Assembly (NCBI GenBank): GCA_000218705.1
Contig: GL947594.1
Span: 709,876 to 773,875 of the forward strand
Reading direction: 5' to 3'
DNA: 64,000 bases
DNA from: Prochlorococcus marinus bv. HNLC1
Lineage (GTDB): Bacteria > Cyanobacteriota > Cyanobacteriia > PCC-6307 > Cyanobiaceae
The position numbers and the translations under genes are program-made. A model generated the notes under the pieces. It did not search any database, had not been told where the DNA came from, and saw only the letters and a list, made by a program, of their open reading frames with translations. Positions within the stretch are counted from its first letter, which is position 1; the number at the start of each line of letters is the position of its first letter. Shown piece after piece: positions 1 through 64,000 of the stretch.

Positions 1-778
1 CACTTGCGAAACCAGTTTGCACCCTTTTAAATTTTTTCAGAAAATTTTTATTGTTTAATGATGGTGGAAGTAATAATAAACTATTTTTAAGATTATTTAT
101 TTCTAAGTCCTTATCATAAACCTTTGTTTCTGCAAGTTCTATTCCAAGGCTTTTGTAGATTACATTCATTTTTTCAATGCTTTTATGTACATAAATATTT
201 TTAAAGTTCTGGCTATTTAGCTCACTTAATAATCTTTGAGCTTTACCCAAGGAATAACAAAAGAGAATTGATGTTGAATCTTCAGATTGAGTAACCCATT
301 TTGTAATATAATCTATAACTTTGTTTGTTGATTCCCAATTGAATATAGGAAGTCCGAATGTTGATTCGCATATTAAGAAATCAGTTTTTAATTTCTCATA
401 ACTTTTGCAAGTTTTATCTTTTTGTCTCTTAAGATCACTAGTAATTAACCATATCTCAGAACCTGCCTTTATCTTTATTTGAGATGAACCTAAAATATGC
501 CCAGAGGGATGTAGTGAAAAATTTATTCCATTAATTAAAAATTCTTTATCATAATCAATAGTTTTTAAATTTAGATTATTTCCAAATCTTTTTCTTAATA
601 ATAATCCAGTTTCAATTGAACAAATATATTCTCTACATCCATTTGTGAAGTGATCAGAATGAGCATGAGTTATTATTGCTTTTTCAACTGGTTTATAGGG
701 ATCTATCCAAGTATTGGCTGATTCGCAATATAATCCATTAATTTTTTGTGTAATTAAATTTTGTTTAGAATTTATCAA
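1..778 (-). CDS. MBL-fold exonuclease, ligase-associated type (partial, runs off left edge)
   Basis: The minus-strand reading frame is open from about base 808 to base 1, so the C-terminus lies outside the window. It encodes a metallo-beta-lactamase fold protein. The metal motif HAHSDH is seen near base 665, after the segment NGLYCESANTWIDP, which resembles the N-terminus of ligase-associated DNA exonucleases. Later segments such as HPSGHILGSSQ also fit this family, which also resembles RNA-processing MBL nucleases. The start is uncertain: TTG at 778 gives a normal short N-terminus and TTG at 802 is the alternative; no ATG is available in frame. The expected DNA ligase neighbour would lie left of the window. 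Confidence 0.8.
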   Translation of the reverse strand, partial: MINSKQNLITQKINGLYCESANTWIDPYKPVEKAIITHAHSDHFTNGCREYICSIETGLLLRKRFGNNLNLKTIDYDKEFLINGINFSLHPSGHILGSSQIKIKAGSEIWLITSDLKRQKDKTCKSYEKLKTDFLICESTFGLPIFNWESTNKVIDYITKWVTQSEDSTSILFCYSLGKAQRLLSELNSQNFKNIYVHKSIEKMNVIYKSLGIELAETKVYDKDLEINNLKNSLLLLPPSLNNKNFLKKFKRVQTGFAS

Positions 779-816
779 TCGATTTAATCGAAATTCATAC
801 AAATTAATTTAGCTAA

Positions 817-1227
817 TTATGCCCAAGCTTGTTTGGTCAGAGATATTATAGATATCATGATTAAAATTCCAATAACAAATTGATTACTCCACTTTTTCAT
901 AAATAAAGATAATTGAAATTCCTTGTAAACTTTAGCTATTGGATTTATATCAATAATATTTTCTGTAGTTTCAATATTGGATTTACTTTCTTTCTTCCTC
1001 AACTCATTTATTAAATTTAGTTCACAATTAGCTATCTCTTCCATATAACTAAGAACATTATTATCTTTCTGATTTAATAGATTAATTACTATTTCTAAAT
1101 TATTTTTATTTTCATTAATAAAATTCTGAACAATTTGTTCGGAACTTTGACCTCTTTTAATCTTTTCTATCAATCTTTGCTTGGACCAAGATTTATCTAG
1201 AATATTTAAAACCTCGTAGTTATTCAT
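817..1227 (-). CDS. Small hypothetical protein with C-terminal membrane segment
   Basis: This 136-residue protein is not recognised. The N-terminal 80 residues are charged and likely helical. A hydrophobic segment close to the C-terminus (FVIGILIMISIISL) looks like a single membrane anchor, so the protein would be tail-anchored. It starts at an ATG and lies between the MBL exonuclease and the IF2_N-like gene on the same strand. The coding quality (length, ATG, hydrophobic pattern) supports a real gene, but no function can be assigned. Confidence 0.6.
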   Translation of the reverse strand: MNNYEVLNILDKSWSKQRLIEKIKRGQSSEQIVQNFINENKNNLEIVINLLNQKDNNVLSYMEEIANCELNLINELRKKESKSNIETTENIIDINPIAKVYKEFQLSLFMKKWSNQFVIGILIMISIISLTKQAWA

Positions 1228-1317
1228 GATTAAGTAATTTTACTTATGATATCTAAAAATATGTTTTAAACGTGATTTATACGAGTTATTATTCAAATAT
1301 ATTGTAAAATTTTATAT

Positions 1318-1602
1318 TTATTTTATTAATCTATTAGGAAAATATTTATTATTTGTAGATTTGATAGTAAATTCCTTTTTTTTACTTGTCTCATTTAATG
1401 AATCAATCTTTATATCTATAACCTCATTAGCTACATTTTTCCCGTTATTGAAGTAAGTTTTAATTTTTTCTTCCTCTTTATTGTCTAACCTCTTGGATGC
1501 TCCTTTGGCATAAATTCCAATTTCGTTGCATGCTTTAATAACTTTCTTGGCATCTATGCCAAGATCTTTAGAAATCAAATGAATAGGTTTTTTTTCCGAC
1601 AT
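1318..1602 (-). CDS. Stand-alone IF-2 N-terminal-domain-like protein
   Basis: This 94-residue protein begins with a segment (residues about 5-45: IHLISKDLGIDAKKVIKAC, then GIYAKGASKRLDNKEEEKI) that resembles the IF2_N domain found at the start of bacterial initiation factor IF-2. In IF-2 this small helical domain precedes the G domain, but here there is no GTPase. The remaining 45 residues are polar and low in complexity. It could be a nucleic-acid-binding accessory protein. It lies upstream of the DUF2130 gene's stop on the same strand with about 80 bases between them. The domain match is by eye; the function is unknown. Confidence 0.65.
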   Translation of the reverse strand: MSEKKPIHLISKDLGIDAKKVIKACNEIGIYAKGASKRLDNKEEEKIKTYFNNGKNVANEVIDIKIDSLNETSKKKEFTIKSTNNKYFPNRLIK

Positions 1603-1683
1603 TAATTATTGAATATTAATTAGATTATATCTCTTATCCCTAATATTTCTACTTTATTTTCATTCAATACTTATTAATTTTCG

Positions 1684-2991
1684 CTAATCATTATTTTTTT
1701 TTAGATTAAATTCTCTTTTCATCGTTGGATTATTATAAGTTAATTTTTTAATAGTTAGATCTTGTGATTTTATATTAGCTCTCTGCAGATGTTGTTCTGA
1801 TAAAAGTAATGCCTCTTTTGTCTTCTCAAGATTTCTAATCGTTTTATCAATACCCAATATTGCATCTTTAAATCTATCAGAAGCAAGCCTAACATTATTT
1901 CCAACCGCATACTTAAATTGATTTAGAGTACTCTCGAAATTTGTTATGTCTAATTTTTTAGCCTTTTCAATTTCTAGCTCACGTTTATATTTTAATGACT
2001 TTATTGCTGCATTTCTTAGAAGCGAAATAATTGGAATAAAAAATTGGGGCCTTATTACATACATTTTAGGATATCTATGTGAAACATCTACTATTCCAGA
2101 GTTATATAGTTCGCTATCTTGCTCAAGTAAAGATACTAATACAGCGTATTCACATGATTTTTCTTTTCTATCCTTATCTAATTCTTTAAAATAATCTTCA
2201 TTTTTTTTCTTATTTACTGAATTTTGACTTTCGTTTTTCATCTCAAACATAATGGATATTATCTCTAAATTTTGGTTATCAAACTCTCTGAAGATATAAT
2301 CTCCCTTACTTCCTGAAGATGAGTCATTATCTTTTTCGAAAATTGAAGTTTGAAATCCAGTAGCACGTATTTTATTAAACTCATTTTCACAGTGCTTTTC
2401 TAGAGTTTCCCCTTGCATTTTTGTACTTAATTTAAGTTGCATATCTCTTAAATCAGTAATTTTTAAGTCTCTTTCTTTTATTATTTCTTGATATCTTTCT
2501 TCTATTGCCTTTTCTGAATCAAATTTTTCTTGCTTGATTTTCTCTAATGTGATTCTTAATTCTGTTTTCTCTTTTTCAACTTTAGTGACTGCATTTATAA
2601 TTTCTTTTTCTTTAGAAATTTTAAGAGTTTCTGCTTGATTTATAATTTCATTATTTAATTTCTCAATTTTAATATTTAAGTTATTTATTATTTTTTCTGA
2701 CTCATTTCTTATAGAATTTAATTCGTTAAACTTATCTTTATCTACAAGATTTAATTTTGACTGTAAGGAAATTATTTTCTTTTCCATCTCTTTTTTTTCT
2801 TTTATCATTTCAAGCTTTAATCCTGTTTTTACAAGTTCAATTTCCTTATTCTTTTCTTTTTTTGCAAGATCTAATCTTTCATCAATTTGTTTATTAAATT
2901 CATCATTCTTAATTTGAGAAAGCAATTGATCAAAATTTGAAGGATCTATTTTAAAAGTTTTTCCACATGATGGACATTTTATATCTTTCAT
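1684..2991 (-). CDS. DUF2130 domain coiled-coil protein
   Basis: This 435-residue protein starts with a zinc-ribbon-like pair (CPSCGKTF, residues 6-13), followed by about 180 residues of Lys/Glu-rich coiled coil, then the conserved DUF2130 core. Visible core signatures are GETLEKHCENEFN, GSKGDYIFRE and FEMKNESQ, the last two resembling a nuclease-like fold with acidic and Glu-x-Lys residues. That resemblance is an inference. The C-terminus is again helical. The family is widespread but uncharacterised. The ATG start at 2991 places the cysteine pair at the N-terminus, as in other members. It is monocistronic or follows the small gene at 3137-3505 at a distance of 145 bases. Confidence 0.85.
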   Translation of the reverse strand: MKDIKCPSCGKTFKIDPSNFDQLLSQIKNDEFNKQIDERLDLAKKEKNKEIELVKTGLKLEMIKEKKEMEKKIISLQSKLNLVDKDKFNELNSIRNESEKIINNLNIKIEKLNNEIINQAETLKISKEKEIINAVTKVEKEKTELRITLEKIKQEKFDSEKAIEERYQEIIKERDLKITDLRDMQLKLSTKMQGETLEKHCENEFNKIRATGFQTSIFEKDNDSSSGSKGDYIFREFDNQNLEIISIMFEMKNESQNSVNKKKNEDYFKELDKDRKEKSCEYAVLVSLLEQDSELYNSGIVDVSHRYPKMYVIRPQFFIPIISLLRNAAIKSLKYKRELEIEKAKKLDITNFESTLNQFKYAVGNNVRLASDRFKDAILGIDKTIRNLEKTKEALLLSEQHLQRANIKSQDLTIKKLTYNNPTMKREFNLKKNND

Positions 2992-3136
2992 AACTTAATA
3001 AAAGATTTCTAGAATTTTTTTTATATTAATCAATTTTAAATATTTATATTCTTGTATTAAGTTTAAACTACATTTAATTTCTGTTTCAAAGGGAATCTAA
3101 TTCAAATCAGAACAACAATTATCAATGATTTAAAAT

Positions 3137-3505
3137 TTAAATTAAGCCAGATTTCTTCAAAAGATTTATTTTATTTGCTAGTTCTATATCTGATGAGGAA
3201 ATATCTCTTTCTAAATTATTATTTGATGAGAATGTATAACCGCTATCGTCAACAAATTCATCCTCGGAGATATTTATACTTTGTTTACTTTTAACGCTAT
3301 TTGAAAGGTTTTCAACTTTATTATTATTTAAATTGATTTTATTTCCAAAAGCAAAGTTATCAATTCCCCTTGCTCCAAGAGCTTCCTCGACTAATATCCC
3401 AACAACTTTTGATCTGCTTATAGATTCAGTTTGAGATATTTTGTCAATAATCTCTAAGACTCTTTTTCTTGGAAGATAACCAATTCTCTTTACGCTATTG
3501 TCCAT
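3137..3505 (-). CDS. Hypothetical protein with possible ribbon-helix-helix N-terminus
   Basis: The 122-residue product has an N-terminal part (residues 1-45) with the pattern of a short beta strand followed by two helices: RIGYLPRKRVLEII, then SISRSKVVGILVEEAL. This resembles CopG/Arc-type DNA-binding proteins. The rest is Asn/Ser-rich and probably disordered, ending in a short helix. If the fold assignment is right it could be a small transcription regulator, but the similarity is weak and judged by eye. The neighbouring gene at 3629 is divergent, with 123 bases between the starts, a suitable place for shared control. Confidence 0.6.
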   Translation of the reverse strand: MDNSVKRIGYLPRKRVLEIIDKISQTESISRSKVVGILVEEALGARGIDNFAFGNKINLNNNKVENLSNSVKSKQSINISEDEFVDDSGYTFSSNNNLERDISSSDIELANKINLLKKSGLI

Positions 3506-3628
3506 AAAAAATTTCCTATGTCATAATTGTAACACTTTTGTCAAATATCTAACAATTCTCATTTCCTTTCAATAAATTTAACGTTCTTAAATTAAAATAT
3601 CTTTAGATTTGAAAATTTTAAAAATTAG

Positions 3629-3832
3629 ATGAAGGAGAGAACTTTTAATAACGCTGATAGTTTTGCTATGTCTTTTGATGAAGAGTGGCAAAGATTTGAA
3701 TGTGAAGATGAAAGTTTAAAAATAAATAAGGTTATTGACTTATTATCAGATCATCCATTTGTTCAATCAAACCCAGAGACAGCATTTAAAATAGCAAATT
3801 TTCGTATTAAATCATTAGGGAAATTTAGGTGA
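3629..3832 (+). CDS. Small hypothetical protein (67 aa)
   Basis: This acidic 67-residue protein is of unknown function. It has no membrane segment or cysteine pair. The sequence alternates helix-like stretches (SFDEEWQRFE, INKVIDLLSDHP, TAFKIANFRIKSL). The ATG is preceded closely by a purine-rich stretch. Its last 18 bases overlap, on the opposite strand, the end of the 55-codon reading frame at 3815-3982. Confidence 0.6.
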   Translation: MKERTFNNADSFAMSFDEEWQRFECEDESLKINKVIDLLSDHPFVQSNPETAFKIANFRIKSLGKFR

Positions 3833-3982
3833 TCTCCTTTTAAATAATAAATTTAAGTAAGGATATTTTTCCAAATATTTGCTTAATAGTATTCTCTCAG
3901 ACAAAGTTACATTCTGTTTATTATTAATTCTAAGTATGATTTCATTTAATTTTAATCTAGTAGAAGGATTTAAATATCTCAT
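3815..3982 (-). CDS. Small hypothetical protein (55 aa)
   Basis: A complete 55-codon frame from ATG at 3982 to TAA at 3815. The product is basic and helical (beginning MRYLNPSTRLKLNEI, with TLSERILLSKYLEKYP in the middle and RRSPKFP at the end). No family is recognised. It fills an otherwise empty stretch, and its 3' end overlaps the convergent gene at 3629-3832 by 18 bases, like other tight convergent pairs here. It may be a real small gene, but length alone does not prove it. Confidence 0.4.
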   Translation of the reverse strand: MRYLNPSTRLKLNEIILRINNKQNVTLSERILLSKYLEKYPYLNLLFKRRSPKFP

Positions 3983-4072
3983 AATTTTTAAATTTATAAA
4001 ATAAACTTAACAATATTAAGGAGATTATCTAGTTAAAATTTAGATATCTTAAATTTTTAGAATTTCTTAATT

Positions 4073-4246
4073 TTATATTTGTGGTGAATTAAAAAATCCT
4101 TTACTAGCTAGAAATATAATTATTCCAATTATTGGTCCAATTCCAAATATAAATAATACAATCTTTGCAGTATTTTTATTCTCATCAGAATCTTTTTTAT
4201 TAGTAATGTTAGAGTTGACTTTTCTTTTTTTTGATTTCCTTTTCAT
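4073..4246 (-). CDS. Small single-pass membrane protein (57 aa)
   Basis: The protein starts with a very basic segment (MKRKSKKRKVNSN) followed by one hydrophobic segment (IVLFIFGIGPIIGIIIFLA) and a short tail, a typical small membrane protein with a cytoplasmic basic N-terminus. A longer frame with an upstream ATG at 4402 exists, but it would overlap the divergent gene at 4367, so the ATG at 4246 is preferred. Function unknown. Confidence 0.6.
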   Translation of the reverse strand: MKRKSKKRKVNSNITNKKDSDENKNTAKIVLFIFGIGPIIGIIIFLASKGFFNSPQI

Positions 4247-4366
4247 TTTTTTATTTAAGTACTTATTGTTAGCTAATATTGATAATAAAAATTTATTTAG
4301 TTTATAATTAGCTAAATTTAATAGATATTTACCAATATTGTATAATATAAATGTTGATTCAATGAT

Positions 4367-4564
4367 ATGAGTTCTGCAAAAAGAGAAGAGGTAAGTTCTC
4401 ACCTGCGATATATAAGGTTAGAACTTAGAGATATGCACCAAATGTTATTGAAAGAAGGATTATTACCTGATCCTGGCGAAGCTAGAGAAGTTCATGCTCA
4501 GCTGGATGCATTACTTCAATTATTATCTGAAAAGAATAAGAAGAAAGTACAAAATCAGTTCTAA
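4367..4564 (+). CDS. Small conserved helical protein (65 aa), paralog of the gene at 7248-7424
   Basis: This 65-residue protein is helical with no cysteines or membrane segment. Its central part (HLRYIRLELRDMH ... EGLLPDPGEAREVH ... LDALLQLLSE) matches the small protein encoded at 7248-7424 on the other strand position by position, so the two are paralogs. Small proteins of this type occur in marine picocyanobacteria, but I know of no function. It converges on the gene at 4577-4780 with 12 bases between the stops. Confidence 0.75.
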   Translation: MSSAKREEVSSHLRYIRLELRDMHQMLLKEGLLPDPGEAREVHAQLDALLQLLSEKNKKKVQNQF

Positions 4565-4576
4565 TTGTTTTAATAA

Positions 4577-4780
4577 CTATTTTAAGTTGTAAGTTTTTGT
4601 AGTGGATTCTATATCCCTTCTATTATCATGCATCTTTTCTAAAGTGTTGTAAATATCTTTTATTTGTAATTGGAGATTTTCTGTGTCTCTAATTTCACTA
4701 AGGGATTCCATTGCAGAAAGTAAACTTTCTTTAGCATCAATTAAATTCCTGCACTCTTTGCTTCCTGCTTCGTAAGACAT
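4577..4780 (-). CDS. Small hypothetical helical protein (67 aa)
   Basis: A 67-residue, charged, heptad-like helical protein (segments ECRNLIDAKESLLSAMESL and LQIKDIYNTLEKMHD). It has no membrane segment or recognised domain. It ends 12 bases from the convergent paralog-family gene at 4367-4564. The 258 bases upstream (4781-5038) are very AT-rich and hold no convincing gene. Confidence 0.6.
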   Translation of the reverse strand: MSYEAGSKECRNLIDAKESLLSAMESLSEIRDTENLQLQIKDIYNTLEKMHDNRRDIESTTKTYNLK

Positions 4781-5038
4781 AATAAATAATTTAATATTAA
4801 TAATATAGAAAAAAAACTTCAGTATCGCTTGTTACTTTTGATAAGAAAATGACTTGTAATGTTCAAAGTAATGTTACCAGTTTTATGTAAATTCTTTAAT
4901 TGAAATATAAGTTATTTAATAAGATAGATTATTAAATTAGAAAAAATAATAATTATTATTTTATTGAAAATTTTTAGATTAATATAAGTCAAATATTTTT
5001 ATATAATTTACTTTTTAAATACAATTTATATATTTATT

Positions 5039-6535
5039 TTATAATTTTAAATCTAATTCAAATTGTTTATTTGAAGAATTTTTATTCATTATTTTTTGGG
5101 CTTTCCTCTTGTTCGAAGGTTTTCTTGATCCATGTTTTTCATAAATTGTCTTGGAAATATTCCAATATCCTTTTTTTAAAGATATTTGGAATAATAATTT
5201 TCTTGCACGTCTTGAGGTAAGTTTTAAATCAATTATTGGTTTAACATAATTTACAGTTTGAGAATTATAAATATCTATATTATTAATTAACCATGGTTCA
5301 TGTATTAAATCTTCCGAAATATCTTTTAATTCAGGAACCCATTTTTTAATAAAGGTTCCTTTTGGATCATGATCTTTTCCCTGTTTAATGGGGTTATAAA
5401 TCCTATTAGTATTTATTGAAGTTGTACCAGATTGCATTTGACATTGATTCCAATGAATTCCCGGTTCATAATCAATGAATTTTTGAGCTAATTTTAATCC
5501 AGATTCTTGCCAAGGGATCCAAAGATTATAAGAGGCAAAGGACATTAACATTGCTCTCATTCTGAAATTTATCCAACCATTGTGGTTTAGTGATCTCATG
5601 CAAGCGTCTAAGAATGGATATCCAGTCTTACCTTCACTCCAAGCTTCAAGAAAATAATCATTTTTAATTCTTATGTTTTCAAAGTAAGGATGATATTCCT
5701 TGAACTCTAGCTCCGGCTGGGTTTCTAATTTTTGAATAAAATGACAATGCCAAAATAATCTACTAGTAAACATCTTGCTGTCTTTAGTCTTTAAGAGTTT
5801 TGTATGTTTTAAGATCTCTTTTAGTGATATGCAACCCATAGTTATGTATGGTGAGAGTCTTGAACAGCTAAAATAAGATTTAGCTGGACTTGAGATATTT
5901 TTACCATATGAATATATTTCATTATTTAAAAATATATTCAATCTTTTGATAGCCTCTTTTCTTCCACCTATACATCTCCCATGGCATTTATCATTTTCAA
6001 AGTCAAAGAAATTATCAGAGGGTAAATTCTCCCCCTTGAAGGGCAATGCTTTGAAAACTTTAGTAATATTAATAATTTCTTTTTCAAAATGTTTTTTATA
6101 GGTTTTAGCCCATTTATCTCTTTTTAGAGGGCCTCTAAAAACTCCAAATTGAATATACTCTTTCCAAGGGATATTATTTTCTTTTGACCATCTTCTAACT
6201 TTTTGATCCCTTTTGTAAGATAAGAAATCACCAGTTTCTTGATGACTGTAAATCCCCTTGATTTCATAAGTTTTTTTTATCTCTTCAAAAATATCAATAA
6301 CATCACCAATTCTTATAATTAGTGGCTGTCCCATTAAATATAGATCTTCTTTTAAATCAATAAGACATTCCTTACAGAATTGCCACTGTCTGTAAGAATG
6401 AGAAAGTTGTTGCCATTTCTCTTTCTCTAATATATAAATTGGCAATATATCATAATCTCTTGATGCTTCATATAAAGCCTCATTATCTACAACTCTTAAA
6501 TCTTTTTTAAACCAACAGATATTTATTTCATGCAT
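5039..6535 (-). CDS. Deoxyribodipyrimidine photolyase / cryptochrome family flavoprotein
   Basis: This 498-residue protein has an N-terminal photolyase alpha/beta domain (NICWFKKDLRVVDNEAL, residues 4-20) and a C-terminal FAD-binding domain (GKTGYPFLDACMRSL, GWINFRMRAM, HWNQCQMQSG and NTNRIYNP). These are the FAD and substrate-pocket motifs of the family, which repairs UV-induced pyrimidine dimers with blue light or acts as a blue-light receptor. The C-terminal tail after residue 470 is basic and polar. Length and motif order are complete. I cannot decide between a DNA-repair enzyme and a cryptochrome from sequence alone. Confidence 0.92.
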   Translation of the reverse strand: MHEINICWFKKDLRVVDNEALYEASRDYDILPIYILEKEKWQQLSHSYRQWQFCKECLIDLKEDLYLMGQPLIIRIGDVIDIFEEIKKTYEIKGIYSHQETGDFLSYKRDQKVRRWSKENNIPWKEYIQFGVFRGPLKRDKWAKTYKKHFEKEIINITKVFKALPFKGENLPSDNFFDFENDKCHGRCIGGRKEAIKRLNIFLNNEIYSYGKNISSPAKSYFSCSRLSPYITMGCISLKEILKHTKLLKTKDSKMFTSRLFWHCHFIQKLETQPELEFKEYHPYFENIRIKNDYFLEAWSEGKTGYPFLDACMRSLNHNGWINFRMRAMLMSFASYNLWIPWQESGLKLAQKFIDYEPGIHWNQCQMQSGTTSINTNRIYNPIKQGKDHDPKGTFIKKWVPELKDISEDLIHEPWLINNIDIYNSQTVNYVKPIIDLKLTSRRARKLLFQISLKKGYWNISKTIYEKHGSRKPSNKRKAQKIMNKNSSNKQFELDLKL

Positions 6536-6589
6536 CTAAATTTTTATTTATATGATTTCTATTTTAAAAAATAAAAGATATCTTTGTTG

Positions 6590-6676
6590 TTATTTAGAGG
6601 TGGCTCTTATCAAGGCAATTAGGCTAATAATGAAGAAAATTACTAAAGTAATTGTTAAAGGGGAAAAATTAAACAT
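6590..6676 (-). CDS. Candidate 28-residue single-membrane-span peptide
   Basis: A complete 28-codon frame, ATG at 6676 to TAA at 6590, encodes a short N-terminus, a hydrophobic helix (LTITLVIFFIISLIALI) and a basic end (RATSK). This is the layout of the very small subunits of photosynthetic complexes (PetN, PetL, Psb and Psa types), but I cannot match it to any one of them. It sits 54 bases upstream of the photolyase gene on the same strand. No clear ribosome-binding site is visible, so the call is tentative. Confidence 0.45.
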   Translation of the reverse strand: MFNFSPLTITLVIFFIISLIALIRATSK

Positions 6677-6735
6677 CTATTTATAATAAAAATTAAATAA
6701 CATCAATATCACATAGTAATTCTACTAAAAAATAC

Positions 6736-6864
6736 CTAATTATTCTTTATAAGTAAATAGAAAAAATCTTCCACTTCTTTTTTTGATATTATGAAACCAT
6801 CTTTCTTGAAATTTTTTAATTTTTCATACAAAGAATTAATTAATAGATCATCTTTTCTTTTCAT
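6736..6864 (-). CDS. Small hypothetical protein (42 aa)
   Basis: A complete 42-codon frame from ATG 6864 to TAG 6736 gives a basic, helical peptide (start MKRKDDLLINSLYEKL, then KKDGFIISKKEVEDFFYLL). It lies 13 bases downstream of the lipoprotein gene on the same strand and may be co-transcribed with it. No family recognised. Confidence 0.4.
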   Translation of the reverse strand: MKRKDDLLINSLYEKLKNFKKDGFIISKKEVEDFFYLLIKNN

Positions 6865-6877
6865 AACTAGCAGTAAT

Positions 6878-7237
6878 TTATTTTTCTAATAAATAAATTG
6901 TTTCAGTCCCAAAATTATCAGGTTTAATAATTTTGCATCCTTTATCTTTTTCAATATCACAAGTATTATTAGCAGGCATAGATTTCCATGAACAAACCTT
7001 TTCTTTAGATGTCTTATTTTTAATTTTCCAACCATCCTTGAGATATTCTTCAATACTTTCTTCATTGCAGGAGATTGTAATCTCTAATTTATCTTTAGTA
7101 TTGCTTTTCTGAGAATTAATTATTGGATCATTGTTCTTAATTCTCTTATTAAAATTAAATTCTCCATTACAACTTGAAAGTAAAATTAATATAAAAAAAA
7201 TATTTAATGCTTTTAAAAAGTTTGTAATTTTATTCAT
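6878..7237 (-). CDS. Putative lipoprotein (119 aa)
   Basis: The N-terminus is a lipoprotein signal: a basic start (MNKITNFLKAL), a hydrophobic core (NIFFILILLS) and a lipobox LSSC with the cysteine at about residue 23. The mature part is polar and contains four more cysteines in the second half (TISCNEES, KEKVCSW, NTCDIEKDKGCKI), which could form two disulfides outside the cytoplasm. Function unknown. It is followed at once by the small gene at 6736-6864. Confidence 0.75.
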   Translation of the reverse strand: MNKITNFLKALNIFFILILLSSCNGEFNFNKRIKNNDPIINSQKSNTKDKLEITISCNEESIEEYLKDGWKIKNKTSKEKVCSWKSMPANNTCDIEKDKGCKIIKPDNFGTETIYLLEK

Positions 7238-7247
7238 TTTTAGTAAA

Positions 7248-7424
7248 TCAATTATTTTCTATAGCATTTAAAAGTAAGTCCATTTTACTCATAAGAGCCT
7301 TAACATCTTCTGGTTCAGGTAAAAGTAATTCTTCGGTAACTGCCAAGTGCATCCTTTTAAGCTCTGATCTTAGATCTTTTAAATGCATCTTAACATCTTC
7401 TTTTTTATTGTTAATGTCAGTCAT
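7248..7424 (-). CDS. Small helical protein (58 aa), paralog of the gene at 4367-4564
   Basis: A 58-codon frame, ATG 7424 to TGA 7248. The centre of the product (HLKDLRSELKRMH ... LLLPEPEDVKAL ... MDLLLNAIE) aligns without gaps to the protein at 4367-4564 (HLRYIRLELRDMH ... GLLPDPGEAREV ... LDALLQLLSE). This similarity supports it as a real gene despite its length. Function unknown. It ends 10 bases before the lipoprotein gene starts on the same strand. Confidence 0.7.
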   Translation of the reverse strand: MTDINNKKEDVKMHLKDLRSELKRMHLAVTEELLLPEPEDVKALMSKMDLLLNAIENN

Positions 7425-7523
7425 AAATTGTTTAATGCCTTGCTGAAAATTAACTTTGATTATTATTAATTATATATTATTTGAAGCCTTGGCATTATTA
7501 TTTGTTTTTATAAATAATTCAGC

Positions 7524-7950
7524 TTATCTTAAATACTCTATTTCATTACCTCCATTACAGTAGTTGACTGATAGCATTTCTAACCTTTCAAGATTTTCAC
7601 TTTTTAAAAAGATTAATTTCTTTTATAATTTTATATGCCACCTTTTGACATTTTAATTTTGAGTTTGAATCTCTAATTACTGGTTGAAAATATCCCAAAG
7701 TAAATAAAAATAAAAATATTAAAAAGATATATTTTTTCTTCTCTTTATAAAAATCAAGTGTATTCTTCTTTGTTTTCAAAATTTTAATTAGCCAATTATC
7801 TGGTAGTCCAATCTGAACAAATAATAATTCAACCCACCAAGGCAGTCTCTTTTGATTGATTTGACTAGATTTTGCAGGATTTCTTTTTTTTCTTTCTTCA
7901 AAAGTAGATTTCTTTACTTCTTGTTCATTATTTAAATTCCTTTTTTCCAT
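7524..7950 (-). CDS. Hypothetical single-span membrane protein, probably frameshifted near its 3' end
   Basis: The uninterrupted frame (7950 to 7597, 117 residues) has a basic N-terminus, the segment RLPWWVELLFVQIGLPDNWLI, and one membrane segment (YIFLIFLFLFTLGYF). It stops just after a T5A5 run near 7600-7610. In the next frame the text continues directly as SENLERLEMLSVNYCNGGNEIEYLR up to a stop at 7524-7526, which reads like a natural C-terminus. Removing one A from the run joins the two. I therefore extend the gene to 7524. The join is inference; function unknown. Confidence 0.55.
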
Positions 7951-8083
7951 ACAAAGTATTTATTTATATGGAATATAGTAGTTTTATTTTGATTTGAAAA
8001 CTATATTTTTATTTTTTAAGTTTTAATCTAATTACATAAGAAAATTTATTATTCTAAATTTTATAAGTTATATTTTAGTTTTT

Positions 8084-8353
8084 ATGCCAAAAAAAAGGAG
8101 AAAATTAGATAAAAATTTTGAAAGGATAATTTATTCAGCTAAAAAAAGGATAGAATTAATTCTTGCTAAAATCTACGATATCAACGATGAAGATATACAA
8201 AAAGAATATATGTCTGCTTTTGGAGAAGTGGTTAATCTATTTGAATCTCTAAGTGGAGATTATGATGAGATAGGCTTTAACGAAAATTCGGAATTACTGA
8301 ATAAAAAGTTTCAAGATGGTATTGCTAAATTTGAGTCTGAGTATGAGATTTAA
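8084..8353 (+). CDS. Small hypothetical protein (89 aa)
   Basis: An acidic helical protein with a basic N-terminus (MPKKRRKLDKNFERII). No recognised domain, membrane segment or cysteine. It converges on the small secreted protein gene at 8356 with only two bases between the stop codons. Confidence 0.6.
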   Translation: MPKKRRKLDKNFERIIYSAKKRIELILAKIYDINDEDIQKEYMSAFGEVVNLFESLSGDYDEIGFNENSELLNKKFQDGIAKFESEYEI

Positions 8354-8355
8354 AT

Positions 8356-8565
8356 TTACTTAGATTTATATGGATAAACAGGAATCTCTATTGGTTTCCC
8401 TTTATATATTAATTCTCTATTCAACTTTAATCTTTTAATACAGGCTTTTTCTCTTCTTTTTCTAGAACATATCCTAAGGATTTGAGAATTGGATATTGAG
8501 TAAGTTTCTAATGCAAATACTAATGATAATAAAATAAGTGAAAATACTTTGAAAAATAATTTCAT
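8356..8565 (-). CDS. Small secreted or membrane-anchored protein (69 aa)
   Basis: The N-terminus (MKLFFKVFSLILLSLVFALETYS) is a signal peptide or anchor. The mature part is very basic with two cysteines (ILRICSRKRREKACIKRLKL), which could form a disulfide. Function unknown. It lies 6 bases downstream of the DUF2103 gene on the same strand and is probably co-transcribed. Confidence 0.6.
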   Translation of the reverse strand: MKLFFKVFSLILLSLVFALETYSISNSQILRICSRKRREKACIKRLKLNRELIYKGKPIEIPVYPYKSK

Positions 8566-8571
8566 AGTAAT

Positions 8572-8850
8572 CTATTTGGAACAATACCTATTCAAAAGAT
8601 ATCTTAATTCATCAACATTCATATCAGTTGTTATGAATATTTCTTGAGCAGATTGTCCTTTTCTTGCAATCGCTTTATATCCACCAATTGTTATAACTGA
8701 AACCCTAATAATTAATTTTGAGGATCTACCTCTCACTTTTGTGATAATAGCTGGTGTAACTGTTTTTATTCTCTCATTAGAGGCTAATTTTTTTAAAATA
8801 GGAATAAGTCCTTCTATATAAGTACTGTGTGTAATTACAACTCTTCCCAA
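8572..8850 (-). CDS. DUF2103 family protein (92 aa)
   Basis: The segments GRVVITHSTYIEGLIP, KTVTPAIITKVRGRS and LIIRVSVITIGGYKAIAR match the DUF2103 family of short cyanobacterial and plant-type proteins. Some are listed as metal-binding, but no function is established. The start is TTG at 8850, which places GRVVITHST at the N-terminus as expected. The gene reads away from petN, leaving about 140 bases for two divergent promoters. Confidence 0.8.
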   Translation of the reverse strand: MGRVVITHSTYIEGLIPILKKLASNERIKTVTPAIITKVRGRSSKLIIRVSVITIGGYKAIARKGQSAQEIFITTDMNVDELRYLLNRYCSK

Positions 8851-8990
8851 TGGTATAACATTTATTAATATAATAAATGAAATAAAAAGTTTTTATGAAA
8901 GGGAATTAGTTCTCTTTTTGCTAACAAATTTCAAAGATTAATATTTTAGAAAGATAGTTTTGGTATATTTAAAATAATTAAAAGTTAAAA

Positions 8991-9092
8991 ATGATTTTTG
9001 AATTAGGTTGGGCGGCATTAGCTGCTATATTTACTTTCTCTATCGCAATGGTTGTATGGGGTAGAAATGGTGATGGCTCAATTGATATTTAG
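8991..9092 (+). CDS. petN: Cytochrome b6f complex subunit VIII (PetN)
   Basis: A 33-codon gene encoding one transmembrane helix. The N-terminus [16 protein letters not shown] and the end [13 protein letters not shown] match PetN, the 29-33-residue subunit of the thylakoid cytochrome b6f complex that passes electrons from plastoquinol to plastocyanin. PetN is needed for stable assembly of the complex in cyanobacteria and chloroplasts. The protein is a few residues longer at the C-terminus than usual (GDGSI). The last 20 bases overlap the next frame, which starts at 9073. Confidence 0.92.
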
Positions 9093-9234
9093 TTCAGTTT
9101 TAGATTATTTAAATTTAGAAAACTTTAATAGATTTCTTATTATAGGTTCTTTCTTCTTACTGATTTTTATAACTATTGCTGTAATATATATATCTTTTGT
9201 TTCTTGGAAAGATAAAAGAAGAATTGATAAATAA
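9073..9234 (+). CDS. Small membrane protein overlapping the end of petN
   Basis: A 53-residue product with one hydrophobic segment ([20 protein letters not shown]) and a basic tail (WKDKRRIDK). The chosen ATG at 9073 lies inside petN in another frame, giving a 20-base overlap and possible translational coupling. A longer frame with an earlier ATG at 9052 exists but overlaps more. The gene ends one base before the end of the convergent thf1. No family recognised. Confidence 0.55.
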
Positions 9235-9904
9235 TCAATTCTTCTTATTTTTATCTTCTCTTTTTTTTCTATCAGCTAATACTGTTTCTTTTAAAAGTTC
9301 CCTGGCTTGAGATAACCTCTTAATACTAGTTTTATATATGCTTATATCCTTTTCAGCTCTTGTTAGTGGTAATTCTAGTTTTTCAGCAAGTTCAGAGATT
9401 ATTTTAATTTTTGTGATATCTTCATTATCTTTGAAGTCATTTGCTTTAGTTAATATCTTGTAGATACCTAACATTAAAATCCTTGAGTAATAGAGGTTTT
9501 TTAGAGCTTTTTTCAATCACTAAATTAAAAATTTCTTCTAAGCTTTTATTTTGATGCTCATTAATTGTTGTATTAGAAATTTCAACAATTTCATCATCTT
9601 TAAAATTTGTTGACTTGCAAAGAGCGCTGAAAAGATTCTTTACGTGTTCATGAGGCTCATAACCTTCTGTTAACTCATTAAAAATTTCTGTTAAACCTAC
9701 ACAGAAATAACAATCTAAAGTGAATTCACTTTGATGATTTAAAAGGTTCAGTTCCACTAGCATTTCATCAACAATACGTTTGTACAAGCCTGGAATTACG
9801 TAAGGAAATTGATCATGAAATAAGGTTTTGCTATCAGAAACAGTTAAATTTTCTTTCAATTTTTTATATGTAAACCTTAATAACCTTAGCGTAACTTGAC
9901 TCAT
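9235..9904 (-). CDS. thf1: Thylakoid formation / PSII biogenesis protein Thf1 (Psb29), frameshifted in this sequence
   Basis: Two overlapping frames together encode one Thf1/Psb29 protein, which acts in photosystem II biogenesis and thylakoid FtsH stability. The N-terminal part (9904 to about 9500) has [20 protein letters not shown] and [18 protein letters not shown]. The C-terminal part (about 9500 to 9235) has [11 protein letters not shown] and [15 protein letters not shown]. The switch is at a run of six T on the + strand (9497-9502); one base less joins them as [16 protein letters not shown] at 9859 (just before [10 protein letters not shown]) may be the true start, since homologs begin near there. 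The neighbouring clpP is divergent. Confidence 0.88.
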
Positions 9905-9939
9905 TATCGTTAAGATCTAATAAACAAATAAACATTATT

Positions 9940-10527
9940 ATGATACCTCTAGTTCTTGAAGAGTCTGGTGGAACCGAAAGGGTCTTTGATATTTACTCAA
10001 GGTTATTAAGGGAAAGAATAATATTCTTGGGAGAGCCAGTAACTAGCGATACCGCTAATAGAATAGTTGCTCAATTACTTTTTCTAGAGGCAGAGGATCC
10101 CGAAAAAGATATCTATATGTACATAAATTCACCAGGTGGATCTGTTTATGATGGCTTAGGTATATTTGATACAATGCAACATGTTAAACCTGATATACAT
10201 ACTGTCTGTGTTGGATTAGCTGCCAGCATGGGTGCCTTTTTATTAGCAGCTGGTACTAAAGGTAAAAGAAGTAGCTTAAGACACTCTAGGATTATGATTC
10301 ATCAGCCTCTTGGAGGTGCTAGAGGACAAGCTAGTGATATAAGAATTCAAGCTGATGAAATTTTATTCTTGAAGGAAAGGTTAAATATTGAGTTAGCTGA
10401 GAGAACAGGTCAAGATCTTAATAAAGTTAAGGAAGATACAGATAGAGATTTTTATATGTCACCTCAAGAAGCTGTAGAATATGGACTTATTGATCTAGTT
10501 TTAAATAAAAAACCTGTAGCAGAGTAG
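9940..10527 (+). CDS. clpP: ATP-dependent Clp protease proteolytic subunit
   Basis: A 195-residue ClpP with the full catalytic triad: Ser96 in GLAASMGAF, His121 in IMIHQPLGG, and Asp170 in [10 protein letters not shown]. ClpP forms a double heptameric barrel in the cytoplasm that degrades proteins fed by ClpC or ClpX. Cyanobacteria carry several clpP copies; I cannot say which paralog this is. It lies between thf1 (divergent) and ftsH (convergent, 5 bases between stops), placing two AAA+ protease functions side by side. Confidence 0.95.
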
Positions 10528-10532
10528 TTAAA

Positions 10533-12446
10533 TTAATTTAATAACTGAGGAGTTCTAACTTTTTCTGGAATTGAAGTATATTCTGATAAAATTTGTACAA
10601 ATTCTTCACCATCCATAGTTTCCTTTTCAATTAACAATTCTACTAATTTATCCATTGCTTCTCTGTTATTGCTTATTAAATCATAAGTTTCCTTATAACA
10701 TGCTTTAACCATAACCCTAATACTCTCATCAATCTGTCTTGAAATAGAGTCAGAAACTTCACTTCTTGTCATCAAATCTCTTCCTACAAAAACTTCTTGA
10801 TTACCTCCCTCTAAAGCAATAGGACCTAAATTACTCATCCCAAATCTAGTAACCATTTGTCTTGCCATAGAGGCAACTTGTTGGAAATCTCCACCTGCTC
10901 CAGTAGTAATTTCGCCTTCTCCAAATACAACATCTTCTGCAGCTCTACCTCCTAAAGCTCCCATTATCCTTGCTTTAAGTTGTGCTCTACTAATTAATGA
11001 TTGTTCATCATCAGGAGTAAACCAAGTAAGACCTTTTGCTTGCCCTCTTGGAATTACAGTTACTTTTTGAACTGGATCATGAGCTTTAACTAATGAACCA
11101 ATTATTGCATGACCAACTTCATGGTAAGCAATTAATCTTTTACTTCTACCATCTGTCAGAGGAGAACCTTCCATACCTGCAATAATTCTATCTACGGAAT
11201 CATCTATTTCTGAAATACTTATACAATTTTTTCTTCTTCTTGCTGTTAATATAGCTGCTTCGTTAAGAAGATTTGCTAAATCAGCACCTGTGAAACCAGG
11301 AGTTCTTCTTGCAATACTTTCTAATGTTAAATTTTCATCAAGTTTCTTATTTCTAGAATGAACTTGAAGAATAGAAAGCCTCCTTTGATATCTGGAGCAT
11401 CAACTGTAACTTGTCTATCAAATCTACCTGGCCTCATTAAGGCTGAATCTAATACATCTGGTCTATTGGTTGCAGCAATAATTATTATTCCACTATTACC
11501 TTCAAATCCATCCATTTCAGTGAGAAGTTGGTTAAGAGTTTGTTCTCTTTCATCATTACCACCACCTATACCTGCTCCCCTTTGTCTACCAACAGCATCA
11601 ATTTCATCTATAAATATCAAGCAAGGACTATTTTCTTTTGCCCTTTTAAATAAATCTCTAACTCTACTTGCACCAACTCCTACAAACATTTCAACAAATT
11701 CAGAGCCAGAAAGAGAGAAGAATGGAACTCCTGCTTCACCAGCAATTGCTTTTGCTAACAATGTTTTACCAGTTCCTGGAGGACCAACTAAAAGAACACC
11801 CTTTAGGAATTCTCGCTCCAACAGAAGTAAATTTTTCAGGCTTTTTCAAAAATGTTACAACTTCTTCTAAATCTTGTTTTGCTTCATTTACTCCAGCAAC
11901 ATCATCAAATACAACACCTGTATCAGCTTCCATTGCAAATCTTGCTTTTGTTTTACCAAATTGCATTGCTTGACCAGGTCCTCCTGGCATACCATTAGAT
12001 CTTCTCGCAAGTAATATTAAACCTCCAATTAGTAATATAGGAAAAAATAAATTGCCTAAAATCCCAAGTGCTGGTGGTGCAGATTTAACTGGATGAACAT
12101 CAAAACTTATACCTTCTGTCTTTAAATTATTTATCAATTCTGGTGTTAGACCAGGTAAATCAACTCTAAGACGTTGTACTTTATTATCAAGATCTGAATC
12201 AACTGTTTCAACAACTGCATTACGTCCTCCATCGTAAATATCAACTGAAGTAACTCTTCCAGCTTCAATGTAGTCAAGAAATCTTCCATAACTCATTCTT
12301 GCTACTGCAGTATTTTTTGGAGCAACTGTAGTACCATTTGATTTGAGAGAATCAACATTATTACTTGAGAGTAGTTGCCATGATAAACCTATTATTAAAA
12401 TTATTGGTAAAGCCCATAAAAATATTGTTTTTAATTTTGGATTCAT
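10533..12446 (-). CDS. ftsH: ATP-dependent zinc metalloprotease FtsH, two frameshifts in this sequence
   Basis: Three successive frames form one FtsH of about 637 residues. In order: two N-terminal membrane segments ([14 protein letters not shown] and [16 protein letters not shown]), Walker A GPPGTGKT, Walker [12 protein letters not shown], the arginine-finger region [10 protein letters not shown], then the zinc site HEVGH. Breaks lie at about 11799-11801 (one extra base in a CCC/GGG run, inside [11 protein letters not shown]) and at about 11379-11383 (one base missing, restoring [14 protein letters not shown]). The stretch between 11174 and 11327 continues the protein without an ATG. FtsH removes damaged thylakoid proteins such as D1. 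Since FtsH paralogs are essential or important, I take the breaks as errors. Confidence 0.93.
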
Positions 12447-12586
12447 TTTGCAAATTTCAAATTATCAATATATTCTATGATGTAAGTAATGATTTCGTTG
12501 ATTTTTTTATTCTAAATGAACCTTAAAATTCTAAAAATCTAATGTTTTCAAGCCGTTTCACTAGTTAAAAATCTTTTACTAAATCA

Positions 12587-12803
12587 ATGAATTTTAAAAT
12601 AAACCAAAAAGTTAAATTAATAGCTCCTCTTCCTTATCTAAAAACTTCTGAAAATATGCCTATGCTTAGACCACCTGATCTAGTTGCAATTGATGAAATT
12701 GGAGAAGTTCTCTCTATTAAAATCTCCTGAAACAGTTGAGGTTAAATTTAGAAGAGGAAAATTTTTAATTGACATTGATAAATTAGAAAAGGTTGATATT
12801 TAA
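12587..12803 (+). CDS. sipA: SipA (NblS-interacting protein, DUF3148), frameshifted in this sequence
   Basis: The N-terminal half (VKLIAPLPYLKTSENMP, then LRPPDLVAIDEIGEV) matches SipA, a small SH3-like protein that binds and stimulates the sensor kinase NblS in cyanobacteria. The frame is broken at an AAAA run (12719-12722); with one A less it continues SPETVEVKFRRGKFLIDIDKLEKV, the expected beta-rich C-terminus, to the stop at 12801-12803. Total about 71 residues. The stop overlaps that of the convergent M16 gene by 4 bases. In phycobilisome-containing relatives NblS-SipA controls high-light and nutrient responses. Confidence 0.8.
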
Positions 12804-14014
12804 TATTTTCTCTTCCAAATTTTCTTTAAATATTTGCATACATGTTTACTTCCTGAAACACTAATACACGGATAATTTAAATATTTTTTTGTTAAGGCTA
12901 AAATTTCCTTTGATGTTATGGCTTCTAAGAGATATCTTTTGCTTTTTCATCATAAAAGGGATCCATATCCAAACTTAACAATCTAACCTTACGAAAAATA
13001 ATATCTTCACACGTACGAAAATGATGTAAAAAAGATCTATTTAGTTTTAGTTTCGCTAATGATAATTCATCTTCGCTTATTTTCTTTGATAGTAAATCAT
13101 TCCATATAGACAATAATAAATTTAATGTTAATGATGCATTCCTTTCTGAGACAGATAAGTATATCAAAAAAGGAGCATTAAATTTTCTTGAAGGATAGAA
13201 AACTCCTGAATCATAAGTTAATCCATTATTTTCTCTAAAAACTTTAAAAAGTAATGAACTCATACCATAAGAAAGGTATGATTCTAAAATCTTTAAGGCT
13301 AAGCTATCTTTAGAATTATGAGGACAAGTTTGAGAACCAATAATTATTATTATTTGTTTTGAATTTGAATAATGTTCAACATAATTATTTTTAATTAATA
13401 ATTTTGAGTGTAATTTGTTCACATCCTTAAAATAATTTAAGGGTTTTATCTCTTTTAAATTTAAAAAATTATATTTCGCATTATTAGTTAATAAATACTT
13501 TTTTCTTTTTTTTAAAGATTTATATTCATTCAAAATATCATAATGTTTTATTCGTTTAATACTCTCCTCTTCTCCTAAACAATTAAATGAGTATGGATGT
13601 TCTATATATAATAATTTTCTTAAAATTATTAAATGCAATATTAAATGGATTCTCTTTTGATTTTATTAAGTTATTTAAAGATTCTTTTTGACAGTAAATA
13701 AATTCTTTTTCATATAAGTTTGGTTCTTCAATTAATAAATTTAGTAAAGGAAATAGCTTATCAAAATATTCACTAAGAGACTTCAAACATATTGAGATTC
13801 CATCTTCAAAAGCTTCAAAGTTTAACTCAGCACCATAAGAGTCCAGGAAATCAGAGAATTCGTAATTATCATATTTACTACATCCTCGAGTTAGTAGTTT
13901 ACACAAAATTTGGTTGATACCTTTTTTATCTTTTTTATCTAAAGAGGTACCTCCATCAATCCAAATATTTGCTAGTGAAATATTATTATTTAGTTTTAAA
14001 TAATATGATTTCAT
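12800..14014 (-). CDS. M16 peptidase-like protein, non-catalytic subunit type, frameshifted twice
   Basis: About 404 residues when frames are joined. It has the M16 (pitrilysin/insulinase) fold, e.g. TRGCSKYDNYEFSDFLDSYGAELN and YGMSSLLFKVFRENNGLTY, the C-terminal Arg/Tyr substrate-binding segment. The zinc motif HxxEH is absent at the place where it should be (GINQILCKLLTRG), as in the inactive partner of two-subunit M16B enzymes. Frameshifts: a TTTT run at 13615-13618 (one base too many, FNNFKKLLYIEHPYSF) and near 12928 (one base missing, then LEAITSKEILALTKKYL). It follows the catalytic gene at 14016 with one base between. Confidence 0.82.
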
Positions 14015-14015
14015 A

Positions 14016-15257
14016 TTATGTTTTGTGAGCTATAAAAGTAAATTTATCTTGTAAAAGAGACTTTATAAGTTTTTTTAAATTTTCAGTACTTTTCCAATAT
14101 TTAAAATTCTTGCTCAATTCTATTTGTGGATTTAGTCTCCCCCAAAGAAGATGATTTCCATAAAATTGTGATAATTGAGAGGATGTCTCTAAATTAAAAA
14201 TATAGTTACTTTTAACTATTCTTAAAGCCTTTTTAATTTTATTATTTAAGTTTGAATTCGTTAATAATTTTTGAAGAAGATTATTTATTATATCTTCTAC
14301 TTTTTTCAGATTTTCTCTCTCTAAGCTTGCTTCAATAATAAATAAACTTCCAAATTCTCCAGGTTGTATCCCTGAATAAATTGATTCAACAATTTGCTTT
14401 TCCTCTTTTAAACTTCTATTAAGAATGCTATTTCTGCCATCAGTAAGGATCGATGAGATTATTTCATAACCTAAAATATTTTTTTGATCTTTAGAACATG
14501 GTATTTGCCAAGCCATGAAAATACGAGAAAATTCAATATCTTTAAAAAATGCAATTTCTCTGCCTTTCCTAATAGTTTTATTATCTACGCAAATTTGTTT
14601 TGAATCAATTAAATTTTTTCTAGATTCTCGTAATTCGCAATTATTAAAAATTTCTAAATAGTTTTTGGGAAGCTTTCCTGCAATAGCTATACATGAATTT
14701 ATTGGAATATAGTATTTCTTATGAAAGTTATGAAGGTCATTTAATTCTATTTCATTAATATTTTCTTCTTCACCAAGAATTGATTTAGTGTAAGGATGAT
14801 CTATCCATACACTTTTTAAAAAGGAATTAAAAATTAATTCATCTTTTTGATCTTGACTTTGAAGTATCTCTTCAATAATTACCTTTTTTTCTAAATTAAA
14901 CTCTTTCTCATTAAATTTTGGAAATAAAACTAAATTTGTTAATAGAGATAATGCTTCTTCAACATTGCTTGGTGGGATGTCAACATAGTAATGTACATCA
15001 TCATAACCGGTTGAAGCATTACTAAATCCACCCAATGCTTCAATTCTCAAATCAAATTCACCAGGTTTTAATAATTTGCTTCCTTTAAAAATCATGTGCT
15101 CTAAAAAATGTGCAAGACCCACTTTTTCTTTTTCTTCAAAAGAAATACCTGCTTTAAACCAAAAATCTATTGAAATCAGCGGCGAATCGTTATCTTCAAC
15201 AAATACACAGTTTGTTTTACTAGGATGTTCCCAATATTTAACATTTGCTAAATCCAT
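14016..15257 (-). CDS. M16 family zinc metallopeptidase (catalytic subunit)
   Basis: A 413-residue peptidase with the inverted zinc motif HFLEH (residues 50-54, in GLAHFLEHMIFKGS) and the third metal ligand region EKKVIIEEI about 75 residues later. The C-terminal domain is also present (SGIQPGEFGSLFIIEASLER). M16B enzymes often work as a heterodimer of a zinc-binding and an inactive subunit, and the next gene encodes just such an inactive partner, so the two probably form one complex. Substrate and location unknown; no signal peptide is seen. pcyA is divergent, 41 bases away. Confidence 0.92.
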   Translation of the reverse strand: MDLANVKYWEHPSKTNCVFVEDNDSPLISIDFWFKAGISFEEKEKVGLAHFLEHMIFKGSKLLKPGEFDLRIEALGGFSNASTGYDDVHYYVDIPPSNVEEALSLLTNLVLFPKFNEKEFNLEKKVIIEEILQSQDQKDELIFNSFLKSVWIDHPYTKSILGEEENINEIELNDLHNFHKKYYIPINSCIAIAGKLPKNYLEIFNNCELRESRKNLIDSKQICVDNKTIRKGREIAFFKDIEFSRIFMAWQIPCSKDQKNILGYEIISSILTDGRNSILNRSLKEEKQIVESIYSGIQPGEFGSLFIIEASLERENLKKVEDIINNLLQKLLTNSNLNNKIKKALRIVKSNYIFNLETSSQLSQFYGNHLLWGRLNPQIELSKNFKYWKSTENLKKLIKSLLQDKFTFIAHKT

Positions 15258-15298
15258 TTAAATAAAAATTTCTCTAAAATTTAATCAAGGTAAAATTT

Positions 15299-16020
15299 GT
15301 GTTGGCAGATTCATTCATTAAAACTAAATCAATCGATCCATTTATTTTGTCATTGGTCAAAAATATTGGAGAGAAAAGGTCTTTGTTAGATGATGTTGAA
15401 ACCATAAAAACTAATAAAGAATTTGCAAATATTGAATGTAAAGAGGAAGGTAGAGAATTTTATATTGAAAATGAATTTCATAAAGCAAAAAGGTTTAGGA
15501 AACTTCATGTTGAAGTTGCAGAATTCTCTAATAATCTGAAAATCTTACATTGTGTATTTTTCCCTGACCCTTTTTTTAATATACCAATTTTCGGTCTTGA
15601 TTTAGTAAAAACAAAAAATGTTGTTTCTGCAGCGATTGTTGATTTATCTCCAGTATCTAAATCAAAATTTTAATTGATGAAATTTTAGATGATGTTAAAA
15701 AAGATGGTTTTACCATGAAGAGAGAAATACCAGATTGGGGAAATATCTTTTCTAAAAACGTTTTTTTTGCATCTCTTATGAATGAAAATGAACAAAATTA
15801 TTTTTATAATTTAGTTGATCAATATTTAACAATATTGGTAGATTTAAATAAAGAATTAGAGCCTGATCTTAATTCTAAATCTATTGATGAAAGAATTTAT
15901 TTTCAAAGAAACTATTGTAAACAACAAATGAAAAATGAAAAGACAAGTTTAGTTCTTTTAAAATATTTTGATAAACAATGGGTCGAAAGATACATAAAAG
16001 AAATATTATTTGATTTTTAA
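15299..16020 (+). CDS. pcyA: Phycocyanobilin:ferredoxin oxidoreductase (PcyA), frameshifted in this sequence
   Basis: PcyA reduces biliverdin IXalpha to phycocyanobilin with ferredoxin. The first part contains [21 protein letters not shown] and [20 protein letters not shown], the bilin-pocket segments; the second part contains [11 protein letters not shown] and [17 protein letters not shown]. The frame breaks in the AAAATTTT stretch at 15664-15671; one added base gives [16 protein letters not shown] and a protein of about 240 residues, the usual length. The start is GTG at 15299. The stop TAA shares one base with the ATG of the next gene, so it likely leads an operon with the export genes. 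Confidence 0.92.
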
Positions 16021-16932
16021 TGTATTCAAAAAAAATAAAAAAATTATTTCCTATAACTTTTATGGTTATTCCATTTCTATTTGGAAATTTATCTTGTTCA
16101 AATAAAAATTTAAATGTAATATCATCGGATGATAATTCTGAATTAATTCCAACTATTAGTGGTGTTGCAGCATTAGGTCAACTTGTTCCGATGGGCGAAG
16201 TAAGAAAACTTGCCTCACCTATTAGTCAATTTGGAAGTTTTCCAAGAGTCCAAGAAATTCTTGTGAAAGAGGGAGATTATGTTAAAAAAGGATCAATTCT
16301 TGCGATTTTCGAAAATCAAAAAAAATTAAAAGCTAAATTTACTTAAAAAGCAAAAACTACTTGAAACTAATCAAAAAGAAATATCTTTAAAAAAAGATCA
16401 AATTAAAAGATATAGATCAGCTACTGAAAAAAATGCTTATTCAATTGTCTTACTTACACAAAAAGAAGATGAATTATTGAAATTAGAAAAACAAAAAATT
16501 ATTAATAGTGCTGATAAGAAATCTATTGAAATTGATTTATTTAATACTGAACTTCGTAGTCCTATTGATGGCTATATTTTGTCAATTAATACTAGAGCTG
16601 GTGAAAGATCAAATTCTGAAGGAATTTTAGAAATAGGTGCAAGTCAAAATATGCAAGCTTTAATCGAAGTATATGAGTCTGATATTGATAGAGTTTTTCT
16701 TGATCAAAATGTTGAGCTTATAAGTGAAAATGGAGGTTTTGAAGAAACCTTAATTGGTAAAGTTATTAGGATTAATCCACAAGTTAAGCAAAGAAAAGTT
16801 TTATCTACAGACCCAACAGGTGATGCTGATGCCAGAATAATTAAAGTTCTTGTTGGTTTAGATGATAAATCAATTTCACGAGTTAAGAGTTTTGCAGGAA
16901 TGAAGGTAATAGCAAAATTTATTCCAAAATGA
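16020..16932 (+). CDS. devB: HlyD/DevB-type membrane fusion protein, frameshifted in this sequence
   Basis: The adaptor protein of a DevBCA-like exporter. It has an N-terminal hydrophobic segment (ITFMVIPFLFGNL), a biotinyl-lipoyl-like half (VQEILVKEGDYVKKGSILA), a coiled coil (residues about 100-160) and the second lipoyl half (LRSPIDGYILSINTRAGE), then a beta-barrel part. The break is at AAAA 16328-16331; removing one A gives FENQKKLKLNLLKKQKLL. Expected length about 303 residues. Such proteins link the inner-membrane ABC transporter with an outer-membrane channel. It overlaps devC by 4 bases. In heterocyst-forming species DevBCA exports glycolipids; the substrate here is unknown. Confidence 0.85.
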
Positions 16933-18095
16933 ATTTTTTTAAATTTAGAAAGATACCTTTAGCATGGCTACTTTTGAGTAGACAACCTCTAAGATTGCTT
17001 GTTGCAATTGCTGGGATAAGTTTCGCTGGTATATTGATGTTTATGCAAATAGGATTTCGTGATGGCTTATTTGATACAAGTGTAACTATTCATAACCTTT
17101 TGGATGCTGATTTGGTGCTCATAAGCCCAAGATCAAAAAGTTCAATAAGTATGAGTGGATTCCCGAAAAGAAGATTAATTCAAGCACTTGCACAAAATGA
17201 GGTAAAGAGTGTTTCTCCTGTAAATTTAAACTACTTATTATGGAGAAATCCTGAAAATCTTAAAACAAGATCAATTTTAGCTTTGGGATTTAATCCTGAT
17301 GATTCTATTTTGCTTGATAAAGAATTTTCCAAAAAAGCTAATTTATTAAAAAATCCAGGCAGAGTACTTTTTGATAGTTTGTCTAGACCTGAATTTGGAC
17401 CTGTTGAAGAATGGTTTAAATCTGGTAGGAAAGTTCAAACTGAGGTAGCAGGAAAAAGAGTATTGGTTGAAGGTCTAGTAGAATTAGGTCCATCATTTGG
17501 TGCAGATGGTAATTTAATTACAAGTACAGAGACATATCTAAAACTTTTCCCAGCAAATCCTAAAGGGAGTATCGAGATAGGTTTAGTAAAGCTGGTAGCA
17601 AATTCTGATTCTCAAAAAGTATCTCAAATCCTAAATAAATCTCTTCCTAATGATGTAAGGGTACTTACAAAAGATGAATTTATAGAATTTGAAAAAAATT
17701 ATTGGAAAACAAGTACCGCAATTGGTTTTATATTCAGTCTTGGTGCATTTATGGGATTTATTGTTGGATGTGTTGTTGTTTATCAGATTCTTTATAGTGA
17801 TGTTACTGACCATTTGCCAGAATATGCGACTTTATTGGCTATGGGGTATAGATTAAAATCTCTATTTTTTGTTGTTGCTAGGGAAGGTTTTTTATTGGCT
17901 TTATTTGGATATTTACCAGCATATGTTTCTGGACAAATACTTTATGCTGTAATAAGAAATTCTACAAAATTGCCAATTATTATGGATTCAAATAAATCTA
18001 TAACTATCTTCTTATTGATACTTGTTATGTGTATGGGCTCAGCAGGTATAGCAATGAGAAAATTGGTTGATGCAGATCCTGCTGAGATTTTTTAG
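16929..18095 (+). CDS. devC: DevC-type ABC transporter permease (FtsX-like)
   Basis: A 388-residue permease with a first membrane segment (LLVAIAGISFAGILMFMQIGF), a large periplasmic domain (about residues 45-260), and three C-terminal membrane segments (IGFIFSLGAFMGFIVGCVVV, LLALFGYLPAYVSG and IFLLILVMCMGSAGIA). This MacB/FtsX topology and the motif ISFAGILMFMQIGFRDGLF match DevC. It overlaps devB at its start (ATGA type) and is followed by devA after 6 bases, so the three proteins form one transporter. Confidence 0.92.
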   Translation: MNFFKFRKIPLAWLLLSRQPLRLLVAIAGISFAGILMFMQIGFRDGLFDTSVTIHNLLDADLVLISPRSKSSISMSGFPKRRLIQALAQNEVKSVSPVNLNYLLWRNPENLKTRSILALGFNPDDSILLDKEFSKKANLLKNPGRVLFDSLSRPEFGPVEEWFKSGRKVQTEVAGKRVLVEGLVELGPSFGADGNLITSTETYLKLFPANPKGSIEIGLVKLVANSDSQKVSQILNKSLPNDVRVLTKDEFIEFEKNYWKTSTAIGFIFSLGAFMGFIVGCVVVYQILYSDVTDHLPEYATLLAMGYRLKSLFFVVAREGFLLALFGYLPAYVSGQILYAVIRNSTKLPIIMDSNKSITIFLLILVMCMGSAGIAMRKLVDADPAEIF

Positions 18096-18101
18096 TTAAT
18101 C

Positions 18102-18776
18102 ATGAGTAAAAATGCAGTTTTAACAAGTAATCTTTGTCATTATTATGGCTTTGGTGAAAATAGGAAAAAAGTCTTAGATAAAGTAAATATAAATATTAAA
18201 GAGAGAGAATTAGTTCTTTTAAAAGGACCTTCTGGATGTGGGAAAACAACTCTCTTAACATTAATAGGAGCTTTAAGAACTTGCCAAGAAGGTAGTCTTA
18301 ATGTTTTAGCTAGAGAATTAAATGGAGCAACAAGAAAAACAAGGCAAAGATTAAGGAGGAATATTGGTATGATATTCCAAGGTCATAATTTATTGAGATG
18401 TTTAACAGCTGAACAAAATGTCCAAATGGGTGCAGATTTAATTAAAGGTTTAACCTATTTACAAAGAAGAGAAATTGCGAGAAAGTGGTTGTCAGAGGTT
18501 GGTTTAGAGGATCATCATAAAAAATTACCTAATGCTTTATCTGGAGGACAGAAACAAAGAGTCGCAATAGCAAGAGCTTTATCTGCAAATCCAAAATTAT
18601 TACTAGCTGATGAACCAACATCTGCACTTGATAGTGTTACTGGTAGAGAAATCGTTAGTTTATTAAAAAGATTGTCAAAAGATCAGAATTGTTCTGTTTT
18701 AATGGTTACTCATGATCCTAGAATCTCAGATATGGCAGATAGGATATTAAATATGGAAGATGGTAAGATTTTTTAG
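18102..18776 (+). CDS. devA: DevA-type ABC transporter ATP-binding protein
   Basis: A 224-residue ABC ATPase with Walker A GPSGCGKTT (residues 42-50), signature LSGGQKQR, Walker B LLLADEPTSALD and the switch His in VLMVTHDPRI. The sequence type is that of LolD/DevA subunits that power FtsX-like permeases. It belongs to the devBCA operon and would energise export through DevC and DevB. Confidence 0.94.
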   Translation: MSKNAVLTSNLCHYYGFGENRKKVLDKVNINIKERELVLLKGPSGCGKTTLLTLIGALRTCQEGSLNVLARELNGATRKTRQRLRRNIGMIFQGHNLLRCLTAEQNVQMGADLIKGLTYLQRREIARKWLSEVGLEDHHKKLPNALSGGQKQRVAIARALSANPKLLLADEPTSALDSVTGREIVSLLKRLSKDQNCSVLMVTHDPRISDMADRILNMEDGKIF

Positions 18777-18813
18777 AGCCCATAGTGAGTTAAAATAGAA
18801 AAAAATTTTATTT

Positions 18814-18966
18814 ATGGCTAAAAGAAGAAATTTAAAAAAAGAGAAACAAGAGCGAAATCGTGCTTATGCAAGAAAGTTCAAGAAAAGAAAATTACGTGGG
18901 GATGTACGATCAGATGGTGCTAGCAATGTTACTGGAAGTATAAACAATGGAGGTGCAGCAGATTAA
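18814..18966 (+). CDS. Small very basic conserved protein (50 aa)
   Basis: A complete 50-codon frame, ATG 18814 to TAA 18966. The first 30 residues are highly basic (MAKRRNLKKEKQERNRAYAR, then KFKKRKLRG), the last 20 are Gly/Ser/Asn-rich. The composition suggests RNA or ribosome binding, but no function is known. Small proteins with the same start exist in picocyanobacteria as far as I recall. It lies 38 bases after devA. Confidence 0.7.
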   Translation: MAKRRNLKKEKQERNRAYARKFKKRKLRGDVRSDGASNVTGSINNGGAAD

Positions 18967-19023
18967 ATTGAAATAAGATCTATACTTATTTAATTTCTTA
19001 GAATCCCCATATTTCCAATTATT

Positions 19024-19941
19024 ATGAATATAAGCGTTGTTATTCCAACTTATAATAGGAAATTAATATTGAAGAAATGTTTACTTGCTTTAGAAAATCA
19101 ATTATTAAATAACAGGATTAATTCATATGAAATAATTGTCATTGATGATGGATCTACAGATGGAACAACAAAATGGATAAAAGAAAATACAGAAAAACTT
19201 CCTCATGTTGTACTTTATGAGCAATCTCATGGAGGACCAGCTTTAGCAAGAAATCTTGGTGTTCTTAAATCCAAAAATGAAATTATTATTTTTATTGATA
19301 GTGATCTCGTAGTCGTTAATAATTTTTTAATAAATCATGTAGATAAATTATATAATTATTGGGAAAAATTCAATAAAAATTGCTTTACTTACGGATCAGT
19401 AATAAATACATCAAATTTTGAAAACCCAGAAAAAGAAAATCATAAAATCACTGATATTTCCTTTGCTTACTTTGCAACAGGGAATGTAGCAATATCAAGA
19501 GATTTACTTTTAAAAGTAGGCTTATTTGATAGCTCCTTTAGTTTATATGGTTGGGAAGATCTAGAACTTGGAGAAAGATTAAAGCAGTTTGGAACTAAAA
19601 TAATAAAATGCCCTGAAGCAAAAGGCTTTCATTGGCATCCTCCATTTCAATGTGAACAAATTAATTCACTAGTAAGAAAAGAATCTGAGAGAGCTAAGAT
19701 GGCTTTGATTTTTTTTAATAAACATCCAAACCTAAGAGTTCGTTTTATTATTCAATTAACTTTTTTACATAGATTCTTATGGAATTTATTATGTTTGGGC
19801 GGAATAATTAATGTAAGAACAATGACTCCTCTCTTAGATTATTTGGTTAAAAGAAAAAAGAATTCTTTTGCTTTAGAACTATTAAAAATTCCACTGAATT
19901 TAATCTACATAAAAGAACTTTATAAATCATTTAATAAATAA
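19024..19941 (+). CDS. Glycosyltransferase family 2
   Basis: A 305-residue GT-A fold enzyme. It shows the nucleotide-binding start VVIPTYNRKLILKKCL, IVIDDGSTDGT, the GGPALARNLG segment, the DxD motif in FIDSDLVV, and the catalytic ED motif in YGWEDLELGERL. The C-terminus is basic and hydrophobic (RFIIQLTFLHRFLWNLL) and may touch the membrane. It transfers a sugar from a nucleotide donor; donor and acceptor are unknown. Its position after the export operon suggests envelope glycan or glycolipid work, but this is inference. Confidence 0.9.
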   Translation: MNISVVIPTYNRKLILKKCLLALENQLLNNRINSYEIIVIDDGSTDGTTKWIKENTEKLPHVVLYEQSHGGPALARNLGVLKSKNEIIIFIDSDLVVVNNFLINHVDKLYNYWEKFNKNCFTYGSVINTSNFENPEKENHKITDISFAYFATGNVAISRDLLLKVGLFDSSFSLYGWEDLELGERLKQFGTKIIKCPEAKGFHWHPPFQCEQINSLVRKESERAKMALIFFNKHPNLRVRFIIQLTFLHRFLWNLLCLGGIINVRTMTPLLDYLVKRKKNSFALELLKIPLNLIYIKELYKSFNK

Positions 19942-19994
19942 AATTTCTTAAATTACATCTTTCTTGCTAATATATATAAATTATTCAAACCGCA

Positions 19995-20050
19995 CATCTG
20001 ACAGTTTCGGGTTATTTTTAATACCCGTCAGATGGAGGCTAACCCGAAAC
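19995..20050 (+). promoter_or_regulatory. rpsB leader RNA with interlocking inverted repeats (possible pseudoknot)
   Basis: Two perfect complementary pairs interlock upstream of rpsB: CATCTGAC (19995-20002) with GTCAGATG (20027-20034), and GTTTCGGGTT (20004-20013) with AACCCGAAAC (20041-20050). The order A-B-A'-B' is that of an H-type pseudoknot, or of two mutually exclusive hairpins. A third option is CGGGT (20008-20012) with ACCCG (20023-20027). A GGAGG at 20034-20038 lies between A' and B', 21 bases before the ATG. GC content is far above the surroundings. Leaders that bind S2 are known for rpsB in proteobacteria, so feedback control by S2 is a reasonable inference. Confidence 0.6.
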
Positions 20051-20059
20051 CTTAAAAAA

Positions 20060-20763
20060 ATGGCTGTTGTAACACTTTCCGAAATGATGGAAGCAGGTGC
20101 TCATTTTGGGCATCAAACCAGAAGATGGAATCCAAAGATGTCTAAATACATCTATTGTGCAAGAAATGGTGTACATATTATAGATTTAGTTAAAACTGCT
20201 TTATGCATGAATAATGCATATAAATGGACAGAAGTGCTGCTAAAAGTGGAAAAAGGTTTCTATTTGTTGGAACTAAGAAGCAAGCTTCTGAAGTCGTTGC
20301 TCAAGAGGCTTCTAGGTGTGGAGCCGCTTATGTTAATCAACGTTGGCTTGGAGGAATGTTAACAAATTGGACAACGATGAAAGCTCGTATTGAAAGGTTA
20401 AAAGATCTTGAAAGGATGGAATCCAGCGGAGCAATCGCTATGCGACCTAAAAAAGAGGCAGCAGTTTTAAGGAGAGAATTAGAGAGATTGCAAAAATATT
20501 TAGGTGGGTTAAAAAATATGAGAAGATTACCAGATGTTGTTGTATTAGTGGATCAAAGAAGAGAATCAAATGCAGTTCTTGAAGCGAGAAAACTGGATAT
20601 TTCACTTGTCTCAATGCTTGATACTAACTGTGATCCAGACTTATGCGAAGTCCCTATACCCTGTAATGACGATGCTGTTCGCTCAGTTCAATTAATTTTA
20701 GGAAGGCTTGCAGATGCAATTAACGAAGGTAGAAAAGGATCTAACGACCAAAGAAAAAATTAA
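20060..20763 (+). CDS. rpsB: 30S ribosomal protein S2, frameshifted in this sequence
   Basis: S2 sits on the small ribosomal subunit and joins late in assembly. The N-terminal part from ATG 20060 ([19 protein letters not shown], then [13 protein letters not shown] and [10 protein letters not shown]) and the C-terminal part ([43 protein letters not shown]) are both typical. They lie in two frames. One base is missing at about 20230; an extra A gives [13 protein letters not shown]. Restored length is about 234 residues, normal for cyanobacteria. As a single-copy essential gene it must be intact in the cell. tsf follows 45 bases later, the usual order. Confidence 0.95.
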
Positions 20764-20808
20764 TAAATTTACTTAAATTTAAACAACAAATAAACAAATT
20801 CTAAAAAA

Positions 20809-21465
20809 ATGTCAAACATCACAGCAAAATTAGTCAAAGATCTACGAGATAAAACAGGAGCAGGCATGATGGATTGCAAAAAAGCTCTTAATGAGACTAA
20901 TGGTAACTTAGAAAAAGCAATTGAATGGCTTAGAAAAAAAGGTATAGCAAGTGCTGAAAAGAAATCTGGCAGAGTAGCAGCCGAAGGCGCTATAGGCAGT
21001 TATATTCATACTGGATCACGAGTAGGAGTCTTATTAGAACTAAATTGTGAAACTGACTTTGTCGCACGTGGAGAAATTTTTCAGTCACTTCTTAAAGATA
21101 TTTCAATGCAAGTAGCAGCTTGTCCAAATGTTGAGTATGTTTCTGTTGATGATGTTCCTCAAGATGTAGTTGAAAAAGAAAAACTTATTGAAATGGGTAG
21201 AGATGATTTGGCTAACAAACCTGAACAAATTAGAGAAAAAATTGTAGAAGGAAGAATTGCTAAAAGATTGAAAGAATTAGTTTTATTAGATCAACCCTAT
21301 ATAAAAGATAGTGCTTTAACAGTTGAACAACTTGTTAAGCAAACCGCAGGAAAAATTGGTGAAAATATTAAAGTAAGGCGTTTTACTAGATATACACTAG
21401 GCGAAGGAATAGAAGTTAAAGAGATAGGATTTGCAGAAGAAGTAGAGTCAATGAAATCAATTTAA
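20809..21465 (+). CDS. tsf: Translation elongation factor Ts
   Basis: A 218-residue EF-Ts, the short cyanobacterial form. It has the UBA-like N-terminus ([20 protein letters not shown]) and the conserved EF-Tu contact ([19 protein letters not shown], then TDFVAR). EF-Ts exchanges GDP for GTP on EF-Tu. It forms the classic rpsB-tsf operon. The next frame starts with TTG 4 bases after its stop. Confidence 0.95.
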
Positions 21466-21469
21466 AATA

Positions 21470-22540
21470 TTGGATAGAGACTTATTAGAAAAGAATTATA
21501 AAAAAATAAATGATCAATTATTTCATATTGGTTGTAGAAAGTCGAAAATAAAAAAAGAAATTTATAGTCTTTATGATTTATATCTGACAATTATTAGATT
21601 TAAATTGCAAAATTACATAGGAGAAGCAATTAAAGCTCTTTTAGTTGAATCTGGTAATGGAATTAGCGTAAAAGATCAAAAAACTAAACTATTTATAAAA
21701 AATGATTTGAAAAAAATAGTAAATGATATTTTACCATTCTTAACTATTGAACAATTATCAATAGAAAAAGATTATAAAATTGCTAATCGAATTGAGAATA
21801 ATAGAGAATTTAAAAGTAACTATAATTTAAAAGAAGAAGTTCATACAGTAAACAATTTTGAAACTATTAACATAAATAACTCAACAAACTATTGTAATTT
21901 TTATTATGAGAATTTAATTAATGATAATAAGAATATTAATATGGATAATTATGTGCTAGAAAATAAATATATTGATAATTATAAACATGATGAAAAATTA
22001 GGATGTATAAACTCTAAAATTTTACTAAGTGATTTTGATGAAGATAAATTATCATTAAATACGTATCAAAGTAAAGATAGTAAGTATTTTGTTCCTATTG
22101 AATTTAAAGATATAATTTTATGGATGGATACTCTAGAGTCCTCTTTAAATTTATATCTTCAAGATCTTTCGATTGAAATTAATAATCAACTTTTTAAAAA
22201 AAATATTTTTAAAAGATTTATAAATAATGATTTACTACTTTATGTTTTTGATAATCACTTATTGTTTAGTAATCCATCACCCTTCGTATTGAAGTTTGAT
22301 CCATCTTTAACCCAATATATTAATTTTGATGAAAACTTTAGTGAAAATAAATTTCTAAAAACTAATTTAATTAGTATAAATAGTGCTGAATTAGAATTTA
22401 TTAATATCAACTTAAGTATGTTAAAAAATAAATTATTGGAATTAAAATCTAATATTTATTTATTAATTAAAAAAGAAGATTATTGGTGTAATAAACTTAA
22501 ACTAAATTCTAATATCAAATCTACTATAAATAAACTCTAA
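21470..22540 (+). CDS. Hypothetical protein, Asn/Lys-rich (356 aa)
   Basis: No recognised domain. The protein starts at TTG 21470, 4 bases after tsf, so it is probably translated from the same mRNA. Composition is dominated by Asn, Lys, Ile and Leu, partly because of low GC. The middle (about residues 110-200) looks disordered, while the ends look helical (YDLYLTIIRFKLQNYIGEA and LELKSNIYLLIKKEDYW). It sits between tsf and recG and could be a picocyanobacterial-specific gene. Confidence 0.7.
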   Translation: MDRDLLEKNYKKINDQLFHIGCRKSKIKKEIYSLYDLYLTIIRFKLQNYIGEAIKALLVESGNGISVKDQKTKLFIKNDLKKIVNDILPFLTIEQLSIEKDYKIANRIENNREFKSNYNLKEEVHTVNNFETININNSTNYCNFYYENLINDNKNINMDNYVLENKYIDNYKHDEKLGCINSKILLSDFDEDKLSLNTYQSKDSKYFVPIEFKDIILWMDTLESSLNLYLQDLSIEINNQLFKKNIFKRFINNDLLLYVFDNHLLFSNPSPFVLKFDPSLTQYINFDENFSENKFLKTNLISINSAELEFININLSMLKNKLLELKSNIYLLIKKEDYWCNKLKLNSNIKSTINKL

Positions 22541-22556
22541 CTTAATTATTTTTAAA

Positions 22557-25006
22557 TTGAATCAAGGAAATATTCATTCAGAAAATATTAAAAATTGGGT
22601 CAGACCATTGCAACGTGCATTAACACTAGAGACAGAGTTTGGATTTATAAATATTTTAGGCAAGGAAAAATACTTTAATGAATTTCTAAATGAAAGTTTT
22701 ATAATTTAAATCATTTAGGATTAAATAATGAATTTAATCTTTCATTTAAGGCCTTTTCTGAAAAATATAATTTATATAATAAACTTGATATTAATCAAAG
22801 AAAAAGATTAGTAATAGATACTAGAAAACTTCTTTTAAAGTTAAGTAAATCAGTAGATTTTAATAAAGATAATAGTTTTCCTACTTCCTATTATGATCTG
22901 CAAAATAGTAAACTTTCTCTTAAATCAGACGTCTCCGAAATTAATGGTATTGGAAAAGTAAATAAAGAAAATCTAAATAAATTAGGAATCTTTGATATAA
23001 AAGATTTAATTAATTATTTCCCCAGAACTTATTTAGACTATACGAATAAAGAAAAAATAATAAATTTAAAACCTGATAATTTATATACTTGTACTGCAAA
23101 TATTAAAAGATTTTATATGTATAAGAGTAAAAAGAATAACAATTTATCTGTCATGAATTTAATTGTTTATGATAATACTTCTTCAATTAAAATTACTAAA
23201 TTTTTTTTAGGCAAAAGATTTAGATCATTTTCTTTTTTTTCTAGTCAAAAAGAAAAGTATAAACTCGGAATAAAAATTGCTATCTCAGGTAAGGTAAAAT
23301 TGACAGAATATGGACGATCATTTGTTGATCCTCAGATTGAAATTTTAAATAATAACGAGAATATCAATTTTACAGGAAAAATTTTACCAATATATTCTTT
23401 AACAGATTCTCTCTCTAATATCAGCTTCATTAAGATTCTCAAAAAGGTACTTTTTTGCACAAAAGATTTCCCTGATATCTTAAATAATAAACAACTTAAT
23501 TCTTTATCTTTATTATCTCTTAGTGAATCTTTAGTTAATATTCATTTGCCTGTTAGCCAAGAATATCTTCAACTTTCAAAGAAACGTTTAGTTTTTGATG
23601 AATTATTGTTATTGCAATTAAACTTTCTTTTAAAGAGAAGAAATAGAAATAAAAAGATTGTTAAATCAAATAATTCTGTCAAAAAATTGCTCTTGGATTG
23701 TTTTTTGGAAAAATTACCTTTTAAACTCACAGATTCTCAAAATAAAGTTTTAGAAGAAATTAAATTAGATCTAAATGGTATTAATCCAATGTCCCGTCTA
23801 CTTCAAGGAGATGTTGGTAGTGGAAAAACTATTATTGCTATATCCTCTCTATTAATAATGATAGAAAAAGGTTATCAATGCGCATTTATGGTCCCAACAG
23901 AAGTGTTAGCAGAACAGCACTATAAAAGTCTTATAAAGTTAACTAATTCACTTTTTATTTCTGTTGAATTATTAACAGGAAATACATCAGAAAAGAAGAG
24001 AAAGCAAATTAGGAGAGATTTAGAAAATGGTCAAGTTAATGTTTTGGTTGGGACTCATGCATTATTTGAAGAAAAAGTTATCTTTAATGCTCTTGGTCTA
24101 GTAATTATTGATGAGCAACATAGGTTTGGTGTTAGTCAAAGAAATAGATTATTAAAAAAAGGTGAAAACGCACATTTACTATCCATGACTGCCACTCCTA
24201 TTCCTAGGACATTAGCACTATCAATATATGGTGATTTGGATGTTAGTCAAATCACTGAATTGCCCCCAGGTCGATTACCTGTTGCTACAAAAATTGTAAG
24301 TGAGAATAATTTATCTGAACTATTTAAGATTGTCGAAAAAGAAATTGAGAGTGGAAAGCAAGCCTATGTGATACTCCCACTTATAGAAGAATCTGAAAAA
24401 TTAAATTTAAACTCTGCAATTAATATTTACGAAAAACTTTCTGAGGAAGTTTTTAAACAATTTAATGTTGGACTTCTTCATGGAAAATTAAACCCAAATG
24501 ACAAAAATAAAGTTTTAAGTCTTTTCTCAGAAAATAAAATAAATATTTTAGTTTCTACTACTGTTATTGAAGTTGGTATTGATGTTCCAAATGCTTCAAT
24601 AATGGTAATTTATAATTCTGAAAGATTTGGTTTATCGCAACTTCATCAATTAAGGGGAAGAGTCGGTAGAGACTCCTATCAATCGTTTTGTTATTTAATT
24701 ACGAGTGAAAATAATGTACAGACCAATAAAAGACTAAGAGTATTGCAAGAGTCTAATGATGGTTTCTATGTCGCAGAAAAAGATTTAGAGCTTAGAGGTC
24801 CAGGCCAAATTCTGGGTTATAAACAGTCAGGACTACCTGATTTTGTACTAGAAAATCTTCCTCAGAATAAAGTATTAATTGATAAAGCAAGAAATGAAGC
24901 TATTAGTATTTTAAAAGTTGACCCTATGTTAGAAAATAATCAATATTTGAAGAAGTTAATTTTTGATAAATCGGACAATAAATTTATTCATGAATTTTTA
25001 AATTAA
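22557..25006 (+). CDS. recG: ATP-dependent DNA helicase RecG, frameshifted in this sequence
   Basis: RecG unwinds branched DNA and reverses stalled replication forks. The frame from about 22710 to 25006 carries the wedge-domain region (ISGKVKLTEYGRSFVDPQIE), Walker A LQGDVGSGKT, the DEQH box VIIDEQHRFG, MTATPIPRT, and the C-terminal motifs VSTTVIEVGIDVPNA and QLRGRVGRD. The N-terminus starts at TTG 22557 (IHSENIKNWVRPLQ) in another frame; one A missing in ATAATTT near 22703 joins them as SFINLNHLGLNNEF. Joined length is about 816 residues, normal for cyanobacterial RecG. Confidence 0.93.
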
Positions 25007-25064
25007 TAATATTGTTGAAATAAATATTATTTATGTAAATATAAATTTAAATGTATTTTACGTA

Positions 25065-25760
25065 TTGAAACCCTGGTATCAAATCCCTATAGTTGATAAC
25101 AATGAAAAACTAATTTCAATCCCTACTGAAATTAACTTTATAGAACCTCATCCATATTTAGCCTTAGGAGCACCATATAAAAGTAGAAAAAGGATTTGGT
25201 CTCTTCGTGAAGGAGTTGTTTCCCGTTTAGTAAGAGCTAATAATTATTTACAAACCATTCATAATAATTACACACTTATTCTTTATGACAGTTGGCGTCC
25301 AATAGAAGTTCAATCCTATATGTTTTATTTGGCTTATGAAAGTGAGTGTAAGAAAAGAGGGTTAAAATTTCAATCTAATGAAATGAATTCTTATCCTGAA
25401 ATTATCAAAGAAGTTGAGAAGTTTTGGGCTTATCCAAGTATTGATGATAAATGTCCACCTCCGCACTCAACAGGAGGAGCAATAGATTTAGCAATTGCGG
25501 ATAGTTCTGGTAAATTAATTGATATGGGTTGCGATATAGATAATATGGATATAAGTGCTTCACCAGAATTTTATAAAGATCGTAATTCTAAAGAATCAAT
25601 AATATGGGATGACAGAAGAAATTTACTAAAAAATGTAATGTTAAAGTCTGAATTTGTACAACATCCCAATGAATGGTGGCATTTCAGCTATGGAGATCAA
25701 CTATGGGCTTGGACTAATCAAAACAGAAAAGCAATATATGGAAAAGTTGTTGGATATTAG
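25065..25760 (+). CDS. D-alanyl-D-alanine dipeptidase (VanX/DdpX family, M15D)
   Basis: A 231-residue zinc dipeptidase. The M15 zinc motif SxHxxGxAxD is seen as HSTGGAIDLA and the catalytic Glu/His pair as NEWWHFSYG. YDSWRP is the usual segment before. It starts at TTG 25065 and lacks a signal peptide, so it is probably cytoplasmic, cleaving D-Ala-D-Ala. It may recycle cell-wall dipeptide; no vancomycin-resistance genes are nearby. Its stop overlaps that of the convergent sulfite reductase by 4 bases (shared TTAG). Confidence 0.92.
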   Translation: MKPWYQIPIVDNNEKLISIPTEINFIEPHPYLALGAPYKSRKRIWSLREGVVSRLVRANNYLQTIHNNYTLILYDSWRPIEVQSYMFYLAYESECKKRGLKFQSNEMNSYPEIIKEVEKFWAYPSIDDKCPPPHSTGGAIDLAIADSSGKLIDMGCDIDNMDISASPEFYKDRNSKESIIWDDRRNLLKNVMLKSEFVQHPNEWWHFSYGDQLWAWTNQNRKAIYGKVVGY

Positions 25761-27538
25761 TTATTTAATAAATCCAAAATAAAAGAATCTTCATTTTTAT
25801 CTACAAAATCACCAAAATCTAAATCTAAAGAATACTTACTCCATTCAAGAAGTAATGGAGTTAGTATAGTTTCCATGTTTTCTAAAGGCATTCTTTGCAA
25901 GTAAGGTTTAGCTAACCTTTGAAGGTTCTTACTACCACCTAGCCATAATTGATACTTATTTAAACCACTACCAACAAGGGCAAGTTCTGCCATATAAGGT
26001 CTTGAGCAGCCATTAGGACATCCCGTAATCCTAAATAGAATTGTTTTTTCAATATTCAAACTTTTAAGTAGATTATCAATCCTCTCTAAAATATCTGGTA
26101 GGATTCGCTCGGCTTCTGTCATTGCTAACCCACAAAGAGGTAGTGCAGGACATGCTAATGCATGTCTTTGAATTTCATTTATATCATTAAGATTTTCATA
26201 ACCTATCTCCTTTAGTTTTATTTCTATTTCATTTTTATGTTCGTTTGAAATACTGCAGATTAATAAATCTTGATTTGGAGTAAGTCTTAAATCTAAGTTA
26301 TATTTCTCAACTAATTTTCTGATCATTAATTTTTTTTCTCCTTTAAGCCTTCCTGAAAGCAATGGTAAGCCTACAAACCACTTTTTATTATTTTGTTTTT
26401 GCCATCCCAAATAGTCAATTAATTTATTAACTGGTTCTTCTCTTAATGGTTTAATTGGCTTTCGATAATACTTATTAACAAGAATGTCTTTAAACCAATT
26501 TATCCCCTTTTCATGAAGAAGATACTTCATTCGAGCATTTTTTCTTGATTTCCTATCGCCGTAATCTCTTTGTATAGCAACAATACTTTGAATTAATTCA
26601 AAAATATCACTTTCTTCTACATATCCTAAAGGGTCTGCAATTCTAGCAAAGGTTTCTTCATTATTATGGGTTCTTCCCATTCCTCCGCCAATATAAAAAT
26701 TACAACCCTCTAAATGTCCTTTTTTATTTGTAAAAGCAACAATTCCAATATCATTGGTTAAAAGATCAACAGAGTTATCTCCTGGAACAGTTACTGCACA
26801 TTTAAATTTTCTTGGTAAATAGGTTGCACCATATAAAGGTTCATTTTTAACGCCACTAAATACATTCTCATTGAATTGGAGTTTCCTATTTGATTCAATT
26901 TCTTTGTCAGGTTTAATTCTATAAGCAAGATCTCCATCAGCCCAAAGTTCTAAGAAGGTCCCTTGAGCAGCTACTGGAGTTAAAAGATCAGCAACTTTGA
27001 TAGCTAAATCTCTTGCAACTTTATACTCTGGAGTCTCAAATGGAGCTGCAGGTGCCATTACATTTCTATTGATATCTCCACAAGCTGCTAAAGTTGAACC
27101 CATACTATCAACTATAGTTTTTATAACTTTCTTAAGATTTTCTTTTCTAATACCATGCATTTGAAAAGCTTGTCTTGTTGTAGCTCTCAGTGTCCCATTT
27201 CCTAGCTGATTAGATAAATCATCTAAGCAGCAATATAATTTACCCGGTATTTCTCCTCCTGGACTTCTTAATCTCAACATCATTTGCCAATCTTTTATTC
27301 CTGGTTTTCTATTCTCTCTGTCATCTTGCTGATAACTTCCATGAAATTTTAAAAGTTGAACAGCATCATTTGTAAAGTGGTCACTATCGTTTTTTAATTC
27401 ACTAGCTAATGGTTCTTTAAGAAATTGACTTCCTTTTTTGAATTCTTCAAATTTTGATACTTCTAATCCATTAGCTAGACATACAGTCTCTTTTTTGACT
27501 TCTTTTTTCTTCTTTTTTACTTTTTCGACCTTAACCAC
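25757..27538 (-). CDS. sir: Ferredoxin-dependent assimilatory sulfite reductase
   Basis: A 593-residue siroheme/[4Fe-4S] enzyme that reduces sulfite to sulfide. The cluster cysteines are visible in two pairs: CPALPLCGLAMTEAE and RITGCPNGCSRPYMAEL. The N-terminal domain includes YQQDDRENRKPGIKDWQ and RATTRQAFQMHGI, typical of sulfite rather than nitrite reductase. The ferredoxin type fits a cyanobacterium. The first 15 residues are very Lys-rich. Divergent from glyS with 89 AT-rich bases for promoters. Confidence 0.95.
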   Translation of the reverse strand: MVKVEKVKKKKKEVKKETVCLANGLEVSKFEEFKKGSQFLKEPLASELKNDSDHFTNDAVQLLKFHGSYQQDDRENRKPGIKDWQMMLRLRSPGGEIPGKLYCCLDDLSNQLGNGTLRATTRQAFQMHGIRKENLKKVIKTIVDSMGSTLAACGDINRNVMAPAAPFETPEYKVARDLAIKVADLLTPVAAQGTFLELWADGDLAYRIKPDKEIESNRKLQFNENVFSGVKNEPLYGATYLPRKFKCAVTVPGDNSVDLLTNDIGIVAFTNKKGHLEGCNFYIGGGMGRTHNNEETFARIADPLGYVEESDIFELIQSIVAIQRDYGDRKSRKNARMKYLLHEKGINWFKDILVNKYYRKPIKPLREEPVNKLIDYLGWQKQNNKKWFVGLPLLSGRLKGEKKLMIRKLVEKYNLDLRLTPNQDLLICSISNEHKNEIEIKLKEIGYENLNDINEIQRHALACPALPLCGLAMTEAERILPDILERIDNLLKSLNIEKTILFRITGCPNGCSRPYMAELALVGSGLNKYQLWLGGSKNLQRLAKPYLQRMPLENMETILTPLLLEWSKYSLDLDFGDFVDKNEDSFILDLLNN

Positions 27539-27627
27539 TTGATGACTAAAAAGTATCTCTTTTTATACATTAGCTAAAAGCTTATTTAACTGGTAGTAAA
27601 TTATAGTTGTAATAGTTAAATTTTTTT

Positions 27628-29790
27628 TTGTCTACATATTTACTTGAGATTGGAACAGAAGAATTGCCTGCTGAATTTGCTGATTCCGTCGTAAATCAAT
27701 TTAAATCACTTCTTGAGTTTGAACTTGAAAAAAATTTTATTAAGAATACTGAAATTTTTTGTTCTTCGACTCCTCGAAGAATTTTCCTCTTAATATCAGG
27801 ATTAACTGATTTAGGAAAAGATAAGATTGAGCTTCGGAAAGGACCTAAGGCAGATATGGCCTTTTTGAATGGTGTACCAACTAATTCGGCAATAGGCTTT
27901 GCAAAAAGTTTAGATATAGACGTTAAGGATCTATTGATAAAAAAGATAAAAAATGTGGATTTTGTATTTGGAGAGAAAATTGAGAAGGGTAAATCTACAA
28001 AATACTTATTATCTTTAATTATTCCAAAAGTAATAAAAGCTTTACAAGGATCAAGATTTATGAAATGGAGTTATGGAAATTTTAAATTTTCAAGACCTAT
28101 AAGATGGATTATTTCTTTATATAATGAGGAGCTATTAGAATTCGAGCTTGAAAATATAGAACCAAAAATAATTATTGATAATATTTCTAGAGGGCATAGG
28201 TTGATTAACAATAAGATATTGATAAATCATCCTGATAATTATTTAGATTCATTAGAAGCTTCTGGGGTATTAGCCAATAGGACTAAAAGGAAAAAAATAA
28301 TTAATGATTTAATAAATAATTCTGCTGATAATTTAAAACTTTATCCGGATTTATCAGATAAATTATTAAATGAAATTACTGACTTAGTGGAGTCGCCAGA
28401 TTTATTAGTTGGAAATTTTGATAGTAAATATTTATCTTTACCAACGGAAGTTCTATGTACAGTTATGAAAAATCATCAAAGATACATACCTTTATTTAAA
28501 ATAAATAGAAAATTCAGTAAATTAGATTTAGATTCTAAAGAAACATTAAGTACGAAATTTTTCTTAATATCTAATGGGCTGAGGAAGCTAATAAATCTAT
28601 TACAAAAGGAAATGAAAATGTTCTCAAGGCAAGATTTGCAGATGCTAAATTTTTTATTGAAACTGATCTAAATCTCTCCTGTAATGAGAGGAATAAAAAG
28701 ATTTCCTCAATAAGTTATTTAAAAGGTTTAGGAAATATTGCTGATAAAGTAGAAAGAATAATTTTTATAGCTAATGAAATTTTTAATGAAGTTAAAGATT
28801 CATCTATAAATGTTCAAGAGTTATTAGAAGCTGCCAAATTTTCAAAACACGATTTGTGTAGTGAAATTGTTAAAGAATTCCCAGAGTTGCAAGGTACGAT
28901 GGGAGGAAAATATTTAATGAATGAGGGTTTTAGCAAAAATATTTCGTTAGCCGTTTCCGAACATTATTTTCCAAGATTCTATAAAGATAATTTACCATCT
29001 ACCAAATATGGATCTATTCTTGCTATTTCAGATAAATTAGAAACTATTATAAGTATATTTGTGATTGGAAGAAGACCAAGTGGTTCTTCTGATCCTTATG
29101 CATTAAGAAGAAATTTAAATGGAATTATTCAAATTATTTGGCAAAATAATTTTGATTTGAAATTAGATAAACTTATCTCAAAACTAATTAATCATTGGTG
29201 TTAGCAATTTAATGCATTAAATATTAATCATCAGAAAATATTAGATGACTTGATTGAATTTTCTAGACAAAGAATAATTAGTCATTTGGAAGAATCCTCA
29301 TATGATAAAGAAATTATAAGCTCCACTTGTGAATCAGAAAATATAAGACATTTAAATATTCTAGACATAGCTGATTTAAAAAATAGAATAGAAACAATAC
29401 AAAAGTTTAAATCAGGAAATAATTCTTCAAGTTTAATAAATATTATTTCTAGATATACAAAGCTAGCTAATAAGGGGAATTTAGGAAAAAAATATTTATG
29501 CTTGTAAAGATAAAATAAATATTAAACTTTTTGAGAAAAAATCTGAAATAGATGTTTTTAAATTTCTTCAATCTCTTGAAAATCTTGTGAATACTAATGA
29601 CTGGGAATATGATCAATTAATAAATTTATTTGAGGAAAATATTCAAGTTCTGATTGAAATTTTCGATAACAAAAATGGGGTTATGGTTATGACTGAAGAT
29701 TTGAATCTTAGGAAAAATAGATTAAATCTTTTAGCCATTGTAAGAAATTACTCTTTATTAATTGCTGATTTTACACTTTTGAACTTTTAA
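27628..29790 (+). CDS. glyS: Glycyl-tRNA synthetase beta subunit, with two frameshifts and an in-frame TAG
   Basis: Four pieces form one GlyS of about 720 residues. Conserved parts are LLEIGTEELPAEFADSVV, STPRRIFLLI, VLCTVMKNHQRYIPLF, ELQGTMGGKYL and GRRPSGSSDPYALRR. Breaks: about 28580 (one base missing, restoring ISNGLEEANKSI); an in-frame TAG at 29202-29204 (HWC-stop-QFNALN, frame unchanged after it); and an A7 run at 29486-29492 (one A too many, restoring LGKNIYACKDKINI). The start is TTG 27628. The beta subunit carries the anticodon-binding part. The 3' end overlaps the convergent chlP by 20 bases. Confidence 0.93.
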
Positions 29791-31117
29791 CTTTTATTCC
29801 ACCTTTAATTGAGAAGTTTTTTAACATTTTATCGACTTCTTCTTCATCCCTTACAACACTTTTTACAGGTTTATAATTTAGTGGAGCTAGTGCCTTACCT
29901 CTTAAAATCGATCCTAATGTTAGGAAAGTTATTTTTAATTGTTGTAAAGGTTTCATAGCAACAACTTTCTTATATAAATAGCTATCAAAAGTTAACCTTT
30001 GAACATCCATATCATCGCACATCTCAACAAAAGCTTCTCTTGCAGAATCATTTCTATAAAAAATATTCTGCAAAATTTCAAGAACCTTATATGTTGTTCC
30101 ATATTTTTTATCCCATTTTTTTAAATAATTTTTTAAATCCTTCTCTGAGGGAATAGTTTGGCCATTATTGGATGCCTCAACTATTTCTTCAGCACACATT
30201 CTTCCACTTTTAGCAGCAAAATAGATTCCCTCTCCAGAACTCTTTGTTACATATCCTGCCGCATCTCCAACTAAAGCCATCCTACCAACAACTCTTCGAG
30301 GCCTTGGATGCTCAGGGATAGGATGTGCTTCTACTTTAATTACTTCTCCATTAGCTAATCTTTTCTTTGCTCTATTTCTTACACCCTCTTGGAGACTTTT
30401 TATTAATGACTGATTCTTTTGCATTGTTCCTGTACCCACAGCAACATGATCATATTTAGGAAAAACCCATCCATAAAAATCGGGAGAAACATCTTTCCCT
30501 ACATACATTTCTGCTAAATTTTCATAGTAACTCATTTCTTCTTTTGGAAGCTTTATTCTTTCCTGAAATGCTACAGCGACATTGTAATCTCCTGCATCCA
30601 TCGCTTTCGCAACCCTACTATTTGCTCCATCAGCTCCTACTAAAAGATCAACTGTAAGTTTTTTTATTTCAACTTTATTATTCTCTTCAGAGAAATCAGA
30701 GTATGTAAGAGTGTATGGTCCTTGATGATTATTCCCAGTATCGATATTTGTAACAAGACCATTGATTAAAGTTGCTCCTAAATCTGCTGCCCTATTTCTC
30801 ATAAAAGCATCCATTACTTCTCTTCTGCACATACCAATATACTCATTATCACTTTTCCCATAAACATTATCTAAGCTAATATCAACTTCTCTATTAGAGG
30901 GGGATATCATCCTCATATTTCTAACTTTTCTATCAATTATTGATTCTGGTAGATCAAATTCTGAAACCATGCATAGAGGTATAGCACCACCACATGGTTT
31001 TGCGTTATCTAACTTTCTTTCAAAAAGCCAAGTTTTAATTCCAGATTTAGCAAGTGTTTCGGCAGTACAGGAACCACTAGGACCACCGCCTATAACAGCA
31101 ACTCTTAACATAAGCAA
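29771..31117 (-). CDS. chlP: Geranylgeranyl reductase ChlP
   Basis: A 448-residue flavoprotein that reduces the geranylgeranyl chain to phytol for chlorophyll and tocopherol. The FAD-binding Rossmann start VAVIGGGPSGSCTAETLA is at residues 6-23, and LLVGADGANSRVAKAM and GRMALVGDAAGYVTKSSGEG are the family's further FAD motifs. In Prochlorococcus it would act on divinyl chlorophylls. The start at 31117 leaves a few residues before the Rossmann strand, the usual length. Convergent with glyS. Confidence 0.95.
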   Translation of the reverse strand: MLMLRVAVIGGGPSGSCTAETLAKSGIKTWLFERKLDNAKPCGGAIPLCMVSEFDLPESIIDRKVRNMRMISPSNREVDISLDNVYGKSDNEYIGMCRREVMDAFMRNRAADLGATLINGLVTNIDTGNNHQGPYTLTYSDFSEENNKVEIKKLTVDLLVGADGANSRVAKAMDAGDYNVAVAFQERIKLPKEEMSYYENLAEMYVGKDVSPDFYGWVFPKYDHVAVGTGTMQKNQSLIKSLQEGVRNRAKKRLANGEVIKVEAHPIPEHPRPRRVVGRMALVGDAAGYVTKSSGEGIYFAAKSGRMCAEEIVEASNNGQTIPSEKDLKNYLKKWDKKYGTTYKVLEILQNIFYRNDSAREAFVEMCDDMDVQRLTFDSYLYKKVVAMKPLQQLKITFLTLGSILRGKALAPLNYKPVKSVVRDEEEVDKMLKNFSIKGGIKVKSSKV

Positions 31118-31215
31118 ATTAATTCATTATTAAAACTACATCTATTTTGCAAATAAAAGGACTTTTTTTAAAAAAATAGATAATATCGAAACATGATTTT
31201 TTCTTTTTTTTAATA

Positions 31216-31927
31216 TTGGAAAACAAAAAAAGCTCTAAAAATGTAGATGATATTGAATTGGCAATAAGAATATTTCCTGAAAGTAAACTAATAAAAAATA
31301 TTAAAATTATTCATGTAATTTTATCTTTTATAATATTTCCTTTATTATTTTTATTTGTCAAAAATACAAATTACCTTAAATTCTCAAATACTCCTAAATC
31401 AAGTAAAACTGAAAAAGATTTAAGGGTTCTTGGTCATTTCCCTTATAAAGAGGCTGCATATGAAAATTTAATTGAGATTCAACCAAATATACTTGTCCAC
31501 AAGGGAATGTATAAATCACTAAAAGAAATGCAAGATGATGCAGAGAAAGATGGAATTTACTTGGTGTTTTTAAGTGGATATAGGTCAATCAAATTACAAA
31601 AACAAATATTTTATTCTTTAAAATCAATTCGAAACCAAATTGCTTCTGAAAGAGCAAGGGTTTCAGCTCCACCAGGTTATTCCGAGCATAGTACTGGATT
31701 CGCTATTGATATTGGAGATGCTTATGAAAGAGAAGCTGATTTTGAAGAGAGCTTTGAAAATACAAGTGCTTTTAAATGGTTGAAAAATAATGCTGCAAAA
31801 TATCATTTCAGATTATCCTTTGATAAGAGATCAGACTAACGTAGATTATGAACCTTGGCACTGGAGATACGAGGGGTCAATTGAAGCTCTTAAAATATTC
31901 GAATCTTCAAATAGAAAAACTATTTAA
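31216..31927 (+). CDS. D-alanyl-D-alanine carboxypeptidase, VanY type (M15B), frameshifted in this sequence
   Basis: The protein starts at TTG 31216, has one membrane anchor (IIHVILSFIIFPLLFLFV), then an M15 peptidase domain: LSGYRSIKLQKQIF, zinc motif SEHSTGFAIDIGD. The frame stops at 31839, but the next frame holds the missing C-terminus with the catalytic Glu and zinc His: NVDYEPWHWRYEG, ending at TAA 31925-31927. The shift lies at about 31812-31816 (one extra base). Joined length is about 236 residues. It trims D-Ala from peptidoglycan stems in the periplasm. Confidence 0.88.
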
Positions 31928-32057
31928 ATTCAAGGAACCTTTACTAAGTTTTTACATTAATTTTGAAAGATTTTAAGCTTAATTAATAATAAATATCCCC
32001 TTATCACCTTACTTTAGGTTAATGTAATAGTTGGCTTAAAAAGTTTTAATAAATATT

Positions 32058-33860
32058 ATGCCCTCTGCTCAAAAAGAAATAAGGAATGTCGCGATAATTG
32101 CACATGTTGATCATGGCAAAACAACATTAGTTGATTCTTTATTGTCTCAATCAGGAGTATTTAGAGATAATGAAGTCGTTCCAACTTGCGTAATGGATTC
32201 TAACGATCTCGAAAGAGAACGAGGTATAACCATTCTCTCTAAAAACACATCAGTTAAATATAAAAATACAAGAATAAATATTATTGACACCCCTGGCCAT
32301 GCAGATTTTGGAGGAGAAGTTGAGAGAGTGTTAGGGATGGTTGATGGATGTCTATTAATTGTTGATGCTAATGAAGGTCCAATGCCTCAAACTAGATTTG
32401 TTCTTAAAAAAGCACTTGAAAAAGGACTTAGGCCAATAGTATTTGTTAATAAGATTGATAGACCAAGAGTTATTCCTGAAATCGCTGTTGATAAAGTTCT
32501 TGATTTGTTTCTAGAGTTAGGTGCAGATGATGATCAATGTGATTTTCCTTACCTTTTTGGGAGTGGACTTGGTGGGTTCGCAAAAGAAGAAATGGAAACT
32601 GATAGTGAAAATATGATGCCATTATTTGAAGCTATCTTGAGGCATGTTCCTCCACCTGTAGGAGATGTAAGAAAACCTTTGCAACTTCAAATTACAACCT
32701 TAGATTATTCTGATTTTTTAGGAAGAATTGTAATTGGGAAAATTCATAATGGAAAAATTAATACTGGTCAACAAGCAAATTTAATAAAAGAGGATGGTAA
32801 AACTATTAAAGGAAAGGTTAGTAAATTACTAGGATTTGAAGGCCTTGAAAGAATTGAAATTAATGAAGCTAAAGCTGGAGATATTATTGCTTTATCAGGT
32901 TTTAATGATGTAAATATAGGTGAAACTATTGCTTGTCCAGAGTCTCCTAAGCCTCTGCCTCTCATAAAAGTTGATGAGCCGACCTTACAGATGACATTTG
33001 TTGTTAATGATTCACCTTTCGCAGGAAAAGAAGGAAAATTTGTTACTAGTAGACAACTTAAAAATAGACTGGAGAGAGAGTTACTAACCAATGTAGCCTT
33101 AAGATGCGAAGAGACAGAATCACCAGATAGATTTTCAGTATCTGGTAGGGGCGAACTTCATCTAGGTATTCTAATTGAGACGATGCGCAGAGAGGGCTTT
33201 GAATTTCAAATTTCTCAACCTCAAGTGATTTTTAGGGAAATAGATGGTATTGAGTGTGAGCCAATCGAGACCTTAGTCTTAGATGTTCCAGAACATGCGG
33301 TTGGTTCATGTATAGAAAAATTAGGATCTAGAAAAGCAGAGATGCAAAATATGCAAACTAGTAATGATGGAAGAACTCAGCTGGAATTTCTTGTTCCTGC
33401 TAGAGGTCTAATTGGCTTTCGTGGTGAATTTGTAAGATTAACTAGAGGAGAAGGGATAATGAGTCATTCATTCCATGAATACAAACCTAAATCTGGTGAA
33501 TTTGAGACCAGAAGAAATGGAGTATTAATCGCTTTTGAAGAAGGGGTTGCAACATTTTATGCCTTAAAAAATGCAGAAGATAGAGGATCATATTTCATTA
33601 AACCAGGAGTTAAAGTTTATAAGGGTATGATTATTGGAGAACATAATAGACCTCAAGATTTAGAAATTAATATATGTAAAACGAAACAACTTACAAACAT
33701 GAGATCTGCAGGAGCTGAAGAGCTGGATACACTACAGTCACCAATAGAAATTACTCTTGAAAGAGCTCTAGAGTATATAGGTCCAGATGAAATGTTAGAG
33801 GTAACTCCAGAATCAATCAGGTTGAGAAAATTAAATAAGAAAAAGGTCTCTAAAAAATAA
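32058..33860 (+). CDS. typA: Translational GTPase TypA/BipA
   Basis: A 600-residue ribosome-binding GTPase. G1 is AHVDHGKTT (residues 15-23), G3 [13 protein letters not shown]4 NKIDRP. The C-terminal part has [19 protein letters not shown] and the TypA-specific region [18 protein letters not shown]. TypA takes part in stress adaptation and late large-subunit assembly. The C-terminus is basic ([12 protein letters not shown]). DUF309 and lptB follow in the same direction at 6 and 0 bases, so they probably share an mRNA. Confidence 0.95.
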
Positions 33861-33866
33861 TCAATT

Positions 33867-34241
33867 ATGAATGATTTAACTTCAAAAAGGTTTAAAGATT
33901 CATTACAGGAAGCTATAGATTTATTTAACAATCAAAAATGGTATGAGGCTCATGATGCTTTTGAAGATATATGGAACGATTTGGTGGGAGATGAAAGACA
34001 AATTGTGCAAGGTATATTACAGGTATCAGTTTCTCAATTTCATCTAAATAAGGGAAATTTAAATGGTGCAATGATATTGCTTGGAGAAGGTTTGGGTAGA
34101 ATAAAAAATAAAGTTTCAGAAGATCTAGAAATTGATTTAATATTATTTTGCAGTAGTTTGGAATCTTTATTGAATAAGTTGCATACAAAATCATCATTAA
34201 ATCAAAGTGATGTTCCCTTCCTAAAAAAAATAAAAAGATAA
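33867..34241 (+). CDS. DUF309 family protein (124 aa)
   Basis: The segments WYEAHDAFEDIWNDL, ERQIVQGILQVSVSQFHL and NGAMILLGEGLGRI match DUF309, a helical family with conserved His, Glu and Trp residues. Function unknown. The stop TAA shares its last base with the ATG of lptB (TAATG), implying translational coupling. Confidence 0.88.
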   Translation: MNDLTSKRFKDSLQEAIDLFNNQKWYEAHDAFEDIWNDLVGDERQIVQGILQVSVSQFHLNKGNLNGAMILLGEGLGRIKNKVSEDLEIDLILFCSSLESLLNKLHTKSSLNQSDVPFLKKIKR

Positions 34242-34969
34242 TGAAATTAGAAATTAAAAATGTAAGTTTAAGTATTAATAGAAAACTAATAGTAAATAAT
34301 GTCTCAATTCATGTTTCTCCAGGTGAAATTGTTGGATTACTTGGGCCCAATGGTGCGGGAAAAACATCAACTTTTAATCTTATCGTTGGTAATTTAAGAC
34401 CAAATAAAGGGGAAATTCTTCTAAATAATAAAAGGATTAATAATCTTTCTCTTCCTCAAAGATCTAAATTAGGTTTAGGTTATTTGTCTCAAGAACCAAG
34501 TGTTTTTAGAGATCTCAAGGTAAAAGATAATATTAATTTGGCTTTAGAGAATTCTGGATTAAGTAAATCCATAATTAGATCAAGAAGAGAAAAGATCGTG
34601 AATGAATTTAATCTCAATAAATTTATAGATAATTATGGTTATCAATTATCGGGAGGAGAGAGAAGGAGATGTGAAATAGCTAGAGCACTATCTGTAGGCC
34701 AAAATGGTCCTAAATACTTACTTCTAGATGAACCATTTGCTGGTATAGATCCTTTAGCTGTTAATGATTTAAAAAAACTAATTTTTAAGTTAAGTAAAAA
34801 TGGTGTTGGAATTTTGATAACTGACCATAATGTAAGAGAGACTTTATCGATCACTTATAAATCATTTGTTTTATGTGAAGGAAAAATTCTAGCTAGCGGG
34901 TTATCTTCAGAAGTCGCAAAAAACGAAATAGTTAAAGAGTTTTATTTGGGCTATGATTTTAAACTTTAA
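34241..34969 (+). CDS. lptB: LPS export ABC transporter ATP-binding protein LptB
   Basis: A 242-residue ABC ATPase with Walker A GPNGAGKTS (near residue 35), signature LSGGERRRCEIARAL, Walker B YLLLDEPFAGIDP and the switch His in ITDHNVRET. YLSQEPSVFRDLKVKDN is the Q-loop region typical of LptB. It powers transport of lipopolysaccharide from the inner membrane to the outer leaflet with LptFG, which are not in this window. The start overlaps DUF309 by one base. Confidence 0.93.
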   Translation: MKLEIKNVSLSINRKLIVNNVSIHVSPGEIVGLLGPNGAGKTSTFNLIVGNLRPNKGEILLNNKRINNLSLPQRSKLGLGYLSQEPSVFRDLKVKDNINLALENSGLSKSIIRSRREKIVNEFNLNKFIDNYGYQLSGGERRRCEIARALSVGQNGPKYLLLDEPFAGIDPLAVNDLKKLIFKLSKNGVGILITDHNVRETLSITYKSFVLCEGKILASGLSSEVAKNEIVKEFYLGYDFKL

Positions 34970-35070
34970 TAATTTTTATTAAACTAAATTTTTATAAAGA
35001 TTTGAAGCATTAAAAAAAAAATAATTTATATTTAAAAAATTAAATTTCGTTATTACAGTCATTTCAGATT

Positions 35071-35997
35071 GTGTTAAGTGAATTCATTAAAAATATAATT
35101 TCAGATCCAGTTGTGAGTCTGGGGATTTTAGCCTTCTATCTCTTACTTTTTTCTTTACCATTCTCACTTATCGCAACCTTTAAAAATAAATCCTCTGATT
35201 TTGTAAAGTCTCTAGCTATTATCGCCAATATATTTATTGCCTTACAATTAATTTCTAGGTGGATTATTTCATCACATTTTCCAATAAGTAATCTTTTTGA
35301 ATCACTTTGTTTTCTTTCTTGGGGTTTAATTTTAGCTCAGTTAATACTTGAAAGGGAATATCAAACACCCATTATTTCAACTTTGTCCATACCCATAATA
35401 TTACTTACTCTTGGTTTTGCTTGCTTCGTTTTGCCTGAAGACCTTAGATCTTCTTCCAATCTCGTACCTGCTTTAAGATCCAGTTGGTTAGTAATGCATG
35501 TAAGTGTAGTAATGCTTAGTTATGCATCTTTAATAATAGGTTCATGTTTATCAGCTTCTGTTCTTTTAATTGACAATAATCAAGCTCTACAAATCAGGAG
35601 TAATTCAGTTGGCATTGGTGGATACAAAATTTCTAATCATGAACCCAATAATGAAGTTATAAAGCCCTATAAATTCTCTCACCTAGAGAAATTAGATACC
35701 TTAAGTTATCGTTCAATACTAGTTGGCTTTGTACTTCTAACTTTAGGATTAGTAAGTGGAGCCGTTTGGGCTAATGAAGCATGGGGGACATGGTGGAGTT
35801 GGGATCCTAAAGAAACTTGGGCATTCATTTCATGGCTATTTTATGCGGCATATCTTCACATGAGAATTAGTAAGGGTTGGCAAGGAAGAAAGCCTGCCTT
35901 ACTAGCTACAAGTGGATTTTTTATTGTTTTAATTTGTTATTTAGGAGTTAATTTTTGGGGTGTAGGTTTACATAGTTATGGATGGATATTTGGTTGA
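35071..35997 (+). CDS. ccsA: c-type cytochrome biogenesis protein CcsA
   Basis: A 308-residue polytopic membrane protein with about eight hydrophobic segments. The tryptophan-rich heme-handling motif [15 protein letters not shown] is present, and histidines flank it ([17 protein letters not shown] before, AAYLHMRI after). CcsA works with Ccs1 in the system II pathway to attach heme to apocytochromes c on the lumenal side. The start is GTG 35071. The convergent rpe ends 2 bases away. Confidence 0.94.
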
Positions 35998-35999
35998 AA

Positions 36000-36764
36000 C
36001 TAATCATTGTTCGGCTCTGGTAAAACTTTTCCATTCTGAGCATCTTTTGCTACTTCTCTTAACTCGTCACATCCTTCTTTAAGTGTTGGGTATGCAAACA
36101 TTCCACTTCCTGCGATAAAACAATTTGCTCCTGCAGCCGCACATTGAGAAATTGTCCAATTGGCTTTAATTCCTCCGTCAACTTCTATGTCAATATTTAA
36201 ATTATTATTAACAATAAATTCTCTAATCTCTCTTATTTTATTAAGCATTGTTGGTATGTAAGCTTGTCCACCAAAACCTGGGTTAACAGTCATTACTAAG
36301 ACATGATCAACCATATCCATTACGTTTTTGATCATTTCAAAAGGTGTATGTGGGTTTAAAGCTACTGATGGAGATCCTCCTAAGTCTCTTATACGTCCTA
36401 ATATTCTATGCAGATGTACGTTTGCTTCTACATGAGCAATCACCACTCCAGGCTCCCCATTAGTTCCTTTAGAAGCTTTCACGTATTCTTCAAGCATAGT
36501 TTCGCAGTTATATTGGCTAACCATTAATTGAGTTTCAAATGGCACATTACAATACTTTCTGCAGGCTGAAATCATTTGTGGACCAAATGTGAGATTTGGT
36601 ACAAAATTTCCATCCATGACGTCAAATTGAATTCGATCAACTCCTGCTTCTTCAAGCTCTTTTACGCATGAGCCCATATTTGCCCAATCCGCAGGTAAAA
36701 CGGAAGGAATAATTTGAATTGGTCGAATAGTACCTATTTGTTTTGTTGAGTAAGATTCTGTCAT
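36000..36764 (-). CDS. rpe: Ribulose-5-phosphate 3-epimerase
   Basis: A 254-residue TIM-barrel enzyme interconverting ribulose 5-phosphate and xylulose 5-phosphate for the Calvin and pentose phosphate cycles. Typical segments are IIPSVLPADWANMG, RIQFDVMDGNFVPNLTFGP, MTVNPGFGGQ and IEVDGGI, carrying the metal His/Asp ligands and phosphate-binding residues. There are about 15 N-terminal residues before the barrel. It is divergent from glpX, with 193 bases between. Confidence 0.95.
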   Translation of the reverse strand: MTESYSTKQIGTIRPIQIIPSVLPADWANMGSCVKELEEAGVDRIQFDVMDGNFVPNLTFGPQMISACRKYCNVPFETQLMVSQYNCETMLEEYVKASKGTNGEPGVVIAHVEANVHLHRILGRIRDLGGSPSVALNPHTPFEMIKNVMDMVDHVLVMTVNPGFGGQAYIPTMLNKIREIREFIVNNNLNIDIEVDGGIKANWTISQCAAAGANCFIAGSGMFAYPTLKEGCDELREVAKDAQNGKVLPEPNND

Positions 36765-36957
36765 TTATTTTTAAAAATATTTAATAAAGATACTATAAAT
36801 GGCTGCTTATTACTAATTTAACGTCATGGCCTGATAAAGTAACATCTGCAAAGAGTTAAAAAAAGTTTATTCCAATGAATAATTCTTATCAAAATTTCAT
36901 TTTTGTGAGACTATATTTTTAACCTTTTAGAAAAATTCTTTATCTATTATTAAAATT

Positions 36958-37959
36958 GTGGATCAAACTTTAATTCAGGAAATACTCGAAGTAGTCGAAC
37001 AGGCTGCTATAGCTTCAGCAAGGCTTACAGGACTTGGTAAAAAAGATGAGGCTGATGCCGCTGCAGTAGAAGCTATGCGGCTTCGTATGGGAAAAATTGA
37101 GATGAAAGGGAAAATTGTTATTGGCGAAGGCGAAAGAGATGAAGCTCCTATGCTCTATATAGGAGAGGAAGTCGGGAGTGGAAAAGGGCCAGGTGTAGAT
37201 TTCGCAGTAGATCCATGCGAAGGAACTAATCTATGCGCTAATAATCAAAGAGGTTCTATGGCTGTTTTAGCAGCCTCGGATAGTGGAGGTTTATTTAATG
37301 CTCCTGACTTTTATATGAATAAACTTGCTGCACCACCAGCGGCAAAAGGTAAAGTTGATATAAGAAATACAGCTACAGAAAATCTTAAAATATTAAGTAA
37401 TTGTTTAGATTTATCAATAGATGAACTAACTGTTGTGGTTATGGATAGAGCTAGGCATAAAAATTTAATTAGTGAAATAAGAGAATGCGGAGCAAAAGTT
37501 CAACCAATCTCAGATGGTGATGTTCAAGCAGCAATAGCTTGTGGATTCGCAGGAACAGGGACTCATTGTTTAATGGGTATTGGAGCTGCCCCGGAAGGTG
37601 TTATTTCAGCTGCAGCGATGAGAGCTTTAGGAGGACATTTTCAAGGTCAATTGGTATATGATCCAGCGATCGCTCAAACATCTGAGTGGGCAGACTATAC
37701 GAAAGAAGGAAACATTGCGCGCTTAAATGAGATGGGCATAACGGATATTGATAAAATTTATGAAGCTAATGAATTAGCTTCTGGTGAAAATGTAGTTTTT
37801 GCCGGTAGTGGTATAACTGATGGATTGTTATTCAATGGAGTACAATTCGAGAGAGATTGTATTAGAACCAGTAGTCTTCTTATTAGCACTTTAGATAATA
37901 CTGCTCGTTTTACAAATACAATACATATTAAAGATGGTGCTCAAAGCATTACTCTCTAA
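36958..37959 (+). CDS. glpX: Fructose-1,6-/sedoheptulose-1,7-bisphosphatase, class II
   Basis: A 333-residue GlpX-type enzyme that in cyanobacteria dephosphorylates both Calvin-cycle bisphosphates. Metal-binding segments [18 protein letters not shown] and [13 protein letters not shown], and the later [10 protein letters not shown] and [17 protein letters not shown] are all present. The start is GTG 36958. The upstream 193 bases have an AT-rich stretch but no clear regulator site by eye. hemA follows after 19 bases and may be co-transcribed. Confidence 0.95.
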
Positions 37960-37978
37960 ATTTTCATATTAGATTTTT

Positions 37979-39283
37979 ATGCATATTGTTGTCGTCGGAC
38001 TTAGTCATCGCACGGCACCTGTCGAAGTGCGTGAGCAGTTAAGTATTCCCGATTCATCCATTGAAGATTCATTAGTTTCTCTTAAAAATTCTTCTGAAAT
38101 ACTTGAAGTTTCAATTTTAAGTACCTGCAATAGATTAGAAATATATTCTTTAGTCAAAGATTTAAATATTGGATTGTCTTCTATTAAAGAATTTTTATCT
38201 ACTTATTCAAATTTAAAAACAGATGAATTAGAACCACATTTATTCGATTTCAGACAGGAGGATGCTGTTCTACATTTAATGAAGGTCTCTGCTGGTTTAG
38301 ATAGTCTTGTTTTAGGTGAAGGTCAAATACTTTCTCAAGTAAAGAAAATGATGAGACTTGGACAAGATTTTCACTCTACTGGGCCAATCTTAAATAGGTT
38401 ATTAACTCAATCTATTAGTGCAGGTAAAAAAGTTAGATCGGAAACTAACTTAGGAACTGGAGCAGTATCTATAAGTTCAGCAGCTGTTGAGCTGGCTCAA
38501 TTAAAAATTGGCCAGTCAAAAGGTGTTGATAATTTAGTAAGTTTGAAATCAGAAAACGTTCTTGTTGTGGGAGCAGGAAGGATGAGTAAGCTCTTAATAA
38601 CTCATCTTCAAGCAAAAGGTTGTGAGAAATTAACTCTTTTAAATAGAAATATTGATCGAGCTAAATCTTTAGCTAAGGATTTTCCTGACTTAGAGATTAT
38701 TCCTGAATGCTTAACACTGTTGGATAAAAATATTGAGTTATCAACTCTTGTTTTTACTAGTACTGCCTCCGATAAACCATTTATTGATTTACTTCGTTTA
38801 AATAGTTTAAATATTAATTCTTTGATTAGATTTATTGATATTGGTGTTCCAAGAAATATTACTAATGATGTTAAAGAAAATAATTTTGTTGAATCTTATG
38901 ATGTTGATGATTTACAAGAGGTGGTTTCAAGGAATCAAGAATTTAGAAAGAAAATTGCTAAAGAGGCTGAATCATTAATTAAAGATGAAAAAGCACTTTT
39001 TTTAGAGTGGTGGGCAAGCTTAGAGGCCGTTCCAGTAATAAATAAATTAAGATCTGATCTTGAAATTATTAGGAAAGAAGAATTGCAAAAAGCATTAAGT
39101 AGAATGGGGCCTGATTTTTCCGCTAGAGAAAGAAAAGTCGTCGAAGCTTTAACTAAAGGCATAATAAATAAGATTCTTCACACACCAGTCACAAAATTAA
39201 GAAGTCCACAATCTAGACAAGAAAGACAGGCATCTTTAAAAATTGTCGAAAAATTGTTTTCATTAAATGATGATGAACTATAA
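37979..39283 (+). CDS. hemA: Glutamyl-tRNA reductase
   Basis: A 434-residue enzyme making glutamate-1-semialdehyde, the first committed step to chlorophyll and heme. Catalytic Cys50 lies in LSTCNRLEIY, followed by the substrate segment GLDSLVLGEGQILSQV and the NADPH-binding VLVVGAGRMSKLL. The C-terminal dimer helix ends with RSPQSRQERQASL. The position before glgC and gnd matches picocyanobacterial gene order as I recall it. Confidence 0.95.
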   Translation: MHIVVVGLSHRTAPVEVREQLSIPDSSIEDSLVSLKNSSEILEVSILSTCNRLEIYSLVKDLNIGLSSIKEFLSTYSNLKTDELEPHLFDFRQEDAVLHLMKVSAGLDSLVLGEGQILSQVKKMMRLGQDFHSTGPILNRLLTQSISAGKKVRSETNLGTGAVSISSAAVELAQLKIGQSKGVDNLVSLKSENVLVVGAGRMSKLLITHLQAKGCEKLTLLNRNIDRAKSLAKDFPDLEIIPECLTLLDKNIELSTLVFTSTASDKPFIDLLRLNSLNINSLIRFIDIGVPRNITNDVKENNFVESYDVDDLQEVVSRNQEFRKKIAKEAESLIKDEKALFLEWWASLEAVPVINKLRSDLEIIRKEELQKALSRMGPDFSARERKVVEALTKGIINKILHTPVTKLRSPQSRQERQASLKIVEKLFSLNDDEL

Positions 39284-39410
39284 AAAAGGCATTGTTTTAT
39301 TAAGTTTTTTGTTTAATTAATCGTAATACCTTAATAAACTGGCCATTATGCTTTTGAAATTTGCACTTTATCTAGTAATTTTAATAAATAAATACCTCCT
39401 GTAATTTTGA

Positions 39411-40706
39411 ATGAAGCGTGTTTTAGCAATCATCCTCGGAGGAGGAAAAGGTTCGAGACTCTATCCATTAACAAAAATGAGAGCAAAACCTGCCGTGCCA
39501 CTAGCAGGTAAATATCGCTTAATTGATATACCTATTAGTAATTGCATTAATTCTGACATTAATAAAATGTATGTTTTAACGCAATTTAATAGTGCATCTC
39601 TTAATAGGCACATTGGGAGAACTTATAATCTAAGTGCACCTTTTGGTCAAGGATTTGTTGAAGTTTTAGCTGCTCAACAAACTCCTGATAGTCCTAAATG
39701 GTTTGAAGGGACTGCTGATGCTGTGCGAAAATATCAATGGTTATTTCAGGAATGGGATGTAGATGAATACTTGATCTTATCAGGAGATCAGTTATATAGA
39801 ATGGACTACAGCTTATTTGTAAATTATCACAGAAAAAGTGGTGCAGATTTAACTGTAGCTGCTTTGCCTGTCGATGAAAGTCAAGCTGAGGGTTTTGGTT
39901 TAATGAGGACGGATGATCAAGGTAACATAAAAGAATTTAGTGAAAAACCTACTGGAGAAAAACTAAAAGCAATGGCTGTTGATACTTCAAAACTTGGTTT
40001 AACAAAAGAAGCATCTCAGGAAAAACCATATCTTGCTTCTATGGGTATTTATGTTTTTAGTCGAGACACATTATTTGATTTATTGAATAAATTCCCAGAC
40101 TATACCGATTTTGGAAAGGATATTATTCCAGAGTCACTTAATAGAGGAGATAGCTTAAAAAGTTATGTCTTCAATGATTATTGGGAAGATATAGGTACAA
40201 TAGGAGCCTTTTTTGAATCGAATCTTGCATTAACTAAGCAACCTAAACCTCCATTTAGTTTTTATGATGAGAAATTTCCAATTTATACAAGACCAAGATA
40301 TCTCCCCCCATCCAAATTAGTAGATGCTCAGATTACAGACTCAATAGTTTGTGAAGGCACTATTCTCAAATCATGTAGTATCTTACATTGTGTTTTGGGA
40401 GTAAGAAGTCGTATTGAAAGTGATGCTGTCCTAGAAGATACATTGGTAATGGGAGCTGATTTTTTTGAATCTTCAGAGGAAAGAATTGAATTAAGGAAGG
40501 GTGGCGGAATCCCCCTTGGTGTTGGAGAAGGCTCAACTGTTAAGAGAGCGATACTCGATAAAAATACACGTATTGGCAATAATGTCGTGATAGTTAACAA
40601 AGATAGAGTTGAAGAGGCTGACAGACCCGATGAAGGTTTTTACATAAGAAATGGAATCGTAGTGGTTGTGAAAAATGCCACAATTACAGATGGCACTATT
40701 ATCTAA
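39411..40706 (+). CDS. glgC: Glucose-1-phosphate adenylyltransferase (ADP-glucose pyrophosphorylase)
   Basis: A 431-residue enzyme making ADP-glucose for glycogen. N-terminal nucleotide-binding [20 protein letters not shown], catalytic region [11 protein letters not shown], the glucose-1-phosphate site FSEKPTG, and the C-terminal left-handed beta-helix ([20 protein letters not shown], then [16 protein letters not shown]). The end [13 protein letters not shown] is the family C-terminus. Known for control by 3-phosphoglycerate and phosphate. 127 bases separate it from hemA. Confidence 0.96.
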
Positions 40707-40804
40707 AATATTTTTTACATCCCTTATTGCTGACAAAAGTCCTATTTTTAAAGCAATTTTTTTTAGTTGAAGTAAAAATATATTTATTGAGTTAATTTAT
40801 TTTT

Positions 40805-42223
40805 ATGTCCAAGGCACATTTTGGTTTAATAGGTCTTGGAGTTATGGGAGAAAATTTAGTTCTTAATGCAGAAAGAAATGGCTTCTCAAGTGTTGTATTC
40901 AATAGGACCTATTCAAAAACTGAAGACTTCCTCAATGGTAGAGGCCAAGGGAAAAGTATAGATGGAGCTAAAACAATTCAAGAATTTGTTGACAAACTTG
41001 AAAGACCAAGAAGAATTTTAATGATGGTAAAAGCAGGATCCGCTACAGATGCTGTTATTGATAATATTTCAGAATATCTAGAGGAAGGCGATTTATTGAT
41101 AGATGGTGGTAATTCACAATTCCAAGATACAGAAAGAAGAGTAAAACAGCTTGAAAGTAAAAGCTTTGGGTATATTGGCATGGGAGTATCAGGAGGGTCC
41201 AAGGGGGCTCTTGAAGGACCTAGTATGATGCCTGGGGGCACTAAATCCTCATATGATGCTATCGAAAGTTTACTTACAAAAATGGCGGCTAAAGTGGAAG
41301 ATGGACCTTGTGTAGCATATGTAGGTCCCGGAGGGGCAGGACATTTTGTTAAAACTGTTCATAACGGTATTGAATATGGAATAGAACAAATACTTGCAGA
41401 AGCTTATGACTTAATGAAAAGAATTTCTAAAATGAATTGTTTAGAGATGTCAAAAGTTTTTGATTTATGGAACCAAACGGAAGAATTGTCCTCATATTTG
41501 GTAGAAATAACAGAAATCTGTTTAAGAGCTAAGGATGAATTAAATGGAGAGTATGTTGTTGAAAAGATATTAGATAAGGCTGGTCAAAAAGGAACTGGAC
41601 TATGGACAGTGGTAAGTGCTCTAGAACTCGGAGTGTCTGTTCCAACAATATATGCTTCTTTAAATGCAAGAGTCATGAGTTCTCTTAAGGAACAGAGAGA
41701 AGATTATGAGAGTATTAATCCCTTAGGTGAATTCAATTCTGTTGATCTAGGAAACTTATCAAATGGTATGAAGCCTTTATTCGATGCAGTTGTTTTATCT
41801 ACGATTGCTAGTTATGCACAAGGTATGGATATCCTTAGAGAGGCCTCAAATGTATATAAATATGATTTAGACATGCAATCAATTGCTCAAATATGGAAAG
41901 GTGGTTGCATTATTAGATCAAAACTTTTAAAAAGAATTCAAGATGCTTATAAAAATAATCCAAATTTAAAAAATCTTATATTTGATAGTTGGTTTAATAG
42001 TCAAATATCAACAAAAATCAATAACCTTTCATTTGTTGTTGCCTCTGCAAATAAAGCTGGAATACCCTTACCATGCATGTCTAGCACCTTAGATTATTTC
42101 AATAGTTATAGAACAAGTAGATTGCCACAAAATTTAGTTCAAGCAATGAGAGATTGTTTTGGATCGCACACCTATGAGAGGGTTGATAAGGATGGTACTT
42201 TTCACACTGAATGGTTAAAATGA
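40805..42223 (+). CDS. gnd: 6-phosphogluconate dehydrogenase, decarboxylating
   Basis: A 472-residue oxidative pentose phosphate enzyme producing ribulose 5-phosphate and NADPH. NADP-binding GLIGLGVMGENLVLNAERNG, substrate segments GMGVSGGSKGALEGPSMMPGG (position about 125) and HFVKTVHNGIEYG are complete, as is the C-terminal tail (DCFGSHTYERVDKDGTFH). Its TGA overlaps the likely ATG of pgl, so the two consecutive enzymes are translationally coupled. It supplies reductant at night. Confidence 0.96.
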   Translation: MSKAHFGLIGLGVMGENLVLNAERNGFSSVVFNRTYSKTEDFLNGRGQGKSIDGAKTIQEFVDKLERPRRILMMVKAGSATDAVIDNISEYLEEGDLLIDGGNSQFQDTERRVKQLESKSFGYIGMGVSGGSKGALEGPSMMPGGTKSSYDAIESLLTKMAAKVEDGPCVAYVGPGGAGHFVKTVHNGIEYGIEQILAEAYDLMKRISKMNCLEMSKVFDLWNQTEELSSYLVEITEICLRAKDELNGEYVVEKILDKAGQKGTGLWTVVSALELGVSVPTIYASLNARVMSSLKEQREDYESINPLGEFNSVDLGNLSNGMKPLFDAVVLSTIASYAQGMDILREASNVYKYDLDMQSIAQIWKGGCIIRSKLLKRIQDAYKNNPNLKNLIFDSWFNSQISTKINNLSFVVASANKAGIPLPCMSSTLDYFNSYRTSRLPQNLVQAMRDCFGSHTYERVDKDGTFHTEWLK

Positions 42224-42945
42224 TAGAAAAAAATATAGACAAATATAGATTTTTTATTTTTGAAAATAAATTTAAACTTACTTCCTACCTAACAGAATAT
42301 ATTTCAAATAAAATTAAGACCTCATTAAATGTTAATGATCGTTTTAAGTTTTGTGTCTGTGGAGGATCAACTCCAAGAGTGATTTATGAGAAATTATCGA
42401 ATTTTGATTTACCTTGGCAAGATGTTGATATTTTTTTAGGTGATGAAAGATGTGTTGATCCTCTCTCAGATGAAAGTAATACAAATATGCTTAAAAATTC
42501 TCTTCTCAAGAATTATGCTTCAAAAGCATTTTTTTGCGATGTTTTTAAGAATAAAGACTTAAATGATGATTTAGCAAAGCAACAATATCTAAAGACATTA
42601 AAAGAAAAGCTTGTTGGTAATCCTCCCATATTTGATTTGACCTTACTTGGACTTGGTGATGATGGTCACACTGCCTCTTTATTCCCTTATAAAGATTTCA
42701 ATAATGATGATCTTATAATAACTAGTTTTGGTAAAGATTTAAAAAGGATATCTCTTACTCCTAAAATAATTTCTGCTTCTTCAGAAATAGCTTTTTTAGT
42801 TACTGGAGCATCAAAAAATTTAGCTTTAAAGAGGTTAATTGATAAGAATGAATCTTCGAGAAGAACGCCAGCAAAATATATAGACTCTAATTCAAAAATT
42901 CTTATTTTTTGCGATTCAGATGCATCAAATGAATTAGCTATTTAG
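42220..42945 (+). CDS. pgl: 6-phosphogluconolactonase
   Basis: An approximately 241-residue lactonase hydrolysing 6-phosphogluconolactone. Motifs CGGSTPRVIYEKL, VDIFLGDERCVDP, ESNTNMLKNSLL and LLGLGDDGHTASLFP are typical. The ATG at 42220 overlaps the gnd stop by four bases (ATGA) and is preferred; another ATG at 42211 would add three residues. The two enzymes catalyse consecutive steps. Confidence 0.94.
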   Translation: MIEKNIDKYRFFIFENKFKLTSYLTEYISNKIKTSLNVNDRFKFCVCGGSTPRVIYEKLSNFDLPWQDVDIFLGDERCVDPLSDESNTNMLKNSLLKNYASKAFFCDVFKNKDLNDDLAKQQYLKTLKEKLVGNPPIFDLTLLGLGDDGHTASLFPYKDFNNDDLIITSFGKDLKRISLTPKIISASSEIAFLVTGASKNLALKRLIDKNESSRRTPAKYIDSNSKILIFCDSDASNELAI

Positions 42946-42977
42946 TTAATATCTTTATAGTTAATTTTAAATAAATA

Positions 42978-43526
42978 ATGCCTAAGAAAAAAGTCTTATT
43001 TGAAAAAGATGGTTTTCAAGATTGGAAATCATTAAATGACACAATTATGGGAGGTAAAAGTGTTGCCATTTGTGAGAATACAAATTCTGGATTACTTTTT
43101 AAAGGTAACATAGTTGAAAAAGGAGGTGGATTTGTAAGTTGCCGCTCATCTACATATCAGCCACCTTTAAATTTATCTGAATTTGATACTTTTGAGATCA
43201 ATATATCTGGAGAAGGAAGAAAATTTAAATTTGCTGTAGCCTGCCAAGATGACTTTCTTGGATTGACTGAATTTATCCCTGGAGGTTTAAGATGGATAAA
43301 AACTTTCCCTACAAATAAATTTGGGAGTACTACAGTAAAAATCTCATTTAATGATTTAACCCCCTCAATTAGGGCTAATAAAGTAAGCTTCCCATTTAAA
43401 TTCAAACCTTCAAAAATAAAGCGTCTACAATTATTACATTCTAAATTTGGAGATGAAGGAAAATTAAATGATAATTTTAAACCTGGCAACATAAAAATTT
43501 TATTAAAGTCGATAAGTGTTTTTTAA
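42978..43526 (+). CDS. CIA30 family protein (NDUFAF1-like)
   Basis: A 182-residue protein with the CIA30 beta-sandwich signatures: WKSLNDTIMGGKS at the start, then GFVSCRS, FDTFEINISGEG and the C-terminal LLHSKF region. In mitochondria CIA30 helps assemble complex I; in cyanobacteria the role is not proven. It may relate to NDH-1 or act as a carbohydrate-binding-like fold. The next frame starts inside its last codons (11-base overlap). Confidence 0.85.
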   Translation: MPKKKVLFEKDGFQDWKSLNDTIMGGKSVAICENTNSGLLFKGNIVEKGGGFVSCRSSTYQPPLNLSEFDTFEINISGEGRKFKFAVACQDDFLGLTEFIPGGLRWIKTFPTNKFGSTTVKISFNDLTPSIRANKVSFPFKFKPSKIKRLQLLHSKFGDEGKLNDNFKPGNIKILLKSISVF

Positions 43527-43905
43527 AAATTCATCAGATAATTTAGAAATAATTGTTGCAAAGTCAGCGAATATTATAAATAAGCCTTATATTCACTCAG
43601 TTGTAAAAATATCAGGTGAATGCGATATCTCTAAAGATGATGATTTAGATATTACTTTAAATATTTTATGTAGGGATTCTGAAGGTAATAGAATAGAGAG
43701 AGATGACTTGGAAATAGAAATATTTAATTCTAAAAATGAACTAGTTTTACTAGTCTCAAAATTAAATTATCCAAATGAGCCGATTTTATGGAGTGGTAAT
43801 AAAAATTTGTGGATGGATAGTAAATCAGGGAAAAAATGTGAACCACCTAATTACAATTTCAGGATAGAAAATCTAGCGACAAGAATAAAAAAATTTATAA
43901 ATTAA
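43516..43905 (+). CDS. Hypothetical protein (129 aa), coupled to CIA30 gene
   Basis: Not recognised. The start is GTG 43516, overlapping the end of the CIA30 gene by 11 bases, so it is probably translated by coupling. The product has beta-rich segments (HSVVKISGECDIS, LDITLNILCRDSEGNRIERD) and ends with basic helix RIKKFIN. No membrane segment. It ends 6 bases from the convergent ilvD. Confidence 0.7.
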   Translation: MFFKNSSDNLEIIVAKSANIINKPYIHSVVKISGECDISKDDDLDITLNILCRDSEGNRIERDDLEIEIFNSKNELVLLVSKLNYPNEPILWSGNKNLWMDSKSGKKCEPPNYNFRIENLATRIKKFIN

Positions 43906-43911
43906 AAAATC

Positions 43912-45591
43912 TTATTTTTCTAAATCAGTTACGGCACCCAAGCTTGAAGTGCTTACAATTCTTGCGTATTTAGCAAGTACACCCTTTTTATGTTTGGGAA
44001 GAGGTTTTTTCCAACTTTTTCTTCTAATTTCTAATTCTTGCTCAGTTAAGGAAACCTCTATTATTTGATTTAATGCATCGACAGTAATAATATCGCCCTC
44101 TTTAATTAATGCTATATTCCCTCCGACTGCTGCCTCTGGTGCAATATGGCCAACTACTAAGCCATATGTTCCACCACTAAATCTTCCATCTGTAATTAAA
44201 GCAACCTTTTCTCCTAATCCTTGGCCAACAATGGCTGATGTTGGAGCTAACATTTCTCTCATCCCAGGCCCACCTACTGGTCCTTCATTTCTAATAACAA
44301 CTACATCTCCAGCTTTGATTTCATTTTTGAGTATGGATTCTAAACAGGATTCTTCACTTTCAAAAATTCTTGCAGGGCCAGATAAAACAGGATTTTTAAC
44401 ACCACTTATTTTTGCGACACTTCCTTCTATCGCTAGATTCCCTTTTAGTATTGCCAAATGACCTTTTTTATAGAGAGGATTATCTATAGTCCTAATTACT
44501 TTTTGATTATTAGGGGGATTATCAGGTATATCCTTTAATAATTCTGTAATCGTTTTGCCTTCAATATTTTTACATTCACCATGAATTAATCCTGCATTAA
44601 GAAGGATCTTCATTACTTGAGGAATACCTCCTGCATTGTGAAGATCAACGGTAACATACTTACCACTTGGTTTTAAATCGCAAATTACTGGTACTTTTTG
44701 CCTGATCTTTTCAAAATCATCAATATTTAATTCAACTCCTGCAGTCTTGGCTATTGCGAGCAAATGAAGGACAGCATTTGTTGATCCTCCAACTGCCATA
44801 ATAACTGCGATGGCATTCTCAAATGCTTTTCTTGTCATTAAATCTAGTGGCCTAATATCTTTTTCAATTGCCTTTACTAAAGTTCTAGCACTTTTTTCTG
44901 AACTAAGTTCTTTTTCAAAATCCTCGGCAGCCATCGTAGAGCTGTGGGGGAGACTTAATCCTAAAACTTCTATGACAGCAGACATTGTGTTTGCTGTAAA
45001 CATACCTCCGCAACTTCCTGCTCCTGGAATACAATTTTTCTCAACATCATTTAACCTCTTTTTACTAATTTTTCCTGATGTTAATTGTCCAACAGCCTCA
45101 AAAGCACTCACCACTGTTAAATCTTCCCCATCTAATTTTCCTGGTTTAATAGTGCCTCCATATATGAAAATTGAGGGTATATTCATTCTTGCGATAGCAA
45201 GCATAGCTCCAGGCATATTTTTATCACAACCCCCAATAGCACAAACCCCATCCATACTTTGTGCATTACAAGCAGTCTCAATAGAATCAGCAATTACTTC
45301 TCGAGAAACCAAAGAGTAATGCATACCTTTTGTTCCCATTGAAATCCCATCACTAACCGTTATAGTTCCAAACATTTGAGGCATGGCTCCTGAGGCTCTT
45401 ATCGCATCCTCTGCTCTTTTTGATAATTTATTTAAACCTATATTGCATGGTGTGATTGTGCTATATCCATTTGCTACTCCAATTATTGGCTTAATAAAGT
45501 CTTCATCTCTAAATCCTACGGCTCTTAACATAGATCTATTAGGAGATCTTTGAATGCCTTGAGTAATTGCAGATGATCTTAATTTACTCAT
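43912..45591 (-). CDS. ilvD: Dihydroxy-acid dehydratase
   Basis: A 559-residue iron-sulfur enzyme of valine, isoleucine and leucine synthesis. Cluster cysteines are seen in [12 protein letters not shown] and [14 protein letters not shown], and the C-terminal catalytic part in [28 protein letters not shown] is the usual N-terminus. Two long frames on the opposite strand are shadows. leuB, also in this window, belongs to the same amino-acid group. Confidence 0.96.
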
Positions 45592-45612
45592 TATTTTTGA
45601 TAACCTTTTATA

Positions 45613-45903
45613 TTATTGACCTAACTCCTCTAATTGTCTTCTTACATCAGCAATTGCAGAATTTAATTGTTCAACTTTTTCTTCTAGTTTTTCACCTTGA
45701 ACAGTATTAATTTTTTCATTTGAATCAATTGCCTCTGATCCGTCTTGAATTCTTGATGAATACATCATTGCTTTTTGTTTTTTTGTTTCTTTTCTTTTAT
45801 CCGCTTCTGATATTAGCCACCATGCTAAGCCAGCAGCGCCTATGAAGGCACCACTAATTAGAGATAAAAGGTTATTTGAGGAAGAATCTCTGTATTCAGT
45901 CAT
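45613..45903 (-). CDS. Small membrane-anchored coiled-coil protein (96 aa)
   Basis: One hydrophobic segment (LLSLISGAFIGAAGLAWWLI) close to the N-terminus is followed by a charged tail with a heptad-like C-terminus (LEEKVEQLNSAIADVRRQLEEL). This suggests a membrane-anchored oligomer, perhaps in the thylakoid. No known family. It reads towards ilvD, 21 bases upstream. Confidence 0.7.
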   Translation of the reverse strand: MTEYRDSSSNNLLSLISGAFIGAAGLAWWLISEADKRKETKKQKAMMYSSRIQDGSEAIDSNEKINTVQGEKLEEKVEQLNSAIADVRRQLEELGQ

Positions 45904-45929
45904 TAATAGAATTATCCTATATCTATATA

Positions 45930-46547
45930 CTAGTTCTTTTCTTGAAACTTAGTGCTCAAACGCAACATTGGATCACCAATACCTGGATTTAAATAACTTG
46001 ACGGATCATTTTCAATATCAATACAAGAAGTATATATTTTTTGTTCAGGAAAATATTTTGCTATTTCATTTAAACCCTCTTTACTACATATACAGCTAAT
46101 CATTAAAATTCTATTAGATCTGACTCCTAATTTATCTAATCCTTTAAGTAAATCTAGAGAATTATTATCTTTTTTAATTTGACTTGTATAAATAATAATT
46201 CCTTCATTATTTTCGATTACTTTTGGCAATTCTCCCAATGAAAGAATTGAGTTAGGGATTACTTCTTTTGCTCCATACCAAAGGGTAAGACCTTCTGGAA
46301 TTTGAGCTATTACTCTTATTGGATAATTTGAATTTATAAAAAAAGAATCTTTGGGTCCGCAAAATGTTTCAATTATTTCCTGTTTATAAGGTAACCAATC
46401 TCTTAAAGCCTCATAAGTTAACCATTTCCCAATCTGTTCATAACCTGTTGAGTAGAGGATATCTGGTGTGTTTTTATCTCTTAAAATTGAAAGCCAATGT
46501 TTTAACAAAGGATGTGGAGGTACTATTACCTTTAATGACATAGCCAT
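45930..46547 (-). CDS. UPRTase-like protein, lacking the PRPP-binding loop
   Basis: A 205-residue homolog of uracil phosphoribosyltransferase. The N-terminus VPPHPLLKHWLSILRD and LTYEALRDWLP, and the C-terminus IYTSCIDIE followed by NPGIGDPMLRL match Upp. However, the PRPP loop (DPMLATGGS in active enzymes) reads YTSQIKKDNNS here, and the LRAGLG region reads PEGLTLWYG. So the catalytic phosphate-binding residues appear lost. It may be an inactive or repurposed family member. Pseudogene decay is less likely because the frame is full length. Start at ATG 46547; ATG 46541 also possible. Confidence 0.75.
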   Translation of the reverse strand: MAMSLKVIVPPHPLLKHWLSILRDKNTPDILYSTGYEQIGKWLTYEALRDWLPYKQEIIETFCGPKDSFFINSNYPIRVIAQIPEGLTLWYGAKEVIPNSILSLGELPKVIENNEGIIIYTSQIKKDNNSLDLLKGLDKLGVRSNRILMISCICSKEGLNEIAKYFPEQKIYTSCIDIENDPSSYLNPGIGDPMLRLSTKFQEKN

Positions 46548-46611
46548 ATATTTTCCTCTAAAATAGTAGTGTAATAAAACAATAACTTAGAAACTAAATT
46601 ACATTTTTCTG

Positions 46612-47124
46612 ATGATTAAATCAATTCGCTTTTCATTAATCAAAAATACATTAATTTATTTAATGATATTTGGTATATTATTTTTCAATTTTGTTAACAC
46701 AGCTTGGGCTAAAAGACCTCCTGAAATAAGAAATCAACAAGAGCTTGATCTTGAACAAGATATGCATGGTCAAGATTTAAGCGGAAATGAATTTGTTAAG
46801 TTTGATTTAAATGGCTTTAACTTTAGTGAGAGTAATCTTCAAGGTGCGGTTTTTAATAATAGTAAGCTTAATAATGCAACATTAAGTGGTGCAGATTTAA
46901 CTGATGCTCTTGCATATGCTACTGATTTCACAAATGCTGATCTTTCAGATGTTAATTTTACAAATGCACTATTAATGGAGAGTAACTTTGAGGGTGCAAA
47001 GATAGATGGAGCGGATTTTACTGACGCTGTACTTAGTAGGATTCAGCAGAAAGAATTATGTAAAAAAGCAAATGGAACAAATAGTGCTACAGGTGAAAGT
47101 ACAGAATATAGCTTAGGTTGTTAA
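46612..47124 (+). CDS. Secreted pentapeptide-repeat protein (170 aa)
   Basis: The N-terminus has a signal peptide (LIYLMIFGILFFNFVNTAWA, cleavage likely after AWA at about residue 33). The mature part holds about 14 pentapeptide repeats of the form A(D/N)Lxx, e.g. NLQGAVFNNSKLNNA, ADLTDALAYATDFTNADL, forming a right-handed beta-helix. The C-terminus has two cysteines (ELCKKANG, YSLGC). Likely lumenal or periplasmic; thylakoid lumen pentapeptide proteins are known in cyanobacteria. Function unknown. Confidence 0.88.
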   Translation: MIKSIRFSLIKNTLIYLMIFGILFFNFVNTAWAKRPPEIRNQQELDLEQDMHGQDLSGNEFVKFDLNGFNFSESNLQGAVFNNSKLNNATLSGADLTDALAYATDFTNADLSDVNFTNALLMESNFEGAKIDGADFTDAVLSRIQQKELCKKANGTNSATGESTEYSLGC

Positions 47125-47132
47125 ATATTTAG

Positions 47133-48188
47133 ATGTCATCTCGAATACCTGTAATAGTAGTCTCTGGATTCCTAGGATCTGGTAAAACAACATTCCTAAA
47201 ATATTTAATAGAAAAAACTAATAAAAAATATGGTTTACTTATAAACGAATTTGGGGATATTGGTATAGATGGCGATCTTTTAAAAAACTGTAGTGGCTGT
47301 AATGAGGATTCTTCTGAATCAATTATTGAATTAAACAATGGTTGTTTATGTTGCACAGTTCAAGATGATTTTATCCCATCTATACAAACCTTATTAAAAA
47401 CAAATATAGATCTCGATGCCATAATTATTGAGACAAGCGGTCTCGCTCTTCCGATTCCACTATTGAAAGCTTTAAGTTGGCCTGAAATAAGAACTTCAAT
47501 TTACTTAGATTTTGTTATTTCTACTGTAAATGGAGAATCAATGATTAATGGATCACCAATTAATGATTTATATTCAATTAAAACTCAATATAAAGATACT
47601 AAAAAGATTGATCATTTTTCCTCAATAGAAGAATTATTTAAAGAGCAATTAGAAGTTTCTGATATTGTTCTAATATCTAGATCTGATCTTATTTCTGAAA
47701 AACAATTTAATACTATAAAAAGTGATTTACAAAAAAAAGTAAAACCTAATGTTCCTATTATTAAATCTTTTAAAGGTGAGACAAATTTAGGATATATACT
47801 TGATTCAAATATTAAAAATAAAAACTATCAAGAAACTTTCACTCAGGAACATAATCATACTCATGCCAAGATTTTTTCAGATTTTATAAAAACTGGTTAT
47901 TTCCTAGAAAAAAATCAATTTGAATTTGAAATGAGCCAAATTCTAAAAGAAGTTAATATATTGAGAATTAAAGGGAGAGTTTGGATCCCTCAAAAAAGCT
48001 TACCGCTTCAAGTACAAATTGTTGGTAGAAAGATTAATACTTGGTACGAAAAGGTTGATTTAAAATCAGTTTCCCCTCCAAAAAATGGCGGAATGGAATT
48101 AATTATGATTGGTTTTGAAAAAGATAACTTTATTTTTATAAAGAATAAAATTAAAGAGAAATTTAATATTTTGAGTGATCCAAAATAA
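47133..48188 (+). CDS. CobW/COG0523 family GTPase (metal chaperone-like)
   Basis: A 351-residue G3E GTPase. Walker A is SGFLGSGKTT (residues 11-20), the CxCC metal motif is NNGCLCCTV, and the G domain includes IIETSGLALPIP. A short His-rich stretch HNHTHAK lies before the C-terminal CobW_C domain (LRIKGRVWIPQKSLP, ending in GGMELIMIGFE). The family inserts cobalt, zinc or other metals into target enzymes; the substrate here cannot be told. It follows the pentapeptide gene after 8 bases. Confidence 0.92.
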   Translation: MSSRIPVIVVSGFLGSGKTTFLKYLIEKTNKKYGLLINEFGDIGIDGDLLKNCSGCNEDSSESIIELNNGCLCCTVQDDFIPSIQTLLKTNIDLDAIIIETSGLALPIPLLKALSWPEIRTSIYLDFVISTVNGESMINGSPINDLYSIKTQYKDTKKIDHFSSIEELFKEQLEVSDIVLISRSDLISEKQFNTIKSDLQKKVKPNVPIIKSFKGETNLGYILDSNIKNKNYQETFTQEHNHTHAKIFSDFIKTGYFLEKNQFEFEMSQILKEVNILRIKGRVWIPQKSLPLQVQIVGRKINTWYEKVDLKSVSPPKNGGMELIMIGFEKDNFIFIKNKIKEKFNILSDPK

Positions 48189-48241
48189 GAAAAAAATTTT
48201 ATAGTACACAATCGAAATAGATCATAATTTCAACACATTTA

Positions 48242-48415
48242 ATGAAAGATTCAGAAGTCTTACCTGTATCCAGAGTTTGCTCCGATCTAATTAATCAAAC
48301 AAGGATTTCATGTGAAAAATGTGGGGGCAGTGGTAATGTTAAAACTCCAGAAAATTCTCGCAGAACATGTTTATCATGCTTTGGAAAAGGATATAAATAT
48401 AAAAATAATTTTTAA
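48242..48415 (+). CDS. Small zinc-ribbon protein (57 aa, DnaJ-type CxxCxGxG)
   Basis: A complete 57-codon frame from ATG 48242 to TAA 48415. Two zinc-binding motifs of the DnaJ type are seen, CEKCGGSGNV and CLSCFGKGY, spaced as in a single zinc module, plus an N-terminal cysteine (RVCSDL). Small DnaJ-like zinc-finger proteins occur in photosynthetic organisms, with roles in assembly or thiol exchange. No J-domain is present. Function is unknown. Confidence 0.75.
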   Translation: MKDSEVLPVSRVCSDLINQTRISCEKCGGSGNVKTPENSRRTCLSCFGKGYKYKNNF

Positions 48416-48501
48416 ATACAAAAAAATAAATATTTGTTTATTAATTAAATGTTTCTTTTTCTTTATTGTGAATTAATCTTCAAGAAGAACTAATTTTTAA
48501 A

Positions 48502-48762
48502 TTGAATCAATTTGAAGCAAAAGTTTCGATAAGGCTTAGGCCCTCTGTTCTTGACCCGGCAGGTGAAGCAATCAAATCAGCAGCAAGCAAACTAGGAGTA
48601 GAGGGAATTAATTCTTTGAGAATTGGAAAATTAATAGAAGTCAATTTAGAAGCTAAAGAAGAAAAAGAAGCTAAGGAAAAGATTGAATTATTATGCGATA
48701 GATTATTTGCAAACAAAGTAATTGAAGATTTTGATTACGATTTAAAAGAAGTAAATGAGTAA
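48502..48762 (+). CDS. purS: Phosphoribosylformylglycinamidine synthase subunit PurS
   Basis: An 86-residue PurS, starting at TTG 48502. The segment [21 protein letters not shown] is characteristic. PurS bridges PurQ and PurL in the FGAM synthase complex of purine synthesis. It overlaps purQ by 8 bases, a normal operon arrangement; purL is elsewhere. Confidence 0.92.
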
Positions 48763-49417
48763 TTTTACAGTTGGTATAGTTGTTTTCCCTGGTTCTAACT
48801 GCGATCGTGATATGCTTTGGGCACTAGAGGGTTGTCTTGGTATCAAAACTAAATTTATTTGGCATGAATCCTCTGATATATCTGGAGTCGATTCAATTGT
48901 ATTGCCAGGAGGTTTTAGTTACGGAGATTATCTGAGGTGTGGTGCAGTTGCAAGATTCTCTCCTTTAATAAATTCTTTGGATGACTTTGTCAAAACAGGT
49001 AGAAGGGTTATAGGTATTTGTAATGGATTTCAAATTTTAACTGAATCTGGATTTTTACCAGGTGCATTAACTACTAATAAGAATTTAGATTTTATTTGCA
49101 ATGATTGTGAATTGGAAATTATTACCTCTAAAGGTTCTTGGTTTAATAGCTCCAACAATAAGATAAATTTACCCATAGCTCACGGCGAAGGTAGATATTT
49201 TTGTGATGAAGATACTTTTAAAGAATTATCAGATAATGATTTAATAGCACTTCGTTATCTAAGTAACCCAAATGGTTCCTCTTATGATATTGCAGGAGTT
49301 ATAAATAAGGAAGGCAATGTGCTTGGTTTAATGCCACATCCTGAAAGAGCATGTGATAGTACTCTTGGCGGAAATGATGGGTTATTTACTTTGAAATCAT
49401 TAATAGAGTTTTCATAA
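48755..49417 (+). CDS. purQ: Phosphoribosylformylglycinamidine synthase, glutaminase subunit PurQ
   Basis: A 220-residue class I glutamine amidotransferase. The nucleophile Cys is in [15 protein letters not shown], the catalytic His and Glu in [11 protein letters not shown], and the start [16 protein letters not shown] is typical. It feeds ammonia to PurL. Overlaps purS by 8 bases and is followed at once by a hairpin terminator. Confidence 0.95.
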
Positions 49418-49446
49418 AAAAATCGCCTGTTAAAAGGCGATTTTTA
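49415..49446 (+). terminator. Intrinsic terminator hairpin between purQ and fba
   Basis: Perfect inverted repeat AAAATCGCCT (49419-49428), loop GTTAAA, AGGCGATTTT (49435-49444), with poly-A on one side and poly-T on the other. It can end transcripts on both strands, for purQ on + and fba on -. It is the only clear intrinsic terminator I see in the window. Confidence 0.85.
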
Positions 49447-49467
49447 TAAGTAATAAACTCTTGATTA

Positions 49468-50535
49468 TTAGTATTTGTATCCAGCTACAAATAACTGTTC
49501 ATCTGAAGAAGGTTGTGATCCTGGAACATAAGCACCTTTTGATGCTTCTGAATTAGCTTGTGCACGAGCAATTAAAGCTTTCTGACCAGCCTCGGTGTCT
49601 GATCCCTTCCAAGCTTTTAGACATGAATGTTGAAGTGCTCTTCCATATGAGAATGAAACATTCCACATGGCCTTCCTATAAAGGTTATTCATATTGTTTA
49701 AATAAACAGAGGCAGCTTCTTCACTTAATCCCCCAGATAGGAAGACTATACCTGGAACAGATGCAGGTACACATCTTTCCATAGTTCTAATGGTTAGTTC
49801 AGCAACTTTTTGAGGATCTGCTTTGTCTGAACAATCTGCTCCATTTACTGTCATAGATGGTTTAAGTAATGTTCCTTCTAGTAAAACCCCATTAGTTTGA
49901 CAAGCTTTATAGACCTGTTTAATTACTTCTTCTTGAACTTCAGCTGTTTTTTCGATTGTATGATCACCATCCATTAAAATTTCAGGCTCAATAATTGGAA
50001 CTAATCCAGCTTCTTGAACAGATCTTGCATATCTTGCAAGACCCCATGCATTTTCTTGTATTGATAAGTTAGAAGGGCAACCATCAGAGGTTATTTGTAA
50101 AACTGCTCTCCACTTAGCAAATCTTGCACCTTGTTCATAATATTTTGCTGCTCTTTCAACTAGTCCATCAAGGCCAGAACAGAAAGTCTCAACATCATTT
50201 CCACCTGGAAGTGGATTTAAACCTTTATCAACCTTAATTCCAGGTATTATTCCAAGGTCATTTAATTTCTTAACCATTGGTTCACCATCAGGATGATTTT
50301 GGAAGAGTGTTTCTTCAAATAAAATCGCTCCACTAATATATTTTCCTAAATCTTTTGTTGTAAAGAGCATTCCTCTATAAGCTTTTCTATTCTCTTCAGT
50401 ATTTTCAACGCCGATACCAGCTAGTCTCTTACCAACAGTCTTTGTGGATTCATCCACAGCTAAAATACCTTTTCCTTTTGAGGCAAGTAACTGTGCGTTT
50501 TCTTTAAGTTCTTTTGCGTAATAATTTAATGCCAT
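49468..50535 (-). CDS. fba: Fructose-bisphosphate aldolase, class I
   Basis: A 355-residue class I (Schiff-base, metal-free) aldolase. N-terminal KGILAVDESTKTVGKRL, IIPGIKVDKG, catalytic Lys region ARFAKWRAVL, the Schiff-base Lys segment VLLEGTLLKPSM, and SGGLSEE at the C-terminal phosphate site. This animal/plastid-like class is unusual for bacteria; marine picocyanobacteria are reported to have gained it by transfer from a red-algal plastid lineage. It serves the Calvin cycle and glycolysis. A good promoter lies at 50579-50608. Confidence 0.95.
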   Translation of the reverse strand: MALNYYAKELKENAQLLASKGKGILAVDESTKTVGKRLAGIGVENTEENRKAYRGMLFTTKDLGKYISGAILFEETLFQNHPDGEPMVKKLNDLGIIPGIKVDKGLNPLPGGNDVETFCSGLDGLVERAAKYYEQGARFAKWRAVLQITSDGCPSNLSIQENAWGLARYARSVQEAGLVPIIEPEILMDGDHTIEKTAEVQEEVIKQVYKACQTNGVLLEGTLLKPSMTVNGADCSDKADPQKVAELTIRTMERCVPASVPGIVFLSGGLSEEAASVYLNNMNNLYRKAMWNVSFSYGRALQHSCLKAWKGSDTEAGQKALIARAQANSEASKGAYVPGSQPSSDEQLFVAGYKY

Positions 50536-50578
50536 GCGATGAATAAAACGAATAATTGATTTTTTCAGAATATGGCGA

Positions 50579-50608
50579 ATTATAAAAATAAATATAATAC
50601 TTAGTCAA
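50579..50608 (-). promoter_or_regulatory. Sigma70-type promoter of fba
   Basis: On the minus strand TTGACT (50608-50603) and TATAAT (50584-50579) are separated by 18 bases. Both hexamers are near-consensus. The start point would lie around 50570, about 35 bases before the fba ATG. Seen by eye only. Confidence 0.55.
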
Positions 50609-50623
50609 GTATAATTTTTTACA

Positions 50624-51718
50624 CTAGTAAATTCCTTGTCTTATTTTTGTCGTAAAACCTGAGGACGCAGACTGCTTAATTCCTTCGGAAACTTTTTGAC
50701 TTATCAGTCCCTCACTTAATCCTGGAACTACAGGTCTTCCACTGATAATACTTTCTGCCCAAAGGGAGTGAATGCCTTTAACCGGAGCAATTCTTCCATC
50801 AGCCCAGGTCTTCTTAAAGATAAATTCATCTTTCGGAATAATATTATTCAACTTATTTTCTTTATCTGAATAATGTAAACCGAAACCATGAACATAATCT
50901 TTTTGATTATCACTTTTGAGAAAAAGGGAACCATCACTGCCATAAATTTCTAAATTAAAGCCGCTCCCGTTTCTAGAAACTGATGATAATGAAAGCTGGC
51001 ATGGCAATGATGCTCCGAGATAATTTTCAATCTCCATATTCGCTAAACAGATATCTTCACTAGTAACATCTAACATCTGATTTGATTTTGGTCTTTTAGT
51101 TATTGAGGTTGAAATTTGAGCAGATACATTAATTGGATCTCCAAAAAACCAATGCAAAATATCAAAGGCATGAGTACCCAAAGCACCAATTACCCCTCCA
51201 CCTTTTTCAGATAATGAGTACCAATTCCATTCTCTTTCTGGATTAGAGCGACTACTCATAATCCAATCTAATTTAATTAAAAAAATATTTCCAAGTTTAT
51301 TTTGATCAATAATTTCCTTTGCTTGAAGAAAATGAGGGACAACACGATATTCAAAATCTACACAAACACTTAAATTATCTCTCAATGCAATCCTTTGAAG
51401 AATTTCAATCTCCTCACTTGTAATTGCTACTGGTTTTTCTAGAAGTAAATGTTTCTTATTTTTAAGAGCTTCTTTAGCTAATTCAAATCTTGATTCAGGT
51501 GGAGTAGCAATTATTATTCCATCAATATTATTGTTTGAAATTAATTCACCCCAATCGCAATAACACTTAAGTCCATATTTATTTTCTATCTCTTCCTTTT
51601 TACTTTCTTTATGATGAAAAAATGAATATGCATTTAAGTTCTCTGAGTATCGTAATGCTGGTAAGTGCACAGAAGCCCCAAATCCAGTTCCTGCAATGGC
51701 AATATTTAATTTATTCAT
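50624..51718 (-). CDS. Gfo/Idh/MocA family oxidoreductase
   Basis: A 364-residue dehydrogenase with the NAD(P)-binding start NIAIAGTGFGASVHLPAL and the family signature IIIATPPESRFELA and LLLEKPVAI (catalytic Lys). The C-terminal alpha/beta domain starts with GGGVIGALGTHAFDILHWFFG, holding the likely catalytic His. The substrate, probably a sugar or biliverdin-like compound, cannot be told. The start follows directly the stop of the preceding gene (51719). Confidence 0.88.
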   Translation of the reverse strand: MNKLNIAIAGTGFGASVHLPALRYSENLNAYSFFHHKESKKEEIENKYGLKCYCDWGELISNNNIDGIIIATPPESRFELAKEALKNKKHLLLEKPVAITSEEIEILQRIALRDNLSVCVDFEYRVVPHFLQAKEIIDQNKLGNIFLIKLDWIMSSRSNPEREWNWYSLSEKGGGVIGALGTHAFDILHWFFGDPINVSAQISTSITKRPKSNQMLDVTSEDICLANMEIENYLGASLPCQLSLSSVSRNGSGFNLEIYGSDGSLFLKSDNQKDYVHGFGLHYSDKENKLNNIIPKDEFIFKKTWADGRIAPVKGIHSLWAESIISGRPVVPGLSEGLISQKVSEGIKQSASSGFTTKIRQGIY

Positions 51719-52111
51719 TTATGTATTAATCTCATTACAGCTTTTATCAATAACTACATCTATTAATTCATCATCATTTGAGGTTTTCCACTGTGCTTTA
51801 AAACTTGGAATACCATTAACAGAGATGTCTTTATATTCCTTAGTTTCACAATTAATTCGCATAACATATAAGTTTGTTTCGCCTTTAACTTTTTCTTTAT
51901 TCGGATTTTGAAAATACTTTGTAAGTACACTTATTTCATTATCTTTTATTTTTCTAATACTTCCTAAATCTACCCATTCTTTCCCATCATTATTTTCTTT
52001 TAAAAGAAGCCAATCGACCTCTCCAATAGCTGAAGCTTTTTGTATCGGATTAAATAAATTAAATGAGATGATAGTAATAACTAATATTATAAATTTTAAG
52101 ATTTTTTTCAT
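51719..52111 (-). CDS. Secreted hypothetical protein (130 aa)
   Basis: N-terminal signal peptide (ILKFIILVITIISFNLF, cleavage likely after SA near residue 28). The mature part looks beta-rich: EWVDLGSIRKIKDNEISVLTKYF and LYVMRINCETKEYK, with a second cysteine at the C-terminus (DKSCNEI). The pattern resembles surface-adhesin-E-like small proteins, but weakly. It lies between accD and the oxidoreductase in the minus-strand run, with 4 bases from accD. Confidence 0.7.
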   Translation of the reverse strand: MKKILKFIILVITIISFNLFNPIQKASAIGEVDWLLLKENNDGKEWVDLGSIRKIKDNEISVLTKYFQNPNKEKVKGETNLYVMRINCETKEYKDISVNGIPSFKAQWKTSNDDELIDVVIDKSCNEINT

Positions 52112-52115
52112 TAAA

Positions 52116-52994
52116 TTATATTTTGTTAGCTAATTTTTTAACCCCGTGAATTTTTAGTATTTTTGTCAAGGTACTTTTAAGGTTTTTTCTATTTACTATG
52201 ATATCTACAAAACCATGTTCAAGGAGATATTCTGCAGTCTGAAAATTATCAGGTAATTTTTCTCTAAGTGTTTGTTCTATAACTCTTCTTCCTGCAAAAC
52301 CAATAAGGGCTTTTGGTTCAGCAAGTATTAAATCTCCCAGCATTGCAAAACTTGCAGTTACTCCTCCAGTTGTAGGGTGAGTTAATAATGGCATATAAAG
52401 TAAATTTCTTGAACGATGTTTTTCTAATGCACCAGAAATTTTTGCCATTTGCATAAGACTTAACATTCCTTCCTGCATCCTAGCCCCACCAGATGCGCAG
52501 ACTATTAATAATGGGTAACCCTCTAAGGTAGCTCTTTCAATTATTCTTGTTATCTTTTCTCCAACGACAGAACCCATTGATCCACCCATAAAACGAAAAT
52601 CCATGACAGCTAATGCTAAGGGTAAATGGTTTATTGTACATAACCCAGTAATGACACCATCTTTTAAACCTGTGCCTGCTTGGCTTTCTCTTATCCTATC
52701 GGAATAAGATCTCCTATCTTTAAAACCTAATGGATCAGTAGGACTTAAATCTTTATCTAATTCATTAAAGGAATCCTTATCAGATATGATGTCAATTCTC
52801 TCATCACTATTTATCCTGTTGTGATGATTACAATTTCCACAAACATTTAGATTAGAAATTAAATCTTTCCTATAAACAACTTGAGAGCATTCTGAGCATT
52901 TAACCCATAATCCGTCACTATCATCTGTTTCTTGAGATACTTTACCAACAAATTGATCTTTTCTTCTTGCTGCAAACCAGTCGAATAATGACAC
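52116..52994 (-). CDS. accD: Acetyl-CoA carboxylase carboxyltransferase beta subunit
   Basis: A 292-residue subunit. The zinc ribbon is visible as [16 protein letters not shown] and NVCGNCNHH (residues about 30-55). The carboxyltransferase domain holds [16 protein letters not shown] and [11 protein letters not shown]. It works with AccA to make malonyl-CoA. prk lies 90 bases upstream in the same direction. Confidence 0.95.
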
Positions 52995-53084
52995 ATTATT
53001 AATTCAATTGATCTTATTTAAAGCGAAAATAGGTCCAATAATCAAGACATGTTCAATTTTATTCAACTATTTTAAATTTATCTC

Positions 53085-53984
53085 TTAAGAAGATTTCTTT
53101 TCTTCAATTAATCTATGGATAATTGGAGTTAAAATTAATTCCATAGCAAATCCCATTTTCCCTCCGTTAACAACAATACTTGTTGGACTTGACATAAATG
53201 AGTCATTTATCATTCCAAGTAAATATTGAAAATCAATGCCCCATTTTTCTCTAGCTCCTTTTCTAAAATGAATAATTACAAAACTTTCATCAGGTGTTGG
53301 AATATTTCTGCAAATAAAGGGGTTTGAAGTATCTATTGTAGGAATTCTCTGGAAATTAATATCAGTTTTACTGAACTGTGGGCAGATATGATTTATATAA
53401 TCTGGCATTCTTCTCAAGATAGTATCGACAATTGTTTCTGCTGAGTAACCTCTTTCAGCATTGTCTCTATGTATCTTTTGAATCCATTCTAAATTTGTAA
53501 TTGGAACTACTCCTACAAGTAAATCAGCATATGACGCTACATCATAACCATCACCTACAACTCCTCCATGTAAACCTTCATAAAAGAGTACGTCAGTTCC
53601 ATTAGGAATCTCTTCCCAAGGTGTAAATTGACCAGGTTCTAGATTTGTTCCTAACCTTGTATTGTGCTCCTCGGCTTCCTCAGCACTATGAAGATAATAT
53701 CTTTTTTTACCTCCACCTGTTTCACCGTAAATTTTGAAAAGTTCTTCTAACTCGTCGAATAAATTTGCTTCTGGCCCAAAATGCGAGAAATTCTCACCTT
53801 TAGCTAATGCATCTGCCATAGCTTTTTTCATTGGTAATCTTTCAAATCTGTGATAACTATCTCCTTCTACAACAGCAGGGACAATATCTTCTCTAGCAAA
53901 TATATGCTCAAATGCTCTTTTGACTGTGCTTGTACCTGCGCCTGATGATCCTGTTACGGCTACTACTGGATGAATTTTTGACAT
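53085..53984 (-). CDS. prk: Phosphoribulokinase, proteobacterial-like short form
   Basis: A 299-residue kinase making ribulose 1,5-bisphosphate for Rubisco. P-loop AVTGSSGAGTSTVKRAF (residues 9-25), then VEGDSYHRF and LFYEGLHGG, and HICPQFSKTDINFQR. The length and motifs fit the roughly 290-residue class I form of purple bacteria rather than the longer plant/cyanobacterial form. The P-loop has no Cys, so the redox-active pair of the plant form is absent. Its ATG lies 71 bases after the leuB stop. Confidence 0.94.
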   Translation of the reverse strand: MSKIHPVVAVTGSSGAGTSTVKRAFEHIFAREDIVPAVVEGDSYHRFERLPMKKAMADALAKGENFSHFGPEANLFDELEELFKIYGETGGGKKRYYLHSAEEAEEHNTRLGTNLEPGQFTPWEEIPNGTDVLFYEGLHGGVVGDGYDVASYADLLVGVVPITNLEWIQKIHRDNAERGYSAETIVDTILRRMPDYINHICPQFSKTDINFQRIPTIDTSNPFICRNIPTPDESFVIIHFRKGAREKWGIDFQYLLGMINDSFMSSPTSIVVNGGKMGFAMELILTPIIHRLIEEKKSS

Positions 53985-54055
53985 TTTTAAAAAACAACAA
54001 TATTACGATTCTGACAGGTCATATGCATTTTTTTTTAAATTATTAATTTTATAAA

Positions 54056-55129
54056 TTAAATTTCTTCAAGAATTTTTTCTCCCATTTTGCTACAACTTAT
54101 GATTTCGCTCTTACCATCATCTAAGTCAGAAGTTCTAAATCCCTTAGATAATACGTTATCAATTGCTAATTCAAGATTGTCCGCCGCCTGTATTTGATTA
54201 AGTCCAATCCTCAATAACATTGCAGTTGATAAAGCCATTGCTATTGGATTCGCAATATTTTGTCCTGCAATGTCTGGAGCTGAACCATGGACTGGCTCAA
54301 AGACTCCTGGCCCAATATTATTTAAAGATGCTGAGGGCAGCATTCCAATAGAGCCAGTTAACATAGCAGCTAAGTCACTTAGTATATCCCCGAAAATATT
54401 ATTTGTAAGTATTACATCAAATTGTGAGGGGTCTCTAATTAACTGCATAGCTGCATTGTCAACATACATGTTAGATAAATGAATCTCTTTATAATTTTTT
54501 GCCATATTTTCTACAGTTTTTCTCCAGAGTTGACTTACTTCAAGTACATTTGCCTTGTCTACTGAACAAATTCTATTATTTCTTTTTTTTGCTATTTGTA
54601 TGGCTATCTCTGTTATCCTTTCAATTTCATCGGTGTTATAAACCATAGTGTTAAAAGCCCTTTCTTTATTTTTATTTTTAATTATTCCTCTTGGTTCTCC
54701 AAAATAAATACCACTTGTAAGCTCTCTAACAACTACCAAATCAACATTTTGAATAACTTCCTTTTTTAAACTACTAGATTCAATAAGTGAATTTCTAATT
54801 TTTACAGGTCTTATATTTGCAAAAAGATTTAAATCAGATCTCAATTTTAACAAACCAGATTCTGGCCTTAATTCTCTTGGTAATTGATCATATTTACTAT
54901 CTCCAACACAAGCTAGTAAAACAGCATCACAAGATTTGCATTTATCTAAAGTACTTTTTGGCGCTGGATCTTCAAACTTTTCAAAGGCAATGCCTCCAAA
55001 TAACTCCTCTTCAATTTCAATATTGAAATTAAATTTATCTGATAATTTTAATAATATTTTTTTTGATACTTCAGATATCTCAGGTCCTATTCCATCGCCT
55101 GAAAGTAACACAATTTTATGAGTTAGCAT
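54056..55129 (-). CDS. leuB: 3-isopropylmalate dehydrogenase
   Basis: A 357-residue enzyme of leucine synthesis. Substrate/NAD residues appear in VLLSGDGIGPEISEVS, LRPESGLLKLRSDL, VRELTSGIYFGEPRG, VYNTDEIERI and EPVHGSAPDIAGQNIANP. All motifs are complete and the length is normal. It lies between lpxD (upstream) and prk. Confidence 0.95.
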   Translation of the reverse strand: MLTHKIVLLSGDGIGPEISEVSKKILLKLSDKFNFNIEIEEELFGGIAFEKFEDPAPKSTLDKCKSCDAVLLACVGDSKYDQLPRELRPESGLLKLRSDLNLFANIRPVKIRNSLIESSSLKKEVIQNVDLVVVRELTSGIYFGEPRGIIKNKNKERAFNTMVYNTDEIERITEIAIQIAKKRNNRICSVDKANVLEVSQLWRKTVENMAKNYKEIHLSNMYVDNAAMQLIRDPSQFDVILTNNIFGDILSDLAAMLTGSIGMLPSASLNNIGPGVFEPVHGSAPDIAGQNIANPIAMALSTAMLLRIGLNQIQAADNLELAIDNVLSKGFRTSDLDDGKSEIISCSKMGEKILEEI

Positions 55130-55155
55130 TTTGTTTGATTTTTTTAAAGAATAAA

Positions 55156-56190
55156 TTATTTCTTGTCTAATTGTCTAAGCTTTTTAGCTAATTCAGGTAA
55201 TTTCTTAAAAACACTTGAGCTCCTTAGCCATGACTTATTTTGCATCGCTGGGAATCCACTTACCACCTCGCCATCATTAATATCACAATGAATTCCACAT
55301 TTTGAGCTTGCGATTACATTATTTCCAACTTTAACTCTATTATTAACACCGACTTGTCCAGCAAGTATTACTCCATCTCCAATTATAGCTCCTCCGGCGA
55401 TGCCAACCTGAGCAGCAAATGCACAGTTTTTACCAATATTTACTCCATGACCTATTTGGACTAAATTATCAATTTTTGTTCCTTCGCCAATTTCTGTAAA
55501 TCCTACAGCTGGTCTATCAACACAACAATTAGTACCAATTTCTACTTCATTATTTAGTATTACTCCACCTGTTTGAGGCATTTTTTTCCACTTCCCATTT
55601 TGTGGAATAAAGCCAAATCCCTCAGAGCCAATTACAGTATTAGAGTTAACAATACAATTATTTTTAATTATTGTATTTTGATAAATTACACAGTTTGGAA
55701 AAAATATATTATTGTCCCCTATTTCTACATTTTCAGAAATAACTACACCTGGAAAAATATAATTATTCGATCCAATAATGGTATTTTCCCCAATAATTAC
55801 ATTTGGTCCTATATAACAATCTACTCCAATAACACTACTGTTTGCTATATTTGCGGAATCATCAATACCCTTTTTCTGCTTAAATTTTGTTTCAAATATA
55901 TTTAAAATTTCTGCAAATGCAACTCTTGGATTTTCTACAATAATAATTGAAGTTTTTCTTTTTTTTATTTCTTCAATTAATAGTTCATTTTTTCCAATAA
56001 TAATAGCGGATACATCTGTTGTAGAAATAAAATCTCTTAATTTATTATTCTCTTCTAAAAAAGTGATCTCATTTTTGGATGCATTTTCTAGTGAAGCTGC
56101 ACTTTTTATATTTATCTCTTCAATATTTTCAGATGATATGAAACCTGAATTTCCTTTTTTAATTAAATCAATAATTTTACTTAGTAACAT
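55156..56190 (-). CDS. lpxD: UDP-3-O-acylglucosamine N-acyltransferase LpxD
   Basis: A 344-residue enzyme adding the N-linked acyl chain of lipid A. The N-terminal uridine-binding domain (residues 1-100) is followed by a left-handed beta-helix of hexapeptide repeats such as IGENTIIGSNNYIFPGVV. The catalytic His lies in LVQIGHGVNIGKNC. The C-terminal helix LRQLDKK is short. With LptB (34241) it supports an outer membrane with LPS. Confidence 0.94.
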   Translation of the reverse strand: MLLSKIIDLIKKGNSGFISSENIEEINIKSAASLENASKNEITFLEENNKLRDFISTTDVSAIIIGKNELLIEEIKKRKTSIIIVENPRVAFAEILNIFETKFKQKKGIDDSANIANSSVIGVDCYIGPNVIIGENTIIGSNNYIFPGVVISENVEIGDNNIFFPNCVIYQNTIIKNNCIVNSNTVIGSEGFGFIPQNGKWKKMPQTGGVILNNEVEIGTNCCVDRPAVGFTEIGEGTKIDNLVQIGHGVNIGKNCAFAAQVGIAGGAIIGDGVILAGQVGVNNRVKVGNNVIASSKCGIHCDINDGEVVSGFPAMQNKSWLRSSSVFKKLPELAKKLRQLDKK

Positions 56191-56205
56191 ATCATTAATT
56201 GAAAT

Positions 56206-57306
56206 CTAGAAAAGGACGAGAACGTCTCTATGTACAACTATTTGTGAAGATGATTTTTTAATTTTATTATTCAAAATAGAGTTTATAGAATCGCTACTCA
56301 TAGAAGTGATTCCTTTAGCAACTTGTTTTTCATCTTTATTCAAAATTCTTACAGGTTGATTAGCTGAAAAATTACCAATAGTATTAATAATACCTACAAG
56401 TAATAAAGAAGCACCTTTATTTTGGATAGCAAAACAAGCTCCATCATCAACTATTATATCTCCAACTGATTGAATGGCATGAGATAACCAACTTTTTTTA
56501 TTCCCAATAGGTTTATCGCATGGATAAAAAATAGTACCAATTTTCTCATTATTAAATATTTTTTTTAGGTTTTGATTATCTCTACCATCAGCGAGTTGAA
56601 CTGTTACACCTCCTTTTGTAGCTATTTCTGCAGCAATTAGTTTAGTAGTAATTCCTCCAGTACCCCATCCTCTTTTTAAGTCTCCAATATTATTGGAATT
56701 AATATTGGAAGATTTTATTTCATTTAGTTGAATATCATCATGTACTTCTCTAATGGGAGTTGCATCAATATTTTCTTTAGGATCTTTGGAATAGAGATTA
56801 TTAATATCTGTGAGTAGAATTAATTTCTTAGCATTAATTGCCAAAGCTACTAATGCTGACAATGTATCATTATCCCCATATTTTAATTCTTCATTTGCGA
56901 TAGTATCGTTTTCATTAACTATTGGTATAACATTTAAATCTATTAATTTCCTTAATGTTTTAGATGCATTTTCAAATGATTTGCGTGTATTAAAATCAGC
57001 TTTTGTAATAAGTATTTGAGCAATATTTTGTTTAAATTTATTCATTTCTTTTTCATATAAAGTCATTAAATTAACTTGCCCAATCGCGGCTATTGCTTGC
57101 AAATGACTAAGTTCATTAGGTCTATTTTTTAATAATAATTTTTTGCAACCTAATCCAACAGCTCCACTTGTTACTATGACTACTTTATTTTCTTTTGATA
57201 TAAAATTACTTATAGATTCACAAAAACTTTTAATTACTTTTTCGGTAGAGTTTTTTTCTGAGCCTCGTATGATACTTGTTCCTATTTTTACTACCCAAAC
57301 TTCCAT
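56206..57306 (-). CDS. proB: Glutamate 5-kinase
   Basis: A 366-residue enzyme, first step of proline synthesis. The amino-acid kinase domain ([43 protein letters not shown]) is followed by a C-terminal PUA-like domain (about residues 275-366). The ATG shares one base with the stop of yqeG. Confidence 0.94.
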
Positions 57307-57803
57307 TAAAATAAAAATAAAGAAATAAACTTTTCGATAAATAATGTTGTATTGAATTTTAAGGGGAGCCCTTTTTTATTTAGACGCTGAATAAGAATTG
57401 TCTTTATTTTACATCTATTTCCAACAATAATATCAGTAAAAATTCTATCTCCAACAATCGCAATATTATTTTTATCTTTATTTAAATTATTTATTACTTC
57501 TAATGTATTTTTAATTCGGGGTTTTAGTGCTTTACATTTATATCTTATTCCTAATTCCTTTCCAATTTTGGAAATCCTTTTTTCAGATGGATTGTTGCTG
57601 ATTAAATATAGATCGAAAATTTCTTTTGACCTAATAATCCAATTTTTTACCTTAACAGGAATAATATTTGAATTTCTGCTCAATAGGGTACCATCTACAT
57701 CAATTAAAAGAGAGGTAATTCCTCGTTCAGATAATTTAGAGTGCGATAATTTATAAATAGGTAATTTTGTATCCCAATATATTTTTGTCAAAGAACTATT
57801 CAT
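57306..57803 (-). CDS. YqeG family HAD IIIA-type phosphatase
   Basis: A 165-residue HAD superfamily protein. Catalytic DVDGTL is in [14 protein letters not shown], motif II in [12 protein letters not shown], motif III and IV in [19 protein letters not shown] phosphatase of unknown substrate; plant homologs act on phosphatidylglycerol phosphate. Its stop overlaps the proB start by one base. Confidence 0.9.
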
Positions 57804-57807
57804 TAAT

Positions 57808-58347
57808 TTAGTAGGAGTTTTTTTCTAATTCAGATTCTATAAGTGGTTGTACTCTATCAAACTCTTCATCTTCTACTAATATTGCTCCATTTTCTACTAT
57901 TTTTGCAACTATGAAAAAAGGATCAAGAGGAACATATAAGCCATATTCATCATTAAGGACATTGAAGTTTACTAATAGTTCGTATGTTTCACTTTCATCC
58001 TTATTAGCCTCATCCTCTTCTAGATCATCATAAACAGGTTCTTCTAACTCCCCTGATACAGTTAAAGTAACTGCTGATCTAACCAGGCTTAAATCATGCT
58101 CTTGAAGAACTGCATCTGCATTTTGGAGTATTTGTTCATTCTTCTCAATCTTTTCTATTAAAACAGGTTCATCTTTTTCATTAATCTTAAAAAGTGTAAC
58201 TGGAGTATCAACTGGAGTTAATAATGCGTATTCAGTTCCTTCAACTTTAACAATTTGTTCTAAATAGCAAAATAATTCATCATTACTAGAGTCTTTTAAT
58301 AAAAGAGTAGGGGCATCATGGTTTTCACGATTTTTTGAGTCTTCCAT
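57808..58347 (-). CDS. DUF3727 family protein (179 aa)
   Basis: An acidic protein with two similar beta-rich halves: ELFCYLEQIVKVEGTEYALLT, and later NDEYGLYVPLDPFFIVAKI. The pattern fits DUF3727, a cyanobacterial and plastid family without known function. It lies 4 bases from yqeG and 26 bases from ruvX in the same direction, so it is probably in the same operon. Confidence 0.85.
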   Translation of the reverse strand: MEDSKNRENHDAPTLLLKDSSNDELFCYLEQIVKVEGTEYALLTPVDTPVTLFKINEKDEPVLIEKIEKNEQILQNADAVLQEHDLSLVRSAVTLTVSGELEEPVYDDLEEDEANKDESETYELLVNFNVLNDEYGLYVPLDPFFIVAKIVENGAILVEDEEFDRVQPLIESELEKNSY

Positions 58348-58373
58348 TTTATTTAATCTCTTAATATATTATT

Positions 58374-58835
58374 TTAATATTTAATTTGATTATTAAAAAC
58401 AAATTCTTTCAACTCAGGACCTTCTTTTATCCATTGTTCCAAAATTACTTTCGCAGAATAACTGTCAATTAATCCTGATTTATCTTTTTTTATACCATGA
58501 GTATTTATTGATTCCCAAGTTGAACTATGCTCATTTACATAATTAAAAGGTAATTTAAGAGTGCTATTTATGATTTCTCCATATTCCATACAATCTTTAG
58601 CTTGATTCGTCATATTCCCATTCTCATCTAAAGGTAAACCAATTATTATTCCAGTGATATTGAGATTATGAATATGTCTTTTATAAGTCTCAATTTCTTT
58701 TAAATCAATGCTTCTTCTAACTGCTGGCAATATTGATACCGTAATAAAAAGTGCATCACAATAAGCCAAACCAATCCTTTTTCTTCCTACATCAAGACTT
58801 AAAACTGATTTTGGACTTGGTTTGATAAATTTCAT
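58374..58835 (-). CDS. ruvX: RuvX/YqgF family Holliday-junction resolvase-like protein
   Basis: A 153-residue RNase H-fold protein: [15 protein letters not shown] (first catalytic Asp), [25 protein letters not shown], and Asp late in [14 protein letters not shown]. Homologs act in pre-16S rRNA 5' end maturation and possibly in recombination. The start ATG overlaps the stop of the upstream gene (58835) by one base. Confidence 0.92.
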
Positions 58836-59854
58836 TAAAATTTTATAGGCATCGGTGATGGGTAAGCATTACCTTGAGGATTTATTTTCCCAATAATGTT
58901 TTCCCAAGGTTTATTAATAAGGTTTTTTTCTTTTACAACTCTTTTTATAAGAGTATTCCTTACTAAAATTACTTCTTGCCTGATTTCTAAAAAATTCAAA
59001 TCAGAAATAAAAGAATTTAATTTTTTATCATGTGAATAAGTTTTTAAAATTATATTTTTCCCTTTTGCATTTAAATTTTGAATAATATTACCTAACAAAT
59101 TATTTATATCACTATCCCATAATTCTCCTTTAATTATTGAATATACATTTTGATTCTCATAACTGATATCTTTTAAAATTCCTAAAAGAATTCCTTCTTT
59201 ATTTTTAATCATTCCACATTCTTTATCTGATCTTTTATAAATATCTGAGTAATCCAGATCAAGTAAATTTCTAATAATTATGCTTTCATTTGAACGTACA
59301 AAACTAAGAAAAGACTTTATATTAGACTTATTTATTTGCTCATAAGAATAAATATTATTGTAATCAAGATATTTATTAGAAGTTTGCTTTTCCCATAGAA
59401 TTATCTCCTGAAGAGGTTGAAAACCTAACTCTCTTGAACAAGAAATTAGATCATTATCATTTACTTCTGAACTAATAAACCAATTTGATGTATTTGAATT
59501 CTTGTTGGAAATAGAATGTCTTATTAAGTTTAAAGTTAATTCTCTTGTAGATGTATATTTACTTTCTTGTATTATTGTGGGTGAGGTAATTTTTAAACAT
59601 GTTTTTTTATTATTTATTGGATAAGTATAAACATATCCAATAATTTTTTTTCTTTCTATAGCAATAATGCATTTATATTTATTTTTTTCTAACTTACTAA
59701 TAAAAATTTTTAAATCATCAAATGTATTTATCAATGCCATCTTAAAAAACCAATTATTAAAATGATTATTTTTTAAATCAACAAGCAGATTAAGATGTCT
59801 TAAATGAATTTCCTCATAAAGTATTTGATCTTTTTTTTCAATTTCTAAATTCAT
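58835..59854 (-). CDS. Hypothetical protein, possibly GNAT-like (339 aa)
   Basis: The first 150 residues have a pattern seen in GNAT N-acetyltransferases ([26 protein letters not shown], then [19 protein letters not shown]). A second similar half follows ([36 protein letters not shown]), so the protein may consist of two tandem GNAT-like domains. The canonical acetyl-CoA loop is not clear. Function unknown. It is between ruvX and the CofE-like gene. Confidence 0.7.
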
Positions 59855-59866
59855 ATTTAATTTTAC

Positions 59867-61014
59867 TTAAATCTTATTTTTCCTTATTATTACTATAGGA
59901 GTTTTTTGATCATCATTACCCGCTGGATTGGTTGTTAAATTTCTCTCTAAGATTTTTAGGTTTGACTTATTAGATGTCTCTAGTATTTTTACTTTACCTA
60001 AATCATTGACATCAGCAATAGCTACATCTACTCCAAGTATTTTCGAAACATCATCACAAAAACGTTTTGTATTAATAGGACCCATCACTATAGATTTATC
60101 ATATGGGAATGTAGTTCCGCTTATATCATCAATTAATGCAGATTCCTTACCAGTAAGCCTATAAAAGATTCCCTTAATTCCAATAAATTTAAAAATAATT
60201 CCAATAGTTAAAGCGTAAATTATTCTTGTTATTCCTATCTTGTTTATGAGAATTTGCATTCCACAAGCTGTTGCCAAACTACTTGTAGGATGAAAAAAAT
60301 AACATAATAACTTTGAATAAATGAGTATCTAATATTAATAGGATTAATATATCTTCCCTGCATTATTGCTAGAGGTGTTTCTCCAATAATTAAATAATCC
60401 CCTTTTTTTACTATATCCTTGCAATAATCTGAAATTGTTTTTACTGGTTCATCAAAAATGCCTAGAATTTCTGTTTTTACAGCTATAGTCGTGTAATTTT
60501 TATTATTTCCAGGTATATTGATTAATTTTTTAGCCTTATAAATTGTGTTATTTTTCCTTAAAAGAAAGCAATTTTGTTTTCTAATAAAACCAAAGTGTCC
60601 ATAATTTGACCAATTTATCTTTAACCAAATACTTTTATTTTCAATTAATTCATCTCTAGCATTAGCTTTTAAATAAACTTTTACAAATGAGTTAGACTTA
60701 ATAATTATCGTTTTCCAATAGTTTTTTAGATTTTGTTTCATTTCTCCATCATCAATAACTAATTCTTTTTTATAAGGAAGATTAATTAAATTTCCATCAT
60801 CTAAACCATTTAATTCAATATCTAAATCTGGAACCATAGTCTCTTTATTATTACTTTGATTAATTATTTTAAATTCAAATAAAACTTCTTTGGAATTAAT
60901 TTTATATTTTTGTGGAATTATTTCTAATTTTGATTTAGGAAAATAGATAATTATTAAATCAATAATTAATAAAATGATTGTTGAAATAATAATTAAATAA
61001 ATAATAAAAAACAT
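59867..61014 (-). CDS. CofE-like (F420-0:gamma-glutamyl ligase family) membrane protein, frameshifted
   Basis: Two frames form one protein of about 382 residues. An N-terminal membrane segment (FIIYLIIISTIILLIIDL) precedes a polar region and a CofE-like domain: TIAVKTEILGIFDEPVKTI, GDYLIIGETPLAIMQGRYI, then in the next frame HPTSSLATACGMQILINKIG, SALIDDISGTTFPY and GVDVAIADVNDLG. The break is in an A7 run on the + strand at 60293-60299; one base more restores YYVIFFHPTSSL. CofE adds glutamate to F420, which Prochlorococcus is not known to make, so the true substrate is unknown. Confidence 0.82.
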
Positions 61015-61024
61015 TTTTTAAATT

Positions 61025-61573
61025 TCAATCTATATTTGACTTATCTTTTTTAGAAATAATACTATTATATTCATTAAAACTTTCAACAGAAAATGAAGTA
61101 TCTTCTATATCTATCCCTTTGATTTCGCCAATAATTTTATTAATTTCATCTATATCAATAAGACCATTTTTATCGTATTTTATATTACCTTCACCATCTA
61201 TTAAAACTGTTTGAGGTATATAACCATTCCAGTAATAACCTTCTTCTTTTTTATTTTTAAATTCCTTTCCTTGTAATTCATCAGTTGTTAATGCAATTAT
61301 ATCAATGTTATTTCTCCAAATAAGATCAAGACCTGAAATTATTGGTACTACTGCTTTACTATCTGCACTATCGTCCAAATAAAAAAACAATATAGATATC
61401 CTTTCGTTTTCAATTGACTCTTTTAAAGAGGTTTGAGGTGGAACTATTGATCCATTTCCAGCATAAATTGGAAAAATATTTCCATCGTAACTATCAGTTG
61501 TTCTTGAAGCATTTACAGGACTATTTAAAAAAAATAAAATAGATATTAATAAAAGAGATTTAATAAAGTTCAT
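61025..61573 (-). CDS. Thylakoid photosystem I accumulation factor, thioredoxin-like (182 aa)
   Basis: An N-terminal signal peptide (FIKSLLLISILFFLNSPVNA, residues 3-22) precedes a thioredoxin-like fold: DGNIFPIYAGNGSIVPPQ, ISILFFYLDDSADSKAVVP (the active-site CxxC place is occupied by DSAD), IPQTVLIDGEGNIKYD. The pattern matches cyanobacterial proteins annotated as thylakoid PSI accumulation factor. It would act in the lumen without redox cysteines, perhaps as a chaperone for PSI assembly. Confidence 0.8.
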   Translation of the reverse strand: MNFIKSLLLISILFFLNSPVNASRTTDSYDGNIFPIYAGNGSIVPPQTSLKESIENERISILFFYLDDSADSKAVVPIISGLDLIWRNNIDIIALTTDELQGKEFKNKKEEGYYWNGYIPQTVLIDGEGNIKYDKNGLIDIDEINKIIGEIKGIDIEDTSFSVESFNEYNSIISKKDKSNID

Positions 61574-61593
61574 TTGATAAGGATACCAAAAAT

Positions 61594-63219
61594 TTAAATA
61601 GATTTTGACCTACCTAATCCTTGTAATATGCCTTTACCTACTAAACCAATAGCTTTGCCAACAACTTTTGTAAGTATAGTTACGAAAATATTACCAATAT
61701 ACTTAATAGCAATTTCTAATTGGGGAGAAATTGCGTCCCTAATTTCTACTAATAAAGTAATCTGTTTTTGCAACCATGTTAATTTGTCTATATCTTTTTC
61801 TCTATTCTCATTTTTAAAATATCTAATAAAATTATTATCAACAATATCTATATATTCTCTTTTGCTTTCATATAAATATACAGGCATATAAAAATTATTA
61901 TGCCATCGATCGTAGTTATTTATATTATTTCTAAATCTTTCAAAATTTCTAGTTGATTGTAGTTTTGGATTTATAAATAAGTTTCTTAACTCAGGCCAGC
62001 CGGAACAATAATTAAAAATATCAGCTGCCATTAAATTTGAAGTTCTTAAAACCCAATTTGAAATAATTGATTCAAAAGTCTTAAATGACTCAGTTTCATA
62101 AAGTGGCAAAATTTTTCCATTATGATAAAGAGGTTCATTCTTAATGATTGGTTCAATAATAGTAAAAATATCATGTGATTCAAAATCATCAACATTAGTC
62201 ATGTTTTCAAATTGACTAAATATAAAATCATTTATAGAGATTAAAACCCCGTTCTTTTTTATTCTTGTATAACTATCAATAATATTTAACAATGTATTTT
62301 TCTTAAGTTGATATATTAAATCATCTAAATTTTCCTTATATTCCTCATCAGAATAATTTTCTTTAATATTTTTAACAAGATTATTAAGTTCATTTAAGGT
62401 ATTAAAAATAGATCTAGAAATAAATTCTTTTTTTAAGCCTGAAATTATAAGCGTAGATTTATTCAAGCAAAGCTCAATTGAATTATTAGTATATTTTTCA
62501 ATAAGTCTATTGAAAATTAAATCCCATATTTCGAGATTATTCTTTTCTTTGATAAAAACAGTATCTTGGTCTATTTGTTCTTCGTAGCCTAAATTATCTC
62601 TAATAGTTTCATCTATATTCATATCTAATGAGTTACCCCATAAAAATATTAATAGAGACTTGGCAGTAATAAGTTCTCTTAATCTACCTTTGAGAATAAA
62701 TTTATAAATATTAGGAGTTAAGTCTTTATTGAGATATTTAATAATAGTATTTATTTCATGATCTATTTGTTTAAGACCTGAAGAAAGAATTTTTTGATTG
62801 AAAGAAAGCTTTTTAGGTTTTTTATTAACTATTTTTTTATTGTCAATATCAAAAACCCTACCGCCATTAAGAATTGTATTTATAGATTTGAGAACTTTAT
62901 CTGCGTTTGGATTCAAAAGTAAACCTTCACTAGTTAAGTAAGGTAGATATTTTCCTTCCTCAAAAAATTTACCAGTAAATATTATTAAAATACTTGTATC
63001 TATATATTTTTCTTTTAATTTTATTAACTCTAATCTTATTAAATCCTCTGACTGATAATTTAAAATATTCCAAATTATTAAATCAGGAATAAATTTATCA
63101 TTTGAGGGATCTAGTGAAACTTTTAAATCATTATCTAATGAAGTTAATTTCAAAGATAATGACTCAGCTAATAAACTTGGAGCAATTATTAGTATAGATT
63201 TTTCTTTAGTTATTGACAC
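61594..63219 (-). CDS. DUF3685 protein with receiver-like N-terminal domain (541 aa)
   Basis: Residues 1-130 have the strand/helix pattern of a response-regulator receiver (SILIIAPSLLAESLSLKL, PDLIIWNIL, SILIIFTGKF, LLNPNADKVLKSI), but the phospho-acceptor Asp is not evident: the site reads DLIIWN. The rest is the DUF3685 region, helical and polar (e.g. NLMAADIFNYCSGWPELRN), ending with a hydrophobic/Gly-rich C-terminus (VVGKAIGLVGKGILQGLG) that may touch the membrane. Function unknown; probably related to photosynthesis by phylogenetic restriction (inference). Confidence 0.8.
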   Translation of the reverse strand: MSITKEKSILIIAPSLLAESLSLKLTSLDNDLKVSLDPSNDKFIPDLIIWNILNYQSEDLIRLELIKLKEKYIDTSILIIFTGKFFEEGKYLPYLTSEGLLLNPNADKVLKSINTILNGGRVFDIDNKKIVNKKPKKLSFNQKILSSGLKQIDHEINTIIKYLNKDLTPNIYKFILKGRLRELITAKSLLIFLWGNSLDMNIDETIRDNLGYEEQIDQDTVFIKEKNNLEIWDLIFNRLIEKYTNNSIELCLNKSTLIISGLKKEFISRSIFNTLNELNNLVKNIKENYSDEEYKENLDDLIYQLKKNTLLNIIDSYTRIKKNGVLISINDFIFSQFENMTNVDDFESHDIFTIIEPIIKNEPLYHNGKILPLYETESFKTFESIISNWVLRTSNLMAADIFNYCSGWPELRNLFINPKLQSTRNFERFRNNINNYDRWHNNFYMPVYLYESKREYIDIVDNNFIRYFKNENREKDIDKLTWLQKQITLLVEIRDAISPQLEIAIKYIGNIFVTILTKVVGKAIGLVGKGILQGLGRSKSI

Positions 63220-63294
63220 TTAAAATATAATATATATTTTAAATTAACTAATATATTTATTAAATTCCAGTCTTTATATTAAATTTCTAAATAA

Positions 63295-64000
63295 TTATGC
63301 ATATATATCATTATTATTTGGAAAATCTCCTAATCTCTTTGATGAGAGAATATCTTGAGCTTCTTTAATTGTAAATTTATTTTCATAAAGAGCCTTCCCT
63401 ACTATTACACCATCAAGACCTTCATTCTCATATTTTGTCAAAGAAAGTAGGTCTGATAATGAACCAATACCTCCAGAAGCAATTACAGGAATATTTGTAT
63501 TATTTAGAATATCTTCAATAAAAGACTCATTTGGCCCATTAAGAGTACCATCTGTACTAATATCTGTAACAATAAAATTTGAAATTTCTAAATCTGAAAA
63601 TTCTTTTATTAATTCAGTTGCTTTAATATCTGATTGCTTTAGCCAACCTCTAGTACTTACTTTACCTTGATTTGCATCTATTCCGATTATTATCTTATTT
63701 GGAAATTTAAAAGTCAAATCTTTTACTAATTTTTTATCCTCAATGGCCGAGGTACCCATAATTACTTTGTCAATACCGTAAGAAAATAATTGTTCTATTC
63801 TTTCCAGAGATCTTATGCCCCCTCCAATTTGTATTGGAATTTTAATATTCCTTGCAATGGATATTATTGATTCATCATTAGAAGCATAACCAGTTCGCGC
63901 CGCATCTAAATCAACTATGTGTAAAGATTTAGCACCATCTTTTTCCCATAATTTTGCTTGGACTTTTGGTTCATTGATAAATTCTTTAGATTTATTAAAA
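63295..64000 (-). CDS. hisA: HisA, phosphoribosylformimino-AICAR phosphate isomerase (partial, cut by right edge)
   Basis: The frame is open from 64000 down to the stop at 63295, about 234 residues; the N-terminus lies outside the window. Seen are LHIVDLDAARTG (catalytic Asp region), IQIGGGIRSLERIEQL, GIDANQGKVSTRGW, VTDISTDGTLNGPN (second catalytic Asp) and IPVIASGGIGSL. It is a TIM barrel in histidine synthesis. HisF is related, but the AARTG and TDGT contexts favour HisA. Confidence 0.92.
   Translation of the reverse strand, partial: FNKSKEFINEPKVQAKLWEKDGAKSLHIVDLDAARTGYASNDESIISIARNIKIPIQIGGGIRSLERIEQLFSYGIDKVIMGTSAIEDKKLVKDLTFKFPNKIIIGIDANQGKVSTRGWLKQSDIKATELIKEFSDLEISNFIVTDISTDGTLNGPNESFIEDILNNTNIPVIASGGIGSLSDLLSLTKYENEGLDGVIVGKALYENKFTIKEAQDILSSKRLGDFPNNNDIYA

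Follow-up and report, generated by a model that had tools for sequence, protein, structure and literature searches.

Bacterial uracil phosphoribosyltransferases (UPRTases; Upp) are the natural reference for the protein described here, which is encoded in a 64,000-nucleotide stretch of the Prochlorococcus marinus bv. HNLC1 genome (contig GL947594.1), analysed as a whole and called the window below. The enzymes of Thermotoga maritima (PDB 1o5o) and Bacillus caldolyticus (1i5e) have the fold that is predicted for the window protein, with Z-scores of 25.0 (rmsd 2.4 over 194 residues) and 24.1, respectively. According to the alignments, bacterial Upp also shares with it the N-terminal HPL..H.L block and the PGxG turn. 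Unlike bacterial Upp, the window protein is without the PRPP loop, the arginine of the LRAG motif, and the flap, and it scored below both NCBIfam upp equivalog cut-offs (NF001097, 75.1 against 114 bits; TIGR01091, 72 against 208.35 bits). In the case of the M. tuberculosis UPRTase, Arg77 and Arg102 were proposed to bind PRPP, and Arg102 and Asp198 were proposed to be catalytic (PMC3570474, excerpt).

Human and Drosophila UPRT are likewise homologs that have been kept despite doubted activity. The purified human protein showed no activity in vitro, and the Drosophila protein was reported to be active in vivo (PMC4536494, excerpt). They represent the reverse loss, as their PRPP site is kept and two glycines of the uracil site are missing (PMC4536494, excerpt), whereas in the window protein it is the PRPP site that is missing and the PGxG turn that is kept. 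A UPRTase with another use, as proposed for the window protein, is PyrR, which is both a regulator and a UPRTase in Bacillus, as worded in the title of a reference (PMC5608322, excerpt). It belongs to another subfamily, with the PRPP loop kept and the PF00156 domain, in contrast to the window protein, which contains PF14681 only. The second APRT isoform of Trypanosoma brucei is reported to be an inactive member of a phosphoribosyltransferase family (PMC8836349, excerpt). In this organism, the inactive isoform exists beside an active one, whereas the window gene corresponds by position to the gene of the enzyme itself.

The gene lies at positions 45930..46547 of the window on the minus strand and is an intact ORF with an ATG start, coding for 205 aa. 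Based on this ORF, its match to PF14681, the predicted fold, and dN/dS, it was annotated as a putative pseudo-UPRTase, i.e., a site-less Upp of the cyanobacterial type. The PF14681 match reached 85.3 bits (E 5.1e-24) at a cut-off of 27, and it was the sole Pfam domain at E 0.01; PF00156, the PyrR-type domain, was absent from the protein in this search. All 12 matches obtained in a sequence search of the PDB were UPRTases (best E 1.8e-13). The structure was modelled with AlphaFold2 (mean pLDDT 92.7, pTM 0.88), and the best match of the model in the PDB found by Foldseek was the UPRTase 6wn8 (E 2.0e-17, TM 0.83). In a structure search, the top 14 entries were all UPRTases with Z-scores of 20.9–25.0, the next entry had a Z-score of 11.6, and other phosphoribosyltransferases scored 11.6 or less. 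The 205-aa protein is thus predicted, from this model, to have the UPRTase fold. The nearest named loci were found on contigs of uncultured Prochlorococcus AH-287, with 94–97% identity. A phage origin of the gene was ruled out: 5 of 50,697 phage records matched, all with <28% identity, and these comprised Acinetobacter phage, Listeria phage, and one without a name. Among the open-licence papers, searched by titles and abstract starts, none was recognised as treating this protein.

To describe the state of the active site across the family, 76 genomes were scored, 26 as intact and 50 as site-less; they were hand-picked to cover the genera and both states and are not a random sample. A row was called site-less when either the PRPP loop or LRAGL failed our pattern, and the class is therefore mixed. 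In the alignment with intact orthologs, the window protein has TSQIKKDNN in place of the PRPP loop DPMxATGGS. The replacement lies in residues 120–130, YTSQIKKDNNS (46158..46190, minus strand). The former pyrophosphate loop, residues 82–90 (46278..46304, minus strand), now reads QIPEGLTLW. In this region, LRAGLGLW of the intact orthologs corresponds to IPEGLTLW, so GLxLW is kept, and the arginine and alanine are lost. Residue 84, the position of the LRAG arginine, is R in 26/26 intact rows and P in 22/22 marine rows. A third difference was seen at the junction of approximately residues 103/104 (46236..46241, minus strand), where 16 flap residues are deleted. These are canonical residues 104–119, including the conserved R109 and Y119, and they are gapped in 22/22 marine rows and in the window protein. 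Neither the generic PRPP-loop pattern nor 'LRAG' occurred anywhere in the 205-aa protein. A stricter generic loop pattern was found in 0/50 site-less and 17/26 intact rows, which means that it misses 9 intact rows.

In our reading, matched by eye from motif position, Arg77 of the M. tuberculosis enzyme would correspond to the arginine of LRAG, Arg102 to that of the flap, and Asp198 to the Asp in PGLGD. Of these three positions, the window protein keeps the Asp only (D192). The PRPP loop, the LRAG arginine, and the flap are all lost in the marine rows (n = 22, the window included), and this clade has new letters at the former sites, with I124, like P84, present in 22/22 rows and Q123 in 95%. 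Among the other 26 site-less rows, R84 is kept in 54% and part of the flap in about half, which indicates that the loss there often concerns the PRPP loop alone. These rows have no common letters at the former site positions. The loss common to the whole site-less class is that of the PRPP loop.

The N-terminal block, residues 10–53 (46389..46520, minus strand), with PP, W18, W42, and W51, is kept in intact and site-less orthologs alike. In 47 aligned rows, the invariant residues were P10, P11, H12, W18, L19, R23, T27, P28, G40, W42, L43, Y45, E46, R49, W51, P53, G92, P98, L137, L159, D177, P188, G189, and G191. The last three belong to the retained turn PGIGDP, residues 188–193 (45969..45986, minus strand), which we take to be the uracil-side turn. 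The PGxGD form of the turn is present in the window protein as PGIGD (residues 188–192), and its Asp, D192, is replaced by Asn in 64% of the marine rows. The three tryptophans were found in 13/13 Upp of the cyanobacterial type from outside the family and in 0/31 rows of the other type. The latter have K or F, then L, M or I, and then a gap at these positions, of which the gap at W51 may be an alignment effect. The aligned UPRTases from the PDB (1o5o, 2e55, and 2ehj) are also without the three tryptophans. Consequently, a feature that is dispensable for UPRTase chemistry in other bacteria outlives the PRPP site here. As a separate observation, two or more PF14681 matches were listed for at least 53 of the 131 cyanobacterial genomes that lie outside the family, and the best 30 of the outside-family matches (L222-L251) belong to a different Upp type that has no tryptophan block.

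A preliminary description of this DNA had proposed a UPRTase homolog in an intact, full-length frame, in which the N- and C-terminal Upp motifs are kept and the PRPP loop is replaced. The ORF, the Pfam match, and the model agree with this, as do the invariant N-terminal block and PGxG turn and the alignment of the loop, with no loop pattern elsewhere in the protein. The same description regarded the LRAGLG region as replaced by an unrelated sequence, which is correct for the lost arginine and alanine but too strong for the region as a whole, since GLxLW is still there.

On the same strand, after a gap of 26 bp, the gene is followed by one coding for a small ssl2009-like protein (45613..45903, minus strand; NF053524, 33.7 bits at a cut-off of 58), which is not part of Upp. 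The third same-strand gene, located 21 bp further (43912..45591, minus strand), was assigned by recognition and is presumably ilvD, coding for dihydroxy-acid dehydratase. A pentapeptide-repeat protein is encoded divergently (46612..47124, plus strand; PF00805, 63.6 bits). We examined flanks of up to 3 kb at 78 family loci and found the divergent pentapeptide gene at 78, cobW at 77, same-strand ilvD at 75, and the same-strand ssl2009-like gene at 73 of them. With respect to site state, the divergent pentapeptide neighbour was present at 49/49 site-less and 22/22 intact loci. Either ssl2009 or ilvD was alongside at 48/49 site-less and 13/22 intact loci; the nine intact loci without them come from three close genera and the lone site-less one is a borderline row of genus g9, and for this reason the absence was not interpreted. 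Outside the family, 13 loci with this Upp type were compared (2 kb flanks), and the neighbourhood was found in 0/13, with a pentapeptide-repeat ORF in two and a 19-residue ssl2009 match in one.

The site-less gene thus occupies the locus of the intact family Upp, and it is the positional ortholog of the family's intact Upp genes. The possibility that it is an extra copy beside an intact Upp was ruled out by these shared neighbours and by the genome of the window, in which the single PF14681 match is the site-less gene (79 bits in the genome search). In the family, PF14681 was found in 182/201 genomes, with scores from 233 to <92 bits among the matches listed. A class-wide draw gave PF14681 in 144/145 genomes, 14 of the family included.

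The site-less gene is kept in 88/101 genomes of the genus and in 29/30 of the most complete ones (≥90% complete, ≤5% contaminated). Four of the 88 matches were flagged, three for in-frame stops and one as cut by a contig end. Two of the three stops fall within the last codons, and the third is a real lesion in G044, where an insertion accompanies an internal stop. The pairwise dN/dS, calculated according to Nei-Gojobori from 40 disjoint genus pairs, was 0.157 (bootstrap 0.138-0.183). By region, the values determined with these pairs were lowest for residues 166-178 (0.050), 1-55 (0.077), and 79-95, which contain the reshaped pyrophosphate loop (0.081). Intermediate values were obtained for residues 96-115 (0.126), 136-165 (0.141), and 179-200 with the PGxG turn (0.183), and the highest for residues 116-135 with the former PRPP loop (0.265; 0.191-0.358) and 56-78 (0.378). 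In a comparison with the neighbouring ilvD, for which the pairs overlap, the median dN/dS was 0.036-0.049 for ilvD vs 0.124-0.143 for the site-less gene, i.e., about three times higher. The constraint on the site-less gene is real and amounts to about one third of that on the core enzyme, and it acts on the reshaped loop and residues 166-178 as well as on the N-terminus.

Changes of site state were counted on trees obtained by quick searches with one support value. The sample consisted of 79 genomes minus three without a TypA match and G102, in which the match was cut, plus the genome of the window; IlvD was found for at most 61 of these 76 genomes. The species tree of TypA and IlvD gave at least seven changes of site state. 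The Upp tree, from which the motif columns had been removed, gave at least six, and a single clade of the 50 site-less rows was rejected (p 1.7e-7). The two site-less rows of genus g9 differ from the pattern in a single loop letter. After removal of g9 and two long rows, at least four changes were still counted, and a single clade of 46 was rejected (p 7.1e-5). The changes are most evident in g10 and g44, in which site-less genes are placed among intact ones in both the gene and species trees; g18 adjoins intact genera in the gene trees, but its neighbour in the species tree is site-less. Such counts do not distinguish loss from gain. The outgroup rows are intact, and PF14681 scores elsewhere in the class are high among the matches listed, which suggests that the intact state is ancestral and that the changes are losses.

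These data bear on further points of the preliminary description. It had named a dN/dS near 1 as incompatible with its reading, and the measured value is 0.157. Selection for a non-catalytic role, as proposed there, is supported as regards selection by the dN/dS, the genus-wide retention, and the scattered site-less orthologs, and the missing residues suggest that the role is probably non-catalytic. In the marine lineage, the loss is shared by 22/22 rows; in the family, the state changes at least four to seven times, depending on the tree.

PyrR was found above the cut-off in 57/58 genomes of the family, intact and site-less alike, and in 4/4 outgroup genomes with intact Upp. Since it also accompanies intact Upp in the family and the outgroup, its presence permits the loss of the Upp site and does not predict it. 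All 12 PyrR copies that were read, 11 of them from the family, have an intact PRPP loop, and the PyrR of a relative matches PF00156. No PyrR match was obtained in the window's own genome (G000), in which the PF00156 matches are Prs, PurF, Apt, and PyrE; therefore, there is no redundancy with PyrR in this genome today. Nor was PyrR found in G078, a near relative of this genome that is 67% complete. In the genus, it was found in 76/101 genomes and in 24/30 of the most complete ones, and the site-less Upp (88/101) is thus more widely kept than PyrR. Some Prochlorococcus may be losing PyrR by decay: two copies in the genus contain stop codons, namely G074:C5:55752-56276 with nine and G024:C3:308677-309204 with two.

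We saw no link with uracil import: the NCS2 permease was present in 4/62 genomes, three of them site-less family members and one an outgroup; all intact family members that were tested lacked it. Matches to uridine kinase were obtained in 17/62 genomes, all below the cut-off and with no usable pattern. An ORF of this kind in the window's genome, G000:C1:618883-619482, scored 65.8 bits at a cut-off of 220. Genome G130 contains the site-less gene at the usual locus (L156) and, elsewhere, a UPRTase of another type with an intact PRPP loop (L155, around G130:C24:155268-155876). A second UPRTase is what would be expected if the site-less copy no longer works, and it is possible that uracil salvage was regained here by transfer. 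Exudation of both purines and pyrimidines has been reported for Prochlorococcus, thymidine apparently being an end point (PMC11698098, excerpt).

We propose that the site-less gene codes for a pseudo-enzyme under selection, which has lost catalysis and serves a second, PRPP-independent role in the binding of a partner or ligand; we give this reading a probability of about one half. The protein combines the loss of substrate-binding residues with purifying selection, which is the mark of a pseudo-enzyme, and judging by the missing residues it is very probably inactive as a catalyst. With the PGxG turn and the N-terminal block kept, the protein may bind a nucleotide or a partner, as the preliminary description suggested. 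According to the proposed mechanism, the cyanobacterial-type Upp, which forms UMP from uracil and PRPP, would also have a second job that does not depend on PRPP. This job would be carried by the N-terminal block, perhaps together with the uracil-side turn, and would most likely consist in binding another protein or serving it as a scaffold that senses a ligand. With PyrR, another UPRTase, nearly always present in the family, catalysis would have been free to lapse, the redundancy of the two enzymes being presumed. The PRPP loop would then have been lost in several lineages, with an additional loss of the LRAG arginine and flap in the marine lineage of the window. Through these losses, the protein would have retained its fold together with the N-terminal block and PGxG turn, and the gene its locus. 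The conserved N-terminal block may also only hold the dimer together, and the strong constraint outside the N-terminus (residues 166-178 and the reshaped loop 79-95) would also fit a new pocket.

The UPP of plant plastids is a uracil-salvage enzyme and, as we assume, of the cyanobacterial type. A more far-reaching and less probable version of the proposal is that the tryptophan-marked N-terminal block of cyanobacterial-type Upp has an ancient PRPP-independent function, laid bare by the repeated death of the site in one cyanobacterial family; this function could be the same as the photosynthesis role reported for the plastid enzyme. The link between plastid UPP and the site-less Prochlorococcus gene should be taken as a lead only.

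Several other explanations were weighed. The protein could have become a sensor: a pyrimidine such as uracil or UMP would bind at the PGxG turn, and its presence would be signalled to a partner, in the way that PyrR and PurR report their ligands. The presence of PGxG in 47/47 rows, the predicted UPRTase fold, and the strong constraint on the reshaped loop (0.081) would suit such a function. However, the Pfam analysis showed PF14681 only, with no added nucleic-acid-binding domain, the PRPP side is gone, and residues 179-200 are constrained only moderately (0.183), which makes a sensor rather unlikely. The constrained loop can also be read, together with the letters fixed at the former sites in the marine clade, as the trace of an enzyme with a new PRPP-free reaction in a reshaped pocket. 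We consider this improbable, as the lack of common letters in the 26 other site-less rows argues against a shared new active site, and of the eight regions, only residues 56-78 are less constrained than the former PRPP loop.

It is similarly doubtful that the site-less state arose once and that the intact gene was regained by transfer in some lineages. A replacement within the locus would be hard to detect, since the loci share their neighbours, and the change counts are blind to the direction of change. Nevertheless, one site-less clade was rejected even without the motif columns, in both the full and the reduced set, and the site-less groups of g10 and g44 are nested among intact relatives in the gene and species trees. 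Slow decay of the gene would be in line with the lesion in G044, but this is 1 of 88 matches in the genus. The low dN/dS, the retention in 29/30 of the most complete genomes, and the nature of the other flagged matches (two last-codon stops and one contig-end cut) make decay very improbable. Finally, the predicted fold, the PGxG turn, and D192 would be compatible with a UPRTase that is still active and has an unusual site. With the PRPP loop, the LRAG arginine, and the flap missing, and with them residues discussed for the M. tuberculosis enzyme (PMC3570474, excerpt), such activity is hardly credible.

The proposed pseudo-enzyme has consequences for the description of uracil metabolism in this organism. 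UPRTase activity is very probably absent, and models giving Prochlorococcus uracil salvage via this gene would be wrong. At the same time, nearly all of this photosynthetic genus, which is very abundant, retains the gene. If the changes of site state are losses, the family would be a natural experiment separating two functions of one protein, and the site-less and intact orthologs would be ready-made separation-of-function alleles. Owing to this pattern, the proposed second role of a common cyanobacterial enzyme can be put directly to the test.
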